DNA of 60,216 bases. Origin: an uncultured Clostridia bacterium. Its GTDB lineage: Bacteria > Bacillota > Clostridia > TANB77 > CAG-508. A program made the translations under genes and the position numbers. The stretch is taken from contig CALXRX010000010.1 in the NCBI GenBank assembly GCA_944390975.1, forward strand, positions 1 through 60,216. The letters are read 5' to 3'. Under the pieces are notes generated by a model. It had not been told where the DNA came from. It searched no databases and was given only the letters and a program-made list of their open reading frames with translations. Numbering within the stretch: position 1 is the first letter of the stretch; each line of letters begins with the position of its first letter. Shown here piece after piece: positions 1 to 60,216 of the stretch.

Positions 1-52
1 ACCATTTTCTTTCAATTTCACCTTTTTTTATACTATATGTTGTATTATTCAT
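1..52 (-). CDS. rplM: Ribosomal protein L13, N-terminal fragment (runs off the window)
   Basis: Only the first 17 codons are in the window, read leftward from an ATG at 52. The peptide begins MNNTTYSIKKGEIERKW; the ERKW ending matches the start of bacterial L13, which normally continues WYVVDAEGKTLGRLA. A GGAGGG ribosome binding site lies 11 bases before the ATG. L13 is an early-assembling 50S protein, usually co-transcribed with rpsI. The call rests on a short peptide plus the upstream promoter and leader, so it is likely but not certain. Confidence 0.65.
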   Translation of the reverse strand, partial: MNNTTYSIKKGEIERKW

Positions 53-157
53 GGTAATAAATACCCTCCATTCATTAATTCTCTTTGTATATTGCATAAA
101 TGTGAAATAAACCACCGGGGAGAAGTTTAAAACCATTTTATACAATAATGCTTAATT

Positions 158-186
158 ATTCTATTACAAAATTAAGAAAAAGTCAA
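158..186 (-). promoter_or_regulatory. Sigma-A promoter for rplM with a ~100-nt leader
   Basis: On the minus strand, TTGACT (186-181) and TAGAAT (163-158) are separated by 17 bases. The transcript would have a leader of about 100 nt before rplM. In many Firmicutes this leader is an autoregulatory L13-binding RNA; I did not recognise its fold, so that role is inference. Confidence 0.6.
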
Positions 187-204
187 TATTTAGACAAGAA
201 TTTA

Positions 205-234
205 TTTACAATTATATAAATTTAATGATATAAT
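205..234 (+). promoter_or_regulatory. Promoter of the DUF3298/DUF4163-type membrane protein
   Basis: TTTACA (205-210) and a perfect TATAAT (229-234) are 18 bases apart. They lie 32 bases before the start codon at 266, with a GGAAGGA ribosome binding site at 248-254. Confidence 0.55.
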
Positions 235-265
235 CGAACTATGATATGGAAGGATTGATGAATGA

Positions 266-1096
266 ATGAAGATTAATTTTAGAACTATCATATTTGCTAT
301 AATAATTATTATATGTATTTTTGCAGTTAATTTTGCTGTATATTGGCAATTTTTTAGGGAAGGTGAAGATGTACAAACACCAAGTAATACAATAAGTACA
401 AATCAAAATACTGTTCAAATAGAAGAAAACTTTAAAAATATATTTGAAAACAGATTAGACTATCAAGGATATGATGTAAATACAACAGGAGTAATTAAAA
501 TTAATTCTAGTGAAGATTTAATTTATACATGGGTTACAAAAGAAAGCGTTGTTGAAAATAGATATGATTTGGATTTAAATATACCAAGAGTAAACATATC
601 TAATACATCAGTAGAAAAGTTTAATGAAAAAATAAAGGAATTATATGTAGATAAAGCAAATGATATTATTCTAAATGCAACTAACAATACAATTTATACA
701 GTTGAGTATATGAGTTATATAAATACAAATATTTTATCATTAGTAATTAAATCTACATTAAAAGAAGGAAATAACCCTCAAAGAGTTATTATTCAAACAT
801 ATAATTATAATTTAAGTACAAATGAAGAAATTACACTAAAACAATTACTAGAAATTAAAGGCTTACAAGAAAGTACTGTAAAAAATACAGTATTAAGTAA
901 AATACAAGAAGCTAATAGAGAAGCAGAGGATTTGAAAAATTTAGGATATAATGTATTTGTAAGGGATTTATCTAGTGATATATATGAAATTCAAAATACA
1001 GAAAATTTCTTTTTAGGTGCTAATAATTATTTATATATCATATATCCATATGGAAATTCAAATTATACAGATGAAATGGATGTTATAGTATTTTAA
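266..1096 (+). CDS. Membrane-anchored DUF4163/DUF3298 (RsiV/PdaC-like) protein
   Basis: A 276-residue protein with one N-terminal membrane segment (about residues 8-28) and an extracytoplasmic remainder. After a low-complexity linker, the segment YDLDLNIPRVNISN and the following alpha/beta stretch resemble DUF4163. The C-terminal half (TLKQLLEI..., then FFLGANNYLYIIYPYG) resembles DUF3298. This pair occurs in anti-sigma-V RsiV and in PdaC-type cell-wall proteins. No catalytic domain is present. A sensor or peptidoglycan-binding role is possible but not shown. It is monocistronic, with its own promoter and a strong terminator. Family call moderate; function unknown. Confidence 0.6.
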   Translation: MKINFRTIIFAIIIIICIFAVNFAVYWQFFREGEDVQTPSNTISTNQNTVQIEENFKNIFENRLDYQGYDVNTTGVIKINSSEDLIYTWVTKESVVENRYDLDLNIPRVNISNTSVEKFNEKIKELYVDKANDIILNATNNTIYTVEYMSYINTNILSLVIKSTLKEGNNPQRVIIQTYNYNLSTNEEITLKQLLEIKGLQESTVKNTVLSKIQEANREAEDLKNLGYNVFVRDLSSDIYEIQNTENFFLGANNYLYIIYPYGNSNYTDEMDVIVF

Positions 1097-1115
1097 GATA
1101 GAAAATAAAGAATAA

Positions 1116-1145
1116 AAAATCGGCTATCTACCAATAGCCGATTTT
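1116..1145 (+). terminator. Rho-independent terminator after the DUF3298 gene
   Basis: A perfect 12-bp stem (1116-1127 with 1134-1145) carries GGCTAT/ATAGCC, a 6-base loop and flanking A and T runs, so it could act on either strand. Confidence 0.8.
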
Positions 1146-1166
1146 CGAAAATAAAAGGGGATGTTT

Positions 1167-1250
1167 AAATATAAGAAAATTTCATAAATCTCATAATAAC
1201 ATTTCTTATATTTTAAAGGGAGTATATGGAGTAACAAATATACTCCCTTT
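1167..1250. other. Two back-to-back hairpins of unknown role
   Basis: AAATATAAGAAA (1167-1178) pairs with TTTCTTATATTT (1203-1214). Immediately next, AAAGGGAGTATAT (1215-1227) pairs with ATATACTCCCTTT (1238-1250). The region 1146-1336 has no gene. The pair could be a small RNA, a decayed insertion end, or extra terminators between the convergent genes. Confidence 0.4.
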
Positions 1251-1336
1251 GTATGTATATATAATATAAGATGAATTTGTCCATTTTGTGAATAAAAAGT
1301 GTAATATTAGAAAATTAATTATTAAGAAAATAAAAT

Positions 1337-1373
1337 AAAAAACTCTTAGTTTTTAAGAACTAAAAGTTTTTTT
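1337..1373 (-). terminator. Terminator of the HtrA gene
   Basis: AAAACTcTTAGTT pairs with AACTAAaAGTTTT (one mismatch) around a short loop. On the minus strand it is followed by a T-rich run, 22 bases past the htrA stop. Confidence 0.65.
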
Positions 1374-1394
1374 GTTTAAATAAAATTATTAAAT

Positions 1395-2627
1395 TTAAGG
1401 TTGTTCTGCAAGTGTTATAGTTATTTCAATTTCTTGCCCATTTCTATTTACCTTTAACTTCATTTCATCTCCAATTTTATGAGAATTCTTGATTTTGTTT
1501 AATTCATCCATTGTTGTAATTTTTGTTCCATCAGCTTTAATAATTACGTCTCCTACCTTTAAACCAGCTCTTTCTGCACTAGAAAAATCTTCAATCTCTT
1601 TTACATAAACACCAACAACAAGATTATTAAATTCAGCCGTTTTTTCATCTAATTCAAGGCCAGTTATTCCAATATAAGGTCTTTTAACTTTGTTGTATTG
1701 AATTAATTGTTCATAAATATCTATAGTAGAATTTATAGGAATAGCAAATCCCATACCTTCAACACCTGTTCCAGAAAGCTTTAATGTATTTATACCAATT
1801 ACTTTTCCTTCAGCATTTACTAAAGCACCACCGCTATTTCCAGCATTAATTGCAGCATCTGTTTGAATTAAAGTATAACTTTTTCCGTCTGAATCTGTTA
1901 CTTCTCTATTAACTGCACTAATTACACCACAAGTAACACTGCTTTGCATACCTAGTGGATTACCTATAGCCATAGAAAATTCGCCAACTTTTACACTATC
2001 AGAATCACCTAATTCAGCAGCTGTCAATCCAGTTTTTTCTATTTTTATAACAGCTAAATCTGTTTGTTCATCTGTACCAACAATTTTGGCTTCATAAGGT
2101 GTTTCATCTTCATATAAATATACTATAACTTTACTAGCTTCTGCTACTTCATAAAATGAATTATTAGAAGTAGAATTTACAATATGATTATTAGTTAAAA
2201 TATAACCATCTTCACTTATAATAATACCAGAGCCTTCTGCTGTAGAAGTTCCTCCTTTTGAAAATACAGAATTAATTGAATATTCTACTTGAATACCAAC
2301 AATTGATGGCCTTACTTTATCTGCAACATTAATTGCTGTTTCATTATAGTTAGATAAAGAAACTTGCGTTAAAGTTCCGCTAGTTGTATTACTTTTTTCT
2401 GTACTTGAACTAGAAGCAGTAACAGAAGAATTGTTGATTCCAATAATTTTATCTTTTATTTCAGGAACACCAAAACAAGTTCCAATTACAAGAGTTGTAC
2501 CTAATATTCCTGAACAAAAAGGTAATAAAATACTTCTTGCAAAATTTCCTTTTTTCTTTTTATTTTCGTTTTCAGAAAAATCAACTATCTTATATTCAGT
2601 AGATTTATTATTTGAATTATCATCCAT
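1395..2627 (-). CDS. HtrA/DegP-family serine protease with PDZ domain
   Basis: A 410-residue membrane-anchored quality-control protease. A cytoplasmic N-terminus rich in Lys/Asn is followed by one membrane segment (about 32-54) and a Ser/Thr linker. The trypsin-like domain follows, with catalytic His148 (TNNHIV), Asp190 (DLAVIKI) and Ser265 (GNSGGALV). One PDZ domain spans about 315-405 (GLKVGDVIIKADG). The architecture matches Bacillus HtrA/YycK-type enzymes that degrade misfolded proteins at the outer membrane face. The ATG at 2627 has a GGAGG site just upstream. It is monocistronic and convergent with the upstream-neighbour gene. All catalytic residues are intact, so the call is secure. 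Confidence 0.95.
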   Translation of the reverse strand: MDDNSNNKSTEYKIVDFSENENKKKKGNFARSILLPFCSGILGTTLVIGTCFGVPEIKDKIIGINNSSVTASSSSTEKSNTTSGTLTQVSLSNYNETAINVADKVRPSIVGIQVEYSINSVFSKGGTSTAEGSGIIISEDGYILTNNHIVNSTSNNSFYEVAEASKVIVYLYEDETPYEAKIVGTDEQTDLAVIKIEKTGLTAAELGDSDSVKVGEFSMAIGNPLGMQSSVTCGVISAVNREVTDSDGKSYTLIQTDAAINAGNSGGALVNAEGKVIGINTLKLSGTGVEGMGFAIPINSTIDIYEQLIQYNKVKRPYIGITGLELDEKTAEFNNLVVGVYVKEIEDFSSAERAGLKVGDVIIKADGTKITTMDELNKIKNSHKIGDEMKLKVNRNGQEIEITITLAEQP

Positions 2628-2741
2628 TTAAATTACCTCCAAACTATATTTAATATAACCTAAAACATTCTTATAATACAATACTTTTGTGAATTATGTG
2701 TGAAAAAAATATGGAATAATAAAATAAAATAACATTTTTTC

Positions 2742-2770
2742 TTGAAAATAATTTCATTAATATATATAAT
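2742..2770 (+). promoter_or_regulatory. Promoter of the pilin-like gene / rnhB
   Basis: TTGAAA (2742-2747) and TATAAT (2765-2770) are exactly 17 bases apart. An AAAAGGAG ribosome binding site at 2796-2803 precedes the ATG at 2810. Confidence 0.7.
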
Positions 2771-2809
2771 AAAGATGAAATATTAAAATAAGCTTAAAAG
2801 GAGTAAAAA

Positions 2810-3280
2810 ATGATTTGGAAAAAAGAAAAGGGTGTTACAATAATTGTGCTTGCAGTTACAGTTATTGTACTTGCAATATTAGCTTCTGTTACATTATATG
2901 TAGGAACTAATATTATAAAAAGAGCAAATCTTCAAAATGTTAATACAAATATGATGCTAATTCAAGCAAAAACAAAAACAATAAAGGAACAAGCAGCTTT
3001 TAATAACGATGATACACTGTATAAAGGAACAATTTTAACTGCGATTTCAGGAAATAAATATATAAATAATTTAATTGATAATGGAATAATTGAAGATACA
3101 AGTAAGTGGTATCTTCTTACAAGAGTAGATTTAAACGAAATGGGACTAACAAAAGTAGACATTAGTAGGGGATATCTCGTAAACTATGAAACAGAAGAAA
3201 TAATTTATGTACAAGGATTTGAGCATGAAGGGAACACATATTATAAATTATCTGAATTAAAAAATTTGAAAATTGAATAA
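2810..3280 (+). CDS. Type IV pilin-like (prepilin N-terminus) protein
   Basis: A 156-residue protein starting with a short basic leader (MIWKKEKG), then a hydrophobic helix beginning VTIIVLAVTVIVLAILASVT. This is the arrangement of a prepilin peptidase site (cleavage after Gly). The glutamate normally at +5 of mature pilins is replaced here, so processing is plausible but unproven. The rest is a small globular domain. No pilus assembly genes are nearby; lone pilin-like proteins of this kind are common in gut Clostridia. It shares a transcript with rnhB, whose ribosome binding site overlaps its stop codon. Confidence 0.6.
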   Translation: MIWKKEKGVTIIVLAVTVIVLAILASVTLYVGTNIIKRANLQNVNTNMMLIQAKTKTIKEQAAFNNDDTLYKGTILTAISGNKYINNLIDNGIIEDTSKWYLLTRVDLNEMGLTKVDISRGYLVNYETEEIIYVQGFEHEGNTYYKLSELKNLKIE

Positions 3281-3290
3281 AGGAAAAGAA

Positions 3291-3923
3291 ATGAAAGAAA
3301 AAGAATTACAAAGATTACAAAATTTGAAGCAAATAGAAGAAGAAATATATAATAAAAATGCAAATATACAATATATATGTGGAATTGATGAAGCAGGACG
3401 TGGTCCACTTGCAGGACCTGTTGTAGTAGCAAGTGTTATAATGCCAAGAGATTCACTAATAGAAGGAGTAAATGACTCTAAAAAAGTTTCTGAAAAGAAA
3501 AGAGAAGAAATATATAAAAGAATTATAGAAGAAGCTGTTAGCTACGGTGTTGGAATAATAGACCAAGATAAGATAGATGAAATTAATATATTAAATGCAA
3601 CTAAATTAGGATTAACTACATCCATAAAAGAGTTAGAAGTTAAACCAGATATAATTTTAGTAGATGCACTAAACAAAATAGATACATTAGGAATTCCATA
3701 TAATTCAATAATAAAAGGTGATGCAAAAACATATTCAATTGCGGCAGCCTCAATAATAGCAAAAGTAACAAGGGATAGAATAATGAGGCAATGGGATGAA
3801 ATTTACCCTATGTATGGTTTTGAAAAGCATAAAGGATATGGAACAGCAATGCATATACAGGCTATTAAAGAATATGGTCTATGTCCAATTCACAGAAGAA
3901 GTTTTACAAAAAATTTTATATAA
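3291..3923 (+). CDS. rnhB: Ribonuclease HII
   Basis: Removes RNA from RNA-DNA hybrids, including single ribonucleotides in DNA. The conserved core is complete: CGIDEAGRGPLAGPVVVA carries the first catalytic Asp and Glu, DSKKVSEKKREEIY follows, then ILVDAL (third Asp), SIIAKVTRDRIM (fourth Asp) and GYGTAMHIQAI. I start at the ATG 3291 because an AAAGGAAA site sits just before it; an in-frame TTG at 3273 would overlap the upstream gene. That gives 210 residues, normal for the family. It is translated from the pilin-like gene transcript. Confidence 0.95.
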   Translation: MKEKELQRLQNLKQIEEEIYNKNANIQYICGIDEAGRGPLAGPVVVASVIMPRDSLIEGVNDSKKVSEKKREEIYKRIIEEAVSYGVGIIDQDKIDEINILNATKLGLTTSIKELEVKPDIILVDALNKIDTLGIPYNSIIKGDAKTYSIAAASIIAKVTRDRIMRQWDEIYPMYGFEKHKGYGTAMHIQAIKEYGLCPIHRRSFTKNFI

Positions 3924-3994
3924 AATAGAAAGAATGTGTTTATAAAATTGTTCTAAATAAACTTTATAAATATATTATACGAGGAGATGTAAAA

Positions 3995-5299
3995 ATGAAT
4001 ATTTTAGAAATAATAGCTAAAAAAAGAGACAATAAAATACTATCAAAAGAAGAAATTGATTTTTTTATTAAAGAATACTGTAGTGGAAATATAACAGATT
4101 ATCAAGCAGCAGCCTTAATCATGGCTATATATATTAATGGAATGAATGAAGAAGAAACAACAAATTTAACAATGTCAATGGCATGTTCTGGAGAAATGTT
4201 AGATTTATCTGTTTTTGGAAAAAATGTTGTAGATAAACATAGTACAGGAGGAGTAGGAGATAAAATTACATTAATTTTAATGCCAATTATTGCTTCATTA
4301 GGAATACCTGTTGCAAAAATGTCTGGTAGAGGATTAGGTTTTACAGGTGGAACTATAGATAAATTAGAATCAATTCCAGGATATAACACTAGTGTTGAAA
4401 TAGAGGATTTTATAGAAAATGTTAAAAATATTGGAATTAGTGTAATTGGACAAACAATGAATTTAGCTCCAGCAGACAAAAAAATTTATGCCCTAAGGGA
4501 TACAATATCTTGCACAGAAAGTATACCACTTATTGCATCTAGTATTATGAGCAAAAAAATTGCAGCAGGTGCAAACAAAATAATTCTTGATGTTACATGC
4601 GGAAGTGGTGCATTTATGCAAAATGAAGAAGATGCAGTTAAATTATCTCAAACCATGAATAAAATAGGCAAATTATCTAATAGAGAAACAATATGTGTTA
4701 TAACTAATATGGATGAGCCTTTAGGATATGCTGTTGGAAATAATATAGAAGTAATAGAAGCTATTAAAGCATTAAAAGGAGATATGCCACAAGATGTTAA
4801 AGAAGTTGTATTGGAACTTGGTGCATATATGATTAAGCTTGCAGGATTAGGAGAAAATATAGAGGAAAACAAAAATAAAATAATGGAGAAAATACAAAAT
4901 AATGAAGCCTATCAAAAATTTATCCAGTTAGTTGAAAATCAAGGAGGAGACATTTCATACGTAGAAAATGTTGAAAAATTCCCAAAAGCTAAGTATATAA
5001 TTCCAGTAATATCATCTAAAGAAGGATATGTTGAGAAGCTTAATGCAAGAAAAGTAGGAGAAATATCAGGAACTCTTGGAGCAGGTAGAATAAGAAAAGA
5101 AGATACGATTGACCAAAGTGTAGGAGTTATGATATGCAAAAAAATTTCAGATAAAGTAGAAAAAGGAGACATTCTTGCATATATATATGCAAATGATGAA
5201 GAACTAGGAAATAAAGCAAGTAAAGACTTAGAAAGTTTATATATAATGAAAAATAGTGTTGTTAAAAAACCTAAAATGATATTAGAAATTATAAAGTAA
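3995..5299 (+). CDS. pdp: Pyrimidine-nucleoside phosphorylase
   Basis: A 434-residue cytoplasmic enzyme that phosphorolyses thymidine, uridine and deoxyuridine to base plus (deoxy)ribose-1-phosphate. The family signature SGRGLGFTGGTIDKLESIPG is intact near residues 110-129. The phosphate-binding KHSTGGVGDK loop and the C-terminal domain with TLGAGR are present, as is the active-site stretch around IALRDTISCTESIPLIASSI. Length equals that of Bacillus Pdp. A GAGGAG ribosome binding site precedes the ATG. The stop codon lies at the edge of the large shared terminator hairpin at 5298-5346. Confidence 0.96.
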   Translation: MNILEIIAKKRDNKILSKEEIDFFIKEYCSGNITDYQAAALIMAIYINGMNEEETTNLTMSMACSGEMLDLSVFGKNVVDKHSTGGVGDKITLILMPIIASLGIPVAKMSGRGLGFTGGTIDKLESIPGYNTSVEIEDFIENVKNIGISVIGQTMNLAPADKKIYALRDTISCTESIPLIASSIMSKKIAAGANKIILDVTCGSGAFMQNEEDAVKLSQTMNKIGKLSNRETICVITNMDEPLGYAVGNNIEVIEAIKALKGDMPQDVKEVVLELGAYMIKLAGLGENIEENKNKIMEKIQNNEAYQKFIQLVENQGGDISYVENVEKFPKAKYIIPVISSKEGYVEKLNARKVGEISGTLGAGRIRKEDTIDQSVGVMICKKISDKVEKGDILAYIYANDEELGNKASKDLESLYIMKNSVVKKPKMILEIIK

Positions 5300-5346
5300 A
5301 GATAAAGAAAGAAGAATAATTATTCTATTCTTCTTTCTTTATCTTT
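5298..5346. terminator. Bidirectional terminator shared by pdp and the small convergent gene
   Basis: A perfect 21-bp stem (5298-5318 with 5326-5346) with a 7-base loop. It overlaps the last base of the pdp stop codon, and its right half encodes the final residues (GKDKERRIE) of the minus-strand gene. The purine-only and pyrimidine-only arms make it usable on both strands. Confidence 0.75.
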
Positions 5347-5538
5347 ACCACACAATTTATCATATTCTTTACATTTAATCTTATAATCCATTTGTTGAGA
5401 CAAATACCTATAATACATATATGCTTGTTCATATTGTAACATAGGGTTAAACATCGGATCTCTATAAATATTGTCATTTACCATATTAGGATCAAAATTC
5501 ATATTGTCATAACCATTAAAATCCATATTTCTTTCCAT
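5320..5538 (-). CDS. Small Tyr/Met/Asn-rich protein, possibly spore-associated
   Basis: A 72-residue protein from the ATG at 5538, chosen because AAGGGAG lies 8 bases upstream; an upstream in-frame GTG would fall inside that site. The first half is rich in Asn, Asp and Met (MERNMDFN, PNMVND). The second half is a Tyr/Gln-rich helix (EQAYMYYRYLSQQMDYKIK). I do not recognise a family. The composition and the neighbour ylbJ suggest a spore coat or sporulation accessory protein, but that is inference. Its last codons lie within the terminator stem. Confidence 0.6.
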   Translation of the reverse strand: MERNMDFNGYDNMNFDPNMVNDNIYRDPMFNPMLQYEQAYMYYRYLSQQMDYKIKCKEYDKLCGKDKERRIE

Positions 5539-5590
5539 ATAAATCACTCCCTTAAAAATATATGCATGTAAAATAAAATAATGCTATTAA

Positions 5591-6787
5591 TTAACCTCTT
5601 TTATAAGCATAAGATTTAAATTTATAAAAAAGAAAAAAAGTAAAAATTAATATAAGCAAACCTATAGATATACTATAATAATTTCCATATGCATAAATTG
5701 GACTAATATTATTAACACTTGAGGAAAATATTGGTACAATATCAAGGTTGAAAATTGGAAAAATGTGGATAAAAACATATGTCAAAAATGCTGAAATTAC
5801 ACCATGTAATAATTTGCCAATAAAATATGGTTTTATTGAAATGTCAGACTTAGATATTATGCTTAATACTTGAAGTAACACACTTAATCCACCAAATCCA
5901 AGAAGAAATGATGAAATAATAATTGTAGTAGATATTGATTTTGTAGGTATTTGAACAATCCAGCTTAAACCATTTGTTAATTCTATTATTCCAGATAATA
6001 TTCCTTGGACAAAATTAACATTAATTCCTAAAAAATTAAAAATTGGGTAAAATAAATTAGCTGTTAGTTGTAATAACCCAGAGTTTTTTAATATTGAAAT
6101 AATAACTGAAAATAAAATTACAAATCCACCTATAATAACAATAGTATTAACAGAATTTACTATGCATTCACTTAATATTTCACCCAAATTTGAAAAAGCA
6201 ATATTTTCATTATTTGATTTAGAACTATTTTTATAATACATATTTTCTGTATCTTTAAATTTCCAAAATCTAAAAATAAAACCAACAGTAATACAAGCTA
6301 AAAAATGAGTTATAAATAATAATAATCCAATTAAAGTATTTCCAAACATAGTAATTCCAACAGTGCCAATAATAAATAAAGGACCTGAATTATTTGTAAA
6401 AGCCAGTAATCTTTCTGCTTCGGCTTTTGTACAGGCTCCAGTTTCTCTAAATTTAGTAACAATTTTAGCACCAACAGGATAACCACTAATTATTCCCATA
6501 ACGAAAGCATATGCACCTATTCCCGGAACATTAAAGAATGGTTTCATAAATTTATTTAAAATTTTACCAATATAAGTTACTACATTAGTGTGTCCTAATA
6601 GTTCAGTAGCAATAAAAAAAGGTAAAAGTGCAGGAACAACTGAATTTGCCCACAATAGTAATCCATTTTTTGTGGCAGACAAATTATCTTTTGAAAATAA
6701 AACTAAGCATATAGTAAATATAACTAGTAAAGCGGGTAAAATATTCTTTTTAATAGACAAAGTTATAAAATGACTTTTGCTTTTCAA
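5591..6787 (-). CDS. ylbJ: Sporulation integral membrane protein YlbJ
   Basis: A 398-residue polytopic membrane protein with the Gate (nucleoside-recognition) fold, about 9-10 membrane segments. Family blocks are clear: VVPALLPFFIATELLG, FNVPGIGAYAFVMGIISGYP, GAKIVTKFRE and ERLLAFTNNSGPLFIIG. In Bacillus, ylbJ is under mother-cell sigma-E and is needed for efficient sporulation; the transported substrate is unknown. The start is a TTG at 6787, with AGGAGG 8 bases upstream. This is one of several spore genes pointing to a sporulating host. Confidence 0.92.
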   Translation of the reverse strand: MKSKSHFITLSIKKNILPALLVIFTICLVLFSKDNLSATKNGLLLWANSVVPALLPFFIATELLGHTNVVTYIGKILNKFMKPFFNVPGIGAYAFVMGIISGYPVGAKIVTKFRETGACTKAEAERLLAFTNNSGPLFIIGTVGITMFGNTLIGLLLFITHFLACITVGFIFRFWKFKDTENMYYKNSSKSNNENIAFSNLGEILSECIVNSVNTIVIIGGFVILFSVIISILKNSGLLQLTANLFYPIFNFLGINVNFVQGILSGIIELTNGLSWIVQIPTKSISTTIIISSFLLGFGGLSVLLQVLSIISKSDISIKPYFIGKLLHGVISAFLTYVFIHIFPIFNLDIVPIFSSSVNNISPIYAYGNYYSISIGLLILIFTFFLFYKFKSYAYKRG

Positions 6788-6909
6788 ATCTAAATCCTCC
6801 TAAATAATATAATTAAGTATCAATATTTATATACAATTAACTATCAATTTAAAAAAAGTAAAAAAGACTTAAATAGTAACTAAATTATTACATATATATT
6901 AAAAAAATA

Positions 6910-6938
6910 TTGAAATATACATGTTATTATGATATATT
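6910..6938 (+). promoter_or_regulatory. Promoter of the rpiB-wecA operon
   Basis: TTGAAA (6910-6915) and TATATT (6933-6938) are 17 bases apart, 32 bases before the rpiB ATG, which has a GGAGGA site. Confidence 0.5.
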
Positions 6939-6970
6939 TGTGATGTGAATTTAGGATAGGAGGAATTAAT

Positions 6971-7414
6971 ATGATAGCAATTGGAAGTAACCATGCAGGA
7001 TATAAATTAAAAGAAGAAATAAAAAAATATTTAGATGAAAAAGATATTGAATATAAAGATTTTGGAGTAGAAAAAGAAGAAATAGTAGACTATCCAGAAA
7101 TAGCTAAAAGAGTAAGTGAAGCTGTTTCAAAAGGAGAGTGTAAATCTGGAATATTAATTAGTAAGACAGGATTAGGAATGTCTATAGTAGCAAACAAATT
7201 TAAAAAAATAAAATGTGTACCTTGTTATGACGAATATACTGCAAAATACTCTAAATTATATCATAATAGCAATATTATTGCATTAGGAGGAGAAGATTTA
7301 AGTATAAGCACAGCAATTTGTATTTTAAGAATGTGGCTTGCTACACAATATGAAGGAGACAGAAAACAAGAACTTGAAATAATAGATGAAATAGAAAAAG
7401 AAAATATGAAATAA
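6971..7414 (+). CDS. rpiB: RpiB/LacAB-family sugar-phosphate isomerase with altered active site
   Basis: A 147-residue protein with the full RpiB fold: [13 protein letters not shown] at the N-terminus, [23 protein letters not shown] and [12 protein letters not shown]. Classical RpiB interconverts ribose-5-P and ribulose-5-P using an Asp-His pair (DHAG) and a catalytic Cys (GILICGTG). Here the Asp is Asn (SNHAG) and the Cys is Ser, with the next Gly changed to Lys. The second His (YHN) is kept. So the fold is sure but the classical chemistry is doubtful. It is followed 14 bases later by the WecA-like gene, a neighbourhood that resembles the rpiB-wecA cluster of other Firmicutes. Confidence 0.85.
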
Positions 7415-7428
7415 TAGGAGGCCTACTT

Positions 7429-8670
7429 ATGTGGGGAGATATTGCAATTGCGTTTTTACTTGCATTTATTACAGCATTTGTTGTTACACCCTATACTATT
7501 AGACTTGCAAAAAAAGTAGGAGCGATAGATTTACCAAAAGATGAGAGAAGAATTAATAAAAAACCAATGCCACGTCTTGGAGGACTTGCTGTTATTGCTG
7601 GATTTTTAGTTTCTATAATATATTTAATTACCATTATGGGAATAGAAGGAACTATAAATTTAGTTGAAGAACAATATTATATTAAATTAATAGGTTTTTT
7701 TGTTGGAGGATTGGTTATAATACTAACATGCTTTATAGATGATGTTAAAGGAATTTCACCATTAGTAAAACTTTCTGGACAAATTGTTGCAGCTATAATA
7801 ATAATAAAGTGTGGAGTTAGAATTGAGCATATAAATATACCATTTCTAGAAACACAAGAATTAATGCAGTTAAATGAAGCATTTTCAATAATACTAACAC
7901 TTGGGTGGATAGTAGGAATTACAAATGCTATTAACCTAATAGATGGTTTAGATGGTTTATCATCTGGAATATCTTTAATTTCTTGTTTATCATTAATAAT
8001 TATATTTTCATTAAATGATTCTCCTTTAATTGCAATAATAATGATTACAGCTTTAGCAGGTGCTTTAACAGGATTTTTACCATTTAATTTTAATCCTGCA
8101 AAAACATTTATAGGGGACACAGGATCTAATTTTTTAGGATACTCTTTAGCTGTTATATCTATATTAGGAGTTGCAAAAACATATACAGCAATAGTAATTA
8201 TAGCACCTTTAATAGTTCTTGCACTTCCAGTATTTGATACATTGTTTGCAATAATAAGAAGGCTTATAAAAGGAAAATCACTAAAAGCAGTGGTAATGCC
8301 AGATAAAGGACATTTGCATCATAAGATGCTAAAAAAAGGTTTTACACAAAAAGAAGCAGTTTTAACTTTATATGGAATTAGTGCCACATTTGGAATGTTT
8401 GCAATAATACTTTTAGAAAGTGGAATATGGAAAGCAATGTCATTTGCGTTAATCGTAGTTGCGGTAATAGCACTAGGATATAAAAATATATTTAAATTAA
8501 GAGGAGGTAATGAAATGTACAGATGTTTAGCATGTGGATATGAATATAATCCAGAAATAGGAGATCCAGATAATGGAATAGCACCAGGTACTGCATTTGA
8601 AGATTTACCAGATACATGGGTATGCCCATTATGTGGAGTTGGAAAAGATATGTTTGAAGAAGTTCAATAA
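7429..8670 (+). CDS. WecA/TagO-like sugar-1-phosphate transferase fused in frame to rubredoxin
   Basis: Residues 1-362 form a polytopic transferase that moves (N-acetyl)hexosamine-1-phosphate from UDP-sugar to undecaprenyl phosphate, the first step of wall polymer synthesis. Seen are [15 protein letters not shown], the Mg-binding [28 protein letters not shown] and the HLHHK loop. From residue 363 the same frame continues with no stop into a complete rubredoxin ([25 protein letters not shown]). The junction codes RGGN from a perfect GAGGAGG ribosome binding site. The fusion may be real, or rubredoxin may be made mostly from the internal ATG at 8515. It follows rpiB in one operon. Confidence 0.88.
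8515..8670 (+). CDS. Rubredoxin, probable independent internal start
   Basis: A 51-residue rubredoxin lying entirely in frame within the 3' end of the WecA-like gene. Two CxxCG knuckles (CLACGY and CPLCGV) bind one iron; [17 protein letters not shown] is the classic central segment. An ATG at 8515 has GAGGAGG at 8501-8507, ideal spacing, so free rubredoxin should be made even though no stop separates it from the transferase. Rubredoxin is a small cytoplasmic one-electron carrier typical of anaerobes, often for oxygen or peroxide detoxification. Confidence 0.85.
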
Positions 8671-8699
8671 AATGAATAAAAAATATATCAAATATGAAT

Positions 8700-8760
8700 A
8701 AAAATTATACCATAAATAAATTAGAACTTTTAATTTCTATTTATTTATGGTATAATTTTT
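8700..8760 (+). terminator. Terminator of the rpiB-wecA-rubredoxin operon
   Basis: A 22-bp perfect stem (8700-8721 with 8739-8760) around a 17-base loop, containing TATACCATAAATAAAT, ends in a T run. Confidence 0.8.
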
Positions 8761-8851
8761 TAGTATAGATGTGTAAATTGCAAGGAAAATAAAATGTTAA
8801 AAATATTTTTTGGTAATATAGAGTTTAAATCAGAAAGGAATGAAATTAGAA

Positions 8852-9736
8852 ATGGAAAATAAAGATAGAATTATAAAATGCTTAGCATATGATGGCAAAG
8901 TAAGCATTGTATGTGCAGATACAACATATTTAGTAGAACAAGCAAGAAAAATACATGATTTAAGTCCTGTAGCAACAGCAGTTTTAGGAAGAACATTAAC
9001 TATTTCAAGTATTATTGCAATTAATATGAAAAATACAACTGATAAGTTAACAGTACAAATAAGGGGAGATGGGCCTATTGGAAGCATAGTAGTTGTAGCT
9101 AATAATTTTCCAAAACTAAAAGGTTTTGTAGGAAATAACTTGTTAGATATTCCATTAAATGAAGATGGAAAGTTAGATGTTGGAAAAGCAGTTGGAAAAA
9201 ATGGTTTTCTAAATGTAATAAAAGATATAGGGTTAAAAGAGCCATACGTAGGTATAGTTCCACTTGTATCAGGTGAGATAGCACAAGATTTTACAAATTA
9301 TTTTGCCACTTCTGAACAAACACCATCTGTTGTTAGTTTAGGAGTGTTAGTAAAATCAGAAGGTGTTAAAAAATCTGGAGGATATGTTTTAACATTAATG
9401 CCTGATGCAACAGAAGACATTATTGAAAAAATAGAAAAAAGTGTAGAAAATATAGAGCAAGTAAGCAAAATGTTAGATGAAAATATTTCTTTAATAGAAA
9501 TTGCAAAAAAAGTTACTGGAGATGAAAATATTAAACTAATTGAGGAAAACATTATACCTGTTTATGAGTGTGATTGTAGTAAAGAAAATATGGAAAAAAG
9601 TTTAATGGCAATAGGGAAAGATGAATTAAAAGATATTATTGAAACACAAGGGGATATAGAAACAGTATGCCATTTTTGTAATAAAAAATATAATTTTAGT
9701 AAACAAGAATTACAAAATTTAGTAGATGATATTTAA
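8852..9736 (+). CDS. hslO: Redox-regulated chaperone Hsp33
   Basis: A holdase activated by oxidation and zinc release, protecting proteins during oxidative stress. The N-terminus RIIKCLAYDGKVSIVC, the RGDGPIGSIVV motif and YVGIVPLVSGEIAQDFTNYF are typical. The zinc site is complete: CDC near residue 260 and CHFC about 30 residues later. I prefer the ATG at 8852; the in-frame ATG at 8840 directly abuts the AAAGGA site. Length 294 is normal. The stop is just upstream of mnmA, so the two are probably co-transcribed. Confidence 0.94.
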   Translation: MENKDRIIKCLAYDGKVSIVCADTTYLVEQARKIHDLSPVATAVLGRTLTISSIIAINMKNTTDKLTVQIRGDGPIGSIVVVANNFPKLKGFVGNNLLDIPLNEDGKLDVGKAVGKNGFLNVIKDIGLKEPYVGIVPLVSGEIAQDFTNYFATSEQTPSVVSLGVLVKSEGVKKSGGYVLTLMPDATEDIIEKIEKSVENIEQVSKMLDENISLIEIAKKVTGDENIKLIEENIIPVYECDCSKENMEKSLMAIGKDELKDIIETQGDIETVCHFCNKKYNFSKQELQNLVDDI

Positions 9737-9751
9737 ATGATTGGAGTAAAT

Positions 9752-10813
9752 ATGAAAAGAGTTTTATTGGGAATGAGTGGAGGAGTAGATAGTTCAGTAT
9801 CAGCTATTTTATTAAAAGAAGCAGGTTATGAAGTAATAGGGGCAACTATGGAGTTATGGCAAGATAATAATAGAGAAAAAGGTTGTTGTTCTTCTAGTGC
9901 AATAAATGATGCAAAAAAAGTATGTGATAAACTTGGAATAAAGCATTATGTAATAGATTGCAAAGAAGAATTTAAAAAATATGTAATAGATGATTTTGTA
10001 GATTGTTACAAATGTGCTAAAACTCCAAATCCATGTGTGGAATGTAACAAACATATAAAATTTGACTTATTCTATAAAAAGGCACAAGAATTAGACTGTG
10101 AATATATTTCAACAGGACATTATGCAAGAACAGAATACAGTGAGAGATTTGGTAAAATAGTTCTAAAGAAATCGAATTCAAGAAAAAAAGATCAAACTTA
10201 TTTTTTATATGGGATTCCAAAGGAGTTACTTCCAAAAATAATATTTCCACTTCAAGATTTTTCAGATAAAACAGAAATTAGAAAAATAGCAGAAGAAAAT
10301 GGTTTACAAGTAGCTAAAAAACCTGATAGCCAAGAAGTGTGTTTCATTCCAGATAATAAGTATACAGAATTTTTATTAGATAGCCTAAAATATACACCTA
10401 AACATGGAAATATTGTAACTACCAGTGGTGAAATTTTAGGAAAACACAAAGGATTAATTTATTATACTGTAGGTCAAAGAAAAGGACTTGGAATAGCATA
10501 TAAAGAGCCATTATACGTATTAAATTTAGACAAAGAAAAAAATGAGGTAGTTGTAGGGACGGAACAAGAGTTATATAATAGGGAATTGTATGCAACTAAT
10601 TTAAATTTTTTATTATTTAACTCATTAGATGGAATAGTGGAAGTTAATGCTAAAATAAGATCTAGAGCAGAAGAGGCAAGAGCAAGAATTATACCGGTAG
10701 GTGAAAATAGAATAAAAGTGGAGTTTGAAGAAGCACAAAGAGCAATAACAAAAGGTCAATCAGTAGTATTCTATTTAGATGATATAGTTTTAGGTGGAGG
10801 AAAGATAGAATAA
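9752..10813 (+). CDS. mnmA: tRNA-specific 2-thiouridylase MnmA
   Basis: Makes 2-thiouridine at wobble position 34 of tRNA-Glu, -Gln and -Lys. The PP-loop LLGMSGGVDSS binds ATP. The catalytic cysteine pair lies in NPCVECNKHIKF and SQEVCFIPD. The linker and C-terminal beta-barrel are present (GQRKGLGIAY, KIRSRAEEA). I start at ATG 9752, which has TTGGAG six bases upstream, rather than the in-frame ATG at 9737. That gives 353 residues, normal for the family. It follows hslO closely. Confidence 0.95.
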   Translation: MKRVLLGMSGGVDSSVSAILLKEAGYEVIGATMELWQDNNREKGCCSSSAINDAKKVCDKLGIKHYVIDCKEEFKKYVIDDFVDCYKCAKTPNPCVECNKHIKFDLFYKKAQELDCEYISTGHYARTEYSERFGKIVLKKSNSRKKDQTYFLYGIPKELLPKIIFPLQDFSDKTEIRKIAEENGLQVAKKPDSQEVCFIPDNKYTEFLLDSLKYTPKHGNIVTTSGEILGKHKGLIYYTVGQRKGLGIAYKEPLYVLNLDKEKNEVVVGTEQELYNRELYATNLNFLLFNSLDGIVEVNAKIRSRAEEARARIIPVGENRIKVEFEEAQRAITKGQSVVFYLDDIVLGGGKIE

Positions 10814-10816
10814 AAA

Positions 10817-10848
10817 ATGACGTCCTATTTTAGAACGTCATCTTTTTT
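10817..10848. terminator. Terminator between convergent mnmA and the TraG-like gene
   Basis: ATGACGT (10817-10823) pairs with ACGTCAT (10835-10841), flanked by A and T runs, so it can serve both genes. Confidence 0.75.
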
Positions 10849-10850
10849 AT

Positions 10851-13211
10851 TTAATTTGGATTACCTCTTTTTAAATCAAATATTATTGCATCATCACTTT
10901 CAAATAAGAATTTTGCATCTGTATTATCCATTTTAATTGGATCTATATCACCTTGCGCATCCATAGAGTAATCTGTTTTTGTTAAGTCTACTTTTTTCTT
11001 TTTATCGTTAGATTTTTCTTCAGCTATTCCACTAGTAAATCTAGAAAAGTCATATTTTTTTGGAAGATGTGGCTCTTTGTATTTTGCTTCTAAGAAGTCA
11101 ACCCTTCCATCACCATAATTATTTTTACCTTTTAAATCTTTTATAACATATGCACAATCTTTAAATTTTAAAGCCTGTAGTTTTCCAGATTTAATATTAG
11201 CTTTCCAGTCCCAAACAGGGTTACCTAATTTTTCTTCATATTCAACTTTGGAAGTATTATATGTAGCAGTAAATTTCCATTCCCTATGGTCACCAAATTC
11301 TTTTTCCCAAATTTCACTTTCTTCACGAGTAATACCACCAAAAACCAATTTTGTAGTTGCATTTGATAAGATAGTATCTCTATATTTTGTGTTAGTTTTA
11401 CCCAATTGAGAAAGTGTTTGTGTAGAGATAATAGTTCCTACGTGATATTTTCTATATATAGTGTATAAAGCTTCTGTAGATCTACATACATATGGTGAAA
11501 AATCATCAATATATAGGAAATGAGGAATTCTTGAGTTTTCATTTCCTGGTCTTCTTAATACTGAAAATTGCATTAATAGTATAAAGAATAATCCAAAGGC
11601 TACATGAGCAGTAGCTCCTAAATCTCCTCTTCTTGTACATACAAAAGTTATTTCACCATTTTCTAGCATGTTATCAAAATTAATATTATTTGTTCTACTA
11701 CATAAAACATTTCTAACACTATTTATTCTTAATAAATTATCTAATTGTGTAATTGCAGAATATACAAAACGTTCAGTATCTGCTCTAGATGAAGAATCAC
11801 GATAAAAGTTCTTTTTAAAATAACCTAATTGTAAGTAATATTCTTCAGCTAACTCTGGAATTTCTTCCATCTTTTTACACATATCTTCTATTAAATCAAA
11901 ATCATTTAACATTTTTAACATATCTTCAAGATTTGGTAAATCACCATTGTTTAATCTAGGATACATAACTTTTAATAAAATTGATAAGTTTTCTATAGCT
12001 TGTATTGCAGTATTAGCTCTAAATGTTTCTTCATCATCCATACGAGTAGAAGTTGCATTATACATTCCTTTTAAAACAGTAGAAATTGCAACAGCTGTTA
12101 AAGAAGGATCATCAAAAACAAATGGATTTAATCCCATAGAATTTGAATCATTTGGATCAATTAAATTGTATTTTATATTATAGTTATTAGCAACATCTAT
12201 CATATTTTGAGTTGATTCAATATCTGGAGATATATAAGTAAGTCCTAAAGTTCTATAAATAATTCCTCTTGATCCCTTATCATAGTAAATCATTTTTTTC
12301 ATATATGCATTATATAAACTTTCTTTTCCTGCTGATGGAGCAAGCATGTCTAACGAAAAGTTTTCATTTAAATAATCATTATTATATGGGCGATTCAAAT
12401 ATGCAATTCCTGTTTTTAGTGCTGTAAATCCCATTTCTTTTGATACTTCTTTAAAGAAAAATTTCTTTTCAATGTCTCTTGCAATCATTGGCTCAAATAC
12501 CATTGAAGTTTTACCAGTACCAGAAATACCAACAATTAAAGCTGGGTTAAATCTTCTTGCTTCTGGTATTTTTGCAATATGTCCTTTTACTTTATCCCTA
12601 CAAAGAATATTTTCACAAGTGTATGGTCCCATACCAGCTTTTTTATCTGATAAATCAATTCCACCATAATCGTTTATTCCATCACGAATATCTTTAGATT
12701 CATTAATTGTAGTAAATAACCATTTAAATAATGGATAAAAAGTAACAAGTGGTAAGTATATAGCTATAGATTGAAATGCAGGTCTAATTAGGTTAGAAAA
12801 TTCTGTAACTATTGTAGTATAATTTGGTACAGATAAGAATAGTAACCATAATAAACCATTAAGCCATTGTACAGCCATAGAAATGCCAACTACATATAAA
12901 GCAATACAATATACATATAAATAAGTTACTTTTAATTTGTATGATTTTGCAAAACTTGATGATCCAGAAAATAAAAAAGCAAATACTGGACAAGCAAGTG
13001 CAAAAGTATAAGTTATTGGTCCCCAATAAGATACACCTATGCCAGTAAAAAATAATATAAGTAGTTCAACAATTCTGTCTACCATTATATATAAAGTAGC
13101 AAGAGTTAAAATATATGTTACGAAAGTATTTCGATCTGTGCCTAACCATTTTAAAAATTTATCTATTCTCTTTAACAATCTTTCCACCACTTTCAAATTA
13201 AAACTATACAA
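10851..13211 (-). CDS. VirD4/TraG-like membrane ATPase (TraM-recognition domain)
   Basis: A 786-residue protein. Four or more membrane segments lie in residues 30-165. A large P-loop ATPase follows, with Walker A GISGTGKTS (about 228-236) and Walker B-like HFLYIDDF. The segments TIISTQTLSQLGK and ILSNATTKLVFGG match the TraG/TraD motor. Such proteins deliver relaxase-DNA complexes or proteins to type IV secretion channels. No other secretion genes are in the window. It sits among housekeeping genes and has backbone-like base composition, so it may be a resident motor with another job. The start is a TTG at 13211 with AGGA upstream. Confidence 0.8.
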   Translation of the reverse strand: MYSFNLKVVERLLKRIDKFLKWLGTDRNTFVTYILTLATLYIMVDRIVELLILFFTGIGVSYWGPITYTFALACPVFAFLFSGSSSFAKSYKLKVTYLYVYCIALYVVGISMAVQWLNGLLWLLFLSVPNYTTIVTEFSNLIRPAFQSIAIYLPLVTFYPLFKWLFTTINESKDIRDGINDYGGIDLSDKKAGMGPYTCENILCRDKVKGHIAKIPEARRFNPALIVGISGTGKTSMVFEPMIARDIEKKFFFKEVSKEMGFTALKTGIAYLNRPYNNDYLNENFSLDMLAPSAGKESLYNAYMKKMIYYDKGSRGIIYRTLGLTYISPDIESTQNMIDVANNYNIKYNLIDPNDSNSMGLNPFVFDDPSLTAVAISTVLKGMYNATSTRMDDEETFRANTAIQAIENLSILLKVMYPRLNNGDLPNLEDMLKMLNDFDLIEDMCKKMEEIPELAEEYYLQLGYFKKNFYRDSSSRADTERFVYSAITQLDNLLRINSVRNVLCSRTNNINFDNMLENGEITFVCTRRGDLGATAHVAFGLFFILLMQFSVLRRPGNENSRIPHFLYIDDFSPYVCRSTEALYTIYRKYHVGTIISTQTLSQLGKTNTKYRDTILSNATTKLVFGGITREESEIWEKEFGDHREWKFTATYNTSKVEYEEKLGNPVWDWKANIKSGKLQALKFKDCAYVIKDLKGKNNYGDGRVDFLEAKYKEPHLPKKYDFSRFTSGIAEEKSNDKKKKVDLTKTDYSMDAQGDIDPIKMDNTDAKFLFESDDAIIFDLKRGNPN

Positions 13212-13270
13212 TATATATTATCCTATAAAATGGAGAAAAAAACAAGACTATTTGAGTAAAAATGCTAAAA

Positions 13271-13832
13271 ATTCTTTTACCATCTAAAATAGCACAATTC
13301 TAAAACACGATGTAGGGTCAGTACCTGCTATCACAAGTTTTACTACTATTTAAAATAACATAATTCTAAAACGTTGCATTAGCCCCATAAATATTTGTGG
13401 TTGTTTTATTACTATCTAAAATAACACAATTCTAAAACAAAAATTTCAGATATAAAATTGTTTGCATAGTTTTACTACTATCTAAAATAACACGATTCTA
13501 AAACCCGTTTCTTTCTTCTAATCCTTTAAATCTAGTTTTACTACTATCTAAAATAACACGATTCTAAAACGTTTTTGAAGCATTTACAGCTGTTTTTATG
13601 TTTTACTACTATCTAAAATAACACGATTCTAAAACGTTTTTGAAGCATTTACAGCTGTTTTTAGGTTTTACTACTATCTAAAATAACACGATTCTAAAAC
13701 CACCCATACCATTTGTATGCCATGCTTCCAGTTTTACTACTATCTAAAATAACACGATTCTAAAACTTACAGTTAGAATTAGCAAATCAAAAAATTGTTT
13801 TACTACTATCTAAAATAACACGATTCTAAAAC
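13271..13832 (-). CRISPR. CRISPR array, 9 repeats / 8 spacers, type II-like repeat, no cas genes in view
   Basis: Nine 36-bp repeats start at 13271, 13337, 13403, 13469, 13535, 13600, 13665, 13731 and 13797. On the plus strand the consensus begins GTTTTACTACTATCTAAAAT and ends GATTCTAAAAC. Its reverse complement begins GTTTTAGAATCGTG, the form of type II (Cas9) repeats, so transcription is probably leftward. Spacers are 29-30 bp. The three leftmost repeats have mutations (the first is badly decayed), as expected at the leader-distal end. Spacers 5 and 6 are identical except for the last base. No cas gene or tracrRNA was found nearby. I saw no spacer match inside the window by eye. Confidence 0.97.
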
Positions 13833-14264
13833 CTCAAATGGTTTAAATTTTACGGTTAATGACTCCGTTGTGTTTTTTTAGATAGATATATGTATAATCG
13901 TCAAAAATATTATTATTTACTATATTTTTTTGCATTTTAATTTTCGACTAAAAATAATTTAATATTATTATATAATGAATATTTATATAATTCAACAAAT
14001 TTTTTCTTATTTAAGAAAATTGAATAAAATGCTATAAATTATTATTGTAAAACGTGTATTTTAAAACGGTTAATTTTTAATAATGAAAAAAGTACATACA
14101 TATAATATAAGAAAGTTAAAAATCACAAAAAGATTACTAAAAGGACTTGAATATTAAAATTATTATTAATATAATGATAAAATAAATAATATTCTATTAG
14201 GATTTTTATTATTTAGATAATTCATATAAAGATATCTAATTAAAAATATAAGGAAGGAAGAAAA
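13833..14264. other. CRISPR leader side and AT-rich intergenic region
   Basis: A 432-base gap between the leader-proximal repeat and the flippase gene. The bases next to the last repeat are the likely leader. The rest is very AT-rich, with no gene or clear -35/-10 pair facing the array. A short stretch at 14047-14067 (GTAAAACGTGTATTTTAAAA) weakly resembles a decayed repeat. Confidence 0.4.
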
Positions 14265-15902
14265 ATGCAAAAAGAAAAGAAAAAATATAAAAAAGAAAGT
14301 TTTATGCAAGGTGTATTTGCTATGATGTTTTCTCAAGTACTTATTAAACTATTAGGTTTAGTGTATAAGATGTACTTAACTAATAGGGAAGGATTTGGGG
14401 ATGAAGGTAACGCTATTTACAGTTCAGGATTTTACATATATTCATTATTATTAACATTATCTTCTGTAGGTGTACCAAATGCAATATCAAAATTAGTTTC
14501 TGAAAGAATAGCTTTAGGCGACAATAAAGGTGCAAATCGAATTTTTAAAATAGCATTTTTTACTTTTGGATTACTAGGTTTTATAGGAACTTTAATTTTA
14601 TTTTTGGGAGCAAATTATATTTCAAATGTAATTCTAAAAATTCCAGAAGCAGAAATGACGTTAGTTGCACTATCACCATCTATTTTCTTTGTGTCTCTAA
14701 TTTGCGTTATTAGGGGATATTTTAATGGTAATGGAACGTTAAAAGTAACAGCAAATTCACAAACATTAGAGCAAGTTTTTAAGACAGTATTTACAATTAT
14801 TCTAGTTGAGTTGGTAGTAATTGCAACTGGAATGAATACAACAATTATGGCAGCAGGAGCAAATCTTGCAACTACGGTAGCAACGATTGGAAGTTTTATA
14901 TATTTATTTTTCTTTTATAAAAATCATAGAACATTAAATGTGAATGCTCCAAACGTTATAACAAAAAAAGAAAGTATTTTCAAAGTTATTAAAAAAATAT
15001 TATATGTTTCAATGCCAATTTCTTTAAGTGCAATTTTATCATCAATTAATAAAAATATAGATTCTACTACTGTAGTTAGAGGATTAAGCACTTTTATGGA
15101 AGAAAGTCAAGCTAAAATACAGTATGGAATATTAAGTGGAAAAGTTGATACATTAACTTCACTTCCTTTATCTTTTAATATAGCATTTGCAACTGCTTTA
15201 GTGCCTGCAATTTCATATGCGAGAGCAAAAAAGGATATGTCAACAGCAAATAAAAGAGTAGCTTTTTCAATTTTAGTTACAATACTAATAGGTTTGCCAT
15301 GTACAGCAGGAATGTTCGTATTTGCAGAGCAAATATTAAAGCTATTATTTCCGGCACAGTCGTCTGGAGCATTTCTATTACAAATTAGTTCAATAGCAAT
15401 TATATTTACAGTTTTAGCGCAAACCATAAATGGAGCTTTGCAAGGGTTAGGGAAGGTAATGGTACCTGCAATTGCATTTAGTGTTGGAGTAGTGGCTAAA
15501 TTAATTTTAAATTTAGTTCTAATACCAAATCCAGCTATTGGAATAAATGGAGCGGCTATAGGAACAATAGTATGTAACGTAATAGCTTGTATAATAGGAT
15601 TTTTAGTTTTAAAGAAAAATATGGATATAAAATTTAAGTTTTCAAAATATATTTTAAAACCTATTTTTGCTACTTTAATAATGTCAATTTGTTCTTATGC
15701 AATTTATTTAGGATTATATAGTATAATTCCTGGAAAAATTGCAACAATAATAGCAATTGGATCTGCTGTTGTTATATATGCAGTGGCACTAATAGTTTTA
15801 AATGTGTTTACAAAAGAGGAAATATTTATGATTCCTTATGGTCAAAAATTGTATAAAATACTTGAAAAGATAGGAGTTTATAAAGAAGAAAAAGCAAATT
15901 AA
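14265..15902 (+). CDS. MOP-superfamily polysaccharide/lipid II flippase-like protein (SpoVB/MurJ type)
   Basis: A 545-residue membrane protein with about 14 predicted helices. The N-terminal block SFMQGVFAMMFSQVLIKLLG, GVPNAISKLVSERIALGD and IRGYFNGNGTLKVTANSQ match the SpoVB/YtgP/MurJ branch of oligosaccharide flippases. Members move lipid-linked wall precursors across the membrane, either in growth or during spore cortex synthesis. The sequence does not decide between these roles. A GGAAGGAAG ribosome binding site precedes the ATG. No partner glycosyltransferases are adjacent. Confidence 0.88.
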   Translation: MQKEKKKYKKESFMQGVFAMMFSQVLIKLLGLVYKMYLTNREGFGDEGNAIYSSGFYIYSLLLTLSSVGVPNAISKLVSERIALGDNKGANRIFKIAFFTFGLLGFIGTLILFLGANYISNVILKIPEAEMTLVALSPSIFFVSLICVIRGYFNGNGTLKVTANSQTLEQVFKTVFTIILVELVVIATGMNTTIMAAGANLATTVATIGSFIYLFFFYKNHRTLNVNAPNVITKKESIFKVIKKILYVSMPISLSAILSSINKNIDSTTVVRGLSTFMEESQAKIQYGILSGKVDTLTSLPLSFNIAFATALVPAISYARAKKDMSTANKRVAFSILVTILIGLPCTAGMFVFAEQILKLLFPAQSSGAFLLQISSIAIIFTVLAQTINGALQGLGKVMVPAIAFSVGVVAKLILNLVLIPNPAIGINGAAIGTIVCNVIACIIGFLVLKKNMDIKFKFSKYILKPIFATLIMSICSYAIYLGLYSIIPGKIATIIAIGSAVVIYAVALIVLNVFTKEEIFMIPYGQKLYKILEKIGVYKEEKAN

Positions 15903-16061
15903 AGAACTATACAAAATGCCAAAATTAGAATAAACTTAGAACACCTAAGGATTAAAAGAAAAAAATAATTGAAAAAAGAGGGATTTTATAATATTTTGGC
16001 GAATAATTATATTGTAGATGAAAAAAGCTACATATAACAAAACTTTTAGGAGGTAATTTTA

Positions 16062-16340
16062 ATGAACAAATCAGATTTAATCGCAGCAATAGCTGCTAAA
16101 ACAGGAGACACAAAAAAGAGTGCTGAAGCAACAGTTAATGCTTTTGTTGATGTTGTAACAGAATCTTTAGTAAAAGGAGACAAAGTACAATTAGTTGGAT
16201 TTGGTTCTTTTGAAGTAAGAAAAAGAGCAGCTAGAAAAGGAAGAAACCCACAAACTAAAGAAGAAATCAAAATACCAGCATCTAAAGCTCCAGTTTTCAA
16301 AGCAGGAAAAGCTTTAAAAGATTTAGTTAACAAAAAATAA
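16062..16340 (+). CDS. HU-family DNA-binding protein
   Basis: A 92-residue nucleoid protein. The family is plain: [15 protein letters not shown] at the start, [20 protein letters not shown] with the DNA-intercalating arm, and the C-terminal [13 protein letters not shown]. It works as a dimer that bends and compacts DNA. An AGGAGG site lies 8 bases before the ATG. It is monocistronic, with a strong terminator downstream. Confidence 0.97.
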
Positions 16341-16378
16341 GATTTGTATATGTTAATATAAACATATGAATTCATATG

Positions 16379-16410
16379 AAAGAATGTAGATTTCCTACAT
16401 TCTTTTTTTA
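16379..16410 (+). terminator. Terminator of the HU gene
   Basis: AAAGAATGTAG (16379-16389) pairs with CTACATTCTTT (16395-16405) across a 5-base loop, followed by T residues. Confidence 0.85.
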
Positions 16411-16495
16411 TGTATGATAGTGCATGATAATTTACAATATTTTAGAAAATTAAAAAAAGTGCAGGTGGACAAATTGATTGTTTGGTAATTGATAA

Positions 16496-16532
16496 AAAAA
16501 GAAGCATCCAAATCTAATGAATGCTTCTTTTT
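16496..16532 (-). terminator. Terminator of the 16542-17096 gene
   Basis: AAAAAGAAGCAT (16496-16507) pairs with ATGCTTCTTTTT (16521-16532) around a 13-base loop, just past the stop of the leftward gene. Confidence 0.75.
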
Positions 16533-16541
16533 AGGTCAGAA

Positions 16542-17096
16542 TTAATAATGTGTTCGTAATTCGTAGATTATAACTTTTTCATTGTTTATGCCAAGATTTT
16601 CATCAAACAAAGCGAATTCAACAATTACATTTTGCAGATTATGCTCTACAATGTATTGATATATCAAATCAAAATGTGGAATAGAATTTAGTTTTTTATC
16701 AAATATATCAGTTTTTAAATTAAATGCAGGATTCATTATTGCATCTCTTACAGATGCACTTGAATCTACAGATAATGTTGTATAAACCTCTCCATTTGAT
16801 AAAATTTGTATTTCTCCCACAAGTATTTGACTTTCTACATAATTTGCTGAACTCACATTGATTGTAAATAGTTGATAGTGCTGTATTTCTGCAAGAATTT
16901 CATTAGCAGGAACTTTTAACTTAAAATCACCATCTACTTTTGATTTATCTCTAATGGCATAATATTTTGCTGGATAAGTAATTATGAAATTTTTGACCCG
17001 TTCTTGTTCATTTTCAGTAAATAATTGTTCTGGAAATTTGTTGAGTCCCAATTCACTAATTTTCTTAATACTTTCCAATTTACTACTTATAATCAT
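16542..17096 (-). CDS. Uncharacterized protein, 184 aa
   Basis: A soluble protein with no membrane segment or catalytic motif that I recognise. Notable blocks are FPEQLFTENEQERVKNFI, YPAKYYAIRDKSK and VIIYELRTHY. I have the impression of a conserved clostridial family but cannot name it. A GGAGGA site precedes the ATG. It contains one in-frame CGG codon (Arg in EQERVK) that must be read normally: skipping the C leads to a stop within five codons. That sets it apart from the backbone genes and may mean it arrived with a mobile element, whose fossil end lies 340 bases away. Confidence 0.65.
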   Translation of the reverse strand: MIISSKLESIKKISELGLNKFPEQLFTENEQERVKNFIITYPAKYYAIRDKSKVDGDFKLKVPANEILAEIQHYQLFTINVSSANYVESQILVGEIQILSNGEVYTTLSVDSSASVRDAIMNPAFNLKTDIFDKKLNSIPHFDLIYQYIVEHNLQNVIVEFALFDENLGINNEKVIIYELRTHY

Positions 17097-17437
17097 ATAT
17101 AAGTCCTCCTAAAATGTTTAGTTTGGATAGTTAAGCAATCTGACTATTGCTATTTTTATTTGCACATTACTAACTATTATTTTAATACACTTTTAATTTA
17201 AAAACAATAAAATTAGCTTATTAATATGAATTTTTTGATAGGGATTTTCTAAAGATTTTAATATTTTTTAGCTTCAACTTATAAGTAAAATCATTTTCAA
17301 CGATTAAAACTAATTCTACTTAAAAAGAATAACAAACTGGAATATTCTTGTTCTCATCCAGAAGAAATTTTTTTCTTGCAAATGGAAAAAAATTAAATAA
17401 AATCCCTATAATAATTGATATTATTGACTTACAGCGA
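17097..17437. other. Intergenic stretch without recognisable features
   Basis: AT-rich sequence between the uncharacterized gene and the fossil element end. I see no supported gene, RNA or strong hairpin. Confidence 0.5.
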
Positions 17438-17621
17438 TTATTTTTCCGAGCAAATCTTCCGAGCAGAAACGTAAAAATAATGAAAGATGATAGAAAATTT
17501 TGAAAATAGATTGAATAATGAAAAATCTTAAAAGTCAGTATTTTCAATACTTACAAATACTTTTGAATAAAAATAAAAAAAGCTGAAATTGGTTAAAATT
17601 TCAACTTTTTGGTGCAGATGG
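17438..17621. repeat. Left boundary repeat of IME1 (fossil att region)
   Basis: Bases 17518-17621 are identical over 104 bp to 25721-25824. The similarity extends left, with changes, to about 17438/25632. It contains a terminator-like hairpin (AGCTGAAATT/AATTTCAACT) and ends in GGTGCAGATGG, the last 11 bases of the tRNA-Leu 3' end. Two CGAGCA motifs (17447, 17460) occupy the places of CGTGCA arm-type sites in the right copy. I read this as the displaced end of the tRNA target, or a fossil of an earlier relative of IME1. Confidence 0.8.
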
Positions 17622-17674
17622 GAAAGTTCAAATTACTATATATAGCTATTCAATAGCTTTTTGCTGTTTGGACT

Positions 17675-17691
17675 CGTGCATATTCCGTGCA
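17675..17691. promoter_or_regulatory. Arm-type integrase sites, left end of IME1
   Basis: CGTGCA at 17675-17680 and 17686-17691, in the context CGTGCATATTCCGTGCA. The same 17 bases recur at 25652-25668 near the right end. Confidence 0.55.
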
Positions 17692-17776
17692 TAACATTTA
17701 ACAATATATAATGCTAAATATTGTTAAAAAATAATAAATAATTATTGTATCAGGCATATAAATTGTAATTTGTCTT

Positions 17777-18667
17777 TTAATCTACATACCAAGATGGAAT
17801 GAAATTGTTAAAATTATCAAGCCATTCAAGAGTAGTTTTCATCACTTTGTTTGAATATTCAACTTCTTCTTTTCCCAATGCTACTGCCACAGTAAAGGCA
17901 TTGATGCATTCTGCAACTAGATAAAAAGTATTAAGTTTCCAAAAATCATCTGGTACTTTACCATTAAAATAACTATGCAGTTGTCCTATTGAAAATTGCG
18001 TACTTACTTCTGCTGTTACCATTATACCTGTTAGTGCATAATATGGATCAACAAGTCCACTTCCTTGAAAATCAATTACATATAATTCGTTATTTGGAGA
18101 AATTACCATATTATCTGATTGAAAATCAGCGTGTAAAAGACACATAGGGCGATTGTTTAAACACGAAGTGTGTTTATCTAAAAATGCAAATAGCATTTCT
18201 TCTCCTACTAATTTTTCTCCACAAGATTTGTATGCTTTAATATATTTTGAAACTTTTTTACTGTAAATTTTTTCCCAATCTGATGAAGGTGGATAGTTTT
18301 CTACTTCCTGCATTTTTAACATCATTTGTCCTGCTTTCCAACCAAACTCATATTGTTCTTTTTCAGAAAGAGATGGTAATAATTCCTTTGCTTCTGTACC
18401 ATCAACCCAAGTTAATATTTGATAAACACTTTTTCCGTTATTACATATTCCAAAATATAATGGAATAGACATATTTATACCTACTGTTGCTATTTTTTTC
18501 ATAATATCAAATTCGCTTTTTTTATCTTCATACTCGGAAATATCAGAAACACGAAGTAATAATCGTTCTCCATTTTTTGTTTCTACATAATATTTTTTAT
18601 CACTAGACCAACCTTTATTTATAGGCTCTATTTTTGTAAAAATATCATAATTTTTTATATCTTTCAT
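17777..18667 (-). CDS. Aminoglycoside phosphotransferase-family kinase
   Basis: A 296-residue kinase of the APH/choline-kinase fold. The Brenner motif is intact in LLHADFQSDNMVISP (His, catalytic Asp, Asn), followed by the Mg-binding Asp in LYVIDFQGSG. The N-lobe shows GWSSDKKYYVE (nucleotide loop) and LLLRVSD (ATP-binding region). Relatives phosphorylate aminoglycosides, macrolides or small metabolites; the sequence does not match a known resistance enzyme that I can recall, so resistance is not claimed. It is cargo of IME1, leftward, with its own start at 18667. Confidence 0.8.
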   Translation of the reverse strand: MKDIKNYDIFTKIEPINKGWSSDKKYYVETKNGERLLLRVSDISEYEDKKSEFDIMKKIATVGINMSIPLYFGICNNGKSVYQILTWVDGTEAKELLPSLSEKEQYEFGWKAGQMMLKMQEVENYPPSSDWEKIYSKKVSKYIKAYKSCGEKLVGEEMLFAFLDKHTSCLNNRPMCLLHADFQSDNMVISPNNELYVIDFQGSGLVDPYYALTGIMVTAEVSTQFSIGQLHSYFNGKVPDDFWKLNTFYLVAECINAFTVAVALGKEEVEYSNKVMKTTLEWLDNFNNFIPSWYVD

Positions 18668-18779
18668 TTTTTATTCTCCACTACAACTTACTATTTTTTA
18701 CTATGATCATAGTATCATAAATAAGAGTAATTATCAATATAACTACTCTTGTTCAATTTTCTATTATACCCTTGCTAGA

Positions 18780-19124
18780 TTAGTATTTTTCATTCTTTAA
18801 TACTTCTAACATTAATTGCACACCATCACGAAATCCGTTTTTGTAAAATTTCTTATTATCATATGCAACTAAACAATTTTGCATATCGATATAACCCTCT
18901 AGTCTTTCTAAAATAAATTCTCGTGTATTGTTGAAATGTGGTGGTAAATTCTTTATTGCTGATAATAAATTATCATAGCTTATTGGATTTTGTTCATTTA
19001 TTTCTTTTATCTTTTCGTTATCAAGTGCAGTATGCTGATATAAACTATCTTCTCGTTCTTGATATATTTTTTCGATTAATGAATTATTAGCAAAATCTGA
19101 AATTTCTATTTTTCTATTCATCAT
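18780..19124 (-). CDS. DUF6809-like small helical protein
   Basis: About 114 residues from the ATG pair at 19124/19121, chosen because GAGGGG lies immediately upstream. The C-terminal FYKNGFRDGVQLMLEVL is typical of DUF6809 proteins found in clostridial mobile elements. The rest is predicted helical. Function unknown. An XRE regulator lies divergently at 19231. Confidence 0.65.
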   Translation of the reverse strand: MMNRKIEISDFANNSLIEKIYQEREDSLYQHTALDNEKIKEINEQNPISYDNLLSAIKNLPPHFNNTREFILERLEGYIDMQNCLVAYDNKKFYKNGFRDGVQLMLEVLKNEKY

Positions 19125-19230
19125 ATCCCCTCTTTCTTTCCATCTTATTATGACTCTCATAATATATTAACATGAATTCCATGATAATATCAATAAAATA
19201 TTAAAAAAATTGTAAAAAGGTGGAATTTAC

Positions 19231-19467
19231 ATGAATAAATATAAAAATAGAAGTAATATTTCTGGAAAAGTTATACATGATAGTAGGATCGAACATAATC
19301 TATCTCTTGAAAAACTATCTAATAAACTAGAATTAATGGGCGTAACTTTATATCCAAATGATCTTTATTTGATAGAAAAGGAACAAAGAATTGTAAAAGA
19401 TTTTGAACTAATGGCTATATGTAAAATTCTTGGAATTGATACTAAAAAGATAAAAGAAGAATTATAA
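19231..19467 (+). CDS. Small XRE-family regulator
   Basis: A 78-residue helix-turn-helix protein. SGKVIHDSRIEHNLSLEKLS, DLYLIEKEQRIVKDFE and LMAICKILGID fit a compact Cro/CI fold with recognition helix near residues 42-55. It faces away from the DUF6809-like gene and toward the leftward Spo0A-C-like gene. It probably controls one or both promoters in this part of IME1. Confidence 0.75.
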   Translation: MNKYKNRSNISGKVIHDSRIEHNLSLEKLSNKLELMGVTLYPNDLYLIEKEQRIVKDFELMAICKILGIDTKKIKEEL

Positions 19468-19482
19468 ATAACAGTTATTTTA

Positions 19483-19842
19483 TTATGAATTTACTTTCAC
19501 AACACGATAAATCTCTTCTATAATATTTTTATTAGTAAAATAATACTTATCATATTCAAAACCAAAGATTTTTTCAAAATTATTAATACATTTTTCTTCA
19601 ATTCTACTATTTAAAGTATAGGAAATATCATTTTTTACTTGTTTTGGAGTAATATTGCCATAAGTATTAGCAATATTTATATAAATATCTTCAATAGTAA
19701 AAATATCGCTATCAGACATTAACATTATTTGAATTGCTTTATTAATATATTTTGTGCCTCTATGACTTGTGTTTAATCCTATTGAACGGAGAATATTGAA
19801 TATAATTATAACTTGTTTTGAATTAATGGTAGATTGTTCCAT
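19483..19842 (-). CDS. Stand-alone Spo0A C-terminal-like DNA-binding protein
   Basis: A 119-residue protein that aligns along its length with the effector domain of the sporulation master regulator Spo0A. Seen are IIFNILRSIGLNTSHRGTKY (compare the Spo0A IIHEIGVPAHIKGYLYL region), INIANTYGNITPKQVKNDI (recognition helix region) and NFEKIFGF. There is no receiver domain, so it cannot be switched by phosphorylation. The start ATG 19842 has AAGGAGG upstream. It may regulate IME1, or interfere with Spo0A sites in the host; both are inference. Confidence 0.7.
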   Translation of the reverse strand: MEQSTINSKQVIIIFNILRSIGLNTSHRGTKYINKAIQIMLMSDSDIFTIEDIYINIANTYGNITPKQVKNDISYTLNSRIEEKCINNFEKIFGFEYDKYYFTNKNIIEEIYRVVKVNS

Positions 19843-19937
19843 TATATATCCTCCTTTCAAAAGTTACGAAATTGAAATCTCGAAATTCACATTACAATAT
19901 AAATATACTAATTTTATGTGAACAAATCAAAAAAATT

Positions 19938-19981
19938 AAATCTGCACTCTATGCAACATAAAATGCGTAGAGTGCAGATTT
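19938..19981. other. Long hairpin bordering the IME1 non-coding region
   Basis: AAATCTGCACTCTA (19938-19951) pairs with TAGAGTGCAGATTT (19968-19981). The stem extends by one U-G pair and GCA/TGC to an 8-base loop. Read leftward it is followed by a T-rich run and could terminate transcripts arriving from the right. Confidence 0.6.
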
Positions 19982-20067
19982 TAAAGTGAAAAATAATGAT
20001 TTATTTATTTCTTCTATACCCAAAAACAAAACTTTTCTTAGTTTTTATAAAATAATGCACATAGTGC

Positions 20068-20335
20068 ATAAAAAAGCACGGGAGAATAAGCAAACCCCCG
20101 CGTTTTGTGCTTTAAAGCTTAATCTTTAAAGCTATCATTAATATAAATTATTGCGATTAATTTATATTAACTAACTTAATTATATATTAATTTCTAGGTA
20201 TTTTCAAGTTTTTTACAAAAGTTGGGGGAATTAATCCCCCAAAAGCCGAATGGCTTTTTTGAAAGTAGTCTTTTAACCACCAGGGCATCCGACCACCATA
20301 ACACATTAGATGTTTCATTCGCTTATTCTCCCGTA
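20068..20335 (-). ncRNA. Candidate structured RNA closed by a 13-bp long-range pairing
   Basis: CGGGAGAATAAGC (20079-20091) and GCTTATTCTCCCG (20321-20333) are perfect complements enclosing about 230 nt. Inside are TTGGGGG/CCCCCAA (around 20222-20241), AAAGCC/GGCTTT (around 20242-20260), and TTAATATAAAT/ATTTATATTAA (around 20138-20170). Leftward, the domain ends in a T run after AAAGCAC/GTGCTTT. A minus-strand promoter (TTGAAT, 17 bases, TATAAT, about 20549-20520) lies upstream, with an intervening hairpin (TCCTAG/CTAGGA) at 20411-20431. No RNA family recognised. Confidence 0.5.
20187..20318 (-). CDS. Possible 43-aa ORF inside the structured region (doubtful)
   Basis: An ATG at 20318 follows a GGGAG that is itself one arm of the long-range stem. 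The peptide starts MKHLMCYGGRMPWW and ends KNLKIPRN. Several codons double as hairpin arms (GGGGGA...CCCCCA), which argues for RNA structure rather than protein. It also contains an in-frame CGG codon. It could be a leader peptide, but a chance ORF is as likely. Confidence 0.25.
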   Translation of the reverse strand: MKHLMCYGGRMPWWLKDYFQKSHSAFGGLIPPTFVKNLKIPRN

Positions 20336-20649
20336 AATAGAATTCTTTTAGTAAAAATTCAATGAATTATACGAGAAAATAAGCTAAGCTTAAATCTTGT
20401 ATAAAAAATCCTAGCAATCGCAATACTAGGACATTATCATTGAACGTCAAGCATTGCGCTTGCGGAACGGATTGATTAATTAAGATTTCAAAGCCATTCT
20501 TTTTACTATAAAGTTATGTTAATTATAACATATTTTTACGAACAATTCAATTACTCGCAATGTCATGCTTCTGCTAAGTTTTTGATTTGAAATAATAGTA
20601 AAAAAATGGTATAATTATATTGTATATGTTTATTAAAGGATGTGATCTT

Positions 20650-21363
20650 ATGGCAGAATTTAATAAAAAAGAGTTTGGAGAAAAATTAAAAAAATTCAGA
20701 AAAGATAAAGGGTTGAGTCAAGAAAACTTAGCAATGGCTATTGGAAAGAATGCCACAACAATTGGAAGATTTGAAAGTGGTAAACTTATTCCAAATGCAG
20801 AGCAGATATTTTTATTATGTAGAGAATTAGAAATTGGCGAAAATGACTTGTTTAATACTAGTAATAAAATACATCATAAAGAAAGTTCAAATCCTTTTGG
20901 AACTAATACACTATATATTTATTATAATGGATACTATCCAACCATTAAAAAGTTCGATAAATGTAAATTTAAAATAAATATTATTCAAAAATCAAATTAT
21001 TGTGAACTAGAATTTGTAGATTATAAAACGAATAAAGTATATATGACAGGTCATATTGAAGCAGATAATTTTATGGCTTTTTTTAAGTTTAATAATTATA
21101 AACCTACTAGTCCTCGATTAGAATGCACTCAGATAAATATAAATATAGCAAACGGAATGGATAAATTAATGAGAGGAGTTTTGTTTTGCACCAATGGAAA
21201 ATATGAAACAAGTAGTAGGAAATGTTTTATATCAAAAACTGATTTAGAATTTACAGACGAAATGTTAGAAAGTTTAAAAATAACTCAAGAAGAGTTTGAA
21301 AAAATGAAGAAAATAAATATATGTTACTTAGATATAGAGAATAAAGAAGATTTTGAAGAATAG
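20650..21363 (+). CDS. XRE-family regulator with C-terminal sensor-like domain
   Basis: A 237-residue protein from the ATG at 20650 (AAGGA upstream). Residues 5-65 form a classical helix-turn-helix (FGEKLKKFRKDKGLSQENLA, NATTIGRFESGKLIPNAEQI). The C-terminal 160 residues are an unrecognised alpha/beta domain with two Cys (CKFKIN, CELEFVD). It begins the rightward half of IME1 and is the likely master regulator of its excision and transfer genes. It is followed by its own terminator. Confidence 0.75.
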   Translation: MAEFNKKEFGEKLKKFRKDKGLSQENLAMAIGKNATTIGRFESGKLIPNAEQIFLLCRELEIGENDLFNTSNKIHHKESSNPFGTNTLYIYYNGYYPTIKKFDKCKFKINIIQKSNYCELEFVDYKTNKVYMTGHIEADNFMAFFKFNNYKPTSPRLECTQININIANGMDKLMRGVLFCTNGKYETSSRKCFISKTDLEFTDEMLESLKITQEEFEKMKKINICYLDIENKEDFEE

Positions 21364-21370
21364 AAGAATA

Positions 21371-21413
21371 AAAACAATAAATTTTTGTAAAGACTACATT
21401 AATTTATTGTTTT
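21371..21413 (+). terminator. Terminator after the IME1 XRE regulator
   Basis: AAAACAATAAATT (21371-21383) pairs with AATTTATTGTTTT (21401-21413), followed by T residues. Confidence 0.75.
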
Positions 21414-21464
21414 TTTTATTGTAACGTATAAAGAATTCTATAATTCTTAAAACATTGAATAATT

Positions 21465-21500
21465 ATACACTTTCATAGATTTTTGAAAGTGTATTTTTTC
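21465..21500 (+). terminator. Second terminator hairpin
   Basis: ATACACTTTCA (21465-21475) pairs with TGAAAGTGTAT (21484-21494), loop 8, then TTTTTT. No gene lies between it and the first terminator, so it may insulate the integrase operon or end a short RNA. Confidence 0.65.
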
Positions 21501-21608
21501 AGCTTTTTTGTTTCTAATTTGTTATTTCTATCTATTATTTGAATTTATTATGTTTTTATAAATTGAATGATCACACCGTGCTATTATTAAGCCAAGCTTA
21601 AGCTATAA

Positions 21609-21624
21609 AGATTATCGATAATCT
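21609..21624. promoter_or_regulatory. 16-bp palindrome, probable operator
   Basis: AGATTATCGATAATCT is a perfect palindrome 25 bases before the first gene of the integrase operon. The size and place suit the operator of a dimeric XRE repressor, such as the product of 20650-21363. Confidence 0.45.
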
Positions 21625-21648
21625 ACATGAATTGAAGGAGATTAGAAA

Positions 21649-21888
21649 ATGAAAAGATTTTTAAGAGCAATAACCAAAAAAGATTTAAAAAAATCTGATA
21701 ATTTGTTTACCAAAGATACAATGAGTTTAGACGATGGAAAAAAGATACAATATTTTGATAATTATTCTTATCAAACTTTTTTAAGAAAATTAAGTAATGA
21801 AAGTAGTGGAAAAGATGAAAAAAAGCGAAATCGTAGTCATCTACAAAGATCCAGGAAAAACGCCAATACTAAAAAAAATAAAAAATGA
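21649..21888 (+). CDS. Small basic protein of the IME1 integration operon
   Basis: A 79-residue, Lys/Arg-rich protein (MKRFLRAITKKDLKKSDNLF at the start, very basic tail). GAAGGAG lies 8 bases before its ATG. It overlaps the next gene by 74 bases in another frame, suggesting translational coupling or an over-long end. No family recognised. Confidence 0.5.
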   Translation: MKRFLRAITKKDLKKSDNLFTKDTMSLDDGKKIQYFDNYSYQTFLRKLSNESSGKDEKKRNRSHLQRSRKNANTKKNKK

Positions 21889-22330
21889 TATAAGTGAATT
21901 TGAGAAAATACTTGGTGGAAATATTAATATAATTCCGTATGAAAGTATCATTATTGTTTGTAAGGAAAATCGAAAGAATTTAATGCCTAACATATATATT
22001 AATACAAAATTTCTAAGACTTGGCGAAACTATAAGAGGAACTATTATTATGGCTTCTAGAGAGGAACAAAATTTTAAAACACTAACAAAAGAACAAGCTA
22101 TTGAATATATAGAATTTTTGAAAAATGCAAGTTTCCATTATGACGAAACAATTCAAAAGAAAACAACAAATAATAAAAACTATACTAAAGGACTCGAAAG
22201 AGAAATATATTCGAATAGTAATAAAGAAAGGTATATTGATAATAAAGAATGTGAAAGAGACGAAGTTCTACATATGATTTTAGCAATTCAAACAATAATT
22301 TTAAAATTCATTAGAAGTAATAAAAATTAA
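21815..22330 (+). CDS. DUF3846-like protein
   Basis: A 171-residue protein. The start, IVVIYKDPGKTPILKKI, then LGGNINIIPYESIIIVCKEN, and GTIIMA match the small beta-rich DUF3846 domain common on conjugative and mobilizable elements. The C-terminal 70 residues are a helical extension. I start at ATG 21815, which has GTGGAAAAG just upstream; the longer in-frame start has no site. Function unknown. Confidence 0.65.
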   Translation: MKKSEIVVIYKDPGKTPILKKIKNDISEFEKILGGNINIIPYESIIIVCKENRKNLMPNIYINTKFLRLGETIRGTIIMASREEQNFKTLTKEQAIEYIEFLKNASFHYDETIQKKTTNNKNYTKGLEREIYSNSNKERYIDNKECERDEVLHMILAIQTIILKFIRSNKN

Positions 22331-22349
22331 AATGAAAGGTTTAATTAAA

Positions 22350-22658
22350 ATGGAAGAATTTAATAATCTGACTAAAGAAGTTTTTAATGGAATTCAGAGT
22401 ACTGAAGTGAAAAATATAGTAATTGAAACTAAAGAAATCCTGACACCAGAACAAAGAATGGCAATAGACACGATAAGAAGAGTAAAGAATCCATTTGTAA
22501 TGATAGGCGTTAAAGATGTAATGAAAGATTTAAAAGTATGCGAAACTGTTGCATATAGAATTTTTAGAAGAGAGGATTTTCCTTCAATTAATATAGGAAA
22601 GAATAATCAAGTAATGCTACTTGCTTATCTAATATGGAAAATGAACAAACGTACTTAG
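22350..22658 (+). CDS. Excisionase/helix-turn-helix-like protein
   Basis: About 102 residues. The C-terminal half (VMIGVKDVMKDLKVCETVAY, RREDFPSINIG, VMLLAYLIWKMNK) looks like a MerR/excisionase-type winged helix. It lies directly before the integrase, the usual place for a recombination directionality factor. The ATG at 22350 has AAAGG upstream; an in-frame ATG at 22332 is the alternative. Confidence 0.65.
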   Translation: MEEFNNLTKEVFNGIQSTEVKNIVIETKEILTPEQRMAIDTIRRVKNPFVMIGVKDVMKDLKVCETVAYRIFRREDFPSINIGKNNQVMLLAYLIWKMNKRT

Positions 22659-22661
22659 GGG

Positions 22662-23885
22662 GTGATCATTATAGCTAAAACGAAGAAAGAAAAAAACGGA
22701 AGTGTTTATTATGATAAGAAAGATAAAAGATGGAGATGTATTTATTACATTTATTCTAAAGATAATTCAGCAGAAACACGTAAAGCCAAATCTTTTCCAA
22801 CAGAAAAAGAAGCACAAGACTTCTTGACAAGTATTCAATATCAAAAAGGAAACGACTTATTTATTAAGAACAATGGTATTCCACTAAATCAACTTATGAG
22901 AGAAAATGCTAAGAAAAAATTAGACTTGAATTTAATTGGAGAACGAACTTATGCAAGAATAATAGAAACAATAAAAACTATTGAAAAAACTCCTGTATCT
23001 AAGAAAAATATAAGTGACATTGATAGCAATGAAATACAAAGTTACTTGAATACTTTAAAAAATTATAGCAATTCTACCATAAAGAAAATAAAAGAACAAT
23101 TTTCACAAGCATTTAAAGAGTCTATTAATAAAGGTTATATAGTAAGAAATCCAATGAATGATGTTATAAGACCAAAAAGCACTCAAAAACGAAAAACAGT
23201 TAGAGCATTAGAAATTGAAGAACAACAGAAAGTAACTGATTATTTAATGAATGCCCCTATTACGAATGCCCCCTATAAAGTTGCTTATTTAATTCAAATG
23301 TATTTGGGGTTACGTATAGGCGAAGTATTAGCTTTAAGAAACACAGATATAAACTTACACAGAAATTTAATTTCAGTAACGAAAACTTTATCAACTGATA
23401 AAGATCATAAAGTTATAATGAAATATCTACCTAAAACTTATGGAGGAATTAGAGAAATACCTATTCCAATTTTTATAAGAAATGAAATCATAAATCAAAT
23501 GAGGTTAGCAGAAAATAATAAGGATAAACAACTATTTTTAAGCCCTAAGGGAAATTATGTAAGACCTAACAATGCTAATAGAAAACTAAAAGAACTATTA
23601 GAAAAAATGGATATAACAGATATAACGTCACATAGCTTACGTCATACTTATGGGACAAGATGTATAGAGGCTGGAATGAGGGCTGTTGCACTTCAAAGAT
23701 TAATGGGACATACTGATATCGCTATAACTTTAAACACTTATACCTCTGTATTTAATAAATACAAGGAAGCAGAACTTGAAAAAGTTAATGATTATTACAT
23801 GAACAATGAAATTGTAAATGTTGATAATTTACTAAAAGAAAACTCGAAATTATTAGAAAGTAAGGGAGAAAAAGAAATTGAATAA
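22662..23885 (+). CDS. Tyrosine recombinase (IME1 integrase)
   Basis: About 407 residues. An AP2-like arm-binding domain (VYYDKKDKRWRCIYYIYSKD) is followed by a core-binding domain and a catalytic domain with GLRIGEVLALR (Arg), HSLRHTYGTR (His-x-x-Arg), LMGHTDIAITLNTY (His and nucleophile Tyr). All key residues are present. The start is odd: the only early GTG (22662) is inside GGGGGTGATC, a near-perfect anti-Shine-Dalgarno match. The true start may instead be the ATT or ATA seven to ten bases on, a weak start that would keep levels low. Confidence 0.93.
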   Translation: MIIIAKTKKEKNGSVYYDKKDKRWRCIYYIYSKDNSAETRKAKSFPTEKEAQDFLTSIQYQKGNDLFIKNNGIPLNQLMRENAKKKLDLNLIGERTYARIIETIKTIEKTPVSKKNISDIDSNEIQSYLNTLKNYSNSTIKKIKEQFSQAFKESINKGYIVRNPMNDVIRPKSTQKRKTVRALEIEEQQKVTDYLMNAPITNAPYKVAYLIQMYLGLRIGEVLALRNTDINLHRNLISVTKTLSTDKDHKVIMKYLPKTYGGIREIPIPIFIRNEIINQMRLAENNKDKQLFLSPKGNYVRPNNANRKLKELLEKMDITDITSHSLRHTYGTRCIEAGMRAVALQRLMGHTDIAITLNTYTSVFNKYKEAELEKVNDYYMNNEIVNVDNLLKENSKLLESKGEKEIE

Positions 23886-24141
23886 AAGTTATATTCAAAA
23901 AAGAATTAAAGGTCTAAATGAGTTTATGTTGTCTGATAGTGATAAAGAATTATTATTGTTAAAAATTTCAAATGATTATACATATAATAAGGCTGTTGCA
24001 ATTATTAATAAGAATTGTGATAAAAGAGAATGGTATTCTATTGATGATAAGAATTGTTTTAAAACTTGGGCTGAAATAGACGCCTTTATAGATGGAATTT
24101 GTAAAGGGAAAAGTACTAGTTTTGATAAAGACGAAAGATAA
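23878..24141 (+). CDS. Small protein overlapping the IME1 integrase end
   Basis: An 87-residue protein starting at a TTG that overlaps the integrase stop by 8 bases, with GGGAG upstream, so it is translationally coupled. It is helical and charged (SYIQKRIKGLNEFMLSDSDK, then KTWAEIDAFIDGICKGK). No family recognised. Its place suggests an integration or maintenance accessory. Confidence 0.55.
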   Translation: MNKSYIQKRIKGLNEFMLSDSDKELLLLKISNDYTYNKAVAIINKNCDKREWYSIDDKNCFKTWAEIDAFIDGICKGKSTSFDKDER

Positions 24142-24147
24142 AGATAA

Positions 24148-24189
24148 ATTTGTAAAAATGATTAAATTTTTTTAATCATTTTTACAAAT
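24148..24189 (+). terminator. Terminator of the IME1 integrase operon
   Basis: A perfect 19-bp stem (24148-24166 with 24171-24189) and T4 loop, with arms ATTTGTAAAAATGATTAAA. Confidence 0.8.
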
Positions 24190-24224
24190 GAAGTGGAAGG
24201 GTTTGGGAAACCGACAGAGGTTTC

Positions 24225-24324
24225 CCTATACAAGATTTTTTATAATAATTAATTTATATAATTATATTCTATTTATTAATATTGGATAAATATTAATAAA
24301 TAATCTTAAAAAATCTTGTATAGG
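24225..24324. repeat. 18-bp inverted repeat enclosing an AT-rich hairpin core
   Basis: CCTATACAAGATTTTTTA (24225-24242) is the exact complement of 24307-24324. Between them is a nested stem, ATTTATTAATATT with ATATTAATAAAT. A GGGAAACC/GGTTTCCC hairpin lies just left and an AAGGGGA/TCCCCTT hairpin just right. The AT-rich cruciform next to oriT could be a replication or transfer-termination site. Confidence 0.6.
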
Positions 24325-24357
24325 GGTTTATTAAGGGGATTTTCCCCTTAATCATAC

Positions 24358-24389
24358 AGAACATTTTTAATGTTCTAGTATGTTAGAAC
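24358..24389 (+). promoter_or_regulatory. oriT of IME1 (MobV type)
   Basis: A hairpin AGAACATT/AATGTTCT (24358-24365, 24369-24376) is followed at once by TAGTATG|TTAGA. This matches the layout of MobV origins (for example pMV158: hairpin, then TAGTGTG|TTA), with the predicted nick after 24382. It lies 100 bases before the relaxase gene, and the same motif recurs in IME2. Confidence 0.75.
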
Positions 24390-24482
24390 ACTTTAAAAGT
24401 AGTGTTTATCAAGCGTGAATAAAGAGAAGTATAATATAAGTATGGCTACGGAGCATTGCTAAAAATAGAAAAGGAGTAAAAA

Positions 24483-25457
24483 GTGAGTTATGCAATAATT
24501 AGAAATACTAATTATAAAATGAAAAATTTGGCAGGGATATATAGGCATAATGAAAGAAAAAATACCAATTATTCTAATAAAGATATAAATAGGCAAAAAT
24601 CTAAATTAAACTATTCAATAAAAACACCATACTCTACCTATGAAAAAATTTTTAGAGATTTAAAAAGTAAATATAATTTAAAAGGTATGATTAAAAAAGT
24701 AAGTAATGTGATGTGTGAATTTATTATTACATCGGATAAAGAATTTTTTGAAAGTATTGGAGAAGAAGAAACAAAACGATACTTTCAAACAGCTTATAAA
24801 TTTGTAGCAAATTATAATAATCTTGGAGAAGACTTTATTGTATCTGCAAAAGTACATCTTGATGAAAGCACACCTCATTTACATATCGTTTTTATTCCAG
24901 TTGTTTATAAAAAGGATAAAAACGGAAACAAAATAAGTAAAATTGCCTGTTCAGAATATTGGAAAGGTAAAGACAGTTATAGAAAGCTACAAGATAATTT
25001 TTACTCATATATGACAAAAAGTGGTTTTAATTTAGAACGTGGTAATAAAGAAGAAAATGAACATATCCCAATAGAAAAGTTAAAAAAGATTACTAATTAT
25101 GAAGTTCAAGAAATGTTTAAAGAAACATCACATACTGAACAAGAAAAAATAACAAATGATCTTGCTATTATAAGAGAAGATTATAAACGAGTAATCCATA
25201 AATTTAATACTTTAGCTAGTCGTTATACAAGGGTTAAGAACATAGTCGAAGAAACAATGAATAAAGCTGAAAAAATGCAAGAAGAAAATTTAGAATTAAA
25301 GCAAGAAAATCAAAGATTAAAAACTGAAAATTCGAGATTAAAAAACTATATAGATAAAACTTTTGAGTATGTTAGTTTGCTATTTGACTTTTCAAAAGAT
25401 ACTCTAAAAAGACTAGTAACTTCTTTTATAGAAGAATTAAAATCAAAAGACAGATAA
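24483..25457 (+). CDS. MobV-family relaxase (IME1)
   Basis: A 324-residue plasmid-mobilization relaxase that nicks oriT and pilots single-stranded DNA. The N-terminus SYAIIRNTNYKMKNLAGIY, the NYSNKDI segment and the metal-binding HLDESTPHLHIVFIP match MobM/Pre proteins. Residues 210-300 are coiled-coil. It is shorter than MobM (494 aa), having lost much of the C-terminal tail. The start is GTG with AAAAGGAG upstream. No coupling protein is in the element. Confidence 0.92.
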   Translation: MSYAIIRNTNYKMKNLAGIYRHNERKNTNYSNKDINRQKSKLNYSIKTPYSTYEKIFRDLKSKYNLKGMIKKVSNVMCEFIITSDKEFFESIGEEETKRYFQTAYKFVANYNNLGEDFIVSAKVHLDESTPHLHIVFIPVVYKKDKNGNKISKIACSEYWKGKDSYRKLQDNFYSYMTKSGFNLERGNKEENEHIPIEKLKKITNYEVQEMFKETSHTEQEKITNDLAIIREDYKRVIHKFNTLASRYTRVKNIVEETMNKAEKMQEENLELKQENQRLKTENSRLKNYIDKTFEYVSLLFDFSKDTLKRLVTSFIEELKSKDR

Positions 25458-25488
25458 GGTTGTAATTAACTTTACAACCTTATTTTTT
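25456..25488 (+). terminator. Terminator of the IME1 relaxase
   Basis: AAGGTTGTAA (25456-25465) pairs with TTACAACCTT (25472-25481), followed by ATTTTTT; the stem overlaps the stop codon. Confidence 0.8.
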
Positions 25489-25570
25489 CTTTCAAAATAA
25501 AAACATTAAAAAATAATAAATAATGTTTATTTTATTAGTATTACATAGGTTATTTAACTTTTAATTTATC

Positions 25571-25824
25571 CGTGCACGAAATCAGTTTTATAAAATCTTG
25601 TACATGCTGATATTAAAGGAATACAAGGATTATTTTTTCGTGCAAATTGTCCGTGCATATTCCGTGCAGAAACATAAAAATAATGAATAATGGCAAAAAA
25701 TTTTGAAAATAGGTTGAATCATGAAAAATCTTAAAAGTCAGTATTTTCAATACTTACAAATACTTTTGAATAAAAATAAAAAAAGCTGAAATTGGTTAAA
25801 ATTTCAACTTTTTGGTGCAGATGG
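25571..25824. repeat. Right end of IME1: arm sites plus 104-bp boundary repeat
   Basis: CGTGCA occurs at 25571, 25639, 25652 and 25663. The stretch 25721-25824 is identical to 17518-17621. It includes a hairpin AGCTGAAATT/AATTTCAACT that would serve as the tRNA-Leu terminator and ends inside the tRNA 3' sequence. Confidence 0.75.
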
Positions 25825-25868
25825 CCGGAATCGAACCGGCACGGTTTATTCAACCGCAGGATTTTAAG
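25813..25868 (-). pseudogene. tRNA-Leu 3' half remnant (att site between IME1 and IME2)
   Basis: On the minus strand this reads from the anticodon loop (CTTAAAA) to CCA of a tRNA-Leu(UAA). The T-arm and acceptor strand are identical to the intact gene at 35816-35904. The variable arm differs (GCGGTTGAATAAACCGT against GCGAGGGTTAAACCTCGT). The 5' half is missing. It is the displaced 3' part of the original target. Confidence 0.85.
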
Positions 25869-26023
25869 AATTACAATATATTTGTTATTTAATTCTATTT
25901 AACATTTTTTCTTGTTATTTAATAATTCTCAAAACATTGATTTGATTATATTTACAAGCAACTTTACTTGATAAATAAATACAATATCAAATTCAAATTT
26001 AATTCTAAAATTTTTACATTTCT

Positions 26024-26051
26024 GTTAGGAAAGTGTTAGGACAAGTTAGGA
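26024..26051. promoter_or_regulatory. Arm-type integrase sites, left end of IME2
   Basis: Three GTTAGGA repeats at 26024, 26035 and 26045, about one helical turn apart. Matching copies lie at 35736 and 35748. Confidence 0.6.
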
Positions 26052-26157
26052 TAATATATAAATGCTTACCTTTGGTATTATAAAATTGTAGTTATAATCC
26101 TATAAATATGTTATAATACATTAGAAATTAAAATGTTATATAAAGGGATGATGATGT

Positions 26158-26643
26158 ATGGAAACAATTATAGGAATGGTTAGTGATTTTATTAAATCTA
26201 TTTTTGGTATATTTGGTAACAGAAAAAAAGTTAAATTATCAATAATACAAATTGATATGTTTAGATTACCAAACAAATTTGAATATCAAGTTAATGCTAT
26301 TATTGAAAATCATTCTAATTTGCCAATTTCAATAACTAATATGTATACAATATTTAATAAAAAAGAATATAATGTTTTATTAAATGATAGTATTATAAAG
26401 GAAAAAAAGAAAAAATCAGGAAATACAGTAACAAGCCATGAAATTTTTAAATCTGTTGATTTTCCAATAAATATTCCTATACTAGAAGCAAAAAAAGTAG
26501 TATTAGTTTTTAGAGTACCAAATGAATTAGATATGAAAACATATAAGTTGTGTACTACAAGAGGAAATATAAAAGTAAAGATAGATAATCCAACCATAAT
26601 AGATATAGCTAGAGAAAGGAATCTAACACAATATCTTAATTAG
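26158..26643 (+). CDS. Uncharacterized IME2 protein, 161 aa
   Basis: The N-terminus (METIIGMVSDFIKSIFGIFG) is an amphipathic or membrane-associated helix. The rest is beta-rich (FEYQVNAIIENHSNLPISIT, VVLVFRVPNELDM), resembling an immunoglobulin-like or carrier fold. No motif identifies it. It has GGGATGATG upstream and its own terminator. Confidence 0.55.
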   Translation: METIIGMVSDFIKSIFGIFGNRKKVKLSIIQIDMFRLPNKFEYQVNAIIENHSNLPISITNMYTIFNKKEYNVLLNDSIIKEKKKKSGNTVTSHEIFKSVDFPINIPILEAKKVVLVFRVPNELDMKTYKLCTTRGNIKVKIDNPTIIDIARERNLTQYLN

Positions 26644-26671
26644 ATAATAATACAATTTAATAAAACATGAT

Positions 26672-26714
26672 AAAGCTTGTTTGTAGAATAAAAATCTACA
26701 AACGGGCTTTTTTG
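26672..26714 (+). terminator. Terminator after the 161-aa gene
   Basis: AAAGCTTGTTTGTAGA pairs with TCTACAAACGGGCTTT (one mismatch, G-U tolerated), then T6. Confidence 0.75.
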
Positions 26715-26916
26715 TTATGTAAAAGAGAAATGCAACACCTCTAAAAAAGTGTTTGGTGTGATGAGCCGATGCTATAAAGTTCATTCGTATTTGTATAAGC
26801 AGTCTAATTATACAAAGTGCGTGAGTGAGATTTTAGAACACAGACTCACAATAATAAAAGAGTATTCGGTGGCAAAACTTGAAATGGATTTGTAATTGTA
26901 AAAAGTTTGGACAAGT

Positions 26917-27081
26917 ATGAACAAAGATATTGCTTTTATAGAAGTATCAGCAATTATAGTAGTAATATTACTGCTTACTAGACTACCTATGAAACAAGGC
27001 GAACGACCGACGGTTTCAACATATATAGGTGTAATAATTCTATTTTTCACAAATGGGATTATTACACCTAATTCACTTTAG
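26917..27081 (+). CDS. Possible 54-aa hydrophobic protein
   Basis: It starts MNKDIAFIEVSAIIVVILLL and ends TNGIITPNSL, with one or two membrane segments. The ribosome binding site is weak. Its last third overlaps a 13-bp stem (TAGGTGTAATAAT at 27026-27038 with 27058-27070), which suggests that this stretch may be structure rather than gene. Confidence 0.3.
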   Translation: MNKDIAFIEVSAIIVVILLLTRLPMKQGERPTVSTYIGVIILFFTNGIITPNSL

Positions 27082-27121
27082 CTCACTTCCTCTGGTTTCT
27101 ACTTGATAGTTGCTACAGTGA

Positions 27122-27270
27122 ATACAAAAAAGCATAATTGCTTTTTTGTTGTGAGTAAAAATTTATTTTTGCTCACATTCATAAAAATTGCGACAAGCAA
27201 ATTTTTATGAAAAAACCTAAAAATGCGTATAGCAATTTTTTAGGTTTTGGGGTGTGGGGTTGTTAAACCC
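27122..27270. other. Run of hairpins leading into oriT of IME2
   Basis: In order: AAAAAAGCA/TGCTTTTTT (about 27124-27145), GTGAG-AAAAAT/ATTTTT-CTCAC, CATAAAAATT/AAATTTTTATG, and AAAACCTAAAAA/TTTTTTAGGTTTT. A GGGTT/AACCC stem follows. The first is a good terminator. The rest may block read-through into oriT or help DNA processing. Confidence 0.5.
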
Positions 27271-27278
27271 TGCCATAC

Positions 27279-27306
27279 GACAAACTTGTTTGTCTAGTAT
27301 GTTAGA
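27279..27306 (+). promoter_or_regulatory. oriT of IME2 (MobV type)
   Basis: Hairpin GACAAAC/GTTTGTC (27279-27285, 27288-27294) directly followed by TAGTATG|TTAGA, predicted nick after 27301. The nick motif is identical to that of IME1 although the hairpin sequence differs. Confidence 0.75.
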
Positions 27307-27349
27307 CATTCAAAGAATATCTTGAGCAAAGAAGGAGGTACAAGAAGAT

Positions 27350-28594
27350 ATGAGTTATGCTATTATAAGAAATGATAAATTAACAAGAGTAGATGCACAA
27401 GGGTCATACATTCACAATGATAGAAGGTCAAAAGGCCATTCTAATAAAGATATTGATCCTACAAGAACACATCTTAATTTTTGGTGTAAAAAAAATGAAC
27501 TAACTTATATAAAAGAATTTGATAAAATTAAAAAGGCATATGATTTAAAAGGCACTATTAGAAGTAATAGTAATATCATGTGTGAAATGATGATTACTTC
27601 TGATAATGCTTTTTTTAATAAGATTGGTTTAGAAGAAACAAAGAGATATTTCAAAGAAAGTTATAAATTTGTGTGTAATTATAATAATCTTGAAGAAAAG
27701 TATATAGTATCTGCAGCAGTGCATTTAGATGAAACTACACCACACATGCATTTAGTTTATATACCAGTAGTTCATACAAAAGACAAAGAAGGAAAAGAAA
27801 TTGATAAAATATGTTGTAGAGATTTTTGGAAAGGCAGAGATAGTTACAGACAACTACAAAATGCTTTTCACAAATATATAACTTCAAAAGGTTTTGATTT
27901 AGAGCGAGGTTTACCAGTAGAAGAAACTGGAACGAAACACGAAAAAATAGAAGATTTAAAGAAACTGACTAATTTTAAAAATACTAAAAAAGTATTAGAT
28001 ACTATAAAACTAGAATTACCAGAAACACCAGATATAAATGATATTAAACTAATAAAACTTAATAGAGAAAAAGTAGAAAATGAAATTATTAAACCCAAAG
28101 ATGATATGATAGAAAAACTATATAATGAAAAAGTTTCTTTACAAAAAGAATTATTAAAACAAGTAAATTTAGTTAACGAGGCTGAAAAATACCAAAAAGA
28201 AAGAGATTTTATACTAGCTGACAATAAAGAATTACACAATGCTGTAGAACATTTAGAACACGAATATAAAAAGAAAAATAATACTCTTGATTTGAGATTT
28301 GAAAATAGAAAAAGAAAATTAGAGCAAGAATTTGAAAATAAGGAATTTGACATTGAATATAAATATAAAAGTAAAATTAAGTCATTAGAAAAAGAAAATA
28401 ACCATCTACACAAAATTATTGATAAATTCTATGTAACTGTTGAAAAATTTATTTATTGGGTTTGTCATAGATTTGGTATGGGTGAATCTAAAGAATTAGT
28501 TAGAAAATTTGAAGAAGAAACTCACACTTTTATTGATCCAGTAGAACAAATAAAAAAGGAAGAATTAGAAAAAGAATGGGATTTAGAAATGTAA
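27350..28594 (+). CDS. MobV-family relaxase (IME2)
   Basis: A 414-residue relaxase, longer than its IME1 relative. Seen are SYAIIRNDKLTRVDAQGSYI, HSNKDIDPTRTHLNFW, and the metal-binding HLDETTPHMHLVYIP. Residues 240-370 are a long coiled coil. The C-terminus VEKFIYWVCHRFGMGESKEL resembles tails of Mob proteins that contact partner proteins. A GAAGGAGG site precedes the ATG, 48 bases after the predicted nick. Confidence 0.93.
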   Translation: MSYAIIRNDKLTRVDAQGSYIHNDRRSKGHSNKDIDPTRTHLNFWCKKNELTYIKEFDKIKKAYDLKGTIRSNSNIMCEMMITSDNAFFNKIGLEETKRYFKESYKFVCNYNNLEEKYIVSAAVHLDETTPHMHLVYIPVVHTKDKEGKEIDKICCRDFWKGRDSYRQLQNAFHKYITSKGFDLERGLPVEETGTKHEKIEDLKKLTNFKNTKKVLDTIKLELPETPDINDIKLIKLNREKVENEIIKPKDDMIEKLYNEKVSLQKELLKQVNLVNEAEKYQKERDFILADNKELHNAVEHLEHEYKKKNNTLDLRFENRKRKLEQEFENKEFDIEYKYKSKIKSLEKENNHLHKIIDKFYVTVEKFIYWVCHRFGMGESKELVRKFEEETHTFIDPVEQIKKEELEKEWDLEM

Positions 28595-28620
28595 AAGGCA
28601 GGAAAACCTGCCTTTGTAAA
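28594..28620 (+). terminator. Terminator of the IME2 relaxase
   Basis: AAAGGCAGG/CCTGCCTTT (28594-28602, 28607-28615) with an AAAA loop, right at the stop codon. Confidence 0.8.
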
Positions 28621-28631
28621 ATATCTATTTT

Positions 28632-29051
28632 TTAAAAAGTCCGTTTAAACCAATTCTTTAATTTGGTAAAAATTGATTCTTTATACTCTACCATAGCTAC
28701 AGAATTTTCTACTGTTTCTACTTTAGAAGCTTTATTTTTAAATAAGTTGTCTGGATTGAATTTTTTATATAACTCTTCTTGCTCTTTTTTTTCTAATATT
28801 TTTTCTTTTGCTTGTATAACTTTCTTTTCTTCATCAGTTGCAAAATAATCTTTATATAATACAGCTAATACCTTATTTGCTTGTTCTGAAGTTTGATACT
28901 CTTCTATATTGTTAATTTCTATAACTCTATCTTTGTCTCTCTTATTCTCAATATTTTCCCATATTTTCTCTGGTATTTTATTAATTGAACTCCAAGACAT
29001 CAAATTTAGTATAGCATATACTTCTGAATATGCCTCTTTAGTTATCTCCAT
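28632..29051 (-). CDS. Uncharacterized helical protein, second gene of a leftward operon
   Basis: A 139-residue protein from the ATG at 29051 (AGGGGGAAG upstream), overlapping the end of the preceding gene. It is charged and helical (MEITKEAYSEVYAILNLM, NKVLAVLYKDYFATDEEKK). This resembles a recurrent clostridial accessory protein, but I cannot name it. Its penultimate residues use an in-frame CGG (KRTF, stop). If the C is skipped the end becomes KGLFKK, stop, a natural-looking basic tail, so this may be a sixth CGG shift site. Confidence 0.6.
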   Translation of the reverse strand: MEITKEAYSEVYAILNLMSWSSINKIPEKIWENIENKRDKDRVIEINNIEEYQTSEQANKVLAVLYKDYFATDEEKKVIQAKEKILEKKEQEELYKKFNPDNLFKNKASKVETVENSVAMVEYKESIFTKLKNWFKRTF

Positions 29052-30153
29052 AATCTTCCCCCTCATATACTTTCTCATCTTTTGCAGGTGTACTTAAATC
29101 CATCTGTGCATCAGCTGTTTTACCTATAGTTTTATGCACTGCACTTTTCATAGCTGAAATTACTGAACTATCTTGAGTTGCTAATTTAGGGTCTATTTTC
29201 AATCTTTTTGCAAATCCTGTGAACCATGTTACAACTTTATCCATTCTTTTTCTTACATCTTGTTCATTTTTCTGTACATCTGTAGATAAGCTTTGAAAAA
29301 TAGGCTCAACAGCAGTTAAAATACTCAAAACTTCTTCTTTTCTTTTTTCATCCATTCCATTTAATATAGATTGTTTTTTATCTTGTGGTATATTCCCCCA
29401 AACAGTTCTTTTCATATCTTCAGCTGTCAGAGTTTCAGTAGCTGGCATTCCTTTATATATATATCCGTTATTTGTTGGTGTGAAATAACCATCATGTATC
29501 GTATAAGTATAGCCATCTTCTTTAACTTTTTGACCAATAGCTTCATCTTGAACATATATCGAAACATCTCCATCTTTATCATATTCATAATATGTCATTC
29601 CAGCTATATCATCTTGGTATAATGCTGCTTTTTTATTTCCTTTCCCATCATATTTATAAGATATTACAGCATTATCTATATATGATAATCTTCCATCCAT
29701 AAACATAGCATATCTATGCATACTTTCAATATCTCCGTGTTCATTAAAAGTTCTTTGTTGTCTAGTAGCCATATCATTAGAAGAATAATAATATAAAACA
29801 TTATCCTTTCCATCTTTGCTTTTCCCACGTACCACTGTTATTTCTTCTTCATCTTCTATTTCAGAATTATATTGTCTTAATTCGTCATCTAAAACTAATT
29901 CTCCAGATTTTACTCTTGAAATGTCGTATTTTTTAAGCCCTAAAACTTTTTTATCTCTTGCAATAAGTATTTCTTGTAGTATATCTGGGGGAATTTGCAT
30001 TTTCGTATTATCTGTTCTCTCCATTTCATGAATAAATAATCGTTTAATAATATCATCTGGCAATTCAAGCAAATCTTTTAATCCTTCTATATAGCCACCT
30101 TGCAAACATTGAGTTATTTGTTCATCAAGTTCTAATATTTCTTTCTTTTTCAT
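29038..30153 (-). CDS. Uncharacterized 371-aa protein with repeat-like beta segments
   Basis: It starts at ATG 30153 (GGAGG upstream). The N-terminal 110 residues are helical (LDEQITQCLQGGYIEGL). Residues 115-245 contain short beta repeats of the YD-repeat style (YYYSSNDMATRQQRTFNEHG, ISYKYDGKGNKKA, YYEYDKDGDVSIYV). The C-terminus is helical. YD-like repeats hint at a ligand- or toxin-related role, but no toxin domain is visible. It is divergent from an XRE gene with a palindromic operator between them. Confidence 0.55.
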   Translation of the reverse strand: MKKKEILELDEQITQCLQGGYIEGLKDLLELPDDIIKRLFIHEMERTDNTKMQIPPDILQEILIARDKKVLGLKKYDISRVKSGELVLDDELRQYNSEIEDEEEITVVRGKSKDGKDNVLYYYSSNDMATRQQRTFNEHGDIESMHRYAMFMDGRLSYIDNAVISYKYDGKGNKKAALYQDDIAGMTYYEYDKDGDVSIYVQDEAIGQKVKEDGYTYTIHDGYFTPTNNGYIYKGMPATETLTAEDMKRTVWGNIPQDKKQSILNGMDEKRKEEVLSILTAVEPIFQSLSTDVQKNEQDVRKRMDKVVTWFTGFAKRLKIDPKLATQDSSVISAMKSAVHKTIGKTADAQMDLSTPAKDEKVYEGEDYGDN

Positions 30154-30226
30154 AAAATCCTCCATTTTTATATAAAATTATAATAATACAAATATATTAT
30201 CTCATAAAAAGATTTTTTTTGCAAGT

Positions 30227-30250
30227 ATATGCGTTAAATTTCACGCATAT
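30227..30250. promoter_or_regulatory. Inverted-repeat operator between divergent IME2 genes
   Basis: ATATGCG (30227-30233) and CGCATAT (30244-30250), separated by 10 bases, lie between the leftward operon and the XRE gene. They probably bind the XRE product. Confidence 0.5.
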
Positions 30251-30309
30251 TTAATATTTTTATTTGCTATACTGATTTTGTAAACTTTCGTAAGAATAGG
30301 AGGGATATT

Positions 30310-30549
30310 ATGACTTTGCTAGAAGCAACAAGAAAAAGAATAGATGAATTGTGTAAAGTAAACAATATGAATATAAATCAACTAGCAATAGCTTCTGGAA
30401 TTAATCCCTCAACTATTAGAAGTATTTTCAAAGTTATTAGAAAAGCTCCATCTTCTGATACTATTCATTATTTATGTATTGGTTTTAGAATTTCTATAAA
30501 AGATTTTTATGATAGTAAATTGTTTGAAGATTTAGATGATAACGATTAG
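30310..30549 (+). CDS. Small XRE-family regulator of IME2
   Basis: A 79-residue Cro/CI-type protein: RKRIDELCKVNNMNINQLAI, ASGINPSTIRSIFK (recognition helix), KAPSSDTIHYLCIGFRISIK. The start has AGGAGGGAT directly upstream. It is divergent from the 371-aa gene and is the likely repressor of that operon. Confidence 0.8.
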   Translation: MTLLEATRKRIDELCKVNNMNINQLAIASGINPSTIRSIFKVIRKAPSSDTIHYLCIGFRISIKDFYDSKLFEDLDDND

Positions 30550-30593
30550 AAAATTTCCCTAATGAGAGGAAATAAAAAAAATTTCAAAATCGT

Positions 30594-30696
30594 TTGACAA
30601 ATATAAAAAATAATGCTATACTAATAATAGCTTAAATGATGAAGCTGGTCATATAAGCAACACTGATATGTGAGTGAAGACACATATCTTTTTTTA
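30594..30696 (+). ncRNA. Antisense antitoxin RNA (with promoter and terminator)
   Basis: A consensus promoter (TTGACA 30594-30599, 17 bases, TATACT 30617-30622) drives a transcript from about 30629 to a hairpin GATATGTG/CACATATC (30665-30672, 30681-30688) with a T run. The RNA is about 67 nt and has no ORF. Bases 30641-30663 (GAAGCTGGTCATATAAGCAA...) are a direct repeat of 30828-30852. Because the toxin gene is on the other strand, this RNA is complementary to the toxin's start codon and ribosome binding region. Confidence 0.7.
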
Positions 30697-30707
30697 TTCC
30701 TAAAAAA

Positions 30708-30731
30708 CAGAGCAGGTGAAGAACTGCTCTG
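30708..30731 (-). terminator. Terminator of the candidate toxin mRNA
   Basis: An 8-bp stem with 8-base loop followed on the minus strand by TTTTTT (30707-30702). Confidence 0.75.
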
Positions 30732-30740
30732 AACTGAAAA

Positions 30741-30839
30741 TCAGTTTTTATCTGTGTTGTTGTTTTTATATGTATTCAATTCTTCTTCCAATTTTTCAAT
30801 TTTCTGAAGCAGAATCCATATAAGCATAAAGCTGGTCAT
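30741..30839 (-). CDS. Candidate type I toxin, 32-aa membrane peptide
   Basis: The ATG at 30839 has AAGGAGGT (30858-30851) upstream. The peptide begins with a hydrophobic stretch, MTSFMLIWILL, then a charged helix (QKIEKLEEELNTYK) and a polar tail. Its promoter (TTGTTT 30919-30914, 17 bases, TATAAT 30896-30891) gives a 45-nt leader that can fold back on the ribosome binding site. A terminator (CAGAGCAG/CTGCTCTG, 30708-30731) ends it, a few bases from the antitoxin terminator. The gene layout copies the par (Fst) system of pAD1, but the peptide is not Fst. Confidence 0.6.
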   Translation of the reverse strand: MTSFMLIWILLQKIEKLEEELNTYKNNNTDKN

Positions 30840-30933
30840 AATATCACAACACCTCCTTTCACAAAGATTTCCTTTGAAAAGGATATGTCTATTATACTTG
30901 AAATTTATACAAAAAACAATATAAATTTACAGT

Positions 30934-32148
30934 TTAATTCTTCTTTTTTAAATATCTTTTATTTCTACAACATTTGACCCCTTTTATAATAGTTTTTGTA
31001 TATTTATAATTAAGCATAGAGGAATTAATTGTTGGTATTTTTAGATTGTTTAGGGATTCTTTAATGGTATTTGTTATAGATAATTGTGCAGCCGAAATTA
31101 CTTGTTTTGTGGAATTGTAAATCATTTCACTCATACTTTTTCCCAAATCTCTTAAACTTTTTTTTAGCATTTCAATAGAATTATGAAGTTGATTGTTTGT
31201 ATATTCTGCATTTAATTTTTGAAAATCTATTTTCATTACTTCTTTTAATGCTTTATTTATTTCTTTATTTGCTATTCTTAAAATGTCTAGACATTTATCA
31301 TAATGTTGCTTTCTAAAGAACTTGCAATGTGCAACTCTATTCCTTAATTCTCTTAATTCATCTATGATTTCTTGAAAATTTATCATTTCTCCAGTATATG
31401 GCAAAAATAATCGTTCCCAATCTGATTTAGGTTTAATATCTTCTATCACTTTAATTAATTCTAGTTGTGATAAATTTTCATTATGTATTGTTTCTATCAA
31501 TTTTTCTTTGTTTTTTTCATCTTCATTTAACCACTTAGGAGTAAACAAAAGATCAATAATATCATTGTATGTTAACTCATATAAAGCTTGTTTTACTTTT
31601 TCAACACTTTTTGACTCTGAATATATAGATTTATCTGTTTTTACTTTTTCTTTTAAGTTAACACTAAACTTTTGATCATAATAATTTATTCCATAGTGAA
31701 AAGTATAAATATCAAATAGTAATTCTCTTAATTTTCTCTCAAATTTATTTAATTTGTTGTAAATTTTATTACAATAAAATTCTGATATACTATCATAAGA
31801 TGTGATTATAATATAATAGTTAGACATTATTTTGTTTACAGTAGTATCGATTAATTCCATTTCATTAATGTTGTTACTTCCTTTAATGTATATAGTTAGA
31901 TATGATAATTTCTGCTTTGAATATTGTTTTATACTAAAATATGCTTTAATTTGATTGCTATAGAAATTCCCTTCCCAATTACTTCGAACAATTGCATCTG
32001 TATTATTTTTTAATTCTTTTATCTCGACATTTTCAAAATTGTCTTTTATTAATTTAAAAGAAGATGGTACAACTTCATAAATAGTATTGTTTTTTTCTTT
32101 ATGTATTTTAAATTCTTCTTTTTTTATAAGTATATATTCCATTTTCAT
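30934..32148 (-). CDS. HEPN-motif protein, candidate defence or abortive-infection RNase
   Basis: A 404-residue protein. Residues about 135-300 are helical and contain LRELRNRVAHCKFF, a clear R-x4-H motif of HEPN ribonucleases, preceded by a helix FERKLRELLFDIYTFHYG typical of Swt1/Abi-type HEPN domains. The N-terminal 130 residues are an alpha/beta domain of unknown role. The C-terminus is rich in Ser/Lys/Asn. It is 24 bases downstream of the DUF6076-like gene, so they form an operon. Cargo position and motif suggest RNA cleavage on infection or stress; this is inference. Confidence 0.6.
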   Translation of the reverse strand: MKMEYILIKKEEFKIHKEKNNTIYEVVPSSFKLIKDNFENVEIKELKNNTDAIVRSNWEGNFYSNQIKAYFSIKQYSKQKLSYLTIYIKGSNNINEMELIDTTVNKIMSNYYIIITSYDSISEFYCNKIYNKLNKFERKLRELLFDIYTFHYGINYYDQKFSVNLKEKVKTDKSIYSESKSVEKVKQALYELTYNDIIDLLFTPKWLNEDEKNKEKLIETIHNENLSQLELIKVIEDIKPKSDWERLFLPYTGEMINFQEIIDELRELRNRVAHCKFFRKQHYDKCLDILRIANKEINKALKEVMKIDFQKLNAEYTNNQLHNSIEMLKKSLRDLGKSMSEMIYNSTKQVISAAQLSITNTIKESLNNLKIPTINSSMLNYKYTKTIIKGVKCCRNKRYLKKKN

Positions 32149-32172
32149 TGCATTTTATCTCCATTTAATATA

Positions 32173-33306
32173 TCATTTATTTTCTACCATCCAATTATAC
32201 AAAACATCTTCATCTAATTTACTTTGCTTGAATAGTTTTATCTTCGCTTGTGCTTCCTTTTTCCATTTATCAAAATCTTTCTTTAATTGTTTATTTTCTT
32301 TGTTTCTATATACTGCCATAACCTTTTGTTGATATGTTCTTCTATAAAGTAATAATGCAGGTACATTTTCTAAATTCTTTTTATATGTTTCACTTGCTCC
32401 TTTATCTCTACAAGTTGGACTACCATCAACATTTTTCAAATCACAGTAAATTTCATTCTGTCTAAAAGTTGGTATAAAATATCGACCACAAATTTGACAA
32501 GTTTTAATTGGTAAATTATCTTGTCTTACTAATTGGTCTAATATAGTAAAGCAAATACTTCTTAATTTTGTACTTGTATAAACATTGTGTAATTCTAAAT
32601 TCGGATCTTTGTTTTCAATTCCTTTTATTAAATCTTCCATACTTTCAGTATGTTTATGATTGTGTATGTTTATATAGTTATCTAAAATAACCTCTACATC
32701 TTGTGAATATGTATAAAGTTCATTGTGTTTAATTGTATAAGCAACAAATTTTGAATATGTACTATATTCTTTTAATTCTTCATTTCCATTTAGGTTATAT
32801 ACAAAGTCTACACAATTTTTAAAGTTTTCTTGCCATTCTAATAAATCATCTAAACTTGCGTTATAAATATCTTCTAACATTTTCATAAATTCTACATCTG
32901 TTATAAATTCATCAGTTTTTGAATATATGTAAGGTGTATATTCTTTTATTAATTCAAAGCCATAGGCATAGAAAAACGTATTATATGCAGATTCAAAAGA
33001 TGAAAAATCGGCATTTAAGAAATTTATTAGCAATAAGCCTATACTTTCTGCATAATGAATATAAATAGTTGAAGGTTGTCTAATAATTTCTTTCTTTTTA
33101 TTTAATTTGGTTTTTGAAATATCTTTTTCTAATTCTAAATATACTCTTGTTTCATCTTTCTTTTTTTCTTCATCATTTTCTTTATCTGTATCTTTTCTTA
33201 ATACATTATATAAATATAATGGTGTTGCATAATATTCTTCTTTATCTTTCATATTAAACCATATATAAAAATCTTCCAAAACAAGATGGCGAGGCAATTC
33301 TCTCAT
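32173..33306 (-). CDS. DUF6076-like zinc-ribbon protein
   Basis: A 377-residue protein. The C-terminal third has CQICGRYFIPTFRQNEIYCD then CRDKGASETYKKN, a four-cysteine zinc-binding unit, followed by a conserved helix (LLLYRRTYQQKVMAVYRNKE). This matches DUF6076 proteins found on phages and IMEs. The N-terminal 240 residues are helical. It leads the operon with the HEPN-motif gene. Function unknown; the zinc unit may bind nucleic acid. Confidence 0.7.
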   Translation of the reverse strand: MRELPRHLVLEDFYIWFNMKDKEEYYATPLYLYNVLRKDTDKENDEEKKKDETRVYLELEKDISKTKLNKKKEIIRQPSTIYIHYAESIGLLLINFLNADFSSFESAYNTFFYAYGFELIKEYTPYIYSKTDEFITDVEFMKMLEDIYNASLDDLLEWQENFKNCVDFVYNLNGNEELKEYSTYSKFVAYTIKHNELYTYSQDVEVILDNYINIHNHKHTESMEDLIKGIENKDPNLELHNVYTSTKLRSICFTILDQLVRQDNLPIKTCQICGRYFIPTFRQNEIYCDLKNVDGSPTCRDKGASETYKKNLENVPALLLYRRTYQQKVMAVYRNKENKQLKKDFDKWKKEAQAKIKLFKQSKLDEDVLYNWMVENK

Positions 33307-33365
33307 TTTTATTCTCCTTCGTTTTTGGTTTTGTAAAAAATTTTAACAAAATATTTAAAATTGTA

Positions 33366-33394
33366 TTGACAAATATTATTTATGATAATATAAT
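33366..33394 (+). promoter_or_regulatory. Perfect consensus sigma-A promoter
   Basis: TTGACA (33366-33371), 17 bases, TATAAT (33389-33394). It drives the rightward recombination module of IME2. Confidence 0.85.
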
Positions 33395-33570
33395 AACAAT
33401 ATCAAATTTGTTTGTGAGATTTTTTACAATATAATAATACAACAATAAACAACAAATGTCAACAGATAATTAAAAAGTTGGTTGCAAAAGCAAGTAACTA
33501 TAGGATAACTATGTTTAAAAACTCGCAAACAAAAAATCAACTAAATAAACCAAAGGAGGCAAAAGAAAAA

Positions 33571-34038
33571 ATGATAGACAAACAACAGATTTTAGACTTA
33601 TACTATAACCAACATTTAAAACAAACTGAAATTGCAAAAATAGTTGGTACAACCAATCAATATGTTTCAAAAATAGTAAAGGCAGATAGTAGAAATAATC
33701 AAGAAAAAGAATATCGTAAACAAATAAATAGTAAGCAAAGAAAAACTTACCTACAAGAATATTTTAAAACTTATGATAGACCAAAGAAAACTGATAACTC
33801 TTATGAGAAAATGTTAGCACAACAAAAACAAGATTCAATAGAGTTATCATATAATAGTAATAATATTTCAGATTATGCTTATGCAAAATGGAACTTAAGT
33901 TTATACCATACTAATAGCAAAGGAAATTTAGTTATAGATAGAAAATTAAAAGTGTGTGCTGATGTTCCAAAATCAATAAATATGAATATCAAAGTACCGA
34001 CACAAAAGTATAAAAATAGATATGTTTATAGTTATTAA
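33571..34038 (+). CDS. Helix-turn-helix protein of IME2
   Basis: A 155-residue protein from the ATG at 33571, which has AAAGGAGG upstream; the open frame extends 93 bases further without a good start. Residues 1-45 form a sigma-region-4/Hin-type helix-turn-helix (MIDKQQILDLYYNQHLKQTE, IAKIVGTTNQYVSKIVK). The rest is basic and tyrosine-rich, ending YKNRYVYSY. It may regulate the xis-int genes downstream. Confidence 0.65.
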   Translation: MIDKQQILDLYYNQHLKQTEIAKIVGTTNQYVSKIVKADSRNNQEKEYRKQINSKQRKTYLQEYFKTYDRPKKTDNSYEKMLAQQKQDSIELSYNSNNISDYAYAKWNLSLYHTNSKGNLVIDRKLKVCADVPKSINMNIKVPTQKYKNRYVYSY

Positions 34039-34039
34039 C

Positions 34040-34075
34040 AGACTTTTATTAAGATTTCTTAATAGGTCTTTTTTT
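34040..34075 (+). terminator. Terminator after the helix-turn-helix gene
   Basis: AGAC...ATTAAG pairs with CTTAAT...GTCT, followed by T7. Confidence 0.75.
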
Positions 34076-34108
34076 ATTGTGAATTTTAAAGGAAGGAGGA
34101 CTTGACTT

Positions 34109-34321
34109 ATGGGAACTATTAAAGAGAATTATCAAATCATGTTTACTACATATCCAGATGTAGTAACTATTAATCAATTAAAAGAAATGCTTGGTATTGG
34201 TGTTACTCTTGCATATAGATTAGTAAAAAATAATATAATATGTGGTTTTAAAGTTGGTAGAGAATATAAAATACCCAAAGCAAATGTAATTGGTTACTTA
34301 ACAAAACAAAATCAAATATGA
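34109..34321 (+). CDS. Excisionase-like DNA-binding protein (IME2 Xis)
   Basis: A 70-residue MerR/Xis-type winged helix: VVTINQLKEMLGIGVTLAYR and FKVGREYKIPKANVIGYL. It directly precedes the integrase gene and probably sets the direction of recombination. GGAAGGAGG prec edes the ATG region. Confidence 0.8.
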   Translation: MGTIKENYQIMFTTYPDVVTINQLKEMLGIGVTLAYRLVKNNIICGFKVGREYKIPKANVIGYLTKQNQI

Positions 34322-34406
34322 CTAGATTTTAACTTACTTTCATGGTATTATAACAATATCAAAGGTAAGCTAAATTTAAACTGTTATAAGTGGAAAGGAG
34401 TTAATT

Positions 34407-35666
34407 ATGATAACAGGTAGCGTACAAATTAGTAAAGGTTATTATTATGCTGTACTCAATCTATATAATGAGTTTGGAAAAAGAAAACCAAAATGGATCA
34501 GTACAGGATTAAAAGTAGAAATTAACGAAAGAAAAAATCAAGCAAACAAAAAGCAAGCAGAAAAAATAAAAGATAATGAAGTTTTAAAAGCCAATATGGA
34601 GTCAAATGGTAGTAATAGAATATCTAATTCATTAAAAAATTCAAAATATAAAGATATGCTATTTTGTGATTATATGGTTGAATGGTTATATAATCAAAGA
34701 AATAAAGTAAAGCCAAATACTTATATTGGTTATGAGCAAAAGATAAAAGGCAGATTATATAATTATTTTAAACCTTTAAAAATAAAACTTATAGATTTAA
34801 AAGCTAGAGATATACAAGAATTTATAAATTATTTATTTAATGAAGGTCTTAAAGGAAATACAATTTGTCATTACTTAACAAATATGAATAAGGCATTACA
34901 AGAGGCTAGTATAAGAGATATTATATTATTCAATCCTATGGACAAAGTACCACCAGTAAAAAAGGATGAATTTATTCCAGAATTTTATACTGATGATGAA
35001 TTATTAGACTTTATAGAAGTTGCAAAGAAATCTAAATTAGAATTACCTTTAGTTATTGCAGCAGTATATGGATTAAGGCGAGAAGAAGTTTTAGGTATAA
35101 CTTGGAATGCTATTGATTTCAAGCATAAGGCAATTGTTATTTCTAAAACAGTTGGACGTGGCAAGTATTTAGGAGTAACACAATTTTTATTTAAAGATAT
35201 TCCTAAAAATAAATCTAGTTATAGAACTTTACCACTATTTGATTTTATAGCAGATTTATTACTTAAATACAAAGAACAATATAAGACCAATAAAAAACTC
35301 TTTGGTAATACTTATTGTAATGAATATCAAGATTATATTTGTTTAATGGAAGATGGACAGTTAATGAAACCTGACTATATAGATAGGAACTTTTCAAAAA
35401 TCATTACTGATAATAACTTTAAAAAAATAAGACTTCACGATTTAAGGCATTCTTGTGCTACATTACTTTTAAGAAATGGTGTACCAATGGAAGAAATACA
35501 AAAATGGCTAGGACATTCAAGTATAAGAACTACAGAAAGATATGCTCACTTAAATCAAAATGATAAAGAGATACCTGCTCAAATGATTTTTGACAAACTA
35601 AATTCAGCTTTTGATACAAAAGATGAAAATGATATAAAAAAAGAACAATTATCTAACGGCAATTAG
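34407..35666 (+). CDS. Tyrosine recombinase (IME2 integrase)
   Basis: A 419-residue integrase. Catalytic residues are present: Arg in YGLRREEVLG, HDLRHSCATLLL (His-x-x-Arg), and WLGHSSIRTTERYAH (His and Tyr nucleophile). The N-terminal arm-binding domain and SAM-like core-binding domain (LFCDYMVEWLYNQRNKVKPN) are normal. It ends 150 bases from the tRNA-Leu, the usual place for a tRNA-targeting integrase, with its GTTAGGA arm sites in between. A GGAAAGGAG site precedes the ATG. Confidence 0.95.
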   Translation: MITGSVQISKGYYYAVLNLYNEFGKRKPKWISTGLKVEINERKNQANKKQAEKIKDNEVLKANMESNGSNRISNSLKNSKYKDMLFCDYMVEWLYNQRNKVKPNTYIGYEQKIKGRLYNYFKPLKIKLIDLKARDIQEFINYLFNEGLKGNTICHYLTNMNKALQEASIRDIILFNPMDKVPPVKKDEFIPEFYTDDELLDFIEVAKKSKLELPLVIAAVYGLRREEVLGITWNAIDFKHKAIVISKTVGRGKYLGVTQFLFKDIPKNKSSYRTLPLFDFIADLLLKYKEQYKTNKKLFGNTYCNEYQDYICLMEDGQLMKPDYIDRNFSKIITDNNFKKIRLHDLRHSCATLLLRNGVPMEEIQKWLGHSSIRTTERYAHLNQNDKEIPAQMIFDKLNSAFDTKDENDIKKEQLSNGN

Positions 35667-35735
35667 GTAAATGTTCCAAAATATTTCAAAACACACTTCA
35701 TAACAAATTTGTAAAATACGAAAAATTAAAAATAT

Positions 35736-35754
35736 GTTAGGAAAAATGTTAGGA
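35736..35754. promoter_or_regulatory. Arm-type integrase sites, right end of IME2
   Basis: Two GTTAGGA repeats at 35736 and 35748, 12 bases apart, matching the three at the left end. Confidence 0.6.
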
Positions 35755-35776
35755 AATCTGCAATTTTTAAAATTAA

Positions 35777-35811
35777 AACCTCAAGTTTAATCTTCCGAAA
35801 CACTTGAGGTT
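35777..35811 (-). terminator. Terminator of tRNA-Leu
   Basis: AACCTCAAGT (35777-35786) pairs with ACTTGAGGTT (35802-35811), just past the CCA end on the minus strand. This terminator is supplied by IME2. Confidence 0.7.
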
Positions 35812-35815
35812 CTAA

Positions 35816-35904
35816 TGGTGCAGATGGCCGGAATCGAACCGGCACGAGGTTTAACCCTCGCAGGATTTTAAGTCCTGTGCGTCTACCAGTTCCGCCACAT
35901 CTGC
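35816..35904 (-). tRNA. tRNA-Leu (anticodon UAA)
   Basis: An 89-nt gene with encoded CCA. The acceptor GCAGATG pairs with CATCTGC. The anticodon stem-loop CAGGA-CTTAAAA-TCCTG gives UAA. There is a long variable arm (class II) and T-arm GGTTCGATTCC. It is an integration hotspot: the 3' half from the anticodon onward belongs to IME2, and the displaced half is at 25813-25868. Confidence 0.97.
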
Positions 35905-35935
35905 AATTAACTGGTTTTATCTTGCGACAAAAGTA

Positions 35936-35965
35936 ATTATAATATGTAATTATATAAAATGTCAA
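35936..35965 (-). promoter_or_regulatory. Promoter of tRNA-Leu
   Basis: On the minus strand, TTGACA (35965-35960) and TATAAT (35941-35936), 18 bases apart. Confidence 0.75.
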
Positions 35966-36046
35966 TACATATTTAAAAAAATTATAAAAATTTATCAATA
36001 TTTTATAAAACCGTTAATATAACATACAAGGAAGTTAGTGTAAAAT

Positions 36047-38054
36047 TTAGGAAATAGGGGAGGTAGGAGTTTCTTCTACAAATTGCCAAGTGTAACCTTT
36101 ATCATTAGAAACATATTTTGCCCTTGTTTTTCCAGAATTATATCCACCTTCATATCCTCCAGAAGCTAATACAGTTAAAGTTCCATCCTCATCTAGAGAA
36201 GGCAAGTAATAATAATCATAGCAATTTTTCCATTCATTCCCGTTCAGGATTAGATAATGTAAAAACACCATCTGGAAAATTTATTTTTTCAAAAGTTTTT
36301 CCAGAATCATGAGTTATTAGTAAATCAGATTTTTCACAGTATACACTAGAAGGTTTTTCTATAAAACCTAAACCATTTTCAAAAAACTTTATTTTGCTAG
36401 GAGTAGTAACTTCTATAGTATTTATAATACTATAATTTTTCTCATTATCAGTTAATTTACTAATCTTCCATACAGCTGTACTCATTACTGAATCAACCTG
36501 TTCTACCAAATAAGTTTCATTGCTATTTATAACTTCATTATATATATAATTTTTATTTTTAATAGCATTTATTCTATTTTCTTCTACAATTTCATTTCTT
36601 GTTTTATTTATCTCTAATTCTAATTCTTGTACATCAATATTTCTTTTTTTCAAATTATATTTTGAAATATTAAATTCTTGCCAACTCAAATCTTGAGTAG
36701 TAGTTGCTAGTTTTGTTAAAAGATTTAAAATATCTAATTTTTCTGTATTTGATATATTTTCATTCCTTAATTTATTTTCTAAAATTTCATAACTATCAGC
36801 ACTAATAATACTTGAAATATAATCATAATCTATTTGTTTAGTAGAACTAATTCTATTAACATTTTTATTTACAATAATTGTTTCTATATTCATATAATTT
36901 ATAATACAATAATTACAAATTAATATTATAAAGCACCATTTAATAAAGTCGAAATTCTTATTAAAAATATATATAGCTACTGGAATAAATGCCATTATTT
37001 CTGTAACTAATATAATATAAACAAAAGTCCTTAAATAAGTTAAACCATATTCAATCTCATACATATACATTCTATACATAGAAGATAGTGCTATTATAAT
37101 AGTGAATACAACTAGTGATAAATTTAATAATTTAATCATGTTTCCTTTATTTTCGTTATATCTATTTGATACTAATATAACTATAAAATTTATAAAAGAA
37201 ACAAACATAAGTTGAAAGAAACCTGTTCTTGCATAATTTGAATAATCAAAATTTTCGTCTATATTTACTTTTGCAAATAAAGAAAAAATTTGAATAAAGC
37301 AAAATACTAAATATACAATATTTAATGCAACTAAAAGTAATTTTATGGTATATATATGTTTGTTATTAATTTGATTTAACTCTCTTTCTTCTAGAACATA
37401 CTCTTTTTTTAAATTTAATATTAAACTTAAAATAAATAGATATACTATAATTATAAGTAAAATTCGTAAAAGAAAACTAAAAGCACTTTCAAAATTTATA
37501 CTATAAAATAAAATATTTAAACCTGAAAATAAACTTGCAAATATACTATCTGCTGAAGCAAGTAGCATAATAACAATTCCAACAACAATAAATACTGTTA
37601 GGAAAGATAAAGCAATTTTTTTAATAAAATCTTTATTAATTTTATTTTTTCTTTGAATCAAGCCCTCTGAAAATTCTTTTGTATATTTTGCACTATCACC
37701 ATATTCTGAAATAGTATTTGCTAATAATTCAACAGAATTATATAAATAGTTTTTAAAATAATTCTTTTTATTTGTAAGAATTATATACATAATTAAGTTT
37801 AGCATTATTAAAATAAATATATTTGCTATATAAAAAGTGCTATTTGCAAATATAAAATAGGTACTACTTAATAAAAGTATTGGTATCATAAGTAGAATAC
37901 CAGCTTTATTTTGTATTTTATTTTTCTTATAAAGTATATAATAAATAATACCATTTCCTATCGTGAAAAACAAAACACAAGAAATGCCTATTTCTTTACC
38001 ATAAAACAATATTGAATGAAGTATTGATAATATAAAACTTCCTATAATTTCCAT
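36047..38054 (-). CDS. DUF4173/DUF4153 membrane protein with C-terminal beta domain; needs +1 shift at CGG
   Basis: About 12 membrane segments fill residues 1-385 (RTGFFQLMFVSFIN and EYGLTYLRTFVYIILVTEI are DUF4173-like). A soluble C-terminal part follows, with a sialidase-like repeat (LLITHDSGKTFEKI ... YVSNDKGYTWQFVEE). Frame 1 runs to codon 605, CGG at 36242-36240, and stops two codons later. Skipping the C continues as GNEWKNCYDYYYLP for 64 residues, giving 668 in all. The join is smooth and the second repeat copy would otherwise be lost. It ends the operon with the HTH and DUF2975 genes. Confidence 0.8.
36240..36242 (-). other. CGG +1 frameshift site in the DUF4173 gene
   Basis: Coding strand: CCT GAA CGG GAA TGA in frame 0; without the C, CCT GAA GGG AAT GAA TGG. 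Confidence 0.7.
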
Positions 38055-38071
38055 AATTTAATCATCCTTTA

Positions 38072-38275
38072 CTATTTTTCGTAATCTAATATATCTCCTG
38101 GTTTACAATCTAAAATTTCACAAATTTTTTCTAATGTTGAAAACCTTATTGCTTTTGCTTTATTTGTTTTTAAAATTGAAAGATTAGCAGGAGTAATTCC
38201 TATCTTTTCAGCAAGTTCACCAGATGACATCTTTCTTTTTGCTAACATTACATCTACATTAACAATAATTGGCAT
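38072..38275 (-). CDS. XRE-family regulator (YozG-like)
   Basis: A 67-residue Cro/CI protein: VDVMLAKRKMSSGELAEKIG, ITPANLSILKTNKAKAIRFS (recognition helix), LEKICEILDCKPGDILDY. It sits between the DUF2975 and DUF4173 genes. HTH plus DUF2975 pairs are common in Firmicutes and are thought to be membrane-linked regulators. Confidence 0.85.
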   Translation of the reverse strand: MPIIVNVDVMLAKRKMSSGELAEKIGITPANLSILKTNKAKAIRFSTLEKICEILDCKPGDILDYEK

Positions 38276-38292
38276 TGTTTTTCATCCTTTCT

Positions 38293-38808
38293 TTAAATTG
38301 TAAAATCGTTTTCTTGTTTATATTGAATAGCCTTTTTATATAGTTCATTAAGTATTTTTATTCCTATTCCAGATACAATAAATATTCCGCCAAGAACTAA
38401 TGAAAAAGCAAAAATATAATATATTAAATCTCCAACAATGCTATTCATAATAACGAATATATATATTGCTATAATAAAATAAACTGTACTTATTGCAAAA
38501 CAACTATTACTAACAATATTTAAACTTTTAGAATTATCTTCGCAAAATAAAATATTTTTTTTCAAATTTTTAAAAATTTTTATAAATTGATAAATAATAA
38601 AAAGTGCAATTATTCCTGTAATAATAAACATTATAAATAAGTTAAGATTAAAGATGTTATTTTGTAAATCATAATTCATAAAAATATGAGTTATAATTTT
38701 CATTATAATACTTATAACTATTAAATTAATAAAACTTATTATAGCAAAAAGTATTCCTAGACCTACAATAACTTTAGATGATAAACTTTTTTCTCCTAAA
38801 ATTTTCAT
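38293..38808 (-). CDS. DUF2975 membrane protein
   Basis: A 171-residue protein with four membrane segments (LSSKVIVGLGILFAIISF; FIMFIITGIIALFIIYQ; CFAISTVYFIIAIYIFVI; YYIFAFSLVLGGIFIVSG). The pattern and the partner HTH gene fit DUF2975. First gene of the leftward operon, with a GGAGG site before its ATG. Confidence 0.8.
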   Translation of the reverse strand: MKILGEKSLSSKVIVGLGILFAIISFINLIVISIIMKIITHIFMNYDLQNNIFNLNLFIMFIITGIIALFIIYQFIKIFKNLKKNILFCEDNSKSLNIVSNSCFAISTVYFIIAIYIFVIMNSIVGDLIYYIFAFSLVLGGIFIVSGIGIKILNELYKKAIQYKQENDFTI

Positions 38809-38907
38809 TAAAAATTCCTCCTTTTTATGGTAAAAGTATATAACATATATTTTTGTTTGTCAATACATTATTATTGTTTTTCGATAAAAACAAATACACG
38901 TTTAAAG

Positions 38908-38936
38908 TTGCAAGATTATGTAAAATATGGTATAAT
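38908..38936 (+). promoter_or_regulatory. Promoter of the 114-aa foreign-looking gene
   Basis: TTGCAA (38908-38913), 17 bases, TATAAT (38931-38936). The leader 38943-39014 can form TGCC/GGCA and GGGCTTTTGAAAAGCC hairpins and a GGGCGGAAAGG start region. I could not match it to a known riboswitch. Confidence 0.7.
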
Positions 38937-39014
38937 GAAAACTGATGCCATGAGGCAAATAAAAATAAATGGGCTTTTGAAAAGCCAAGTCCTACAAGGG
39001 CGGAAAGGTTATTT

Positions 39015-39359
39015 ATGCAAAACTTTATCTATCTAAAAGGCGAAAATGCGAGCTTGTTAACGAAGCGGCTAAAAGAAAGTGTGCCTTATTATGTGGAGAA
39101 CAGCGGAAATGCGGCGATGGATGATTCAAGAAAGTTTATGGCCAGATTCATTGTTTCAACATCGGAACTTAATGCGTATGATGTATGGCGGCTTCGTGGC
39201 GAAATGGATGCATACGGCAGCCACAGAATGGTGGTTGTTCTTGAAACCGACAATGATGACATGAAAAAGTTGATGGAGGAACTCAAGACTGCAGGTGTCC
39301 ATGTTTATAAAACAGTAGACGAAGTGGCGGAATTCCTTAACGCTGTGCATGAGGGTTAA
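39015..39359 (+). CDS. Uncharacterized 114-aa protein of higher GC content
   Basis: MQNFIYLKGENASLLTKRLK is followed by a small alpha/beta domain (HRMVVVLETDNDDMKKLMEE, VHVYKTVDEVAEFLNA). No family recognised. Its codons are much richer in G+C than its neighbours (GCG, CGT, CGG, GGC), and it uses CGG twice in frame (TKRLKE and WRLRGE), unlike the backbone. This is a clear sign of transfer. It has a complete promoter, an AAAGG site and double terminator of its own, so it may be a small autonomous cassette. Confidence 0.65.
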   Translation: MQNFIYLKGENASLLTKRLKESVPYYVENSGNAAMDDSRKFMARFIVSTSELNAYDVWRLRGEMDAYGSHRMVVVLETDNDDMKKLMEELKTAGVHVYKTVDEVAEFLNAVHEG

Positions 39360-39369
39360 CCTTGAACAC

Positions 39370-39431
39370 GTCACATTTTGAAGTTAATATGTGACAGTTT
39401 CATCCCCAAAGTGATTGCTCACTTTGGGGAT
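39370..39431 (+). terminator. Two hairpins, the second a strong terminator
   Basis: GTCACAT/ATGTGAC (39370-39376, 39389-39395), then ATCCCCAAAGTG/CACTTTGGGGAT (39402-39413, 39420-39431) followed by TTTT. Confidence 0.8.
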
Positions 39432-39533
39432 TTTCTACAAAAAAATAAAATTATAGACATATATATAATTTTTCTGAAAAATATGGTAAAATATAAATAT
39501 TAATACGAGAAAGGAGAAAACATAAAGAAAAGT

Positions 39534-40397
39534 ATGGAAATAGCAAATAAATGGAAAGATTATGAAATATTAGATATGGCATCAGGTGAAAAACTTGAAA
39601 GATGGAAAGATATAATTTTAGTTAGACCAGATCCCCAAATAATATGGAGTAAAAAAAGTTATCCACAAAAGTGGAAAACTGTAAATGCAACATACAATAG
39701 AAGTAAAACAGGTGGAGGAAGTTGGCAAATAAATAAAAAAATTCCAGAAACATGGAAAATACAATATAAAAATTTAACATTTAATATAAAACCTATGGGA
39801 TTTAAGCATACAGGTTTATTTCCAGAACAAGCAGTTAATTGGGATTGGATGATAAACAAAATAAATAAAGAAAAAAGGGAAATAAAAGTATTAAATTTAT
39901 TTGCATATACTGGTGGAGCAACTGTTGCTTGTTTATCAGCAGGTGCAAGTGTATGCCATGTAGACAGTTCTAAAGGAATGGTAGCTTGGGCAAAAGAAAA
40001 TGTAGTAGCATCTGGACTAGAAAAAAGACCAGTTAGATATATTGTTGATGATGTTGTTAAATTTGTAAATAGAGAAATTAGGCGTGATAATAAATACGAT
40101 GCTATTATAATGGATCCACCTTCTTATGGTAGAGGAGCGAATGGAGAAGTATGGAAATTTGAAGAAAATATATATGATTTAGTAAAATTATGTACAAATA
40201 TTTTGTCTGATAACCCATTATTTTTTATAATAAATTCATATACTACAGGAATATCTTCTAGAGTATTAGAAAACATTTTAAAATTAACAATACCACCTAA
40301 ATTTAAAGGAAGATTTGAAGCAAATGAAATAGGGTTACCAATGAGTAGTAGTAATTTAATATTACCATGTGGAATATATGGACGTTGGGAGAAATAA
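39534..40397 (+). CDS. RlmI/RlmK-like SAM-dependent RNA methyltransferase
   Basis: A 287-residue class I methyltransferase. The SAM-binding VLNLFAYTGGATVACLSAGA, the acidic VCHVDSSKGMVAWAKEN, and the catalytic IIMDPPSYGRG are as in the 23S rRNA m5C methyltransferase RlmI group, but the PUA domain is missing. Target base not deducible. A GAAAGGAG precedes the gene by about 20 bases; the ATG at 39534 is the best start. Its stop is 2 bases before the RluA-like start, so the two RNA-modification genes form an operon. Confidence 0.88.
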   Translation: MEIANKWKDYEILDMASGEKLERWKDIILVRPDPQIIWSKKSYPQKWKTVNATYNRSKTGGGSWQINKKIPETWKIQYKNLTFNIKPMGFKHTGLFPEQAVNWDWMINKINKEKREIKVLNLFAYTGGATVACLSAGASVCHVDSSKGMVAWAKENVVASGLEKRPVRYIVDDVVKFVNREIRRDNKYDAIIMDPPSYGRGANGEVWKFEENIYDLVKLCTNILSDNPLFFIINSYTTGISSRVLENILKLTIPPKFKGRFEANEIGLPMSSSNLILPCGIYGRWEK

Positions 40398-40399
40398 AT

Positions 40400-41089
40400 A
40401 TGCAAGACTTAAAAGTTTTATATGAAGATAACCATATTATAGTAGTAGAAAAAAAGCCTAATATACCATCTCAAGGAGATAAAACAAGTGATATAGATAT
40501 GCTTACAATTGTAAAACAATATATAAAAGAAAAGTATAATAAACCAGGTGAAGTTTATTTAGGTTTAGTACATAGATTAGATAGACCAGTTGGGGGAGTA
40601 ATGGTATTTGCAAAAACATCAAAAGCTGCAGCAAGGCTTAGTGAAGAAGTAAGAAACAAGGTATTTAAAAAGCAATATTTAGCAATTGTTGATGGTAAAA
40701 TGGAAAAAAATGAAGATGTTTTTGAAGATTATTTATTAAAAAACCAGAAAAACAATATAAGTAAAGTAGTAAAAGAAGAAACTAAAAATTCAAAAAAAGC
40801 GAAGCTAGATTATGAAGTACTAATATATAATCAAGAAATTAATTTATCAGTATTGAAAATTAATCTTCATACAGGAAGACATCATCAAATACGAGTGCAA
40901 TTATCAAGTAGAAACCATAGCATATATGGAGATCAAAAATATGGCATGCGAGGTAGAGGTAAGCAAATTGCATTATGGGCATATAGTTTAACATTAGTTC
41001 ATCCAACAACAAAAAAGGAATTAACATTTAAAAGTATACCGGATAATATGGGAAGTTGGAAAATATTAGAGAATGTAAAAATAAATTAA
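40400..41089 (+). CDS. RluA-family pseudouridine synthase
   Basis: A 229-residue enzyme. The catalytic Asp lies in GLVHRLDRPVGGVMVFAKT. The family blocks LYEDNHIIVVEKKPNIPSQG and LKINLHTGRHHQIRVQLS are intact. There is no S4 domain. It isomerises uridine in rRNA or tRNA. The ATG at 40400 has GGGAGAAAT upstream and directly follows the methyltransferase. Confidence 0.94.
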   Translation: MQDLKVLYEDNHIIVVEKKPNIPSQGDKTSDIDMLTIVKQYIKEKYNKPGEVYLGLVHRLDRPVGGVMVFAKTSKAAARLSEEVRNKVFKKQYLAIVDGKMEKNEDVFEDYLLKNQKNNISKVVKEETKNSKKAKLDYEVLIYNQEINLSVLKINLHTGRHHQIRVQLSSRNHSIYGDQKYGMRGRGKQIALWAYSLTLVHPTTKKELTFKSIPDNMGSWKILENVKIN

Positions 41090-41092
41090 AAT

Positions 41093-41131
41093 AAAGAATA
41101 GGGAAGTAGTAAAATACTTTCCTATTCTTTT
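41093..41131 (+). terminator. Terminator after the RluA gene
   Basis: AAAGAATAGGGAAGTA pairs with TACTTTCCTATTCTTT (one G-U), followed by T residues. Confidence 0.75.
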
Positions 41132-41290
41132 ATGTAAAATATGGAGCATACAAAAACAATTAAAATATATATGAAAAAGCAAAAACTATTTTTCGTATAG
41201 TAAAAATAGTTAAATGTAAAAAAACAATAAAAAATGTCGAAAAGAAATATAAAATTGCCTCAGAGAAAAGAAATAAGAAAGAGGCAAATT

Positions 41291-41914
41291 ATGGTAGATA
41301 AAATATGTGATTATCTAACAAATAAAATAAGGAAAGAAAACCAAGAAATAGATGATGGAAGAGCAGAAATAATTAACTTTGGAATTCATTTAATAATTGG
41401 TGAAATACCAAAATTCTTTATAATAATGGGAATAGCTTATTTGCTAGGAATACTAGATTTAACAATACTTTCTTACTTTTTAGTTCTACCATTTAGAGGA
41501 GCATCTGGAGGATTTCATTTAAAAACACATATAGGATGTATTTTGGGATCTGTAGCATTTTTTTCTGGAATTGCATTGTTGGCAAAATATATAATTTTAG
41601 CAGATATAGCCAAATACATACTTACATTTGTAGTATGGGGATTTGGAATGATTATGGTCAAATTATATGCGCCAGCAGACACAGAAAGTATACCAATAAT
41701 AAGCAAAAAAGAAAGAAAAAATAAAAAAATATTATCATATATACTTTTAACAATAAGCATAATAATATCGTTAATTATAAAAAATGATGTTATATCAAAT
41801 ATAATTGTTTATGGAATGTTATTCCAAAGCATATCTATTACAAGAATAGCCTATAAATTAACTAAAAATAAATATGGACATGAAGTATACAATGCTTCAG
41901 AAAGTTTAGCTTAG
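41291..41914 (+). CDS. agrB: AgrB-like autoinducer-processing endopeptidase
   Basis: A 207-residue membrane cysteine protease that cuts and cyclises the AgrD peptide. The active site is intact: FRGASGGFHLKTHIGCILGS holds the His and Cys of the AgrB family. About six membrane segments follow the cytoplasmic start MVDKICDYLTNKI. I start at ATG 41291, with AAAGAGG upstream; an earlier ATG at 41234 lacks a ribosome binding site. agrD follows 65 bases later. Confidence 0.93.
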   Translation: MVDKICDYLTNKIRKENQEIDDGRAEIINFGIHLIIGEIPKFFIIMGIAYLLGILDLTILSYFLVLPFRGASGGFHLKTHIGCILGSVAFFSGIALLAKYIILADIAKYILTFVVWGFGMIMVKLYAPADTESIPIISKKERKNKKILSYILLTISIIISLIIKNDVISNIIVYGMLFQSISITRIAYKLTKNKYGHEVYNASESLA

Positions 41915-41979
41915 TGCAAATATCTAGTATGGATATTTTGTATTATACACATTTATTACTAAAGAAGGGGGAAAAACAT

Positions 41980-42099
41980 ATGTTAAAAATGTTAGCAAAA
42001 ATGGCAGAAAAATATGCAAAATCTACAAACACAGCATGTTTCTTATGGGGATGGTTTCATCAACCAAAAATGCCAGCTTCTTTAATTAAAAAAGACTAA
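41980..42099 (+). CDS. agrD: AgrD-like cyclic autoinducer precursor
   Basis: A 39-residue prepeptide: an amphipathic leader (MLKMLAKMAEKYAK), a core around Cys20 (TNTACFLWGWFH) and the conserved tail QPKMPASLIKKD. AgrB would cut in the core and join the new C-terminus to Cys20 as a thiolactone. In most clostridial AgrD the motif xQPxxP starts five residues after the Cys; here seven residues separate them, pointing to a larger ring (CFLWGWF) or a different cut. A GAAGGGGG site precedes the ATG. Confidence 0.9.
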   Translation: MLKMLAKMAEKYAKSTNTACFLWGWFHQPKMPASLIKKD

Positions 42100-42135
42100 T
42101 AACAAATTCCTGGTGATTTTATAACAAAAAAACCT

Positions 42136-42183
42136 TAACACAGAAAAAAGATAGCTTTATAAAGTTATCTTTTTTCTGTGTTA
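42136..42183. terminator. Bidirectional terminator between agrD and agrC
   Basis: An 18-bp stem, TAACACAGAAAAAAGATA (42136-42153) with 42166-42183, and an inner palindrome CTTTATAAAG. Confidence 0.85.
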
Positions 42184-42185
42184 GA

Positions 42186-43533
42186 TTAAGGATAAATTTC
42201 TAGTTGTTGTGTAAAGAATATTTCATTTTTTGTAGTAAATAAATTTAAATTAGAACTTTTCTTTAATATTTGTCTTACTTCCCATAATCCTAAACCAGTA
42301 TTATTGGTTTTAGAAGAATATCCTTTTTCAAAAATTTTATCAATATCAACTTCTTTTTGGTTATATGTATTTTCAATAATTAGTAATTGTCTATTTACTT
42401 TAAAGTCTTTTCTCATTTCTACATTAATAATTTTATCTTCACATTCGTATGCAGCTTCTATAGCATTATCCATCAATATACCTAAAATTCTAGTAAATTC
42501 ATAAATTTTCATATTTAATTCATTTAAATTTAAGAAAATTTCTAAATGTATTTTAATTCCTAATTCATCAGCTTTATGGTATTTTGAACTAAGTAAACTA
42601 TATATAGCAGGATTATTAATTACTTCTGGACTTAATGTATATAAATTATTAACTTTTTGGCAGTCACCAAGTAACTGAGAGTAATATGTAGATAATCCTT
42701 TCATATCATTTGTATTTACATAACCGTCCGATAGCCTGAACAATATTACTAAAATCATGTTTAAATGCTCTTACATTATCATGCAATATTTTTAGAGATT
42801 TGTTGTATAATTGTGCTTCTTCTAAACTCTGTTCAGTAATTTGCAATTGTGTAGTTCTATATAAACTATACATACTGACAAAAAAGTATGCAAGTAAGCT
42901 GATTAAAGTTAATAATGTTATAGAAAAAGGTAGTATCTCATTATAGTATCCAATTAAATAAAATTGAGTAGATATAGTAATTATTACAAGAATAAAGTTA
43001 AATAATAAAATATATTTATTTTTTTTTGTTAAATTATCAAGAAGTGAAACACTTATTTTTAAATGTTTCATAACAATATATATAAAATAAATTGTTAGAT
43101 AAATTACTAAAGCACCAATTATTCTAAATATAGGAATTACAATTGCTTCATTTTGAGTTACATTAAAAAAAATAAAATAAAATTTAGAAAATATAGTATC
43201 TAATAAAGCTATTAATATAGTAGGTAATATTTCAGCAATTATGGATTTTAAAAATGATATTCGGAAAATTATTATCATTGGAAAAATTGGCACTATCATA
43301 TTTAAGAAAACATTTATTTGTTTTGGTATGATGATATTAGAAAGTATAGTCCAAGAAGATACTATAAAAATATAAAGTAGTTTTTGCTTTTTACTAATCT
43401 TGACATTAAGAATGGTTGTAAAGAAGAGCATTGTTACAGTTATCTCAATAAATATTAATGGAATACTTAATATGTTAATTATAGTTTGATTAGGCGTTGT
43501 TAACGCTGTCCAAATTGTTTGAAAAATTTCCAT
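42186..43533 (-). CDS. agrC: AgrC-like sensor histidine kinase; needs +1 shift at CGG
   Basis: Detects the cyclic peptide and phosphorylates AgrA. Residues 1-205 hold about six membrane segments. The phosphoacceptor motif RAFKHDFSNIVQAIG follows. Codon 270 is CGG (42726-42724) and frame 0 then ends after five residues. Skipping the C gives GYVNTNDMKGLSTYYSQ, the normal continuation of the AgrC DHp domain, then the ATPase boxes LGILMDNAIEAAYE (N box) and NTGLGLWEV (G box). Total 448 residues, the family norm. The unshifted product keeps sensor and His but has no ATPase. Its start overlaps agrA by 44 bases. Confidence 0.88.
42724..42726 (-). other. CGG +1 frameshift site in agrC
   Basis: Coding strand: ATC GGA CGG TTA TGT in frame 0; without the C, ATC GGA GGT TAT GTA. 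It lies between the phosphoacceptor His and the ATPase domain. Confidence 0.75.
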
Positions 43534-44224
43534 AGTTATTTAATACCTCCATAAAATTAGTTTTATATTTAGGACCAATATAACATTCATTATGATTGAA
43601 TTTTATTATATTATTGGTTGTTTCAACATCTTTAATATTATCAATATTAGCAATATACGATTTATGACATCTTACAAAGTTATCTGGCAGACAAGGTTTA
43701 ATTTTATTAAAAGAAGTATATGCTTCATACTGTTTTGTGTCAGTATAAACAATCAACTTCATGCCTTCTTTTTTTATATATTGTATATCTTCTTGTTTAA
43801 TAACATTTTTACTATTAATAGTCAAGTATTTATTTGCATGTCCAAACATATCATTGTAGAGTCTAATTAAAGTTTCTTCTATTCTTTCTATTGTAAATGG
43901 TTTTGGAATATAATCAAAAGTTTTAACTTTATATGCTATAAGTGCATATTCTAAATGTCCTGTAGTAAAAATAATATAAACAGATTTGTCTGTTTTACGA
44001 ACTCTTTCTGCTAATTCTATTCCAGAAATTTTAGATTTTAAGTGTATGTCTAGTAACAAAACATGAACTTTGTTTGTTTTAATGTAATCTAGTACATCTT
44101 CGGCATTGTCAGATTTGAATGATACTTGTGCATCATAATCATGTTTAATAAAAAGGTTATTTAACATATTATCTAGCTTATTTAAAATACTTAAATTATC
44201 GTCACATAGAACAAAATTTAACAT
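43490..44224 (-). CDS. agrA: AgrA-like LytTR response regulator
   Basis: A 244-residue two-domain regulator. The receiver domain has the acidic pair (FVLCDDNLS), phosphoacceptor Asp in VLLLDIHLK, Thr (IFTTGH) and Lys (YIPKPF). The LytTR DNA-binding domain follows (YIKKEGMKLIVYTDTKQYEA, FVRCHKSYIANIDNI). It partners AgrC and is transcribed before it. With agrBD facing it from the other side of the terminator, the agr unit is complete. Confidence 0.93.
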   Translation of the reverse strand: MLNFVLCDDNLSILNKLDNMLNNLFIKHDYDAQVSFKSDNAEDVLDYIKTNKVHVLLLDIHLKSKISGIELAERVRKTDKSVYIIFTTGHLEYALIAYKVKTFDYIPKPFTIERIEETLIRLYNDMFGHANKYLTINSKNVIKQEDIQYIKKEGMKLIVYTDTKQYEAYTSFNKIKPCLPDNFVRCHKSYIANIDNIKDVETTNNIIKFNHNECYIGPKYKTNFMEVLNNYGNFSNNLDSVNNA

Positions 44225-44365
44225 ATCTTTATCCTCCGTATAATATAATAATTGTGTAAGTGAAATTACCTAAAAATTTCCAAATATCTTTTACAATATA
44301 AAGCATATTTTAGAGATTGTCAAGAAGAATTTTGGCGAAATCTTAAAAAAAAAGGAGAAAGTTGT

Positions 44366-44827
44366 ATGAAATGTAAGAAAAAAATATTTTTAATAGGGTT
44401 AATAAGCATAGTAGCTATTAGCATATGTGTAATTAAAACAAATGAACAAAAGAATAATGTAAATCAGGTATCTGTATTGACTTCATCAAGTTCTTTAAGT
44501 AATCAGAGAATTTGCTGGGGAATTAAAAGAGCTGATAATCATTTACAACCAGATTTAGGAGCAAAAAATAAAGAAATAATGGATAAATATGAGGGAATTT
44601 CTATGGGAAATGCTCAAGATAAATATGTGTATTTAACTTTTGATGAAGGATATGAAGCTGGATATACACCTAGAATATTACAAGTATTAAAGGAAAATGA
44701 TGTTAAAGCAGCTTTTTTTATAACAGCACATTTTGCTAATACACAAGAAGCATTGGTACAAGAAATGATAAATGATGGGCATGTTGTAGGAAATCATACA
44801 CCTAATTTCTTAATGTCCCGAAATTAA
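44366..44827 (+). CDS. pdaA: PdaA-type polysaccharide deacetylase, 5' part (split by a mobile element)
   Basis: The N-terminal part of a peptidoglycan N-acetylmuramic acid deacetylase that helps form muramic delta-lactam in spore cortex. A signal or membrane helix (KIFLIGLISIVAISICVI) is followed by ICWGIKRADNHLQP and motif 1 LTFDEGYEAGYTPRIL. The gene is cut within the zinc motif H-x3-H: the left half supplies GNH up to base 44799, then foreign codons lead to a stop at 44827. The remainder is at 51003-51390. Joined at the 13-bp repeat the frame is perfect and gives 273 residues, close to Bacillus PdaA. Confidence 0.88.
   Translation: MKCKKKIFLIGLISIVAISICVIKTNEQKNNVNQVSVLTSSSSLSNQRICWGIKRADNHLQPDLGAKNKEIMDKYEGISMGNAQDKYVYLTFDEGYEAGYTPRILQVLKENDVKAAFFITAHFANTQEALVQEMINDGHVVGNHTPNFLMSRN
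44787..44799. repeat. Left copy of the 13-bp attachment repeat
   Basis: TAGGAAATCATAC, identical to 50990-51002. Inside it lies the GNH codon run of pdaA. Confidence 0.85.
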
Positions 44828-45001
44828 GAAATAATAAAATGTTAGAGTAATAGCCTATTTAGAGCAATTTTAATAATGCCATATAAAGTGGCACTTTAAA
44901 ATTCTAATAAAATAAAAATTTTTAAAGTAATATAAAAATATAGTAATATTAATAATTTTATGTTATACTAATGATATCGTATTAAAGGAGAGTGATTTCT
45001 A

Positions 45002-45277
45002 ATGATGCACGAATTTGTTACTTATGCAGATGGAACTTTAGTTGTGTCTTCTGATATTCGTAAAAAGGAAAATGGCGAAGAATATCTTATTGTTTGTTTT
45101 GAACGACCAATGGAATATGGGTTTGATACAGTAATATTTGAACTACCAAGTTATAATATAGTAAAACAAGATGGACATTTTACTGATGATGAAATTGAAA
45201 TATTCAAAACTGTAGTTGAAAGAGGAGCGGGATATTTCTTTGATGTTGCAAGAAAAGGAGGAATACAAAGTGCCTAA
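45002..45277 (+). CDS. Small protein paired with a DUF4160 protein
   Basis: A 91-residue protein (MMHEFVTYADGTLVVSSDIR, PMEYGFDTVIFELPSYNIV, RGAGYFFDVARKGG). It overlaps the next start by 8 bases, so the pair is coupled. The usual partner of DUF4160 is a DUF2442 protein; this one is not clearly of that family. A toxin-antitoxin role has been suggested for such pairs, but it is unproven. Confidence 0.6.
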   Translation: MMHEFVTYADGTLVVSSDIRKKENGEEYLIVCFERPMEYGFDTVIFELPSYNIVKQDGHFTDDEIEIFKTVVERGAGYFFDVARKGGIQSA

Positions 45278-45548
45278 TCTTTTTAGATATTTGGGATATA
45301 CAATATTTTTCTGGGCAAATGAAAATTTTGAACCGATACATGTTCATATTTGCAAAGGAAATCCTACTGCAAATTCAACTAAAGTATGGATTACTAAAAG
45401 TGGAGATTGCATTTTAGAAAATAACAATAGCAGAATACCAAAACATGACTTAAATAAATTGTTTAAAGCAATACAATATAATTATTTTTATATTTTATCT
45501 GAATGGAAAAATTTTTATGGTGTAGATGATATAAAATTTTATTGTTAA
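45270..45548 (+). CDS. DUF4160 protein
   Basis: A 92-residue protein from the GTG at 45270, with AGGAGG eight bases upstream; longer starts lack a site. PNLFRYLGYTIFFWANENFE followed by PIHVHI is the DUF4160 signature (FRYxGYxxFF...PxHIHV). Function unknown; commonly found beside a small partner on mobile DNA. Confidence 0.8.
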   Translation: MPNLFRYLGYTIFFWANENFEPIHVHICKGNPTANSTKVWITKSGDCILENNNSRIPKHDLNKLFKAIQYNYFYILSEWKNFYGVDDIKFYC

Positions 45549-45675
45549 TATCTAAGCCATTTAAATATGCCAAAGTGGTAGCTATGTATTTTCTTTGCAT
45601 TATTTTACAAAATACATAGGACTAGAAAACTTGTTTTTCTATGTTTCTAGGAGATACATTAATAAGGAGAATGAA

Positions 45676-46794
45676 ATGAATGATAAAAGAATTGAAAAAT
45701 TAGCTAATAATTTATTAACATATTCAGTAAATATCAAAAAAGGAGATAATATATTAATAGAAATATTAGGTGAAGATGGAATACCTTTAGCAAAAGAATT
45801 AATTAAGAGAGCTGAAGAATTAGGGGCAAAACCATATTTTAATATTATCAATTATGAATTATTAAGAGTAATGTTACAAAATGCAAAAGAGGAACAAATA
45901 AAAATATATGCAAAACATGATGAAACAAGAATGAAAGACATGCAAGCTTATATTGGTATTAGGGCAACTCAAAATAATAGTGAATTAAATGGTATCTCGA
46001 AAGAAATAATGGAGTTATATAATAAATATTATACAGTTCCAGTTCATTTTAATGAAAGGGTAAAAAATACAAAATGGTGTATTTTAAGGTATCCAAATAA
46101 TTCAATGGCACAAATGAGCAAAATGAATAAAGACCAATTTGAAGAATTTTTCTTTAATGTATGCAATTTGGATTATTCAAAAATGTCAAAAGCAATGAAT
46201 AATTTGAAAGACTTAATGAACAAAACAGATAAAGTACATATATTAGGAGAAGGAACAGATTTAACATTTAGTATAAAAGGAATACCTGCAGAAAAATATA
46301 CAGGAACATTTAATATTCCTGATGGAGAAGTAGCTTCTGCACCAGTAAAAACAAGTATAAATGGATATATTACATACAATACAGAAACATCATATAATGG
46401 AATTTTATTTAATGATATAAAGTTTGAATTTAAAGATGGAAAAATAATAAATGCTACATCAAATAAAACTAAAGAATTAAATGAAATTTTAGATACAGAT
46501 GAAGGTGCAAGATATATTGGAGAATTTGCTATAGGTTTAAATCCTTATATAGAAAAACCTATAGGGGATACATTATTTGATGAAAAAATAAAAGGAAGTT
46601 TTCATTTTACACCAGGAGATGCATTAGAAGAAAGCGATAATGGAAATCGCTCTAGTATTCATTGGGATATAGTAAATATTCAAACACCAGAATATGGCGG
46701 AGGAGAAATATATTTTGATGATGTTCTTATTAGAAAAGATGGAAGATTTGTATTACCAGAATTAGAATGTTTAAATCCGGAAAATTTAATATAA
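45676..46794 (+). CDS. M29-family aminopeptidase
   Basis: A 372-residue metallo-aminopeptidase related to AmpS/PepT-like M29 enzymes. Metal-ligand regions are recognisable: GTDLTFSIKG, FNIPDGEVASAPVK, ARYIGEFAIGLNP, FHFTPGDALEESD and SSIHWDIV. The ATG at 45676 has AAGGAG upstream; an open extension to 45595 has no start signal. It is unusual cargo, since M29 enzymes are normally housekeeping. A terminator follows at 46873-46914. Confidence 0.88.
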   Translation: MNDKRIEKLANNLLTYSVNIKKGDNILIEILGEDGIPLAKELIKRAEELGAKPYFNIINYELLRVMLQNAKEEQIKIYAKHDETRMKDMQAYIGIRATQNNSELNGISKEIMELYNKYYTVPVHFNERVKNTKWCILRYPNNSMAQMSKMNKDQFEEFFFNVCNLDYSKMSKAMNNLKDLMNKTDKVHILGEGTDLTFSIKGIPAEKYTGTFNIPDGEVASAPVKTSINGYITYNTETSYNGILFNDIKFEFKDGKIINATSNKTKELNEILDTDEGARYIGEFAIGLNPYIEKPIGDTLFDEKIKGSFHFTPGDALEESDNGNRSSIHWDIVNIQTPEYGGGEIYFDDVLIRKDGRFVLPELECLNPENLI

Positions 46795-46872
46795 AGAGTA
46801 ATGTATGTTCACTATTAAAAAGAGAGTACAGAAATTTGTAGATATTAGAATAATAACATATTTAGAGTTATA

Positions 46873-46914
46873 AAAAACAATTATTAAAATTAACAGTTTT
46901 AGTAATTGTTTTTT
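46873..46914 (+). terminator. Terminator after the aminopeptidase gene
   Basis: AAAAAACAATTA (46873-46884) pairs with TAATTGTTTTTT (46903-46914), with extra pairing in the loop. Confidence 0.8.
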
Positions 46915-46984
46915 ATTGAAATATAGTAAATTCAGATAATTTTATGATATACTAATAAAAATTATGAAAAATTGGAGGGAAAAG

Positions 46985-47848
46985 ATGATTGATTTTACAA
47001 ACGCAATAGAAGAATTTAATAATTATAAAGGCTCAGAAAAGAAAAAAACTTTAATATATAATGGTAAGAAATATTTAGTTAAGTTTCCTGATCCAGTGAG
47101 AGAAAAAAATAAAAACATTTCGTATATCAATAATGCATTTTCCGAATATATTGGGAGCAATATATTTAAAATTTGTGGTTTTGAAGTTCAAAAAGTAATT
47201 TTAGGAAAATATAATTACAATAGAAAAGAAAAGATAGTCTGTGCATGTGAAGATTTTACAGATGACGAAAATGTATTATATGAATTTGAAAATCTAGCAT
47301 TAAGTACAAACCCTGACAAAAAAATTGAAACAGAATTAAGTGATATAATGGAAGTTATAGAAGAAAGTAAAATGATTGATACTGAAAGTACAAAACAAAA
47401 ATTCTGGGATATGTTTATTGTAGATAGTTTAATTGGAAATACAGATAGACATAATGGAAACTGGGGATTTTTAGTAAATAAAAATACTGGAAATATTGCG
47501 TTTTCTCCAATTTATGACTGTGGCTCATGCTTAAATCCAATGTTAGAAGATGAAGAAATAGAAAAAATAAGTGAAACAGAATTAAAAAATTTAGCAATAA
47601 ATTGTTATTCTTACTTAAAAGAAAATGGAAAGAAAATTAATTATATAACATATATAAGTCACATGAAAAATAAAGAATGTAATGAAGCTATTAAAAGATT
47701 GTTTACAAGTATAAATATGAATGAAATAAAAAAATTTATTCAAAATATAGATTGCATGTCAGATGTAAGAAAAAATTTTTATATAAGGATTATAGAGCAA
47801 AGATATAGTTATATAAAAAATATATTTAAAAATTTAAGTAGTTTATAA
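46985..47848 (+). CDS. HipA/CtkA-like protein kinase
   Basis: A 287-residue kinase-fold protein. The N-lobe has YNGKKYLVKFPDP (Lys). The catalytic loop is DSLIGNTDRHNGNWG and the metal-binding Asp is in FSPIYDCGSCL. It lacks the N-terminal HipA domain, resembling Helicobacter CtkA. Such kinases act as toxins or stress kinases, often neutralised by a HipB-like regulator; none is seen here. The ATG at 46985 has TTGGAGGG upstream. Confidence 0.85.
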   Translation: MIDFTNAIEEFNNYKGSEKKKTLIYNGKKYLVKFPDPVREKNKNISYINNAFSEYIGSNIFKICGFEVQKVILGKYNYNRKEKIVCACEDFTDDENVLYEFENLALSTNPDKKIETELSDIMEVIEESKMIDTESTKQKFWDMFIVDSLIGNTDRHNGNWGFLVNKNTGNIAFSPIYDCGSCLNPMLEDEEIEKISETELKNLAINCYSYLKENGKKINYITYISHMKNKECNEAIKRLFTSINMNEIKKFIQNIDCMSDVRKNFYIRIIEQRYSYIKNIFKNLSSL

Positions 47849-47932
47849 AAATTTTTTAATATGGAGAGTGCTAAATAAAATACGAGTAATTTGCCTTGCA
47901 AATAACAAAGTGAAATAATATTGCCATTATAT

Positions 47933-48082
47933 ATGAAAAGAGAGGGGTTGATAAGAGATGGACTTAAATCATTTGGAGTTCAAGGAATGATTATCGATGG
48001 TAAACTTTTTCCTATTGAATTTAACAGGAAAGAACGATTTGCAGAAAAGTCATTTTTTGATGGAAGAAATGATGAAAGATAA
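47933..48082 (+). CDS. Possible 49-aa protein after the kinase gene
   Basis: MKREGLIRDGLKSFGVQGMI... to DGRNDER. It has sensible codon use but no ribosome binding site. It could be a remnant of a larger gene, or a small partner of the kinase. Confidence 0.3.
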   Translation: MKREGLIRDGLKSFGVQGMIIDGKLFPIEFNRKERFAEKSFFDGRNDER

Positions 48083-48110
48083 GTTTATAGATAATGGAGG
48101 TTAAATACAT

Positions 48111-48551
48111 ATGGAAATAATTGCAGGAGTTATTATATTAAAGGATAATAAAATTTTAATGGTTAGAGAAACGAAAAAAGAATGTAAAGGAAAATGGGCA
48201 TTTCCAGCAGGACATATTGAAAAAAATGAAACTATATTTGATGGTGCAAAAAGAGAATTATTTGAAGAAACAGGCTGTAAAGCAGAATTAGAAAAGGTTT
48301 TTCCAATAATTGTTCATAATTATAATGATAGAAGTTTTGTAATGATACATTTTTTTGCCAATTTAATAGAAAGTAGTGTAAATTATAATAAAGATGAGAT
48401 AGAAGAAACAAGATGGGTAAGCATTGACGAAATTAAAAATATGAATAAAGAAGAATTTAGAAGTTATCCTGTAATAAAGAATATAGTTGAAAATTTAGAA
48501 AATCAAAAATTATATGAATTGGAGTTATTTAAAAATTTAGAAATGATATAG
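48111..48551 (+). CDS. NUDIX hydrolase
   Basis: A 146-residue enzyme that hydrolyses nucleoside diphosphate derivatives. The Nudix box is complete (GHIEKNETIFDGAKREL followed by FEETG), preceded by VIILKDNKILMVRETKKECK and WAFPAG. Substrate unknown. An ATGGAGG site precedes the ATG. The next gene follows in 13 bases. Confidence 0.93.
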   Translation: MEIIAGVIILKDNKILMVRETKKECKGKWAFPAGHIEKNETIFDGAKRELFEETGCKAELEKVFPIIVHNYNDRSFVMIHFFANLIESSVNYNKDEIEETRWVSIDEIKNMNKEEFRSYPVIKNIVENLENQKLYELELFKNLEMI

Positions 48552-48564
48552 AGGAGAGAGTATT

Positions 48565-48909
48565 GTGAGAAATAAAATGAATTTAAATGTAATAGCAGAA
48601 GATGAAGAAGTGAAAAGACACACTGAAGAATTAAATGAATTAATAAATAAAAATAGAGATTTTTTAAAAACAAACGACAATCTATGCAAAGAAGCAGTAC
48701 TAGATTTTGGAAGACTAGTATACAGATTGGAAAATGAGGATGAAATAACGAAGATTGAAAACAAATTATCAAAAAATGATATTGATGACATTGATGATAG
48801 AGTAAAAGTAAAATTTGATAGTTTAATACAAAAAGAAAATGATGATATTATAAATGCAATTTGTACCGCGGTTAAGAAAATGAAGAAAGTTAATTATAAA
48901 GACATATAA
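48565..48909 (+). CDS. Small acidic helical protein
   Basis: A 114-residue, highly charged protein (EEVKRHTEELNELINKNRDF, ENKLSKNDIDDIDDRVKVKF). The start is GTG with GAGGAGAG upstream. No family recognised. It is probably co-transcribed with the NUDIX gene. Confidence 0.55.
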   Translation: MRNKMNLNVIAEDEEVKRHTEELNELINKNRDFLKTNDNLCKEAVLDFGRLVYRLENEDEITKIENKLSKNDIDDIDDRVKVKFDSLIQKENDDIINAICTAVKKMKKVNYKDI

Positions 48910-49003
48910 GTTGTAGGAAATAATCATTCCTACAACTTACAATTTATTCCATATATAAAAATATATATTAGAGATATCAAATAGATATCTCTTTTTTCGA
49001 ATA
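48907..49003 (+). terminator. Two terminator hairpins after the NUDIX operon
   Basis: AAGTTGTAGGA/TCCTACAACTT at about 48908-48938, then GAGATATC/GATATCTC with a T run at about 48973-48999. Confidence 0.7.
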
Positions 49004-49115
49004 AAGAAATAAAATTTGTCCGTTTTACATGTTTTTTAACACACCTTAATAGTAGAGGAATAATTTTAAATAATGCTCATAGAATTAAACAAAACTAAAA
49101 AGGAGTAAATCGAAA

Positions 49116-49235
49116 ATGAAAAATGGACAAAATGTAAATATTAAAATTGAATATGGAACAGAAAACTTAAAAGAAATACTACTAGAATTGCTAAAAGAGC
49201 AATATATAAACTATATAACTATGAATGAAAAATAA
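49116..49235 (+). CDS. 39-aa protein preceding the serine recombinase
   Basis: MKNGQNVNIKIEYGTENLKE... with AAAAGGAG upstream and sensible codons. Its position right before the recombinase suggests a directionality factor or a regulatory peptide, but it is too short to assign. Confidence 0.55.
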   Translation: MKNGQNVNIKIEYGTENLKEILLELLKEQYINYITMNEK

Positions 49236-49267
49236 ATGATTATCTTCTTTCAACTGGGAAGGGAGTG

Positions 49268-50882
49268 ATGAAAATAAATAGAGTAAATAGTTATAGAAAC
49301 ATAAGAGTTGCAAAATATATAAGGTTATCTCGAGAAGATGGGGATGACAGAGAAAGTGAAAGTGTAGAAAATCAAAGAGACATCATTGATAATTATATAC
49401 AAGAACATGAAGAACTAATTGAAGTTGGAGAATTTGTTGATGATGGTTATACAGGAACAAACTTCAATAGACCAGGATTTCAGAAAATGCTAAAAGATAT
49501 CGAAGAAGAGAAAATAGATTGTATCATAACAAAAGACTTATCAAGATTTGGAAGAGACCATATAGATACTGGTTACTATTTAGAAAGATTTTTACCTGCA
49601 AAAAATATAAGATACATAGCAATTGGAGACAATGTAGATACAATAAAACCAGATGGATTGCAATTTTTAACATTTAAGTTAAGTTTTAATGATTATTATG
49701 CACAAGACATATCAAATAAAATAAAGAGTGTAAAACAAAGAAAAATAGAAAAAGGAGAATATCAAGCAGGAATACCACCATATGGTTACAAAAAAGATAG
49801 TAAGATAAAAAATCATTTAATATTAGACGAATATAGTTCACAAATTGTAAAAGAAATATTTGACATGTATGTTAATAAAGGAATGTCAACAATAAAAATA
49901 GCAGATGATTTAAATAAAAGGGAAATAGAGCCACCAGCAGTGTATTTGAAAATTCCAACATATATGAAAAAGAAAAGTGTAAATCCAAACGGTAAGTATG
50001 TATGGCTTAGGGCACAAATTGGAAAAATTTTAAGAAATGAAGTTTATCTTCGGAAGTGTAGTAGGAAGAAAATTTCAAAAAGTAAGCCATAAAATAGCAA
50101 AAGTAAGATGTACTAAAAAAGAAGAGCATATAGTTTTGGAAAATATGCACGAACCAATTATAGATATAGATACTTGGAGTAAAGCACAAGAAAAACTAAA
50201 TGGATATACTAAAACAAGGGATAGAAAGTATGATAATAAATTAAAAGGATTAGTATATTGCGGAGAATGTAGCAATAAAGCAACTTTAAGATGTAGAGAA
50301 GAAAAAAGAAAAAATGGAACAGTTTGGAGGGCTACATATTTTATTTGTTCAAAAAGAAATAATTATAGTGGACTGTGTGATTGTAAGCAAATTTCTGCAA
50401 ATTTAATAGAAGAAGCGGTAAATGAAAATATAAGAAAAGAAGTGGAAAAAGTTAGTTTTTCAGAAAAAGAGATAAAACAAATATATAGTCAAGCAGAAAA
50501 ACAAGCAAAAAGTAAAAGCAATTTACTTCAAACAAAACTACAAGAGTTAAAGCAAATATTAAAAAAGATAGAAAATACAATTGAAGAAATATATCAAGAC
50601 AAAATAAATAAAGTTATACAAGTAGAAGACTTTAAAACTATTTATGAAAAAAAGCAAAAGGAGCGAAATAAACTTTTAAAAGAAATAAAAAAGATAGAAG
50701 AAGAACTAGAGGAAAACCAGAAGAAATTACCTCAAATTAATTTTAAAAAAATAAAACAAATTGCAAATAACTTTTTAAAAATAGAAAATCCAAATAAAAT
50801 AATGTTAGAAAAGTTAATTGAAAGAATCGAGTTTGATAAAGAAAAAAATATAAAAATTAAATTTACATTTCAAAGCAATTAA
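49268..50882 (+). CDS. Large serine recombinase; needs +1 shift at CGG
   Basis: Residues 12-155 form the resolvase domain: YIRLSREDGDD (catalytic Ser), GYTGTNFNRPGFQKML, CIITKDLSRFGRDHIDTGYY. The Recombinase domain follows (GIPPYGYKKDSK, IGKILRNEVYL). Codon 262 is CGG (50051-50053), after which frame 0 ends within 14 residues. Skipping the C continues GSVVGRKFQKVSHKI, then the zinc ribbon LVYCGECSNKATLRC...FICSKR and a coiled coil. The total is 537 residues, normal for TnpX/phage-type integrases. It lies beside the right end and would be the enzyme that excises the element and restores pdaA. Confidence 0.88.
50051..50053 (+). other. CGG +1 frameshift site in the serine recombinase
   Basis: TAT CTT CGG AAG TGT in frame 0; without the C, TAT CTT GGA AGT GTA. 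Confidence 0.75.
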
Positions 50883-50989
50883 TAACGAATAAAATTATAT
50901 TACTTTAAATACTAATGCGAATGTAAAATAAATACATATCAATATAAAATGAAACAGTAAAAAATCGCTAAAGAAAGACATTAAGAAAT

Positions 50990-51002
50990 TAGGAAATCAT
51001 AC
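50990..51002. repeat. Right copy of the 13-bp attachment repeat
   Basis: TAGGAAATCATAC, identical to 44787-44799. Its first bases belong to the right inverted end. Confidence 0.85.
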
Positions 51003-51390
51003 TGTTAATCATAAAAGTATGCCAGACTTAACAGATGAACAAGTAAAAACAGAAGTAATGGATTTACATACAGCAATTTATCAAAAATTCGGATATGAAA
51101 TGAAATATATACGACCACCTAAGGGAGAATTTAGTGAAAGAACAATAAATATTACAAATGGACTAGGTTATAAAACTGTAATGTGGAGTTTTGCATATGA
51201 TGATTGGAATGAAGATAAACAAGGTAGAGAAGAATATGCAAAAAAGAAAATACTAGACAATGTGCATCCAGGAGCAGTCATTTTATTACATGGAAATTCT
51301 AAAGATAATACAAATATATTAGACTATTGTATTAAAGAAATAAAAAATATGGGGTACGAATTTAAATCTTTAGATGAATTTCAAAAATAA
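51003..51390 (+). CDS. pdaA: PdaA-type polysaccharide deacetylase, 3' part
   Basis: It begins with the codons TVNHKSMPDLTDEQ, which supply the second His of the zinc motif H-x3-H begun at 44797. Then follow the deacetylase motifs YIRPPKGEFSERT, VMWSFAYDDW, HPGAVILLHGNSKDN and YEFKSLDEF. It lacks its own promoter and start; an internal ATG at 51019 is not a likely start because the catalytic Asp is on the other side of the element. After excision it would be in frame with 44366-44799. yqfC follows 10 bases on. Confidence 0.88.
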
Positions 51391-51400
51391 AGGAGGAACA

Positions 51401-51694
51401 ATGAGACAAAGAAGAGTAAGAAAAAATAACAGAATAAATGAAATATTAGAATTACCAAGTGAGGTAATTTCTAATAAACCTAAAATAACAATTGTGGGCT
51501 TTGAAGAAATATTAATTGAAAACTATAAATCTATATTAGAATACGAAGAATTCTACATTAAAATAAATACACATATTGGAGCAATTAATATTAATGGATT
51601 TAATTTAAGACTAAAAGAAATGACAGAAGATGATATTATGGTTTTAGGAAAAATAGATAGTTTAGATTTTGAAAGTGTAACAGATGATGAATAA
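51401..51694 (+). CDS. yqfC: Sporulation protein YqfC
   Basis: A 97-residue YabP/YqfC-family protein: RINEILELPSEVISNKPKIT, IVGFEEILIENYKSILEYEE, INGFNLRLKEMTEDDIMVLG. The ATG at 51401 has AAAGGAGGAAC upstream. In Bacillus, yqfC and yqfD are sigma-E mother-cell genes in tandem, as here. Being directly downstream of pdaA places all three in one sporulation cluster. Confidence 0.92.
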   Translation: MRQRRVRKNNRINEILELPSEVISNKPKITIVGFEEILIENYKSILEYEEFYIKINTHIGAININGFNLRLKEMTEDDIMVLGKIDSLDFESVTDDE

Positions 51695-51738
51695 ATAAAA
51701 GAATATTAAAACTTCAACTTTGGAGGTATATACAAAAA

Positions 51739-52924
51739 ATGTTTTTTAAAATTTTAATCTATTATATATTAGGATATGTGAATATTAGTGTAGAAGGATA
51801 TTTTATAGAAAGATTTATTAATATATGTATAAGCAAAAATATATTATTATGGAATTTAAAAAGAAAGAAATCAAGTTTTCTATATGCTAATATAGGAATG
51901 AAAGATTTTAAAAAAATAAAGCAAATAGCTAAAACTACAAAATGTAGAGTAAAAATAGAAAATAAAAAAGGGTTACCATTTATATTGCACAAATATAAAA
52001 AAAGAAAAATATTTATAGGCTCACTAATAGTAATACTTTTATTTATATTTGGAATTTCTAATTTTATTTGGAATATAGAAATAAAAGGAAACACAGTAAT
52101 TTCCAAAGAAGAAATTCTACAAAATCTTAATGATAATGGATTAAAAATAGGAACATTAAAGCAAAAAATAGATTCAAAAGAAATTATAAATAATATGAGA
52201 CTTCAAAGAAATGACATTGCATGGATAGGTATAAATATTACAGGAACAAATGCAATAGTAGAAGTAGTAGAAGCTGATGAAAAGCCAGAAATTATAGATG
52301 AAAATGAATATTGTAATGTAGTTTCAGATAAAGAAGGAGTTATTACAAAAATAAACGTTCAAAACGGCACAGCCCTAGTAAAAGAAGGAGATATTATAAA
52401 AAAAGGCAGTATTTTAATAGGCGGATGGATAGAAGGAAAATATACAGGAACTAGATATGTACATCGGAAAAGGGGAAATACAAGCAAAAGTATGGTACTC
52501 AAAAAAAGAAACAATGGCATTAACTCAAGAAATTGAAGAAGAAACAGGAAAAGAAGAAAGTACATATGGAATAAATATAAATAATTTAAAAATAAATTTC
52601 CCTAAAAGTATTCCAAATTTTAAAAATTATGATACAATAAATGAGAATAAAAAATTAAAAATATTTTCAAACTTTTATTTCCCTATAGAATTTTGCAAAA
52701 CAACATATAAAGAAATAGAAAAAAAGAGTGTAACATACACTATAGACGAAGCAAAACAAATTCTACAAAATAAATTAGAAAAAGAACTAAAAAGCGAACT
52801 AACAAACATAGATAATATTGTAAATAAACAAATAAACTATAAGGAGGAAAGCGGGCAAGTAACAGTAGAGGTTATATATGAAGTACTTGAAAATATAGGA
52901 ACAAACGAAAAAATCTTGAACTAG
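51739..52924 (+). CDS. yqfD: Sporulation protein YqfD; needs +1 shift at CGG
   Basis: A membrane protein of the mother cell. VNISVEGYFIERFINICISK at the start, one membrane helix (about 94-114, IFIGSLIVILLFIFGISNF), then an extracytoplasmic domain (GNTVISKEEILQNL; RNDIAWIGINITGTNAIVEV). Codon 243 is CGG (52465-52467) in ...TRYVH CGG. Frame 0 continues 22 nonsense residues to a stop. Skipping the C gives GKGEIQAKVWYSKKETM, the usual continuation, for a total of 394 residues (Bacillus YqfD 398). Confidence 0.9.
52465..52467 (+). other. CGG +1 frameshift site in yqfD
   Basis: GTA CAT CGG AAA AGG in frame 0; without the C, GTA CAT GGA AAA GGG. Confidence 0.75.
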
Positions 52925-52938
52925 AAAGGATGATTTTT

Positions 52939-54156
52939 ATGACACAAAGAGGGCTACGAGTATTAGAAGAAAACAAAACTTTTTTTGGAAAAATAACGAA
53001 TACAATCACAAAACTACTAATTCCAACAAAGGTAGGAATTAATGGTTTATTAATACTTACTAAAAGAAATAATGTATTAAAAGCATTTGAAAATTATACA
53101 GATGAAGAAAATGAAGACGAAACCAACAAAAAAGAAATATTACTTAAAAAATATGAAGACATGTATGGACTATATTTAGAATCAATAGACAAATATGTAA
53201 TGGATTCTATTTATAAAAAAGTAAAAAACGATACTGCCACAACATTTGAAAAAAATGCATTATCACAATATTATAATATAATTCATTTAAAAGAAAACCA
53301 ATATTTAGAATATAAATATAGAAAACAAAAATATTTATTAGAGTTAGATTACGAAACAATAATTATGCAAAACAAAGAAAAAATGATAAATAGATATAAA
53401 AAGTTTTACGCAACAAAAATGGAAGAATTATATAAAGGAATATTAAAAAATTATTCAATTCAATTAGCAGATAATTCTGGCGGTATAGAGAAAAAAAATA
53501 AAATATATGAAAATATATTTACTACACTTGAAGAATATATAACTAATATATTGCAAATAAAAATAGAAATTGACCATGAAAACACTTATAAAGAAATAAT
53601 AGAAGAGTATGATAAATTCAATACATTTTTAGCTGGAAAATTAGATGAAATAGATATCATAAAAAAAAGAATAATACTACTAGGTATTAGTAGAAAACTA
53701 TTTACACATAGTTTACCATTAATTGTAGCAGAACAATGTTATATCAAACTATTAAAAGATACTAGAGAATTAATAATAAATGCTAAAACAAATAAAAAGA
53801 AAAATAATGCATATGAAATGTTACTTGGTTTAATAGAAGATTACAATATAAAGCTATTATCTACAAAAATATATTGGGATAAACCAAAAGCAAGAGAAGA
53901 ATATAAAAAGTTTTGGGATAAATATAATAAAATAGAAAAACTAAAAGATGAAAACCCAGATTTATGCCAAAAACAAAAAGAAATATTATTTATAAAAAGT
54001 GATTTAAAAGCATTAAGTAAAAAGCAAGATAAATATGAAAAAATAATCAAATACTATAAACAAAAACTAGTAGAATTAGGAGCAATGAAAAATATCAAAA
54101 ATTCATATACAACACTAAAACAAAAACGTATAAAAAAGAAAACAGTTGTAGCATAA
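52939..54156 (+). CDS. Uncharacterized coiled-coil-rich protein, 405 aa
   Basis: A charged helical protein (ENKTFFGKITNTITKLLIPT near the start; long Lys/Glu helices after). It occupies the place where most Firmicutes have phoH, between yqfD and ybeY, but shows no P-loop. No family recognised. The ATG at 52939 has AAAGGA upstream. Location suggests a sporulation or envelope role; this is weak inference. Confidence 0.6.
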   Translation: MTQRGLRVLEENKTFFGKITNTITKLLIPTKVGINGLLILTKRNNVLKAFENYTDEENEDETNKKEILLKKYEDMYGLYLESIDKYVMDSIYKKVKNDTATTFEKNALSQYYNIIHLKENQYLEYKYRKQKYLLELDYETIIMQNKEKMINRYKKFYATKMEELYKGILKNYSIQLADNSGGIEKKNKIYENIFTTLEEYITNILQIKIEIDHENTYKEIIEEYDKFNTFLAGKLDEIDIIKKRIILLGISRKLFTHSLPLIVAEQCYIKLLKDTRELIINAKTNKKKNNAYEMLLGLIEDYNIKLLSTKIYWDKPKAREEYKKFWDKYNKIEKLKDENPDLCQKQKEILFIKSDLKALSKKQDKYEKIIKYYKQKLVELGAMKNIKNSYTTLKQKRIKKKTVVA

Positions 54157-54165
54157 ATGAAATTT

Positions 54166-54202
54166 AAAGGCAGACAGATAGGGCTATAACCTGCCTGTCT
54201 TT
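54166..54202 (+). terminator. Terminator-like hairpin after the coiled-coil gene
   Basis: AAAGGCAGACAG pairs with CTGCCTGTCTTT (one mismatch), followed by AATTAATT rather than a clean T run. Confidence 0.5.
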
Positions 54203-54261
54203 AATTAATTGGTTTATAGGTTAAGCCACAAAACCTAAATAAAATAAAAAGGAAAATAAAA

Positions 54262-54744
54262 ATGAAAGAAATTTCTCAAATAGAATTTCTAGATATAGAA
54301 GAAAATCTACAATATACTAATATAATTAATAGAGTAATAGAACAATGTTTTAAAGAAGAAAAATTAGAAAAAACAAACTTATACATAAGTGTTATTTTAA
54401 CAAATCCAGAAAAAATTCGAGAAATTAATAAAGAATATAGGAAAATTGATAAACCAACAGATGTATTATCATTTCCAATGTTTGAAAAAGAAGAAATAGA
54501 ACAAATAAAAGCATCTAAAGAAAATATTGTAGAAGAAGTTTTAGGAGATATAGTAATTTCAATAGAACAAGTAGAAAAGCAGGCACAAGAATATGGGCAT
54601 AGTTTTGAAAGAGAATTAGCATACATGTTAGTTCACGGATTCTACCATTTAATGGGATACGACCACATAAAAGAAGAAGATAAACAAAAAATGAGACCAA
54701 AAGAAGAAAAAGTATTAAATGATTTAGATATAACAAGAATATAA
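54262..54744 (+). CDS. ybeY: Endoribonuclease YbeY
   Basis: A 160-residue zinc-dependent rRNA-maturation nuclease. The metal motif HGFYHLMGYDH is intact near residues 122-132, preceded by EYRKIDKPTDVLSFPM and GDIVISIEQV. A zinc endonuclease that helps 16S rRNA maturation and ribosome quality control. It precedes the dgkA-like gene by 13 bases, the common Firmicutes order ybeY-dgkA-era-recO. Confidence 0.95.
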   Translation: MKEISQIEFLDIEENLQYTNIINRVIEQCFKEEKLEKTNLYISVILTNPEKIREINKEYRKIDKPTDVLSFPMFEKEEIEQIKASKENIVEEVLGDIVISIEQVEKQAQEYGHSFERELAYMLVHGFYHLMGYDHIKEEDKQKMRPKEEKVLNDLDITRI

Positions 54745-54757
54745 AATAGGTGGTATT

Positions 54758-55549
54758 ATGAAAAAAGAAAAGAAACAAAAATTGAAAAATAGCAATTTTT
54801 TAGATGCATGTCAGAATGCACTAGAAGGAATTATATATGCAATAACAACGCAAAGTAATATAAAAAAACAATTAATAATTGCAGTAGCAGTTATGCTAAT
54901 AAGCTTATTCTTTGATTTAACACGAGCTGAATTTTTATGTTTAATGTTTACAGTAGTTTTAGTTATTATAGCTGAGATGGTTAATACAGCAATTGAAACT
55001 GTAGTAGATTTATACACTGATTTATACCATCCAAAAGCAAAAATAGCAAAAGATGTTGGAGCTGGAGCAGTAGTAATAGCAGCAATTAATGCAATAATAG
55101 TTGCATATTTTCTATTCTTTGAAAAAATTAGTACAATAGGCTTAAAGCTAATTGATGAAGTTGTAAATTCTCCAGTACATTTAGCGTTTGTATCTATTTT
55201 ACTAACAGTTATTGTTATAGTTACATTAAAAGCAGCAGCAACTAAAAACCATCATAAATTCATAAAAGAAAACTTTATGCCAAGCGGACAAACAGCAGTT
55301 GCATTTGCAGGCCTAACTATAATATGGTTAACTACAAGAAATGTAGTTATATTTACATTATCATTGGTATTAGCACTAATTATAGCAATAAATAGATATG
55401 AAAATGGAAAAAGAAGTAAATCTGAAATTTTAATTGGAGCATGCGTTGGAGTAATGGTAGTTATACTTTTATATGGACTAGCATTGTTATATCTTGACGT
55501 AACATCATTTGGAACAATAACACAATTTTTTAATAATTTAGGTATATAA
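54758..55549 (+). CDS. Undecaprenol/diacylglycerol kinase fused to a degenerate PAP2 domain
   Basis: A 263-residue membrane protein. The first ~120 residues are DgkA: FLDACQNALEGIIYAITTQS and the signature EMVNTAIETVVDLYTDLYHP. It phosphorylates undecaprenol (or diacylglycerol). The second part has the PAP2 fold, but the catalytic histidines are lost: PSGQTAVAF instead of PSGH, and NRYENGKRSKSE in place of SR...H. So kinase activity is likely and phosphatase activity doubtful. It is co-transcribed with ybeY. Confidence 0.88.
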   Translation: MKKEKKQKLKNSNFLDACQNALEGIIYAITTQSNIKKQLIIAVAVMLISLFFDLTRAEFLCLMFTVVLVIIAEMVNTAIETVVDLYTDLYHPKAKIAKDVGAGAVVIAAINAIIVAYFLFFEKISTIGLKLIDEVVNSPVHLAFVSILLTVIVIVTLKAAATKNHHKFIKENFMPSGQTAVAFAGLTIIWLTTRNVVIFTLSLVLALIIAINRYENGKRSKSEILIGACVGVMVVILLYGLALLYLDVTSFGTITQFFNNLGI

Positions 55550-55570
55550 CAAAAAAAGGAGAAAAGAAAC

Positions 55571-56626
55571 ATGAGAGGAAAAGGGGTAAAAATTCTAATA
55601 GCAATATTAGTAATATTAATAATAGTAGCAATAGCATTAATAGTAATGAAAATAACAAACACAAATATAAATAAAAATAATCAAATATCTTCAAATGGAA
55701 TTATATCTTTAGGAACAGATTTGGGAAAAGTAGAGCAAACAAAAGAAACAATTAATATATATAATGGAGTAGATAGACCAATTGCTGTTATGATTGATAA
55801 TCATAAAGGAGCATGGCCACAAGTTAGTTTAAATGAGGCATATATTGTATACGAAATTATTGTAGAAGGCGGAGAAACAAGATTAATGCCAATATATAAA
55901 GGAAAGGATTTAGAGAAAATAGGTCCAGTTAGAAGTTCAAGGCACTATTTTATAGACTATGCTTTAGAAAATGATGCAATTTATGTACACTTTGGTTGGA
56001 GTCCACAAGCACAATCTGATATTTCAACATACAATGTAAATAATATTAATGGAATTTCAGAAAGTGAAACCAATTTTTGGAGAGTAAAAGACAAAAAATC
56101 ACCACACAATGTTGTAACAAACACACAAAAAATATTAACAATGGCTACTAATAAAGGTTATAGAACAACATCAAATGCAAAAAGTGTATTAAATTATAAA
56201 AGTACAGAAGTAGAATTAGAAGAAGGACAACTTGCAAATGAAATTACAATTCCTTATTCTACACTACATACAGTAAGCTATAAATATAATGAAGAAACCA
56301 AAAGATATGAAAGATATCAAAGAGGAACAAAACAAACAGACTGGGATACAAAAGAAGTTATAAGTACAAAAAATATAATAATAACATTTGCTCAAAACTA
56401 CACATTAACAGATGTAGAAAATAAAGGAAGACAAGGATTAAAAAATACAGGAGATAAAAAAGGATATTATATAACAAATGGAAAAGCAATAGAAATAGTA
56501 TGTAGCAAGAACTCAAGAACAGATAAAACAGAATATAAAGACTTATTAGGAAATGTTATAGATGTTAATGATGGAAACACATTTGTACAAATATGTCCTA
56601 TTGATGCAGAAGTTGTAATAGAATAA
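55571..56626 (+). CDS. DUF3048 (YerB-like) membrane-anchored protein
   Basis: A 351-residue protein with an N-terminal membrane helix (VKILIAILVILIIVAIALIV), not a lipobox. DUF3048 blocks: RPIAVMIDNHKGAWPQVSLN, AYIVYEIIVEGGETRLMPIY, KIGPVRSSRHYFIDYA, and HFGWSPQAQSDI. The C-terminal domain (DUF3048_C) has VIDVNDGNTFVQI. YerB-like proteins face the cell wall; their function is unknown. It follows the dgkA-like gene by 21 bases. Confidence 0.9.
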   Translation: MRGKGVKILIAILVILIIVAIALIVMKITNTNINKNNQISSNGIISLGTDLGKVEQTKETINIYNGVDRPIAVMIDNHKGAWPQVSLNEAYIVYEIIVEGGETRLMPIYKGKDLEKIGPVRSSRHYFIDYALENDAIYVHFGWSPQAQSDISTYNVNNINGISESETNFWRVKDKKSPHNVVTNTQKILTMATNKGYRTTSNAKSVLNYKSTEVELEEGQLANEITIPYSTLHTVSYKYNEETKRYERYQRGTKQTDWDTKEVISTKNIIITFAQNYTLTDVENKGRQGLKNTGDKKGYYITNGKAIEIVCSKNSRTDKTEYKDLLGNVIDVNDGNTFVQICPIDAEVVIE

Positions 56627-56731
56627 TGAAATTTTGTCAAGTAAAAAATAGGAGAAAATATTTAAAATTTATCTACCAAATTTTACAAAATTAGCAAAAT
56701 TAAATATATATAATGAAAAGGAAGAAAGAAT

Positions 56732-57631
56732 ATGGAGGATTTCAAATCAGGCTTTGTATCAATTATTGGAAGAACTAATGTTGGAAAATCTACATTAATT
56801 AATTCTCTTGTTGGAGAAAAAGTTGCAATTATGACCAACAAGCCACAAACTACAAGAACAGCTATACGTGCAATAGTAAATAGAAAAAATTCGCAAATAA
56901 TTTTTATTGATACTCCAGGAATTCATAAACCTAAAACTAAATTAGGAAATACAATGATTGAAACAGCCTTTGGAAGTATTACAGACGTAGATGTTGTGTT
57001 ATTTCTAATTGAAGCAACAAGTGAGGATATTGGTAGAGGAGATAGAAGAATATTAGAAAAAATAAAAGAAGCAAAAAAGAAAACAATTTTGATTATAAAT
57101 AAAATAGATTTAGTAAAAAGAGAAAATTTATTAAAACTAATAGATTTATATTCAAAAGAGTATGATTTTAGTGCAGTTATTCCAATATCAGCATTAAAAA
57201 AAGATAAAATAGATAATGTACTAGATGAAATAGAAAAATTATTAAAGCCAGGACCAGCATATTATGATGTAGATGAATATACAGATCAAACATTAAGAGA
57301 TTTAGCACAAGAAGTAATTAGAGAAAAGGCATTAAAACTTTTAGATGATGAAGTACCACATGGTATATATGTTGTAGTTGAGAAAATGGAATTAAGAAAA
57401 ACTAAAAATGAAGATGATATATATGATATAGAAGCAACAATATATTGTTTAAGAAACTCTCACAAAGGCATTATTATAGGAAAAAATGGAGCAAGACTAA
57501 AAAAAATAGGAATGTATGCTAGAGCAGATTTAGAGAGAATGTTTGAAACAAAAGTAAATTTGAAAACTTGGGTAAAAGTAAATGAAGACTGGCAAGAAAA
57601 AGACAATATAGTTAAAAAATTTCAAAAATAG
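56732..57631 (+). CDS. era: GTPase Era
   Basis: A 299-residue ribosome-assembly GTPase. G motifs: GRTNVGKST (G1), PQTTR (G2), DTPGIH (G3), NKIDLV (G4), SALKKD (G5). The C-terminal KH domain (GIIIGKNGARLKKIG) binds the 3' end of 16S rRNA. GGAAGAAAG precedes the ATG. Order era-yqzL-recO is as in Bacillus. Confidence 0.97.
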   Translation: MEDFKSGFVSIIGRTNVGKSTLINSLVGEKVAIMTNKPQTTRTAIRAIVNRKNSQIIFIDTPGIHKPKTKLGNTMIETAFGSITDVDVVLFLIEATSEDIGRGDRRILEKIKEAKKKTILIINKIDLVKRENLLKLIDLYSKEYDFSAVIPISALKKDKIDNVLDEIEKLLKPGPAYYDVDEYTDQTLRDLAQEVIREKALKLLDDEVPHGIYVVVEKMELRKTKNEDDIYDIEATIYCLRNSHKGIIIGKNGARLKKIGMYARADLERMFETKVNLKTWVKVNEDWQEKDNIVKKFQK

Positions 57632-57757
57632 TATTTTTCAATAATTGTATATAAATTAAAAATATAAAATTTTTAATTTATGTATAAATAAACCAAAAAA
57701 ACAAAAGATAAAATTAAAGGTATATTTACTTTTAAACTATTAAAGGAGGAGAGGCAA

Positions 57758-57916
57758 ATGATAAAACAAATTGCATGGAATACCTTTAAAAATACAGGTG
57801 ATATTAACACTTTTTTAGAATTAGTTGAAGTACAAAACATGGAAAAAAATATGATAAATGGTGAAGATAACAATGGGAACAATAAAAACAAATGGAATAA
57901 TATTACAAGAAAATAA
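57758..57916 (+). CDS. yqzL: YqzL-family small protein
   Basis: A 52-residue protein beginning MIKQIAWNTFKNTGDINTFL, matching YqzL (W..F..TGNIDTYL), which lies between era and recO in Bacillus. AAAGGAGG is upstream. Its 3' end overlaps the recO start by 44 bases in another frame, so recO is probably translationally coupled. Function unknown. Confidence 0.85.
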   Translation: MIKQIAWNTFKNTGDINTFLELVEVQNMEKNMINGEDNNGNNKNKWNNITRK

Positions 57917-58602
57917 TATGGGAGATTATGACAAAATGCTAACAATATTGACACCTGGTTTACGGTAAAATTAGTTGTGCTGCCAAAGGAGCAAGACGCC
58001 CTAAAAGTGCTTTGCTTGCTGGCAGTCAATTTTTATGCTTTGGAGAATATTTACTGTACCAAGGAACTAATACATATCATATGAATTCTTGTGAGACAAT
58101 AGAAATATTTTATAATTTAAGAACAGATTTAGAAAAACTAAAATATGCTTCACATATTACAAAAATAATATATGATGTAACAAATGAAAACGAAAATAGT
58201 TTTAAAATATTACAATTATTTTTAAATACCTTATATACAATATCAGAAACCGAAAAAAATTTAGATTTAGTAATATCAATATTTAAATTAAGACTTATGA
58301 GTATATTAGGATTTGCTCCTAGTATAAATGGATGTAAAAATTGTAAAAGGCAAGATGACATACTATATTTCAGTTTTAAAGATAGTGGATTTAAATGTGG
58401 AGCTTGTGGAAAACAAGATAAAAGTGTAATACAAATAACAAATGCAACAATAGATGCAATTAAATATATAATTCTTGCACCAGCAAAAAAAATATTTTCT
58501 TTTAATGTACAAGAGAGTATTATAAAAGAATTAGAAATAATATCAAAAATATATCTAAATGAAAAACTAGAAAAGGAATATAAACTAGAAGATTTATTCT
58601 AA
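57873..58602 (+). CDS. recO: DNA repair protein RecO; needs +1 shift at CGG
   Basis: RecO loads RecA with RecR in recombinational repair. The frame starts at 57873 (MGTIKTNGIILQENNMGDYD) with the OB-fold start. Codon 31 is CGG (57963-57965), immediately followed by TAA. Skipping the C gives GKISCAAKGARRPKSALLAG, the exact continuation expected. The zinc ribbon CKNCKRQDD...CGACG follows. Total 242 residues, normal for the family. Without the shift only a 31-residue stub is made. Confidence 0.92.
57963..57965 (+). other. CGG +1 frameshift site in recO
   Basis: GGT TTA CGG TAA in frame 0; without the C, GGT TTA GGT AAA ATT. The stop codon right after CGG makes the shift essential. Confidence 0.8.
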
Positions 58603-58694
58603 AAAATATAAAATAGTTATATACTATTATCTATCTATTAAGTACTTATAATCTGAATTTTAACATAAAATAAACAATAAAATTAAAAAAAGAT

Positions 58695-58723
58695 TTGAAA
58701 AAAAATAAGAAGTAGGTTATAAT
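58695..58723 (+). promoter_or_regulatory. Promoter of hpf
   Basis: TTGAAA (58695-58700), 17 bases, TATAAT (58718-58723); AAAGGAAGAG precedes the ATG at 58764. Confidence 0.75.
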
Positions 58724-58763
58724 CTATTTACAAAACAAGAAAAGTAGAAAGGAAGAGATTAAA

Positions 58764-59297
58764 ATGAATATTAAAATAACAGGAAAAGATTTAAAAGCTA
58801 CAGATGCTATTAAAGAATATGTAGAAAAGAAAGTAGAAAGAATTTCTAAATATTTTGGAGACAATTTTGATGTAACAGTAACAATTAAAATAGAAAGAAA
58901 TGAGCAAATTGCAGATATTTCTGTAAATACAGATCAAGATACATATAGAGCTGTTACAGCACATAAAGACTTATATGCAGCAATAGATAAAGACATTGAT
59001 ATATTAGAAGGACAAATTAGAAAAATGAAAACAAAAAGAGAAAAACAAACAAAAGAAGAATCTATAAAACAAAAAGAAATATCAAATATGTCAGAAAATA
59101 AACATGAAATTGAAAATGAAATTGTAAAAACTTTATATTATGAAGCAAAACCAATGTCAATTGAAGATGCAAAATTAGTTTTACAAGAAAAACCACAAAA
59201 CATATTTTATACATTTGTAAATGTAGATACAAATAAAGTAAATGTAATTTTTAAATTAAAAGATTCAAAAAATTATGGCATAGTAGAGCCAGAATAA
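58764..59297 (+). CDS. hpf: Ribosome hibernation promoting factor, long form
   Basis: A 177-residue protein. The N-terminal S30AE domain (MNIKITGKDLKATDAIKEYV, EKKVERISKYFGD, AVTAHKDLYAAIDKDIDILE) binds the 30S decoding site. A linker joins it to the C-terminal dimerisation domain (KPMSIEDAKLVLQEKP, FYTFVNVDTNKVNVIFKLKD), which makes 100S dimers in stationary phase. It has its own promoter and terminator. Confidence 0.96.
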   Translation: MNIKITGKDLKATDAIKEYVEKKVERISKYFGDNFDVTVTIKIERNEQIADISVNTDQDTYRAVTAHKDLYAAIDKDIDILEGQIRKMKTKREKQTKEESIKQKEISNMSENKHEIENEIVKTLYYEAKPMSIEDAKLVLQEKPQNIFYTFVNVDTNKVNVIFKLKDSKNYGIVEPE

Positions 59298-59309
59298 AAA
59301 TAAGAATGT

Positions 59310-59342
59310 AAAAAGGCAGGAATACAATTCCTGCCTTTTTAT
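59310..59342 (+). terminator. Terminator of hpf
   Basis: AAAAAGGCAGGAA pairs with TTCCTGCCTTTTT (59310-59322, 59328-59340). Confidence 0.88.
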
Positions 59343-59399
59343 GTAAATAAAAAAACAAAAATTATATTCCTACACTTTTAATGGATATCTAGTTTAAAA

Positions 59400-59606
59400 C
59401 TATTTTCCAATCATTTGGTTTTCAGCTTGTTGTATTAATTTTCTTACCATGTTACCACCAATTTTACCAGCATCTCTAGCTGAGATGTTTCCATTATAAC
59501 CATCTTTTAAAGTTACACCTACTTCACTAGCTACTTCATATTTGAATTTTTCTAAAGCACCCATAGCTTCTGGAACAGCTTTATAATTGCTATTTGAATT
59601 TGCCAT
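59400..59606 (-). CDS. Alpha/beta-type small acid-soluble spore protein
   Basis: A 68-residue SASP that coats spore DNA. The start ATG 59606 has GCAGGAGGTG upstream. KFKYEVASEVGVTLKDGYNG contains the GPR protease site (between Glu and Val/Ala, E-VASE), followed by GNISARDAGKIGGNMVRKL. Forespore sigma-G control is expected; upstream on the minus strand a CATTATA at about 59673-59679 fits a sigma-G -10 box, but no clear -35 is seen. Direct evidence of a spore former. Confidence 0.95.
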   Translation of the reverse strand: MANSNSNYKAVPEAMGALEKFKYEVASEVGVTLKDGYNGNISARDAGKIGGNMVRKLIQQAENQMIGK

Positions 59607-59889
59607 TGTTGTTTCACCTCCTGCAAAAAAATACATTTTTTGAAGAAACAGTTTTGTTTCTACGATATATATAATGTGTAGTTATTTCTTTTTTAAACTG
59701 GTAATTTTTTCATAAAACTTTTTAAATAAAAAAGAAAAAATAAAAATATGTATAAAATTTATTTTAATAAATTTAGAAACATAAAAAATATTACTTGACA
59801 TATAATAAAAGTGAATATAATATAGTATCATAAAATAACAAAAAACTATACGAAAAATATCGAATTGATTATGTTAAGAAGGAATAATA

Positions 59890-60216
59890 ATGGATGTTGA
59901 AAAATATATAATTGATATAAAAGAAAAATTAAGAGAAGAAGGATATGCAGGAAAGTCTATAAATTATGAAGAATTACAAGAACTATATAAAAAATATGGT
60001 CAAGGAATGGGAGAGAAAAGCTTTGCACTGCAAGTATTAGGGATATCATATAGTAATTATATGACTATAAAAAACAAAGGAACAAAAGCGAAAATATTAA
60101 AAGAAATAGAAATAGAGAAAGAAGAAATAGAAAAAATACAAGAAAAATTAAGAGAAGAAGGATATGCAGGAAAGTCTATAAATTATGAAGAATTACAAGA
60201 ACTATATAAAAAATAT
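59890..60216 (+). CDS. Tandem-repeat protein, 5' part (runs off the window)
   Basis: 109 codons are visible. The unit KEKLREEGYAGKSINYEEL... starts at about residue 11 and recurs 73 codons later. The DNA 59921-59997 and 60140-60216 is identical over all 77 bp visible. The unit also contains FALQVLGISYSNYMTIKNKG, which looks like a small helical DNA-binding repeat. AAGGA precedes the ATG, and TTGACA at 59795-59800 with TATAAT at 59816-59821 (15-base gap) is a possible promoter. Family unknown; length unknown. Confidence 0.6.
   Translation, partial: MDVEKYIIDIKEKLREEGYAGKSINYEELQELYKKYGQGMGEKSFALQVLGISYSNYMTIKNKGTKAKILKEIEIEKEEIEKIQEKLREEGYAGKSINYEELQELYKKY

What the first reader, a model, noticed from the sequence alone, without database searches (positions are those of the whole stretch)
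20068..20549. Structured non-coding RNA candidate in IME1
Two 13-base perfect complements 230 nt apart (20079-20091, 20321-20333) close a domain holding at least three further stems, with a leftward promoter (about 20549-20520) and leftward terminators. One arm of the long stem covers the GGGAG in front of a 43-codon ORF, so pairing would hide that start. The region lies between the leftward Spo0A-C-like gene and the rightward XRE gene. I could not match a known RNA class.
Basis: seen in the sequence. Interest (0 to 1): 0.65.

Follow-up and report, generated by a model that had tools for sequence, protein, structure and literature searches.

The report
Locked micropeptide mRNA with frameshift
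In a mobile DNA element of uncultured gut Clostridia, what looked like one folded RNA is better read as two neighbouring RNAs: a small RNA that covers the start site of a tiny messenger, whose roughly 14-amino-acid peptide appears to be readable only if ribosomes skip one base at a codon for which the host seems to have no tRNA.

Summary
In detail: the 13-bp complement, leftward promoter, terminators and hidden start are all there, and the region folds far better than shuffles (z -8.8). Homologues (about 55 loci, one order of uncultured gut Clostridia) change the interpretation. A conserved promoter lies between the two arms, so the "long stem" is most likely the contact between two tandem, same-strand RNAs. 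RNA1 (~294 nt) is a micro-ORF mRNA. RNA2 (103 nt) is a small RNA with two contacts to RNA1: a 7-9-nt kissing loop and an antisense to the Shine-Dalgarno/AUG, up to 26 nt long. Both covary (0 of 20,000 permutations match). The micro-ORF is not the 43-codon frame: codon-position conservation switches frame exactly at an in-frame CGG, and skipping that C gives a conserved peptide (here MKHLMCYGG|GCPGG). Five homologues without the C encode the same kind of peptide in frame. No tRNA reading CGG was found in this genome or, by pattern, in relatives. The RNA logic resembles par/Fst type I systems, but the peptide is not hydrophobic and the layout differs. The divergent repressor carries an avidin-like barrel; peptide as its ligand is my leading, untested guess. 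Transcription, frameshifting and function are inferred from sequence only.

The parts
20522..20550 (-). P1: promoter of RNA1 (TTGAAT-17-TATAAT)
   Evidence: 10/12, TG before -10; promoter at the same place in homologues, nearly all with 17-nt spacing. Predicted only.
20222..20515 (-). RNA1: about 294-nt micro-ORF mRNA (inferred ends)
   Evidence: fold; homologues
20490..20499 (-). 5' strand of a 5'-3' helix (GAATGGCTTT)
   Evidence: pairs with AAAGCCATTC 20248-20257; covaries in homologues, e.g. GAATGACT/AGTCATTC, GTCTTATCT/AGATAAGGC, GTCTTTTGAC/GTTAAAAGAC
20408..20432 (-). Hairpin T1 of RNA1; loop ATTGCGATT (20416-20424) is the kissing loop
20370..20384 (-). Intramolecular anti-SD of RNA1 (GCTTATTTTCTCGTA), pairs with 20320-20334
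   Evidence: 15-bp complement with G-U pairs; in the predicted fold of RNA1. Weaker covariation than the RNA2 contact.
20316..20334 (-). Shine-Dalgarno (GGGAG) to ATG of the micro-ORF; target of RNA2
20273..20318 (-). Micro-ORF read with +1 shift: ATG (20318-20316) ... GGT C|GGA TGC CCT GGT GGT TAA; product MKHLMCYGG|GCPGG
20289..20291 (-). CGG codon at which the frame changes (skipped C at 20291)
   Evidence: CGG among the rarest codons; no tRNA for it found
20248..20257 (-). 3' strand of the 5'-3' helix (AAAGCCATTC)
   Evidence: in many homologues it begins 0-4 nt after the shifted-frame stop codon (18 nt here)
20222..20242 (-). GGGGG/CCCCC hairpin, probable terminator of RNA1
   Evidence: conserved in the alignment, but its T-run is weak in several homologues
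20179..20207 (-). P2: promoter of RNA2 (TTGAAA-17-TATAAT)
   Evidence: 11/12; in 40/40 unique homologues with 17-nt spacing
20070..20172 (-). RNA2: about 103-nt small RNA (inferred ends)
   Evidence: homologues 77-117 nt
20138..20170 (-). RNA2 hairpin 1; loop AATCGCAAT (20150-20158) complements the T1 loop
20078..20094 (-). RNA2 antisense segment (TTTGCTTATTCTCCCGT), overlapping the loop and 3' arm of its terminator hairpin
20650..21363 (+). Divergent XRE repressor-like protein: HTH plus 8-strand beta barrel
19483..19860 (-). Spo0A_C-like DNA-binding protein, conserved downstream neighbour

Best explanation
The locus is a two-RNA switch in the control region of an integrative mobilizable element. 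RNA1, transcribed away from an XRE repressor gene, is an mRNA for a 13-28-residue peptide. Its own fold hides the ribosome-binding site, and a 5'-3' helix ties its 5' end to the region just after the stop codon. RNA2, a roughly 100-nt RNA made from its own promoter directly downstream on the same strand, binds RNA1 in two steps: a hairpin loop kisses the T1 hairpin loop, and the loop and arm of its terminator pair with the Shine-Dalgarno/AUG region, which would block translation. When RNA1 is translated, ribosomes reach a CGG codon for which the host appears to have no tRNA, skip one base (+1), and finish a conserved Gly-rich peptide ending close to the 5'-3' helix. Supported by comparative sequence evidence: both RNA-RNA contacts, both promoters as consensus matches, and the frame switch. 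Inferred, not shown: that both RNAs are made, that RNA2 represses, and that shifting happens. Guess: the peptide acts inside the cell on the divergent XRE repressor, whose C-terminal barrel resembles ligand-binding avidin-like barrels.
For: Homologues: 20-odd DNA relatives in several genera with the same gene order and about 55 loci through the XRE protein. Kissing loops: 22 unique loop pairs, own mean exact complement 7.3 nt against 4.1 crosswise, 0/20,000 permutations; at least 14 different loop sequences, each with an exact partner. SD/AUG contact: 37 unique loci, own score 38.5 against 18.9 crosswise, 0/20,000 permutations; perfect or nearly perfect runs up to 26 nt. P2 in 40/40 unique homologues. 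Frame switch: in 29 unique rows codon positions 1 and 2 are nearly fixed and position 3 is free, in frame A before the C and in frame B after it. Every shift ORF has CGG at the shift, at different positions in the peptide and after GGN, CCA, CCT, TTA or ATA; five loci without the C (L012, L021, L074, L131, L132) read the same kind of peptide in frame 0. In 16 of 41 unique ORFs the second frame has no ATG/GTG/TTG start. tRNA: Arg anticodons TCT, CCT and ACG only in the own genome; pattern for CCG finds no ARAGORN-supported tRNA in 78 genomes whereas the ACG control pattern hits 59. Precedents read: unassigned codons provoke frameshifts (PMC6207430), +1 shifts at CGG_(A) in sponge mitochondria (PMC5009743), CGG-tRNA loss in low-GC Firmicutes (PMC8629427).
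Against: No transcript, ribosome-profiling or peptide data. Homologues are related, so permutations overstate significance, although many different compensated loop types remain. Best promoter scores of 9-11 also occur in shuffles of this AT-rich DNA; it is the fixed place and spacing that speak for P2. A subfamily (L089, L090, L093, L094, L125, L126, L128, L129) has the shifted micro-ORF but no recognisable RNA2, so RNA2 is not essential to the module. L068 and L132 have imperfect contacts, and L010 lacks a recognisable RNA2. The own genome is 88.5% complete, and tRNA genes are often missing from such assemblies. CGG does occur, rarely, in ordinary ORFs here, so it is probably decoded somehow. 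The function of the peptide is a guess.
Confidence: 0.72

Rival explanations
1. Type I toxin-antitoxin system: the peptide is toxic and RNA2 is its antitoxin, stabilising the element.
For: The layout of locks matches par/Fst: 5' helix, stem hiding the SD, kissing loop plus SD-covering contact (PMC7472228; our). It sits on a mobile element.
Against: The peptide is not hydrophobic and has no membrane segment; a whole subfamily lacks RNA2; a shift at a poorly decoded codon would keep expression very low.
Confidence: 0.22
2. Leader-peptide attenuator: what matters is how ribosomes move over RNA1, not the peptide; stalling at CGG or shifting changes a terminator and so read-through towards RNA2 and the Spo0A_C-like gene.
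For: The stop codon of the shifted frame often lies 0-4 nt from the 5'-3' helix and just before the GGGGG/CCCCC hairpin.
Against: Five homologues have no CGG but keep the peptide motif in frame; third-position-only variation shows selection on amino acids; in the subfamily without RNA2 a strong terminator follows the ORF directly.
Confidence: 0.15
3. One long RNA: the two arms pair within a single transcript, and P2 is a chance match.
For: The single strand folds well with the long stem.
Against: P2 is at a fixed place with TATAAT and 17-nt spacing in 40/40 unique homologues, directly before RNA2 hairpin 1; RNA2 ends in its own terminator; a hairpin with T-run lies between ORF and P2.
Confidence: 0.12
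4. No frameshift: the second frame is started by its own internal ATG/GTG/TTG, or CGG has been given another meaning and frame 0 is the product.
For: 25 of 41 unique ORFs have some start codon in the second frame, here ATG at -9; CGG reassignments are known in low-GC Firmicutes (PMC8629427).
Against: 16 of 41 have none; conservation runs in frame A up to the C; frame 0 after CGG is unconserved and ends at once in L006 (CGG TAG); homologues lacking the C join both parts in one frame.
Confidence: 0.08

Closest known systems
par/Fst type I toxin-antitoxin (pAD1 RNA I/RNA II, PMC7472228)
   Same: Small-peptide mRNA with a 5' helix and a stem hiding the SD; small RNA that starts with a loop-loop contact and then covers the translation start; specificity differs between copies.
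   Different: RNAs are tandem on one strand, not convergent with shared repeats and terminator; about 100-nt RNA2 with its own hairpins; peptide Gly-rich and not hydrophobic; CGG shift; RNA2 absent in a subfamily.
pCF10 prgX/prgQ/Anti-Q (PMC6540685)
   Same: XRE-type regulator divergent from a short-peptide transcript that is itself regulated by a small RNA, in the control region of a transferable element.
   Different: Regulator has a beta barrel, not an RRNPP repeat domain; Anti-Q is antisense from the opposite strand and acts by termination; iCF10 is a cleaved, secreted hydrophobic peptide.
Programmed +1 frameshifts at rare codons (sponge mitochondria UGG_(A)/CGG_(A); PMC5009743)
   Same: One extra base (there T, rarely C) 5' of a GGA codon makes a rare CGG; skipping it restores the frame.
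   Different: Here a bacterial mobile element, a dozen-codon ORF, C in every case, and in-frame homologues without it.
CGG as an unassigned codon (Mycoplasma capricolum; C. difficile group, PMC8629427)
   Same: Low GC, CGG very rare, no tRNA able to read it found.
   Different: There CGG is avoided; here one gene family keeps it at a fixed functional point.

Membership tests
Type I toxin-antitoxin (par/Fst-like) | small RNA complementary to the translation start of a small-peptide mRNA | tested here: met
   (by sequence)
Type I toxin-antitoxin (par/Fst-like) | Fst-type hydrophobic membrane peptide | tested here: not met
   peptides are Gly/Cys/Pro-rich, 13-28 residues, without a hydrophobic segment
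Type I toxin-antitoxin (par/Fst-like) | convergent genes with shared direct repeats and bidirectional terminator | tested here: not met
   RNA1 and RNA2 are on the same strand in tandem
Type I toxin-antitoxin (par/Fst-like) | peptide is toxic, RNA protects | not testable with these tools
   needs expression experiments
Programmed +1 ribosomal frameshifting | coding conservation in two frames joined at a fixed point | tested here: met
Programmed +1 ribosomal frameshifting | slow or undecodable codon at the shift site | tested here: met
   CGG in all; rare; no tRNA found; incomplete genomes, so not final
Programmed +1 ribosomal frameshifting | shifted product demonstrated | not testable with these tools
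   needs mass spectrometry or reporters
RRNPP/pCF10-like peptide signalling | regulator with HTH plus helical-repeat peptide-binding domain | tested here: not met
   C-terminal domain is predicted as an 8-strand barrel
RRNPP/pCF10-like peptide signalling | exported precursor with signal sequence | tested here: not met
   no hydrophobic N-terminus in the peptides (by inspection)
Avidin/lipocalin-like barrels (for the XRE C-terminal domain) | 8-strand up-down barrel fold | tested here: inconclusive
   best Z 9.9, rmsd 3.2, 97 aligned, mostly avidin-like and designed barrels; Foldseek best E 0.058
Known Rfam RNA families | match at the gathering score | tested here: not met

The most novel reading that the evidence does not exclude
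A code-gated micropeptide switch: a mobile element uses a sense codon that its usual hosts cannot decode as a programmed +1 shift, so that a signalling or anti-repressor peptide is made only in hosts lacking that tRNA, under a same-strand two-contact small-RNA lock. The peptide is the ligand of a repressor with an avidin-like barrel.
Probability: 0.3. Interest if true: 0.92.

Novelty: new variant of a known kind. Interest (0 to 1): 0.8.

Why it matters
If right, it would be a natural bacterial case in which an apparently unassigned sense codon is put to use as a frameshift signal, with a built-in control (homologues that lost the extra base). It would also add a compact two-contact small-RNA lock whose partners can be predicted from sequence, and a new family of regulatory or toxic micropeptides in mobile elements of a large, uncultured gut lineage. 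Several distinct copies in one genome (L005, L066 and L084 all come from assembly CANEHB01) make specificity testable.

Tried and rejected
Rfam at gathering and at E <= 5: only sub-threshold matches, mostly to the palindrome at 19938-19981. DNA search of phages and plasmids: only short chance matches. XRE protein in phages, plasmids: none; in viral contigs only a 49-residue HTH match. Micropeptide tblastn in plasmids: none. Retron or group II intron: considered because of the distant inverted repeat; no reverse transcriptase gene is seen nearby and Rfam gives no intron. My first reading of L023 and L009 as in-frame or differently shifted was an alignment misreading, corrected by direct translation. 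Internal initiation in the second frame: excluded as a general explanation. First tRNA patterns were too strict: the ACG control failed too, so they were replaced. tRNA list of G042 is too incomplete to use. The whole-model fold search only covers the HTH; the barrel was predicted alone. One search was a faulty alignment and was not used. Eight literature searches found no report of this system; subscription journals are largely missing from that library.

Full report
What was checked. The plus strand also folds well (z -7.1), so folding alone does not give the strand. No Rfam family matches.

Homologues. A DNA search of 390 genomes of the same family found about 20 relatives of the 511-bp region in several genera. 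In nearly all of them the same block surrounds it: integrase, excisionase-like protein, DUF3846 protein, XRE protein, then the RNA region, then a Spo0A_C-like protein. Using the XRE protein as the handle (alignment A2) gave 49 loci from named assemblies, nearly all uncultured gut Clostridia, and further ones from the order; a sample of 391 genomes of the class found none outside the order. Sixty unique upstream regions were collected and about 55 carry the element.

Two RNAs, not one. Between the two complementary arms lies a promoter-like site, TTGAAA-17-TATAAT. In 40 of 40 unique homologues the same site is found with exactly 17 bases of spacing, followed at once by a hairpin and, 77-117 nt after the inferred start, by an intrinsic terminator. 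In shuffled sequence scores as good are not rare, so the argument rests on the constant place, spacing and following anatomy. I therefore read it as a separate small RNA, RNA2 (20172-20070), complementary to the translation start of RNA1 (about 20515-20222). This is inference from sequence; no transcript data were available.

Two contacts that covary. (a) The Shine-Dalgarno/AUG region of RNA1 against RNA2: 37 unique loci have a mean own score of 38.5 against 18.9 for mismatched partners, and none of 20,000 permutations reaches the observed sum. Examples are L018 AACGAGGAGACCCTAAACAAATGAA with TTCATTTGTTTAGGGTCTCCGTGTT and L023 AAATATGGAGTAAACCGATGAAA with TTTCATCGGTTTACTCCATGTTT. (b) The loop of the T1 hairpin in the 5' leader against the loop of RNA2 hairpin 1: exact complements of 7-10 nt, among them ATTGCGATT, ATTACGACT, ATTGAGACT, CTGCAAC, ATTGAGG and TTGTAGC, each with its own partner. 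Computed duplex energies in the window are -28.5 and -13.0 kcal/mol. Because the loci are related, the permutation figures overstate significance; the many different compensated loop types are the stronger argument.

Self-locking of RNA1. The start region can also pair with an upstream segment of RNA1 itself (20370-20384), and the 5' end (GAATGGCTTT) pairs with AAAGCCATTC after the ORF. The latter helix changes in a compensated way even in distant relatives (GTCTTATCT/AGATAAGGC; GTCTTTTGAC/GTTAAAAGAC), and in many of them its 3' strand begins 0-4 nt from the stop codon of the shifted frame; in the window it is 18 nt away.

The peptide and the frame switch. The 43-codon frame is not conserved. 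Reading from the ATG to the first in-frame CGG and then skipping its C gives, across loci, one family of short peptides: MKHLMCYGG|GCPGG here, MEEFVYCGG|GCPGGYPIPAQVK, MEEREFCLDG|GSPGA, MRKQVAYP|GGSGGC and so on. In 29 unique rows of the main type, positions 1 and 2 of the codons are nearly fixed and position 3 varies, in the first frame up to the C and in the second frame after it. Five loci lack the C and encode the same kind of peptide without any shift: L012 MKNRIFLDGGSPGGFPVYNIVDEI, L021 MSYLGGGTPGYPPVI, L074 MNKVFFSPGGCPGGLPIIY, L131 MEEKELNSKFPGGTPGC and L132 MEEKELNSNFPGGCPGC. In L019 and L087 the CGG sits later in the peptide and the rule still holds. Sixteen of 41 unique shift ORFs have no possible start codon in the second frame.

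Why CGG. CGG is among the rarest codons (5 of 14,222 in the window's long ORFs), and the tRNA genes found in the own genome include Arg anticodons TCT, CCT and ACG only. In 78 relatives a pattern for a CCG anticodon arm gave eight genomes with matches, of which only one looked tRNA-like and ARAGORN did not accept it, whereas the ACG pattern hit 59 genomes; a pattern for TCG gave no tRNA-like match. This agrees with reports that low-GC Firmicutes lose the CGG tRNA (PMC8629427), that unassigned codons provoke frameshifts (PMC6207430), and that sponge mitochondria shift +1 at CGG_(A) (PMC5009743). Limits: these are draft assemblies, and CGG does occur in a few ordinary ORFs, so some decoding may exist.

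How it most likely works. Shown by comparison: the two RNA-RNA contacts and the joined reading frames. Inferred: RNA2 prevents translation of RNA1; when the lock is open, ribosomes shift at CGG and release the peptide. Guessed: the peptide acts on the divergent XRE protein. That protein is predicted as an HTH followed by an 8-strand barrel; the barrel aligns with avidin-like and designed barrels at Z up to 9.9, rmsd 3.2, which may mean no more than a common arrangement. The strongest rival is a type I toxin-antitoxin system: the RNA logic matches par/Fst closely (PMC7472228), but the peptide is not hydrophobic and a subfamily lacks RNA2 altogether.

Verdict. A real, conserved and previously unmatched element. 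I rate it a new variant of known kinds (small-RNA-locked peptide mRNA; programmed +1 frameshift) in a combination I have not found described.

Noticed in passing
window 20055-20070 and 19938-19981: Palindromes of the type TGCAnnnnTGCA between RNA2 and the Spo0A_C-like gene, present in most homologues; they look like operator sites of that protein or like iterons.
   Followed up: partly
L089, L090, L093, L094, L125, L126, L128, L129 (upstream of the XRE gene): Subfamily with the CGG-shift micro-ORF (..FP|GGSGGC or ..FP|GGGGGC) directly followed by a strong terminator and without a recognisable RNA2.
   Followed up: partly
L005, L066, L084 (assembly CANEHB01): Three different copies of the module in one genome, with different kissing loops and start regions; a natural test of specificity.
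   Followed up: no
L035 (G234:C37): A second partial copy of the RNA region and a second Spo0A_C-like gene next to the first: an apparent partial duplication.
   Followed up: no
window 24483-25457 and 27350-28594: Two Mob_Pre-like relaxase ORFs close together, suggesting two neighbouring or nested mobilizable elements (the second named by resemblance to the first only).
   Followed up: no
window 19231-19467: Small HTH-like ORF (weak HTH_19 match) on the plus strand beside the Spo0A_C-like gene, with relatives at two other loci (family F13).
   Followed up: no
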